A stretch of 13,769 nt of DNA. It comes from Chloroflexota bacterium. GTDB taxonomy: Bacteria > Chloroflexota > Anaerolineae > J102. Position 1 is the first letter of the stretch. Every line of letters begins with the position of its first letter. The position numbers and the translations under genes are program-made. The stretch is from assembly GCA_013152695.1 (NCBI GenBank), contig JAADFV010000425.1, positions 1-13,769 of the forward strand. Reading direction: 5' to 3'. The notes beneath the pieces were generated by a model that was not told the DNA's origin, did not search any database, and was given only the letters and a program-made list of their open reading frames with translations. This document shows, piece after piece, positions 1 to 13,769 of the stretch.

Positions 1-852
1 CTCACCCGTGATGATGAATTCAGCATCATGACCTGGAATGTAGAGAATCTCTTCGATAATCGCGATCCCAACCCCAAAGACCCTCCTAAACCCAGCAAAG
101 CGCAATACGAACTGGCCCTGGACAAGGTGGCCAATACCATCCTTGCTGCCGGTCTGCCCACCCTCATCGGCCTGCAAGAGGTGGAAAATATCGATGTCCT
201 CAGGGCCATTGCCGCCCGTCCTGCTCTTGCCGATACGCCCTACCAGGCCTACCTCATCGAAGGTCATGATAGCCGCGGCATCGATGTCGGCTATCTTGTA
301 CGCAGCGATCGCGTGACTGTGCTCGACACGCAACAATTCGATGCTCCCGAAGGCCTCACCAGCCGTCCCCCTCTCCTCCTCCAGGTGCAATTGGATGACG
401 GCGAGAAACCAGTGGTTCTTTACTTACTCAACAACCACTTCAGCTCCATGTCAGGGGGTGTCGAAGCGACCGAACCTCGACGTATAGCCCAGGCCGCCTG
501 GAACGTCAAGGTAATGCAAGAGCACATCCTCGCCGTCGATCCTGATGCCAAGGTCGCTGTTCTCGGCGATCTGAACTCCTTCTACAATTCCCGGCCCATC
601 GACACCTTGCGTGAGGCAGGACTGCGGCACGTTATGGACATACTCCCGCCTGAAGAACGCTACGATTACATTTATCAGGGTGAATCGCAGGTGCTGGACC
701 ATATCCTCGTCACACCCTCCCTCTTTGATTTGCTGGAACGAACCACAATTCTTCACGTCAATGCCGACTTCCCCCCACCCATTCCCGACGATCCCAGTCC
801 CTTACGCAAATCAGACCACGATCCCGTGATCGCTACCTTCACCTTGCCTTAA
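1..852 (+). CDS. Endonuclease/exonuclease/phosphatase-fold hydrolase, 5' end missing
   Basis: This is a DNase I-like metal-dependent phosphoesterase (EEP superfamily), cut by the window edge. The frame is open from base 1, and the first ATG (28) lies inside the first conserved beta strand (SIMTWNVEN), so it is not the start. Numbering the 283 visible residues from base 1, the family motifs appear in order: N13 in WNVEN, E60 in QEVEN, GIDVGYL at about 93-99, H146 in NNHFSS, D190 and N192 in GDLN, LDHIL near 232, and D272/H273 in SDHDP. All catalytic and Mg-binding positions of the fold are therefore present. The closest flavour is the secreted or extracellular nuclease-like group (COG2374-type), but the N-terminus, where a signal peptide would sit, is not visible. 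The substrate (nucleic acid, phospholipid or sugar phosphate) cannot be told from sequence. It ends 12 nt before the amidohydrolase and probably shares its transcript. Confidence 0.85.
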   Translation, partial: LTRDDEFSIMTWNVENLFDNRDPNPKDPPKPSKAQYELALDKVANTILAAGLPTLIGLQEVENIDVLRAIAARPALADTPYQAYLIEGHDSRGIDVGYLVRSDRVTVLDTQQFDAPEGLTSRPPLLLQVQLDDGEKPVVLYLLNNHFSSMSGGVEATEPRRIAQAAWNVKVMQEHILAVDPDAKVAVLGDLNSFYNSRPIDTLREAGLRHVMDILPPEERYDYIYQGESQVLDHILVTPSLFDLLERTTILHVNADFPPPIPDDPSPLRKSDHDPVIATFTLP

Positions 853-864
853 CGGAGTTTGGTT

Positions 865-2187
865 ATGGCTAAACGCCTTTTCGAACACGCCACCATCGTT
901 ACCCTTGATTCTGAGAATCATATCTACAACGATGCCTCTCTTGCCATCGTCGATGACACCATTGTCGCTGTCAATGAAATTCCCGCCGGTTTTCAGGCGG
1001 ATGAGCGTATCGACGTGGCGGGCAAGGTCATCATGCCCGGATTGTACAACAGCCATACCCACGCCGCCATGACTTTCGCTCGCGGTTTTGCCGAAGATAT
1101 ACCTCTGCACCGCTGGTTCAATGAACGCATCTGGCTTCTCGAATCAGCCCTAACACCAGAAATCGTCTATTGGGGAACGATGCTGGCCGCGATCGAGATG
1201 ATCAAGGGCGGTGTAATTGGTTTTGCCGACCAGTATTTTTACATGGACGAAGTCGCTAAAGTGGTCGAGCAGACGGGCATGCGCGCTCTCCTCGCCTGGG
1301 GAGTGTTCGGGCAGGAGGATGGCGAGGTCGGCATCACCGTGCCCGAGACCGTCGACTTTGTACGGCGTACCCATGGCGCCGCCAATGGTCGTTTGCGTGC
1401 CTATCTGGGTCCCCACTCACCCTACATGTGCCCCGAAGATTTTCTCGCCCGCACCGCGGCCGTGGCGGTACGAGAAAAATTCGGCATTCACATTCATGCC
1501 GCCGAAACTGCTGCTCAGGTCGAAAACTCACTTAAGCGCTATGACCGCACCCCCATCGAACTGCTGGCGCACCTGGGTCTACTCGAGACTGAAACCCTTA
1601 TCGCCCATGCCATTCATGTCAACAATATCGATCTCGAAATCCTTAGCCATAAGGATGTGAACATCGTGCAATGCCCCAGTACCCACATGAAATACGGCAT
1701 GGGTGTAACCCGTGTGCCTGATATGATGGCGCGCAACATCAATGTGGCTCTGGGCACCGATGGTGCTGGTAGCAGTACGGCACTCAACATGTGGCGCGAG
1801 ATCCGCTTGGCAGTGCTTACGCAACGTCAGGCTTACGCTACTGCAACCCTGCTCGTCGGCGCCGAACCGTTGCTCATGGCCACGCGCAACGGCGCCAAAG
1901 CTCTTGGCTTTAGCCAAAGTGGCGTGCTTGCGCCCGATTATGCCGCCGATTTCATCATTGTGGACACCACCGCTGCCCATTTCCAGCCCCTGCACGATAT
2001 CATCGCCGCCCTGGTCTGGTGCACGGAACCGGCGGATGTGAGTGATGTCGTCGTTGCTGGCCAATGGCTCATGCGCAATCACGTCTTGCAGACCATCGAT
2101 GAAGCAGAGGTCATCGGCGAATTCCAGGAAGAATTGGCAAAAATGATGAATGCCCCCCGATCCCAGTTCAAGGCTTATGAGGGGTGA
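865..2187 (+). CDS. Amidohydrolase, 5'-methylthioadenosine/S-adenosylhomocysteine deaminase-like
   Basis: A 440-aa TIM-barrel amidohydrolase of the TRZ/ATZ branch, predicted to deaminate an adenosine-type substrate (MTA, SAH or adenosine) hydrolytically. Visible metal and catalytic residues are H64 and H66 in NSHTHAAM, H211 and E214 in HIHAAET, H248 in IAHAIH, and D299 in LGTDG. The SSTALN segment after the Asp and GPHSPYMC near 182-189 also match this group. As I recall the Thermotoga maritima TM0936 MTA/SAH deaminase, the agreement runs over the full length. The start is ATG 865: GGAG at 854-857 lies 7 nt upstream, whereas an in-frame TTG at 859 would be too close to it. The gene follows the nuclease-like gene by 12 nt, so it is likely second in an operon. 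Substrate is inference; related enzymes act on chlorohydrolase or guanine-type substrates. No methionine-salvage genes are next to it. Confidence 0.85.
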   Translation: MAKRLFEHATIVTLDSENHIYNDASLAIVDDTIVAVNEIPAGFQADERIDVAGKVIMPGLYNSHTHAAMTFARGFAEDIPLHRWFNERIWLLESALTPEIVYWGTMLAAIEMIKGGVIGFADQYFYMDEVAKVVEQTGMRALLAWGVFGQEDGEVGITVPETVDFVRRTHGAANGRLRAYLGPHSPYMCPEDFLARTAAVAVREKFGIHIHAAETAAQVENSLKRYDRTPIELLAHLGLLETETLIAHAIHVNNIDLEILSHKDVNIVQCPSTHMKYGMGVTRVPDMMARNINVALGTDGAGSSTALNMWREIRLAVLTQRQAYATATLLVGAEPLLMATRNGAKALGFSQSGVLAPDYAADFIIVDTTAAHFQPLHDIIAALVWCTEPADVSDVVVAGQWLMRNHVLQTIDEAEVIGEFQEELAKMMNAPRSQFKAYEG

Positions 2188-2233
2188 TCGAAGGCGACAA
2201 TCTTTTCCGCTTCATTTTGCCTCGCCGGTATCT

Positions 2234-2262
2234 TTGACAGTCAGCGCTCAATGCACTAAAAT
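2234..2262 (+). promoter_or_regulatory. Sigma-70 type promoter for the EF-G-like gene
   Basis: A perfect -35 TTGACA (2234-2239), a 17-bp spacer and TAAAAT (2257-2262) as -10 box. Transcription would start near 2269 and give a leader of about 117 nt before the ATG at 2386. Confidence 0.75.
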
Positions 2263-2273
2263 TTGATAGTTTG

Positions 2274-2313
2274 CCGCCAAGCACTGGCTAGAACCAGCGA
2301 GGCGGTCATTTTT
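2274..2313 (+). other. Stem-loop in the EF-G-like leader
   Basis: CCGCC (2274-2278) can pair with GGCGG (2301-2305), and inside it CTGG (2284-2287) with CCAG (2294-2297). The sequence then runs TCATTTTTC. It lies just after the predicted transcription start. It could be a weak leader terminator or simply a 5'-UTR structure; the T tract is short. Confidence 0.35.
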
Positions 2314-2385
2314 CGCTTACTTCCCGCTCATTATCGGCCAGTTTTTTTACTGACCGCTACTGATAAGTCAAGTTTTGGAGGACCG

Positions 2386-4449
2386 ATGAAGGTTTACACT
2401 AGCGACAAAATACGAAATATCGCCCTTTTAGGACACAGTGGTTCGGGAAAAACCATGTTGGCCGAAGCGATGATCCATGCAACCGGGGCAACTAATCGCT
2501 TGGGTCGGGTCGAAGATGGAACGACTGTTTCTGACTGGGATGAAGAAGAAATCAAGCGCACGCAATCGATTAATCTTAGCTTGGTGCCTTGTGAATGGTC
2601 GGGATGCAAAATCAACACCCTCGATACACCAGGATATCCCGATTTTGTCGGCGAGGTGATCAGCGCCCTCAGAGTCGTCGAGGCCGCGGTTGTGGTCGTC
2701 GATGCTGTATCTGGTGTCGAGGTCGGTACAGAATTGGCCTGGCAGTATCTCGATCAGCGAAAGCTGCCGCGCTTCGTTCTCATCAACAAAATGGATCGTG
2801 ACCATGCCAATTTCGAGCGCACCCTCAAGGCTCTGAGTGATGCCTTTGCCGGCACTTTTCTCCCATTCCACCTTCCTGTAGGCGCCGAATCCGACTTCAA
2901 CGGGGTGGTTTCGGTCGTCGACGGCAAGGCCTATCTTGGTGCGGAAGGAAAGGTCTCGGAAGTTCCTGCCGATATGGCCGATCAACTGGAAGAAGCCAGT
3001 CTCGCTTTGGTTGAAGCCGCGGCTGAGAGCGATGACGATTTACTGATGAAGTACCTGGAAGGGGAGACACTCAGCCCCGAGGAAATCGCCAGCGGCCTGA
3101 AAACAGCGATTCGTGCCGGTTCGATTATCCCTGTTTTTTGCAGTTCAGCTACCCACGAGTTGGGTATTCGCAACTTCATGGACATGATTGTATCGTTGGT
3201 GCCTTCACCGGCCGAGGCAGGCCCTTATCCCGCCCTGATCGATGGCAAAGAGAGCGAGCTGCCGGGAACCGCTGATGGCCCTGTGGCAGCCCTCGTTTTC
3301 AAGACGATTGCTGACCCCTTCGTCGGTCGCATCAACCTCTTCCGCGTCTTTTCCGGCACCGTTCAATCGGATAGCAGACTGTACAACACCGTCAAGGAAA
3401 CCGAGGAACGCATGGGTAGCACCTTCAGCTTGATGGGCAAGGAGCAAATTCCGGTTGGGAGTGTTGTAGCCGGTGATATTGCCGCTGTCGCCAAACTGGG
3501 ACACACTGCCACAGGCGATACCCTGGCGCAGAAGGGCAACAACATCGTCCTTCCTCCCCCCAAATTCCCCAATCCACTCTATGCGGTTGCCGTTCGTCCT
3601 GCCACCCAGGCTGACAGTGCCAAGATCGGTAGCGCCCTCAACCGTCTGGTCGAAGAGGATCCAACACTGAGCTGGCATAACGAGCCCAGTACTCGCCAGA
3701 TGATCCTCTCCGGCATGGGTGATGTGCACATGACGATTGCCGTCAATCGTCTACAAAGCAAGTTCGGTGTCCATGTCAAAACCGATGTTCCTAAAGTTCC
3801 CTACCGCGAAACAGTTTCCCGTACGGCTACCGCTTCCTACCGCCATAAAAAACAGACAGGCGGAGCAGGACAATTCGGCGAGGTGCACATGCGAGTGGAA
3901 CCGGGAGAAGAAGGCAGCGGCCTGACCTATACCTGGGAGGTATTCGGTGGGGCCATTTCTTCCTCCTTCATGCCTTCCATCGAGAAAGGTATTCGCTCTG
4001 TCATGAACAACGGCGTTATGGCCGGCTATCCGGTCGTGGACGTCAAAGTTGCGGTGTATGACGGCAAAGAGCATCCGGTCGACTCCAAAGATATCGCCTT
4101 CCAGATCGCCGGTCGTGAGGCCTTCAAGAAAGCATTCCTCGACGCCGGTCCCGTCTTCTTGGAGCCGATTTACAAAGTCGAGGTCACAGTGCCCGAAGAA
4201 AACATGGGTGACATCCTCGGTGACCTGAATACCCGGCGCGCCCGTGTCTTGGGTATGGACACAGTACGTGGCAAAAGTGTGATTACAGCCGAAGTGCCCT
4301 ATGCCGAACTTTTACGTTATGCTAATGATCTGCGCTCCATGACGCAGGGGCGAGGGATTTATAGCATCGAGTTCCTGCGCTACGAAAAGGTGCCGCAACA
4401 CCTGGCCCAAAAGATTATCGAGGCTGCCAAGAAGGAAGACGAAGAATAG
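2386..4449 (+). CDS. Elongation factor G-like GTPase (EF-G-2 subfamily)
   Basis: A 687-aa translational GTPase with the five-domain EF-G layout. GTP-binding motifs: P-loop GHSGSGKT (16-23), DTPGY (80-84), NKMD (134-137) and SSA (253-255). Domain II spans roughly 298-385. The domain IV signature KKQTGGAGQFGEV is at 488-500, and the EF-G-like C-terminal domain (EPIYKVEV, GDLNTRRARVLGM) is at 593-624. The P-loop (GHSGSGKT rather than AHIDAGKT), the altered switch I (KRTQSI in place of RGITI) and the Tyr in place of the catalytic His of DTPGH place it with the EF-G-like paralogues such as Thermus TTHA1498 rather than with housekeeping fusA; str-operon neighbours are absent. The start is ATG 2386, with GGAGG at 2377-2381; the frame is open further upstream but without ribosome site or similarity. 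Its role in translation is not settled for the subfamily. Confidence 0.9.
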   Translation: MKVYTSDKIRNIALLGHSGSGKTMLAEAMIHATGATNRLGRVEDGTTVSDWDEEEIKRTQSINLSLVPCEWSGCKINTLDTPGYPDFVGEVISALRVVEAAVVVVDAVSGVEVGTELAWQYLDQRKLPRFVLINKMDRDHANFERTLKALSDAFAGTFLPFHLPVGAESDFNGVVSVVDGKAYLGAEGKVSEVPADMADQLEEASLALVEAAAESDDDLLMKYLEGETLSPEEIASGLKTAIRAGSIIPVFCSSATHELGIRNFMDMIVSLVPSPAEAGPYPALIDGKESELPGTADGPVAALVFKTIADPFVGRINLFRVFSGTVQSDSRLYNTVKETEERMGSTFSLMGKEQIPVGSVVAGDIAAVAKLGHTATGDTLAQKGNNIVLPPPKFPNPLYAVAVRPATQADSAKIGSALNRLVEEDPTLSWHNEPSTRQMILSGMGDVHMTIAVNRLQSKFGVHVKTDVPKVPYRETVSRTATASYRHKKQTGGAGQFGEVHMRVEPGEEGSGLTYTWEVFGGAISSSFMPSIEKGIRSVMNNGVMAGYPVVDVKVAVYDGKEHPVDSKDIAFQIAGREAFKKAFLDAGPVFLEPIYKVEVTVPEENMGDILGDLNTRRARVLGMDTVRGKSVITAEVPYAELLRYANDLRSMTQGRGIYSIEFLRYEKVPQHLAQKIIEAAKKEDEE

Positions 4450-4491
4450 CATCGTTCTCGCTGCCTATGAAAGCATAGGTCGAGTATAAGG

Positions 4492-4658
4492 ATTGCACAG
4501 GTTACATAGGTTCTCCCCGGTCTGTGTAATCTGGATACTGTATCAATTTAGTCGGCGCGAACAAGTGCGTCGCACCTGCCGAGGTGCGGCGCACTTTAAT
4601 CAGGGAAATCTTCCTGCACCATCGACTAAACGGATACAGTCTCTGTAATCTGTGCAAT
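4492..4658. repeat. 167-bp nested inverted-repeat element (MITE-like)
   Basis: Three nested inverted repeats share one centre. The outer arms (4492-4506 and 4644-4658) match over 15 bp with one mismatch (ATTGCACAGGTTACA against the reverse complement of the right end). The middle arms (4537-4554 and 4623-4640) match at 16 of 18 positions (ACTGTATC, two mismatches, TTTAGTCG). The central hairpin is at 4563-4596. The left arm carries about 28 extra bases, including CTGTGTAATCTG, which resembles the right end. No target-site duplication is evident. It codes for nothing recognisable. It may be a miniature transposable element or dispersed repeat; a large structured RNA is the alternative. Confidence 0.55.
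4563..4596 (+). terminator. GC-rich hairpin, possible terminator of the EF-G-like gene
   Basis: A 15-bp stem (4563-4577 with 4582-4596, one G-U pair) closed by the tetraloop GCCG. Only three T follow (TTTAATC), so termination strength is uncertain. It is also the core of the nested inverted-repeat element. Confidence 0.45.
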
Positions 4659-4659
4659 G

Positions 4660-4689
4660 TTGACAAACCTAGGATAAACAACGTAAAAT
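4660..4689 (+). promoter_or_regulatory. Promoter of tRNA-Cys
   Basis: TTGACA (4660-4665), an 18-bp spacer and TAAAAT (4684-4689). The predicted start is near 4696, a few bases before the mature tRNA. The -35 box begins 2 bp after the end of the inverted-repeat element. Confidence 0.75.
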
Positions 4690-4700
4690 AAGGTAACTGC

Positions 4701-4773
4701 GGCGACGTAGCCAAGTTGGTTAAGGCAGGGGTCTGCAAAACCCCGATCGCGGGTTCGAGTCCCGCCGTCGCCT
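4701..4773 (+). tRNA. tRNA-Cys (GCA)
   Basis: A complete cloverleaf. Acceptor GGCGACG (4701-4707) pairs with CGTCGCC (4766-4772). The D stem is GCC/GGC. The anticodon stem GGGGT (4728-4732) pairs with ACCCC (4740-4744), with loop CTGCAAA giving anticodon GCA (4735-4737). The T stem GCGGG/CCCGC encloses TTCGAGT. The discriminator base is T (4773), the identity base expected for tRNA-Cys. The 3' CCA is not encoded. It would read both UGC and UGU, the two Cys codons in the cysK leader ORF downstream. Confidence 0.97.
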
Positions 4774-4780
4774 TTAATCG

Positions 4781-4809
4781 AAGCGCCAGTATTTTCTGGC
4801 GCTTTTTTT
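4781..4809 (+). terminator. Intrinsic terminator of tRNA-Cys
   Basis: A perfect 9-bp stem, AAGCGCCAG (4781-4789) with CTGGCGCTT (4796-4804), loop TATTTT, running into a T tract (4803-4809). It makes the tRNA a separate transcription unit. The next ~145 nt, to the cysK promoter, hold nothing I recognise except a tandem GTTGCCGCG (4882-4890 and 4892-4900). Confidence 0.9.
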
Positions 4810-4954
4810 ATGGGAGCAGAAAATAGGTCGGGAGATATGGCTAAGTAGTGCAAAATATTTTTCTTCCCCAATAGGGATTCAGTTGCCGCGTGTTGCCGCG
4901 CCTTCGCACCTGCCGTATCCTTGCAGAAAAAAAGAGGCCGACACTGCCTAAGAT

Positions 4955-4983
4955 TTGACACAATGCCTCATATCTTCTATAAT
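4955..4983 (+). promoter_or_regulatory. Consensus promoter of the cysK leader
   Basis: A perfect TTGACA (4955-4960), a 17-bp spacer and a perfect TATAAT (4978-4983). The start of transcription would be near 4990, giving a leader of about 305 nt before cysK. Such a strong promoter fits a gene controlled after initiation, by attenuation. Confidence 0.85.
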
Positions 4984-5025
4984 TCACACAACCTCATTGC
5001 TTTACATGATAGGAGCCTATTCCCT

Positions 5026-5058
5026 ATGTTTTTTGATCTCATTTGCATCTGTCTCTAG
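5026..5058 (+). CDS. Cysteine leader peptide, 10 aa (MFFDLICICL)
   Basis: A short ORF in the cysK leader: ATG 5026, ten sense codons, TAG 5056-5058. A Shine-Dalgarno AGGAG (5011-5015) lies 10 nt upstream. Two of the ten codons are Cys (TGC 5044-5046 and TGT 5050-5052), in the run C-I-C just before the stop. Codons 4 to 9 form the 5' strand of the 5035-5117 stem, so the position of a ribosome here decides whether that stem can form. This is the hallmark of an attenuator leader peptide. The function is predicted: the peptide is a sensor of charged tRNA-Cys rather than a product with a job of its own. It is too short for similarity-based gene finders. Confidence 0.75.
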   Translation: MFFDLICICL

Positions 5059-5117
5059 CGGAAGCCACTGTGGGATACTTCCCCCGGTTGACTTCCGCAT
5101 GCAGATGCAATGAGATC
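5035..5117 (+). promoter_or_regulatory. Attenuator stem 1:2 (anti-antiterminator) of the cysK leader
   Basis: GATCTCATTTGCATCTG (5035-5051) pairs with CAGATGCAATGAGATC (5102-5117) as a 16-bp stem with one bulged base. An inner stem GCGGAAG/CTTCCGC (5058-5064/5092-5098) and a small GGGA/TCCC hairpin (5072-5075/5080-5083) lie within it. Strand 1 holds both Cys codons of the leader peptide. With charged tRNA-Cys plentiful, or with no translation, this stem would sequester strand 2 and leave the terminator free to fold. Confidence 0.75.
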
Positions 5118-5236
5118 GAATGAGTGACTGACTTTGAGTTCGACTCAGCCCTCAGAGAGTCGAGACTCGATGGCAAACTGAATTTATTGGCGAATTTCCA
5201 TATCTGGCGCATTTCGCACTTCTTCGACTCATTGCA
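5106..5236 (+). promoter_or_regulatory. Predicted antiterminator pairing 2:3 of the cysK leader
   Basis: TGCAATGAG-A-TCGAA (5106-5120) is complementary to TTCGACTCATTGCA (5223-5236): 14 bp with a single bulged A (5115). It uses the same strand 2 as the 1:2 stem and the whole 5' arm of the terminator, so it excludes both. It would form when a ribosome stalled at the Cys codons covers strand 1. Small hairpins in the ~100-nt linker (TGAGT/ACTCA 5135-5147; GCGAA/TTCGC 5190-5217) could bring the arms together. Confidence 0.7.
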
Positions 5237-5266
5237 CTACCTTGTGGCAATGAGTTTTTTTATTTT
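5227..5266 (+). terminator. Attenuator terminator (3:4) before cysK
   Basis: ACTCATTGC (5227-5235) pairs perfectly with GCAATGAGT (5247-5255), followed by a run of seven T (5255-5261), A and four more T. It is a complete intrinsic terminator lying between the promoter and the cysK start, about 30 nt before the ATG. Transcription of cysK therefore requires that it be bypassed. Confidence 0.88.
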
Positions 5267-5296
5267 CCAAGTTTACCGCATTCAGGAGCAGCACTT

Positions 5297-6253
5297 ATGA
5301 CCACTCAACTTCCTTCTGGCCCTCGTGTCGCAGAAAACATCACCCAACTTATTGGCAACACGCCTTTGGTACGGATCAATCGTCTCGCTACCTATGCTAC
5401 AGCCTCGATTGTCGCTAAGCTCGAGTTCTTCAATCCTGGCGGCAGCGTCAAGGATCGCATTGGTCTGAGCATGATCGAAGCAGCGGAAGAGGCCGGACTT
5501 CTCGGTCCCGACACCATTATTCTCGAGCCCACCAGTGGCAATACTGGCATTGCCCTGGCCTTTGTGGCGGCAGCCAAAGGCTATCGCTGCACACTCGTCA
5601 TGCCAGACACCATGAGTAAAGAGCGACGCATTCTTCTGCGGGCCTACGGCGCCGAGCTCATTCTCACTCCTGGTTCAGAAGGGATGATTGGCGCCATCAA
5701 CAAGGCGCAGGAAATGGCCGATCAGGATCCCCGCTACTTCATTCCCCAGCAATTTCAGAACCCAGCCAACCCCGAAATCCACCGCCGCACCACGGCCATG
5801 GAAATCTGGCGAGACACAGCGGGTCAGGTGGATATTGTTGTAGCCGGCGTAGGCACGGGGGGCACCATCACCGGCGTGGGCGAAGTCCTCAAAGAAAAGA
5901 AGCCTTCAGTGCAGATGATTGCCGTCGAACCGAAAGATTCGCCTGTGCTTTCCGGTGGGAAACCCGGTCCCCACAAGATTCAGGGTATCGGCGCCGGTTT
6001 CATCCCCTCTGTTCTGAACACCGAGATAATCGATGAGGTGTTCACGGTGAGTAATGAAGATGCTTTTGCCACGGCTCGCCGCGCCGCCACACTCGAGGGA
6101 CTGTTAGTCGGTATTTCCTCCGGCGCCGCCCTCTATGCCGCGGTCGAGGTTGCTCGTCGCCCCGAGAACGCGGGTAAGCTCATCGTTGTCATTATTCCCT
6201 CCAATGGTGAACGGTATCTCAGTACCCCTCTCTTTGCCCATCTTGACGTTTGA
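5297..6253 (+). CDS. cysK: Cysteine synthase A (O-acetylserine sulfhydrylase)
   Basis: A PLP-dependent beta-replacement enzyme making cysteine from O-acetylserine and sulfide in the cytoplasm. The 318-aa protein has the normal family length. Visible landmarks: the PLP lysine K52 in NPGGSVKDR, the substrate loop PTSGNTG (78-84), the phosphate-binding GTGGT (186-190), the CysK signature [12 protein letters not shown] (226-237), and GISSGAA (272-278) with the Ser contacting the pyridine nitrogen. The start at ATG 5297 has AGGAG (5284-5288) 8 nt upstream. It is preceded by the Cys-codon leader and terminator and followed by cysE, so both steps of cysteine synthesis lie together. The prediction is control by transcription attenuation in response to Cys-tRNA(Cys) supply. 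Cystathionine beta-synthase-like members share the fold, but length and signature favour CysK. Confidence 0.96.
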
Positions 6254-6299
6254 TGCAAGTCATTTTCTCCTCATTCGGAAAAAGACGTTAGTCTGCCTC

Positions 6300-6356
6300 C
6301 TCACGGATGCAGTTGAACGCAACGGCGTCGCTATCGCGCCCAACCGCATCCGTGAG
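6300..6356 (+). other. Stem-loop between cysK and cysE
   Basis: CTCACGGATGC (6300-6310) pairs perfectly with GCATCCGTGAG (6346-6356). Inside, after one mismatch, GTTG (6312-6315) pairs with CAAC (6341-6344) and GGCG (6324-6327) with CGCC (6337-6340). No T tract follows, so it is not a standard terminator. It may stabilise the upstream mRNA, act as a processing site, or tune cysE expression. Confidence 0.6.
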
Positions 6357-6395
6357 CGGGGCCACTGTCATCGCATTATGCAACGGTAATGACTC

Positions 6396-7139
6396 ATGAC
6401 AACTACATCTCCCTCTCCCTTACTGAAAATGACCATTTTACAAACCCTGCAACGTGACATCCGCGCCGTTTTCGATCGAGACCCGGCCGCACGATCGACA
6501 CTTGAAGTTCTATTGTGCTATCCAGGTCTCCATGCCATCTGGATTCATAGGCTAGCGCACTGGTTGTGGCAGCACCATTTCTTTTTGCTTGGCCGCTGGC
6601 TGTCCCATCTCGGCCGCTGGCTCACCGGCATCGAAATCCATCCCGGGGCAGAGATCGGACCGGGCTTATTCATCGATCACGGCATGGGAGTCGTCATCGG
6701 TGAAACCACAGAAATCGGGGAATCGGTGACTCTGTATCATGGTGTTACCCTGGGCGGCGTCAGTTGGCGTAAGGAAAAACGCCATCCGACCCTGGGTAAC
6801 CATGTTGTGGTTGGCGCTGGCGCCAAGATTCTCGGGCCCATCACCATCGGCGATTACACCCGCATCGGTGCCAATTCGGTCGTCATCAAAGATATTCCCG
6901 ATAATGCGATCGTCGTCGGCGTACCCGGTCGTGTCCATTCACGCAATGGCGAATACGTGCGCGATCATAGCCATGAAGACCTTCGCCACAATGCTCTTCA
7001 TGATATTACGATGGAACGCTTGAATGCCGTCTCGGAACGCCTGGAACGGCTTGAACAGGAATTACAGCGCGCCAACGGCCGTTTTAATGCTGAAGCAGAC
7101 ATGCTGCAACAGGCCTATAGCGGTCCTTGGGGCATCTAA
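6396..7139 (+). CDS. cysE: Serine O-acetyltransferase (EpsC/CysE type)
   Basis: Acetylates L-serine with acetyl-CoA to give O-acetylserine, the substrate of the CysK encoded upstream. The 247-aa protein is of the short EpsC kind. An N-terminal helical region (about 12-75, with [20 protein letters not shown]) is followed by a left-handed beta-helix of hexapeptide repeats (about 80-180). The catalytic pair D94-H95 sits in [12 protein letters not shown]130 in KRHPTLG, and the end of the helix reads IVVGVPGRV. Residues 205-230 look like a short coiled coil. ATG 6396 is used, but the ribosome site is weak (ACGG only). The family similarity begins near M12 (ATG 6429), which also lacks a good site, so the start is uncertain. 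The 142-nt gap from cysK holds a strong stem-loop. The product may form the cysteine synthase complex with CysK. Confidence 0.94.
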
Positions 7140-7164
7140 GTCTTTGTTATTTGCCCCAAGGTCC
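7122..7164. terminator. Stem-loop at the cysE/RACo-like convergent junction
   Basis: CCTTGGGGCA (7125-7134) pairs perfectly with TGCCCCAAGG (7152-7161), extended by GG/CC beyond one mismatch; the loop is 17 nt. It covers the last codons and sits on the stop of cysE, and ends 14 bp from the stop of the facing gene. No T tract is seen on either strand, so action as a bidirectional terminator is only possible; it could also be a 3'-end barrier. Confidence 0.45.
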
Positions 7165-7177
7165 GACCGGTTTACGT

Positions 7178-8755
7178 TCAAGCCATGCCTTCAGGCGAAA
7201 GGTACATGGAACTGACGTAGCGCATATTGAAATCGGCGTCGAGGTCGAGATCAATCTGTTCGGCGCGTTGAGCCAAATCTTCGGCCAAAGCGAATCCTTC
7301 ATCACTGAGGAACATGGCCGCGCCAAAACCGGCACCATTGGCGACCGTCTGTACCACTTCTTTGTCGACGGGAGGAATCATTCCCAGGGCTGTTACAGCC
7401 TCGATATCGACCTGTCCCCCAAATGAGCCGGTCAAATAGACTCGCTTGAGGTCTTGTGCACGTAAATTCAGGCGATCCATGAGGATTTCGACAGCGGCGC
7501 GAATTGCCGCCTTCGCCTTTTGTAGCTCGCGGATATCGAACTGCGAGAGCGTCAATTGGCCGTCATCACCCAGACGTAGCCGTCGCACATCCTCTTCATC
7601 GGTATAGAAATGGTCGGCTAATATAGGCGGATTGGCGGTAAAACGCCCACTAGACTCGATTACACCCACTCGACGTAATTCATCGATAAGGCTGAGCAGG
7701 CCCGAACCGGTGAGCCCAACGGGTGCTTCGCCGCCGATAGTCTCGAATTGCAGGTGCCCGTCACGGATGGTGACGTGCGTGATGGCACCATCGACGGCGC
7801 GAGAACCGCAGGAGATGTTGACTCCTTCAAAGGCCGGCCCTGCCGCGGTCGAGGCCGTGAGGATACGCTCTCCATCGGTGACCATGACTTCGCCATTGGT
7901 ACCGAGATCGATAGCAGCGATAGGGCCAGGGGGATTATCGAAACCAAAATATGCCAGGCAGGCCAGGGCATCGGAGCCGACAAAGCCACCAATGACAGGG
8001 GGAAGCATCACGCGAACATGGTCAGGGAATATACCGCCCATCAGGCCGTTGGCATGGGGGATAGAAGCGCGGCTGTAAGGCTGGAAAGGAATCACAGCCA
8101 GGGTGTCGATGGGAAGCTTGGCCAAAAGATGATGCATGGCCACATTACCGACAATGGTGACCCGTTCGATGCGTTCTTTGACACGTCGCGAGAGTTTAAG
8201 TGCATCGACGGCCTGGTTGATGGAGGCCAGAGCCAGCTTGTGCAAGCGTTCGGCATCTTCAGGATTGTCGGCTGCCGCCAGGCGTGAGATCACATCGGCG
8301 CCGAATACTGTTTGCTGATTGAGCCCTGCCCCACCAGCACATACTTCGCCCGTATCGAGCATGGTTAGAAAGGCCGCGACCGTGGTCGATCCCAGGTCGA
8401 TAGCCAAGCCCAGGGGGCTATCTCCGCGTTTGTAGCGATTACTGCCACGGAAGATTTTGTTGGAGTAAACAACGATGGGAGCGAGCGTGACTTGAACATC
8501 ATCGACGACACGAGCGCGACAGGCCAGACGGTTACCCACGGCCAGTTCTCCCTCGCTCAGGTTTTTATGTTCGATTTCGTCCGGAGGGGCCAGGCCGGCT
8601 TCGGCCAGAATTTTACACTTGCCGCAGGTGCCGCGACCGGCACAAGGTTGCTCCAGAGGAAGACCGGTGCGGGTGATGGCATCGCCGATAAGGCTGCCTA
8701 CTTCGGCCTCGACAGTTTTGACTTTTTCGCCATAAGTGACGGTAATTTTTGGCAT
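7178..8755 (-). CDS. 2Fe-2S ferredoxin / ASKHA-domain protein, RACo-like corrinoid-protein activator
   Basis: A 525-aa protein with an N-terminal plant-type [2Fe-2S] ferredoxin domain (about 1-95; cluster cysteines C38, C44, C47 in CAGRGTCGKC, and C79 in RLACRA) followed by an ASKHA ATPase-like module. The ASKHA motifs are AIDLGSTTVA (118-127), VGNVAMHHLL (202-211), AIDLGTNGEV (281-290), AGPAFEG (305-311), GLTGSGL (347-353) and LTGSFGG (441-447). This architecture is that of RACo, which uses ATP to reactivate oxidised cob(II)alamin in corrinoid iron-sulfur proteins. It is somewhat shorter than the RACo I recall from Carboxydothermus (about 630 aa). The start CAT 8753-8755 has AGGTGA (8763-8768, minus strand) 7 nt upstream. 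It lies 104 nt downstream of yjbQ on the same strand. No corrinoid protein or methyltransferase is in the window, so its client is unknown. Confidence 0.85.
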   Translation of the reverse strand: MPKITVTYGEKVKTVEAEVGSLIGDAITRTGLPLEQPCAGRGTCGKCKILAEAGLAPPDEIEHKNLSEGELAVGNRLACRARVVDDVQVTLAPIVVYSNKIFRGSNRYKRGDSPLGLAIDLGSTTVAAFLTMLDTGEVCAGGAGLNQQTVFGADVISRLAAADNPEDAERLHKLALASINQAVDALKLSRRVKERIERVTIVGNVAMHHLLAKLPIDTLAVIPFQPYSRASIPHANGLMGGIFPDHVRVMLPPVIGGFVGSDALACLAYFGFDNPPGPIAAIDLGTNGEVMVTDGERILTASTAAGPAFEGVNISCGSRAVDGAITHVTIRDGHLQFETIGGEAPVGLTGSGLLSLIDELRRVGVIESSGRFTANPPILADHFYTDEEDVRRLRLGDDGQLTLSQFDIRELQKAKAAIRAAVEILMDRLNLRAQDLKRVYLTGSFGGQVDIEAVTALGMIPPVDKEVVQTVANGAGFGAAMFLSDEGFALAEDLAQRAEQIDLDLDADFNMRYVSSMYLSPEGMA

Positions 8756-8859
8756 GGTTGGCTCACCTAATGAGAATGAATTTCTGATATATCACTTGGA
8801 TGCAGGGGCCGAAGGGGAGGTTAGCACAATTTGCCCTATTTTTCCAAACTAATTACACC

Positions 8860-9285
8860 TTACTCACCCCAAAGCGTGATTACCAGGCGACGAGAGCCAC
8901 CGCGGTCACGATGTTCACAAAGATAGATGCCTTGCCACACACCCATATTCAAGCGCCCCCGCGTGATGGGAATGGTGAGGCTGGCGCCAATCAACACGGC
9001 CTGAATGTGGGACGTGGCATCATCCGGGCCCTCGTAGGTGTGGCGGTAGTAGGACATGCCGGGTGGGGCCAGGTGGCGGTCGAAATGCGCCCGCAAGTCA
9101 CTACGCACTGTGGGATCGGCATTCTCATTGATGGCGAGTGAGGCCGAGGTGTGCTTGATAAAAAGATGCGCAACACCTACCTGAAACTGGGCAATTTCGG
9201 GAATTTGAGCCAAAATTTCGGCGGTAACGAGGTGAAACCCCCGGCGTTTTGGCGTTAGTTGGATTTCTTTTTGTAACCAGGTCAT
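8860..9285 (-). CDS. yjbQ: YjbQ/UPF0047 family protein (secondary thiamine-phosphate synthase-like)
   Basis: A 141-aa protein of the YjbQ (UPF0047) family, of the usual length. Conserved features: HLFIKHTSASLAINENADPTVRSDL (about 40-64), containing the family His, Ser and Asn-Glu-Asn cluster; the HTYEGPDDATSHI segment (82-94); and the signature ending GVWQGIYLCEHRDRGGSRR (115-133). Family members show weak thiamine-phosphate synthase activity, but the physiological role is not established. The frame extends upstream to ATG 9348, adding 21 residues unlike the family; I prefer ATG 9285 because similarity begins there and the putative promoter would start transcription near 9344. Neither start has a clear Shine-Dalgarno, so the start is uncertain. 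It probably leads a two-gene unit with the RACo-like gene. Confidence 0.85.
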   Translation of the reverse strand: MTWLQKEIQLTPKRRGFHLVTAEILAQIPEIAQFQVGVAHLFIKHTSASLAINENADPTVRSDLRAHFDRHLAPPGMSYYRHTYEGPDDATSHIQAVLIGASLTIPITRGRLNMGVWQGIYLCEHRDRGGSRRLVITLWGE

Positions 9286-9350
9286 AGCATTAAGGAGGAA
9301 AAGAAGTGGGGAGGAAAAAGGGAGTTGAGGGACGAAGGACCAGTCCATCT

Positions 9351-9379
9351 ATTATCAGTGATCTCAGGAAATGAGTAAA
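9351..9379 (-). promoter_or_regulatory. Candidate promoter of yjbQ
   Basis: On the minus strand, TTTACT (9379-9374), a 17-bp spacer and GATAAT (9356-9351). The -10 is good and the -35 matches 4 of 6. It would start transcription near 9344, just inside the longer possible reading frame, which argues for the shorter yjbQ start. Confidence 0.4.
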
Positions 9380-9438
9380 GTGGCTCTTCCGGAGCCTCAG
9401 GTAGAGGTGTGTTGTAACTGAACAAGGTTAATCCAATC

Positions 9439-9500
9439 TTGACAAATTTGCCTGAAACGGGTAAAAAGGGGTTGTCACATCATAGCATTCATGCTAAACT
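9439..9500 (+). promoter_or_regulatory. Overlapping promoters of the ABC importer operon, with palindrome
   Basis: Two candidates. The first is TTGACA (9439-9444), 17 bp, TAAAAA (9462-9467). The second is TTGTCA (9472-9477), 17 bp, TAAACT (9495-9500), with the extended -10 TG at 9492-9493. The perfect palindrome TAGCAT-TC-ATGCTA (9483-9496) lies in the spacer and -10 of the second and is a candidate operator for a LacI- or GntR-like regulator. The rest of the 325-nt gap 9286-9610 shows only the leader, with TAAGGAG at 9594-9600. Confidence 0.6.
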
Positions 9501-9610
9501 GGTGTGTGTTGGCTTCCATGGAGCATTTGCATTGGCGTTAGCCGTGTAAATTCCAGGAGCTGACTGTCGTCTTCCCAACTTCATACTCTCAAGTAAGGAG
9601 AAAAGCCATC

Positions 9611-11020
9611 ATGAAGCGTACCTGGATTCTCATTGCGCTAATGCTTGCCCTGGCGCTATTCTTAGCTGCTTGTGCTGCACCTGCAAGCGCACCGAGCGAG
9701 GAGCCCGCTGCCCCGGCAGCAGAAGAGCCTGCTGTCGCACCCACAGAGCCCCCTGCCGAAGCGGTTGACTTCATTACCTGGTTCCAATATGACCAGAATA
9801 ATGAAGATCCTGCTAGTGATGAGCGCGTAGGTAACGCCTATTTGCGTAAGACTATCCCCATGTTCAATAAAGACTTCGCCGGAAAGTGGAACTGGGTGAA
9901 TCAACCGAAGGCCTTCGATAAGATGACTACGGAATTGGTTGCCGCAGTACAAGCGGGGGGAGAAGTGCCGGATCTATTTGAATTGAGCAATACCCAGGAT
10001 GTCATCGACTTCTATCGTAATGGCACAGCCCAAGACTTGAGGGAATGGGCCGAGGCACAACCCTGGTTCAAAGACCTGGATCCCGGTGGCATCAGGGCCT
10101 GCACGGCGCCGGATGGTGCGCTTCTCTGTGTACCTGTTGCGCAACGTCCTCAGCTCGTCTATGTCTGGAAAGACCACATGCCCACTTTCCCGCAATCTGA
10201 GCAAGAATTCATGGATGTAGCGGCCGCGCTTAAAGAGAAGGGCGTGTATGCCATGACCTTCTTCGGCTCGACCGACAAAGGCGGCGAGGGTCTGACTCGC
10301 GCCATCTGGACAGTCATCGCCTCTTATGGTGGTTCCTTAGATGATGGACACGGCAAGATGGTGCTCGATACGCCGGAGAATGTAGCTGCCATTAAGTTCC
10401 TCCGTACCATTGTCGCCGATGGTTATGTGCCGGAAATTGCCTTTGCCGGCGGCTTCCAGGAAGAAGAAGCTTTTAAAGACGCTTCAGCGGCCTCCTTCCC
10501 CACCGGCCTTTTTGGTTATCGCTATGTCAATCCTCTCACGGCTCCCAACGGCACCAAATATGACAAGGGTAATCAAGAAGACATGTTGGATGCTATTGCT
10601 GCTGGTGATGTCTATCTGACGCATTTCTATGGTGTTGGCGATAATCCTCCGGGCTGTGGTGTCGATGTTGCCGGTTTTGTTATTCCCAACGGCGCCAAGA
10701 ATGTTGAAGCGGCCCATGACTACATCAGCTGGATTATGACCCCCGAACAGAATGCTGATTATGTGGTAGGCCCCGGTGGTGGTTTCCCTGTACTCAAGAC
10801 AACGCAATCTGACGAAGCCTTCCAGACTCCCTTCTATCAAGAAGCGGCTGCGGCCATTGGTGCCAGTGCTTGCCGCCCCTGGTACGGATCGTTGGAACGG
10901 CCTAATGAGGCGCAGGAATTAGTTATGGCTACCGTTTACAAGCTGATCAAGGAAGATCCCACGGCTGATATTTCCGCCGAATTGCAAGCAACGCAAGAAG
11001 AGTACAACGCCAACAACTAA
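9611..11020 (+). CDS. ABC transporter solute-binding lipoprotein (family 1, carbohydrate type)
   Basis: A 469-aa exported lipoprotein that would capture a sugar or similar solute outside the membrane and deliver it to the two permeases encoded downstream. The N-terminus MKRTWILIALMLALALFLAAC is a type II signal peptide with lipobox LAAC; C21 is the predicted lipidated residue. Residues 22-51 form a flexible Ala/Pro/Glu linker, common in Chloroflexota binding proteins. The remainder has the look of family 1 extracellular solute-binding proteins (ITWFQYDQNNEDP at the start, PDLFELSNTQDVIDFYRNG, DYISWIMTPEQNADYVVG near the end). Start ATG 9611 has AAGGAG (9595-9600) 10 nt upstream. Four cysteines (two in RACTAPDGALLC, plus GCGVD and ACRPWYG) might form disulfides. 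The substrate cannot be deduced; no catabolic enzyme is adjacent. Confidence 0.9.
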   Translation: MKRTWILIALMLALALFLAACAAPASAPSEEPAAPAAEEPAVAPTEPPAEAVDFITWFQYDQNNEDPASDERVGNAYLRKTIPMFNKDFAGKWNWVNQPKAFDKMTTELVAAVQAGGEVPDLFELSNTQDVIDFYRNGTAQDLREWAEAQPWFKDLDPGGIRACTAPDGALLCVPVAQRPQLVYVWKDHMPTFPQSEQEFMDVAAALKEKGVYAMTFFGSTDKGGEGLTRAIWTVIASYGGSLDDGHGKMVLDTPENVAAIKFLRTIVADGYVPEIAFAGGFQEEEAFKDASAASFPTGLFGYRYVNPLTAPNGTKYDKGNQEDMLDAIAAGDVYLTHFYGVGDNPPGCGVDVAGFVIPNGAKNVEAAHDYISWIMTPEQNADYVVGPGGGFPVLKTTQSDEAFQTPFYQEAAAAIGASACRPWYGSLERPNEAQELVMATVYKLIKEDPTADISAELQATQEEYNANN

Positions 11021-11054
11021 GTTTTCCATCGCTTCTGCTGATCTGATGCACAAT

Positions 11055-11089
11055 TAAGGTGACAAGGTGGGCAACATCTTGTCACCTTA
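11055..11089 (+). other. Stem-loop between binding-protein and permease genes
   Basis: TAAGGTGACAAG (11055-11066) pairs perfectly over 12 bp with CTTGTCACCTTA (11078-11089), with an 11-nt loop. No T tract follows. By analogy with malE-malF and similar operons it may protect the 3' end of the binding-protein mRNA or partly stop transcription, giving more binding protein than permease. Confidence 0.7.
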
Positions 11090-11118
11090 TGCATTGTCCT
11101 CATAAGGCTGATCGATCT

Positions 11119-12063
11119 ATGCAAAAATTCTTACCCAAGCGGTTAAAAAAGAGTCCTTTTCGGGATATGCTTCCTTTTTGGCTGATTCTGCCGACAGTTC
11201 TCGTACTGCTGGTGATACAGGTTTATCCCGCTATTTACACGGTGTGGCTGAGTGTGCACGAACGGGAGCCACAAGGTTGGGTACGGGTGGGGCTTTCCAA
11301 TTATGTACGTCTCTTTAACACACGGTTATTCGGGGAAAGTGTAGGACATACGCTGATTTTTTTGGTAGGATATGTGGTGCTGACGATGGTGGCCGGTTTT
11401 ATCGTGGCGCTGTTGTTAAGCCGTAATGTTACACTTTCTGGTCTTTACATCACTTTATTGTTTATTCCCTGGATTATTGCCGACATCATTGCCGGTATGG
11501 TGTTCCGTTTGCTTGTCGTCCCTGACTACGGCCTGCTCTCTGGCATTCTCCAGGACCCCAACCTTTTTCCTCCTAACGGTCTTTCTGTTCTGACGGCAGT
11601 GAGGCCACAACCCTGGTTCGGGGATTTTCCCTTTCCGCCCGCGCCTGCCATGATCTATCTGATCCTGGCCTCCGCCTGGCGTGCGCTTCCCTTTATCACC
11701 TTGCTCTTGCTGGCCTCGATGCAGACCGTGCCTACGGAAATCATCGAGAGCAGCCGTATCGATGGGGCTAATCGCTTGCAGATTATTCGCCATATCCTTG
11801 TGCCTTTGATCCTCCCCACGATGGTTGTGGCACTTTTCAGCCTTACTCTCAGCGGGATGAACGGCGTAGGGATGGTGTTCAGTCTTACCGGCGGGGGTCC
11901 GGGTACTTCTACCGAAGTGTTGAGCTATCTGCTCTATGCCATTGGTTGGCGGCAGCTGCGTTTTGGACGAGCTGCTGCCCTGGCTCTGATGATCGCCGTA
12001 GTAAACTGGATTCTGATTTCGGGGACATTGCGTATAACACGCGTCGACGAGAGGAGCGCTTAG
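11119..12063 (+). CDS. ABC sugar transporter permease (MalF/UgpA type)
   Basis: A 314-aa inner-membrane permease subunit with about six transmembrane segments (roughly 17-40, 78-100, 110-133, 178-200, 228-250 and 282-303). The cytoplasmic EAA loop is IESSRIDGANRLQIIRHILVP (209-229), with the conserved D215-G216-A217; this is the coupling helix contacting the ATPase. The start is ATG 11119: a GTG at 11059 in frame would place the start inside the upstream stem-loop and add 20 residues of hydrophilic, Cys/His-bearing sequence. The ribosome site is weak (AAGG 11104-11107, 11 nt away). It is followed after a single base by the partner permease, so the two are translationally coupled. The partner binding protein precedes it. 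Confidence 0.9.
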   Translation: MQKFLPKRLKKSPFRDMLPFWLILPTVLVLLVIQVYPAIYTVWLSVHEREPQGWVRVGLSNYVRLFNTRLFGESVGHTLIFLVGYVVLTMVAGFIVALLLSRNVTLSGLYITLLFIPWIIADIIAGMVFRLLVVPDYGLLSGILQDPNLFPPNGLSVLTAVRPQPWFGDFPFPPAPAMIYLILASAWRALPFITLLLLASMQTVPTEIIESSRIDGANRLQIIRHILVPLILPTMVVALFSLTLSGMNGVGMVFSLTGGGPGTSTEVLSYLLYAIGWRQLRFGRAAALALMIAVVNWILISGTLRITRVDERSA

Positions 12064-12064
12064 T

Positions 12065-13003
12065 ATGTTTGGACACTTACACCTGGCACGTCGTACTTGG
12101 GAAAGTATCGCGGTCAACCTGGCCTTAATTTTTATTACTCTTTTTGCGATGTTACCCATTGCGACAACGATTCTAATATCTTTTAAGAAACAGGAGGATA
12201 TTATTCGTAACCCTCCGGTAATTTTCCCCTGTGATCAGCCTGATGGCTCCTTTAATTGGCACGCCTGTCGCTGGGCGACAGAGGGCTACGAACGGGTTTT
12301 GGCACCGAAACCTGCTGACAATTGGCTTGGTTTTAAATTGACGGGCAATATGTTCCGTATTTACATCCCTAACACTTTGCTCTATGCCATCGTTTCTTCT
12401 GTTGCCGTCGTCTTTCTCGCCGGCTTATCAGGCTATGCTTTTTCGCGCTACCGTTTTCGTGGACATAATTTCTTACTGACAGGTATCTTAGCAATTACCG
12501 GTGTTCCTCTACTGACCAACCTTCTTGCCCTCTATCAGATGAGTGTGACTGTTCGGAAAGCGCAGATACCTTTCTATAGCGATCGCTACTTCATCATTCT
12601 CGTCTACATCGGCTTCTTTTTACCCCTGAGTGTATGGATTGCTAAAGGCTTTTTCGACGCGATTCCGCATGAATTGGAAGAGGCGGCCTTGATCGATGGC
12701 TGCAGCCCTATTGGCTCACTACTCCGTATCACAATGCCTTTGGCCATGCCTGGCTTGATGGCCGTTTTTCTGCTAACATTTGTCAATGTCTGGAATGAGT
12801 TCATTGCCGGGTATTTGTTGATCGCCCGCAATGATCTGAAACCGGCAATGTTCGGCCTCTACGATTTTTTGGGGCAGAATATCATCAATTTGCAGGTGAT
12901 CGCGGCCGCCTGTATTTTGATTGCTCTGCCCGTAGTGATCCTCTTCCTCTTTACGCGCCGCAGTTTCTTCAGCGCCATGGTGGAGGGTGCAGTAAAAGGT
13001 TGA
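12065..13003 (+). CDS. ABC sugar transporter permease (MalG type)
   Basis: A 312-aa second permease subunit, pairing with the MalF-like one as a heterodimer. Hydrophobic segments lie at about 17-39, 103-125, 136-158, 175-195, 228-250 and 277-297. The EAA loop ELEEAALIDGCSPIGSLLRI (203-222) carries E205-E206-A207-A208 and D211-G212. The first periplasmic loop (about 41-100) is long and holds two cysteines (C56, C68) in an insertion CDQPDGSFNWHAC, not usual for MalG proteins. The start ATG 12065 lies 1 nt after the stop of the previous gene, with GAGGAG (12051-12056) 8 nt upstream. No ATPase gene follows; a shared MsmK/UgpC-type ATPase elsewhere would have to power the importer. Confidence 0.92.
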   Translation: MFGHLHLARRTWESIAVNLALIFITLFAMLPIATTILISFKKQEDIIRNPPVIFPCDQPDGSFNWHACRWATEGYERVLAPKPADNWLGFKLTGNMFRIYIPNTLLYAIVSSVAVVFLAGLSGYAFSRYRFRGHNFLLTGILAITGVPLLTNLLALYQMSVTVRKAQIPFYSDRYFIILVYIGFFLPLSVWIAKGFFDAIPHELEEAALIDGCSPIGSLLRITMPLAMPGLMAVFLLTFVNVWNEFIAGYLLIARNDLKPAMFGLYDFLGQNIINLQVIAAACILIALPVVILFLFTRRSFFSAMVEGAVKG

Positions 13004-13057
13004 TACACGCTTTTGCCATGACATAAGCTTTGACTTGCTCAACAAGGAGATTGTCCA

Positions 13058-13543
13058 ATGTCGGAACCAAGTTCTGGGCGCCAGCCTCCCCGCGGCTTTC
13101 AGCGCCTTTTGTGGCGGGCGCCTGTCTGGTTATATCGTTTACATTTAGGATTTTTGTTGGGCAAGCGCTTCTTGCTGCTGACCCATACCGGCCGCAAGAG
13201 CGGCTTACCACGTCAGGCTGTGCTTGAAATCGACGATTATGACGAAGCTACCCGTACCTATCTCGTTGCTTCAGGTTTTGGGCGTAAGTCGGATTGGTAC
13301 CAAAATATCTGTAAGACACCTGAGGTCGTGATTCAGGTGGGGAACAAGAAGATGAAAGCCATCGCCGAACCGCTTTCGCCGGAGGCATCGGCTGAGGCCA
13401 TGGTCAAATATGCGCGCGAGCATCCTAAGGCTGCTAAGAATTTGGCCAAGGTGTTAGGTTTCGCAGTCGATGGCAGTGAAGAAGGCTATCGTTCCCTCGC
13501 CCGAGAGCATATTCCTTTTGTTGCCTTGCATGTCGTAGACTAA
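13058..13543 (+). CDS. Nitroreductase family deazaflavin-dependent oxidoreductase (DDN/F420 type)
   Basis: A 161-aa split-beta-barrel protein of the Ddn family, whose members use the deazaflavin cofactor F420 or related flavins. Family landmarks are LTHTGRKSGLPRQAVL (41-56), ASGFGRKSDWYQNI (71-84, matching the conserved GG...WY.N segment) and PEVVIQVGNKKMKAIAEPL (88-106). The N-terminal stretch 11-40 (LLWRAPVWLYRLHLGFLLGKRF) is amphipathic to hydrophobic and may lie on the membrane, as in Ddn. Start ATG 13058 has AAGGAG (13044-13049) 8 nt upstream. It lies 54 nt after the permease gene with no visible promoter or terminator between them, so it may be the last gene of that transcript. Substrate unknown. 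Confidence 0.85.
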   Translation: MSEPSSGRQPPRGFQRLLWRAPVWLYRLHLGFLLGKRFLLLTHTGRKSGLPRQAVLEIDDYDEATRTYLVASGFGRKSDWYQNICKTPEVVIQVGNKKMKAIAEPLSPEASAEAMVKYAREHPKAAKNLAKVLGFAVDGSEEGYRSLAREHIPFVALHVVD

Positions 13544-13564
13544 CTCAACTTGCTTGCTGAGAAT

Positions 13565-13612
13565 AAAAAACGCCCGCCGTCTGGTGTAGTGCCAAGACAG
13601 CGGGCGTTTTTT
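13565..13612. terminator. Strong bidirectional intrinsic terminator
   Basis: AAAAAACGCCCGC (13565-13577) pairs perfectly with GCGGGCGTTTTTT (13600-13612). After one mismatch the stem continues GTCTGG/CC-A-AGAC. The A and T tracts at the two ends let it work on both strands. It ends the ABC/oxidoreductase transcript 22 bp after the stop codon. Confidence 0.93.
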
Positions 13613-13769
13613 CGTTCTAAGTGCAAACACGTAAGTTATGAGGGATAGTTGACGTTATTTCCTCACAAATACTTCCTTAAACTGTCATTCTGAACGGCTT
13701 TTTAAGGTCAACAAACATCAAAAGGATGCGAATATCAACACGAAAAGGCCCATCGTGGTGCCAATTCTA
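13613..13769. other. Non-coding tail of the window
   Basis: No gene, RNA or convincing promoter is visible. A TTGACG at 13649-13654 lacks a properly spaced -10 box. CCTTAAA (13675-13681) and TTTAAGG (13701-13707) form a small inverted repeat around TGTCATTCTGAACGGC, a phrase that recalls dispersed intergenic repeats, but one copy is not enough to claim it. Confidence 0.4.

Follow-up and report, generated by a model that had tools for sequence, protein, structure and literature searches.

Classical attenuators, such as those of the trp, his, leu, and ilv operons, place, before the biosynthetic genes, a short open reading frame (ORF) whose codons include those of the product amino acid, with the leader RNA pairing as strands 1:2, 2:3, and 3:4 and carrying an intrinsic terminator. 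In the trp leader of E. coli, a ribosome at the stop codon reaches strand 2. The leader described here lies ahead of cysK-cysE in a window of 13,769 nucleotides (the whole stretch of DNA analysed) from a Chloroflexota bacterium, and shares with the classical attenuators the short ORF, the product-amino-acid codons, the 1:2, 2:3, and 3:4 pairings, and the intrinsic terminator. It differs from them in reading cysteine, in its lineage, and in the 43 nt and inner hairpin that separate the stop codon from strand 2. At the level of sequence, a promoter and a short ORF that is predicted to be translated stand ahead of cysK, with the two Cys codons of the ORF matched by cysteine-synthesis genes downstream (cysK, cysE and, in relatives, cysO/cysM-type genes). 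The leader is very probably a ribosome-mediated transcription attenuator responding through its cysteine codons.

Attenuation by cysteine is not new in kind, with the leaders of Rhodobacterales cysS and the mycobacterial poly-Cys leaders as precedents. The available parts of PMC8632094 describe the uORFC-8-2 motif of Rhodobacterales cysS, in which a short ORF with Cys codons is accompanied by two stems and a U-run terminator, with Cys-tRNA attenuation predicted and the tandem Cys codons usually at positions 14-15. Going by that portion of the source, Cys codons in a short ORF and a U-run terminator are common to uORFC-8-2 and the cysK leader, whereas the former belongs to cysS of the Alphaproteobacteria, with tandem Cys codons and no mention of a C-x-C/GCGG core, and the latter precedes cysK and has its Cys codons at positions 6 and 8, which sets it apart from the motif as described there.

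The actinobacterial Cys leaders, in the available sections of PMC1262725 and PMC4633059, are short ORFs with Cys codons before cys genes, with runs of Cys codons near the stop, and the authors found no conserved terminator hairpin. In M. smegmatis, leaderless Cys ORFs are described as acting on translation (Canestrari 2020, as cited in PMC9031893, in the part available). These mycobacterial poly-Cys ORFs, in the same partial account, are leaderless, with contiguous Cys codons and no terminator, whereas the cysK leader has an AGGAG site, a C-x-C arrangement, and a terminator, and lies outside that class. By gene, codon layout, or lineage, the leader is outside the uORFC-8-2, actinobacterial, and mycobacterial Cys systems as these sources present them. 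A tiny ORF encoding MGCCCC in the cysK region of Mycobacterium colombiense, one of our comparison loci, is consistent with the published actinobacterial leaders.

An earlier sequence-only reading of this DNA had noted Cys-responsive leaders as known in some Actinobacteria, for which the accessible parts of PMC1262725, PMC4633059, and PMC9031893 supply the precedents. Its suggestion that the arrangement might be new may hold for the phylum, with no description of a Cys attenuator in Chloroflexota found in the open-licence literature, but not for the principle, already predicted for Rhodobacterales cysS in the available part of PMC8632094. The element has no matching family in Rfam 15.

Architecture of the cysK leader

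All parts of the leader lie on the forward strand. The promoter TTGACA-17-TATAAT occupies positions 4955-4983 (-35 TTGACA at 4955-4960, -10 TATAAT at 4978-4983) and matches the consensus at 12/12 bases, as the description of it as perfect implies, with transcription probably starting near 4990. An AGGAG ribosome-binding site (5011-5015), 10 nt ahead of the ATG, precedes a leader ORF of 10 codons (5026-5058, with the stop codon at 5056-5058) that reads MFFDLICICL, codons 6 and 8 of which are Cys codons (TGC-ATC-TGT, 5044-5052, with TGC at 5044-5046 and TGT at 5050-5052). Strand 1 (5035-5051) has strand 2 (5102-5120) as its partner, with CAGATGCAATGAGATC of strand 2 pairing with strand 1 and TGCAATGAGATCGAA pairing with strand 3. 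The 1:2 duplex joins 5035-5051 to 5102-5117 through 16 pairs, one base of strand 1 being bulged out, and positions 5106-5120 of strand 2 are complementary to strand 3 (5223-5236), which forms both the 3' half of the antiterminator and the 5' arm of the terminator. The intrinsic terminator (5226-5261) consists of the strand 3/strand 4 hairpin and seven T (5255-5261), with an energy of -14.3 kcal/mol; it is absent from the list of a simple terminator scan of the window, probably because its stem is bulged.

Between strands 1 and 2 lies an inner hairpin (5058-5098), formed by GCGGAAG (5058-5064) and CTTCCGC (5092-5098) and evident both in the sequence and in its conservation among relatives. Its first base is the last base of the leader stop codon, and its GCGG lies 14 nt from the start of the first Cys codon. 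Additionally, a copy of strand 3, CTCATTGC, is found at the start of the transcript (4993-5000) and has strand 4 as its partner in the modelled antiterminated fold, a pairing that would block the terminator in that way too.

The genes cysK (cysteine synthase A, 5297-6253; NCBIfam TIGR01139, 477 bits against a cut-off of 351) and cysE (serine O-acetyltransferase, 6396-7139; TIGR01172, 249 bits against a cut-off of 211) are directly downstream of the leader, and the nearest relatives of this cysK are from Chloroflexota. The sequence-only reading had named both genes, which pass these cut-offs, had listed the AGGAG site, and had placed the ORF with its two Cys codons, the 2:3 complementarity, and the 3:4 hairpin with its seven T where we find them. 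Its 1:2 pairing over 16 bp is likewise present, although the bulge went unmentioned, and its list of parts is accurate in every position but omits the inner hairpin, well conserved though that is.

A tRNA-Cys gene (4701-4773) lies directly upstream of the cysK promoter and is flanked by its own promoter-like (4660-4689) and terminator-like (4780-4805) sites. Among 27 related loci scanned, of which L001 and L081 cover the same place, tRNA-Cys was found at one (L026), on the opposite strand, and a conserved tRNA-Cys gene beside cysK was rejected on that count.

Folding of the leader and the predicted switch

The leader RNA (4990-5268) folds with an energy of -97.4 kcal/mol, compared with -66.2 +/- 4.5 kcal/mol in 200 shuffles (z -6.88), and the energy of the 1:2 duplex of the window (-24.4 kcal/mol, z -4.7) was reached by 0/200 shuffles of strand 1. 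In the minimum-free-energy fold of the leader, 1:2 and the terminator are present together. With the ribosome modelled as a masked footprint of 31 nt and pairing probabilities computed for the strands, masking at Cys6 shifts P(1:2) from 0.96 to 0.00, P(2:3) from 0.00 to 0.996, and P(3:4) from 0.73 to 0.003, and masking at Cys8 gives a P(2:3) of 0.991 and a P(3:4) of 0.008. In these masked folds the window has mutually exclusive 1:2, 2:3, and 3:4 pairings with a terminator and U-run. This agrees with the earlier proposal that a ribosome at a Cys codon frees strand 2 and blocks the terminator, and the expectation that masking 5026-5067 would switch the fold from terminator to antiterminator was borne out (P(2:3) 0.971, P(3:4) 0.027).

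The parallel drawn with trp/his-type logic is apt in that the four strands alternate, but fails at the stop codon, where a mask also yields 2:3 (P(2:3) 0.957, P(3:4) 0.04), unlike in trp. Since a ribosome that has reached the stop codon still covers strand 1 and leaves strand 2 free, and since 43 nt and the inner hairpin stand between the stop and strand 2, termination needs release of the ribosome there, and we infer that termination in replete cells relies on such release.

In the proposed mechanism, RNA polymerase would by default make strand 1, the inner hairpin, and strand 2, with 1:2 closing around the inner hairpin, strand 3 being left to strand 4, and transcription ending near 5261. 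With Cys-tRNA ample, the ribosome would read both Cys codons and leave at the stop codon, allowing 1:2 to re-form and termination to follow. With Cys-tRNA short, the ribosome would wait at codon 6 or 8, covering strand 1 and leaving strand 2 free; 2:3 could then form ahead of the synthesis of strand 4, and cysK-cysE would be transcribed. Translation of the leader ORF, stalling, dependence on tRNA charging, and termination in the cell are presumed in this scheme, with charged tRNA-Cys as the likely signal.

Core motif and leader peptides in related genomes

Regions upstream of cysK were gathered from 80 loci of cysK relatives in named genomes and from a survey of 249 genomes belonging to the same class as the nearest named relative, 111 of which have a cysK match at E<=1e-110, with 60 of the further cysK matches taken as regions, giving 166 distinct regions with that of the window included. 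The core, defined as TGY-N3-TGY-N5-GCGG inside an open leader ORF, is found in 35/83 of the class-survey Chloroflexota cysK regions (83 of 85 being used, as two were too short), against a mean of 0.16 and a maximum of 2 in 100 rounds of shuffling, and in 15/25 named Chloroflexota cysK regions, against a shuffle mean of 0.06. None of the 55 other cysK regions, being those loci whose titles do not name Chloroflexota, has the core (shuffle mean 0.13). The excess over shuffles is ~200-fold, for a motif noticed in the same data before counting and in regions that are related to one another. The sequence-only reading had pointed to conserved Cys codons in orthologous leaders as a mark of the attenuator; many leaders do retain two Cys codons within a short ORF, but the core is missing from 48/83 of the surveyed regions. 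The nearest relative without the core (L002) has a cysK of 80 per cent identity, and a cysK without a core of its own can sit far down a row of genes at whose head the element stands, as at L215.

The Cys reading frame is open at 51/51 core occurrences in 111 cysK regions and at 21/21 in 31 cysO regions, and hence at 72/72 cores, compared with 54/72 and 16/72 for the remaining two frames. Ten alternative codon classes at the place of the Cys codons give 0-2 occurrences each. When the distance is left free, GCGG lies 14 nt from an open-frame C-x-C in 51/71 cysK counts, with 13 at 20 nt and 7 scattered, and in 21/27 cysO counts, with 5 at 20 nt and 1 at 13 nt; the 20-nt cases are compatible with C-x-C-x-C leaders when the distance is measured from the first Cys.

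Short C-x-C ORFs recur upstream of cysK in the Chloroflexota regions, with leader peptides such as MHCTPLICICL, MTQPLICICL, MQRPLICICM, and MTQPLVCICL in the nearest group, and TCMCLRRGS-like and HTCSCLKRA-like peptides in further groups. The TCMCLRRGS-like leaders are here termed type-B; their strand pairings were read by eye, with the masking fold alone computed, and what is claimed for them is limited to the core and, in many cases, a terminator. Four cysK leaders (L120, L123, L138, and L148) encode CxCSC peptides and carry GCGGAG downstream of the Cys codons, and may be a third structural type. The methionine leader peptide of Streptomyces lividans metNIQ ends in CMCRRMCAF, with a C-x-C-R-R like that of type-B, in the available part of PMC8079986, and that leader may respond to cysteine rather than methionine.

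Conservation of the stems

A set of 22 type-A leaders (the window and 21 relatives) was chosen for a recognisable core, strand 2, and strand 3, and all elements, together with a hairpin and T-run, are present in 22/22 of these chosen leaders, the terminator search having no shuffle control. Stems were tested on gapless fixed blocks, an earlier whole-leader MAFFT alignment having misaligned the inner hairpin, with the 3' arm of the inner hairpin picked by best pairing, strand 3 by its hairpin and T-run, and 1:2 taken in one fixed register. Through the choice of the inner 3' arm and strand 3, the pairing percentages lean upward. On these blocks, 1:2 is paired in 71.8 per cent of cells (31-50 when slid; covariation score 0.284 vs 0.146), the inner hairpin in 90.4 per cent (36-54 when slid; 0.334 vs 0.189), and 2:3 in 95.0 per cent (25-42 when slid; 0.244 vs 0.173), the last being 209/220 cells with 11 double changes, compared with 3.2 in shuffles. 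The score, the pairing percentage, and the number of doubly changed cells are each reached by 0/500 shuffles in 1:2, the inner hairpin, and 2:3.

The two covariation measures described as least misled by relatedness give a different result. Of 500 shuffles, 323 (1:2), 265 (inner hairpin), and 18 (2:3) reach the observed count of pairs showing a double change, and 404, 175, and 173, in the same order, reach that of further pair types; for 2:3, the latter count is also reached by 662/2000 shuffles. As these stricter measures are unremarkable, common descent may account for some of the excess. Compensatory changes in the alternative stems, which the sequence-only reading had looked to for support, are thus favoured by the conservation of the stems and by scores above those of shuffles, but not by the stricter measures. 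Two leaders are telling as single cases: L149 has GCGGTGAG, CTCACCGC, and CGGTGAG in strands 2, 3, and 4, where most leaders have GCGATGAG, CTCATCGC, and CGATGAG, and L124 has GGG/CCC/GGG in place of the GAG/CTC/GAG of most leaders. A free search for the 1:2 duplex across the 22 leaders gives a mean of -18.7 kcal/mol, where swapped partners give -15.6 and shuffles -14.5, but exceeds shuffles (p<0.05) in only 6/22.

Full-length equilibrium folding was run first, as a general test of the switch, and folding of RNA halted after strand 3 followed. With the mask in place, full-length folds lose the terminator in only 3/22 type-A and 4/18 type-B leaders, because the local terminator wins. In the halted RNA, masking the Cys codons lifts P(2:3) by >0.2 in 15/22 type-A leaders, with the mean P(2:3) rising from 0.22 unmasked to 0.69 with the first Cys masked and 0.55 with the second; 5/22 already form 2:3 with no ribosome, and two (L118 and L149) barely form it even with one. 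The difference between the two treatments is read as kinetic, and the full-length result counts against the simplest form of the model. Among 52 loosely matched leaders, 7 have no terminator, one of which (L142) had one on a second search.

A second operon and spread in the phylum

A model built from 22 cysK leaders only (R1), in which leaders of cysO/cysM-type genes took no part, was applied to 26 genomes, chiefly ones picked for a known cysK leader, and gave a match at E<=0.05 in 24/26. Six leaders of non-cysK (cysO/cysM-type) genes were found unprompted: one in G001, ahead of another cysteine-synthase-like gene that shares 44 per cent identity with cysK of the window, and one each in G118, G066, G228, G058, and G125, ahead of a ThiS/MoaD-like gene. 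R1 also matched, weakly, in G002 and G039 in this run, and in G533, where the ORF list has no cysteine-synthesis gene downstream.

The second operon preceded by the element has the order cysO-moeZ-rhodanese-cysM. At L219, its first gene encodes a ThiS-family protein (PF02597, with NF041918 just above cut-off) and its further genes a ThiF+rhodanese protein, a rhodanese, and a CysM-like synthase (TIGR01138, 378 bits, below the cut-off of 394; TIGR01136 above its own cut-off), with DUF4395 and thioredoxin-like proteins added at L218. The ThiS/MoaD-like, ThiF+rhodanese, rhodanese, and CysM-like genes resemble the CysO-CysM-MoeZ cysteine pathway of Mycobacterium as given in the available part of PMC3227635, unlike which DUF4395 and thioredoxin-like genes follow at L218. 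By this likeness, the function of the second operon in Chloroflexota would be the CysO route. At L215 (G125, contig 47), the attenuator is followed by cysO-like, moeZ-like, cysM-like, and DUF4395-like genes, another ORF, and cysK-like and cysE-like genes, a row that, with its genes named by likeness, joins both cysteine routes.

Of 249 genomes searched with the ThiS-family protein, 126 gave a match, and among the best 30 of these 126 inspected upstream, with the locus of the query included, 20 have the core in an open leader. A terminator-like hairpin is present in 20/21 cysO leaders (the 20 core carriers and L215; again a search with no shuffle control), and the 5' arm of the terminator has an antiterminator partner in 13/20, measured against shuffles (p<0.05). 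Offered 22 non-cysK leader loci preselected by core or earlier match, R1 at E<=0.01 finds 18, missing L227, L236, L241, and L246. The CysK/CysE and CysO/CysM routes are predicted to form one regulon.

A strict R1 scan of 400 genomes of the phylum gave matches at E<=0.01 in only 10, with G001 and G022 being known members and the match in G533 not lying ahead of a cysteine gene. A further model built from 42 leaders (R2) gave one weak match (E 0.012) among 27 genomes, of which 16 came via comparison loci and 11 were Chloroflexota with a type-B leader or none, and found no type-B leader in those 11. The scans place the full type-A structure in part of the phylum, with the core being wider.

Alternative explanations

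Arrest of the ribosome through a nascent peptide has an example in TnaC. It is conceivable, but improbable, that the nascent C-x-C peptide likewise senses cysteine, a thiol, a persulfide, or a metal in the exit tunnel and arrests the ribosome, in place of a response to tRNA-Cys charging. The predominant spacing of the Cys codons would suit such a peptide: for two Cys codons ending at N5-GCGG, 51 cases before cysK have one codon between, vs 1, 2, and 6 with 0, 2, and 3 between, and 21 before cysO have one, vs 2, 4, and 1 with 2, 3, and 4 between. That spacing is, however, also explicable by pairing with strand 2. Furthermore, the residue between the Cys residues varies (Ser, Ile, Met, Leu, Val, rarely others), as do the rest of the peptide and its length (6 to over 30 aa), and the same RNA positions encode a stop (TAGCGG) or Lys-Arg (AAGCGG), which points to a constraint on RNA.

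Control of cysK translation or RNA stability, or action with a protein regulator, with the terminator incidental, appears very unlikely. Mycobacterial poly-Cys ORFs act on translation, according to the available part of PMC9031893, and some relatives are without a terminator by scan, but terminator arms and a T-run accompany 22/22 type-A and 20/21 cysO leaders, in the searches without shuffle control described above, and the 5' arm shows complementarity to strand 2.

A small-molecule riboswitch or T-box binding its ligand directly, with the ORF a by-product, is scarcely credible and was rejected, as the high degree of structure (z -6.88) and the tRNA-Cys gene just upstream are outweighed by Rfam, in which tRNA alone reaches gathering score in the window, 17 related loci give two sub-threshold eukaryotic families (E 0.41 and 0.44), and the T-box model has no match in the window or those 17 loci at E<=0.5, by the Cys frame being open at 72/72 cores compared with 54/72 and 16/72 in the other frames, and by the presence of tRNA-Cys in 1/27 related loci, on the opposite strand.

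Implications

Attenuation through cysteine codons is the preferred reading of the leader. A broader reading, held tentatively and at slightly less than an even chance, is that in much of the Anaerolineae-like Chloroflexota one undescribed RNA family governs both the CysK/CysE (sulfide) and CysO/MoeZ/CysM (sulfur-carrier) routes by Cys-codon attenuation, and that its geometry, C-x-C followed by a GCGG hairpin at a distance of 14 nt from the first Cys codon, acts as a ruler. With a ribosome halted at that codon, strand 1 would be covered but the inner hairpin would not be reached, and this hairpin would stay folded and hold RNA polymerase in step.

Leader-peptide attenuation by cysteine would extend to Chloroflexota, with the gain of a searchable RNA family that lacks a match in Rfam 15. 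The element ahead of the CysO-like operon of uncultured Chloroflexota would offer an independent argument for its role in cysteine synthesis, and the 14-nt spacing between Cys codon and hairpin would make ribosome-polymerase coupling directly testable in such leaders.
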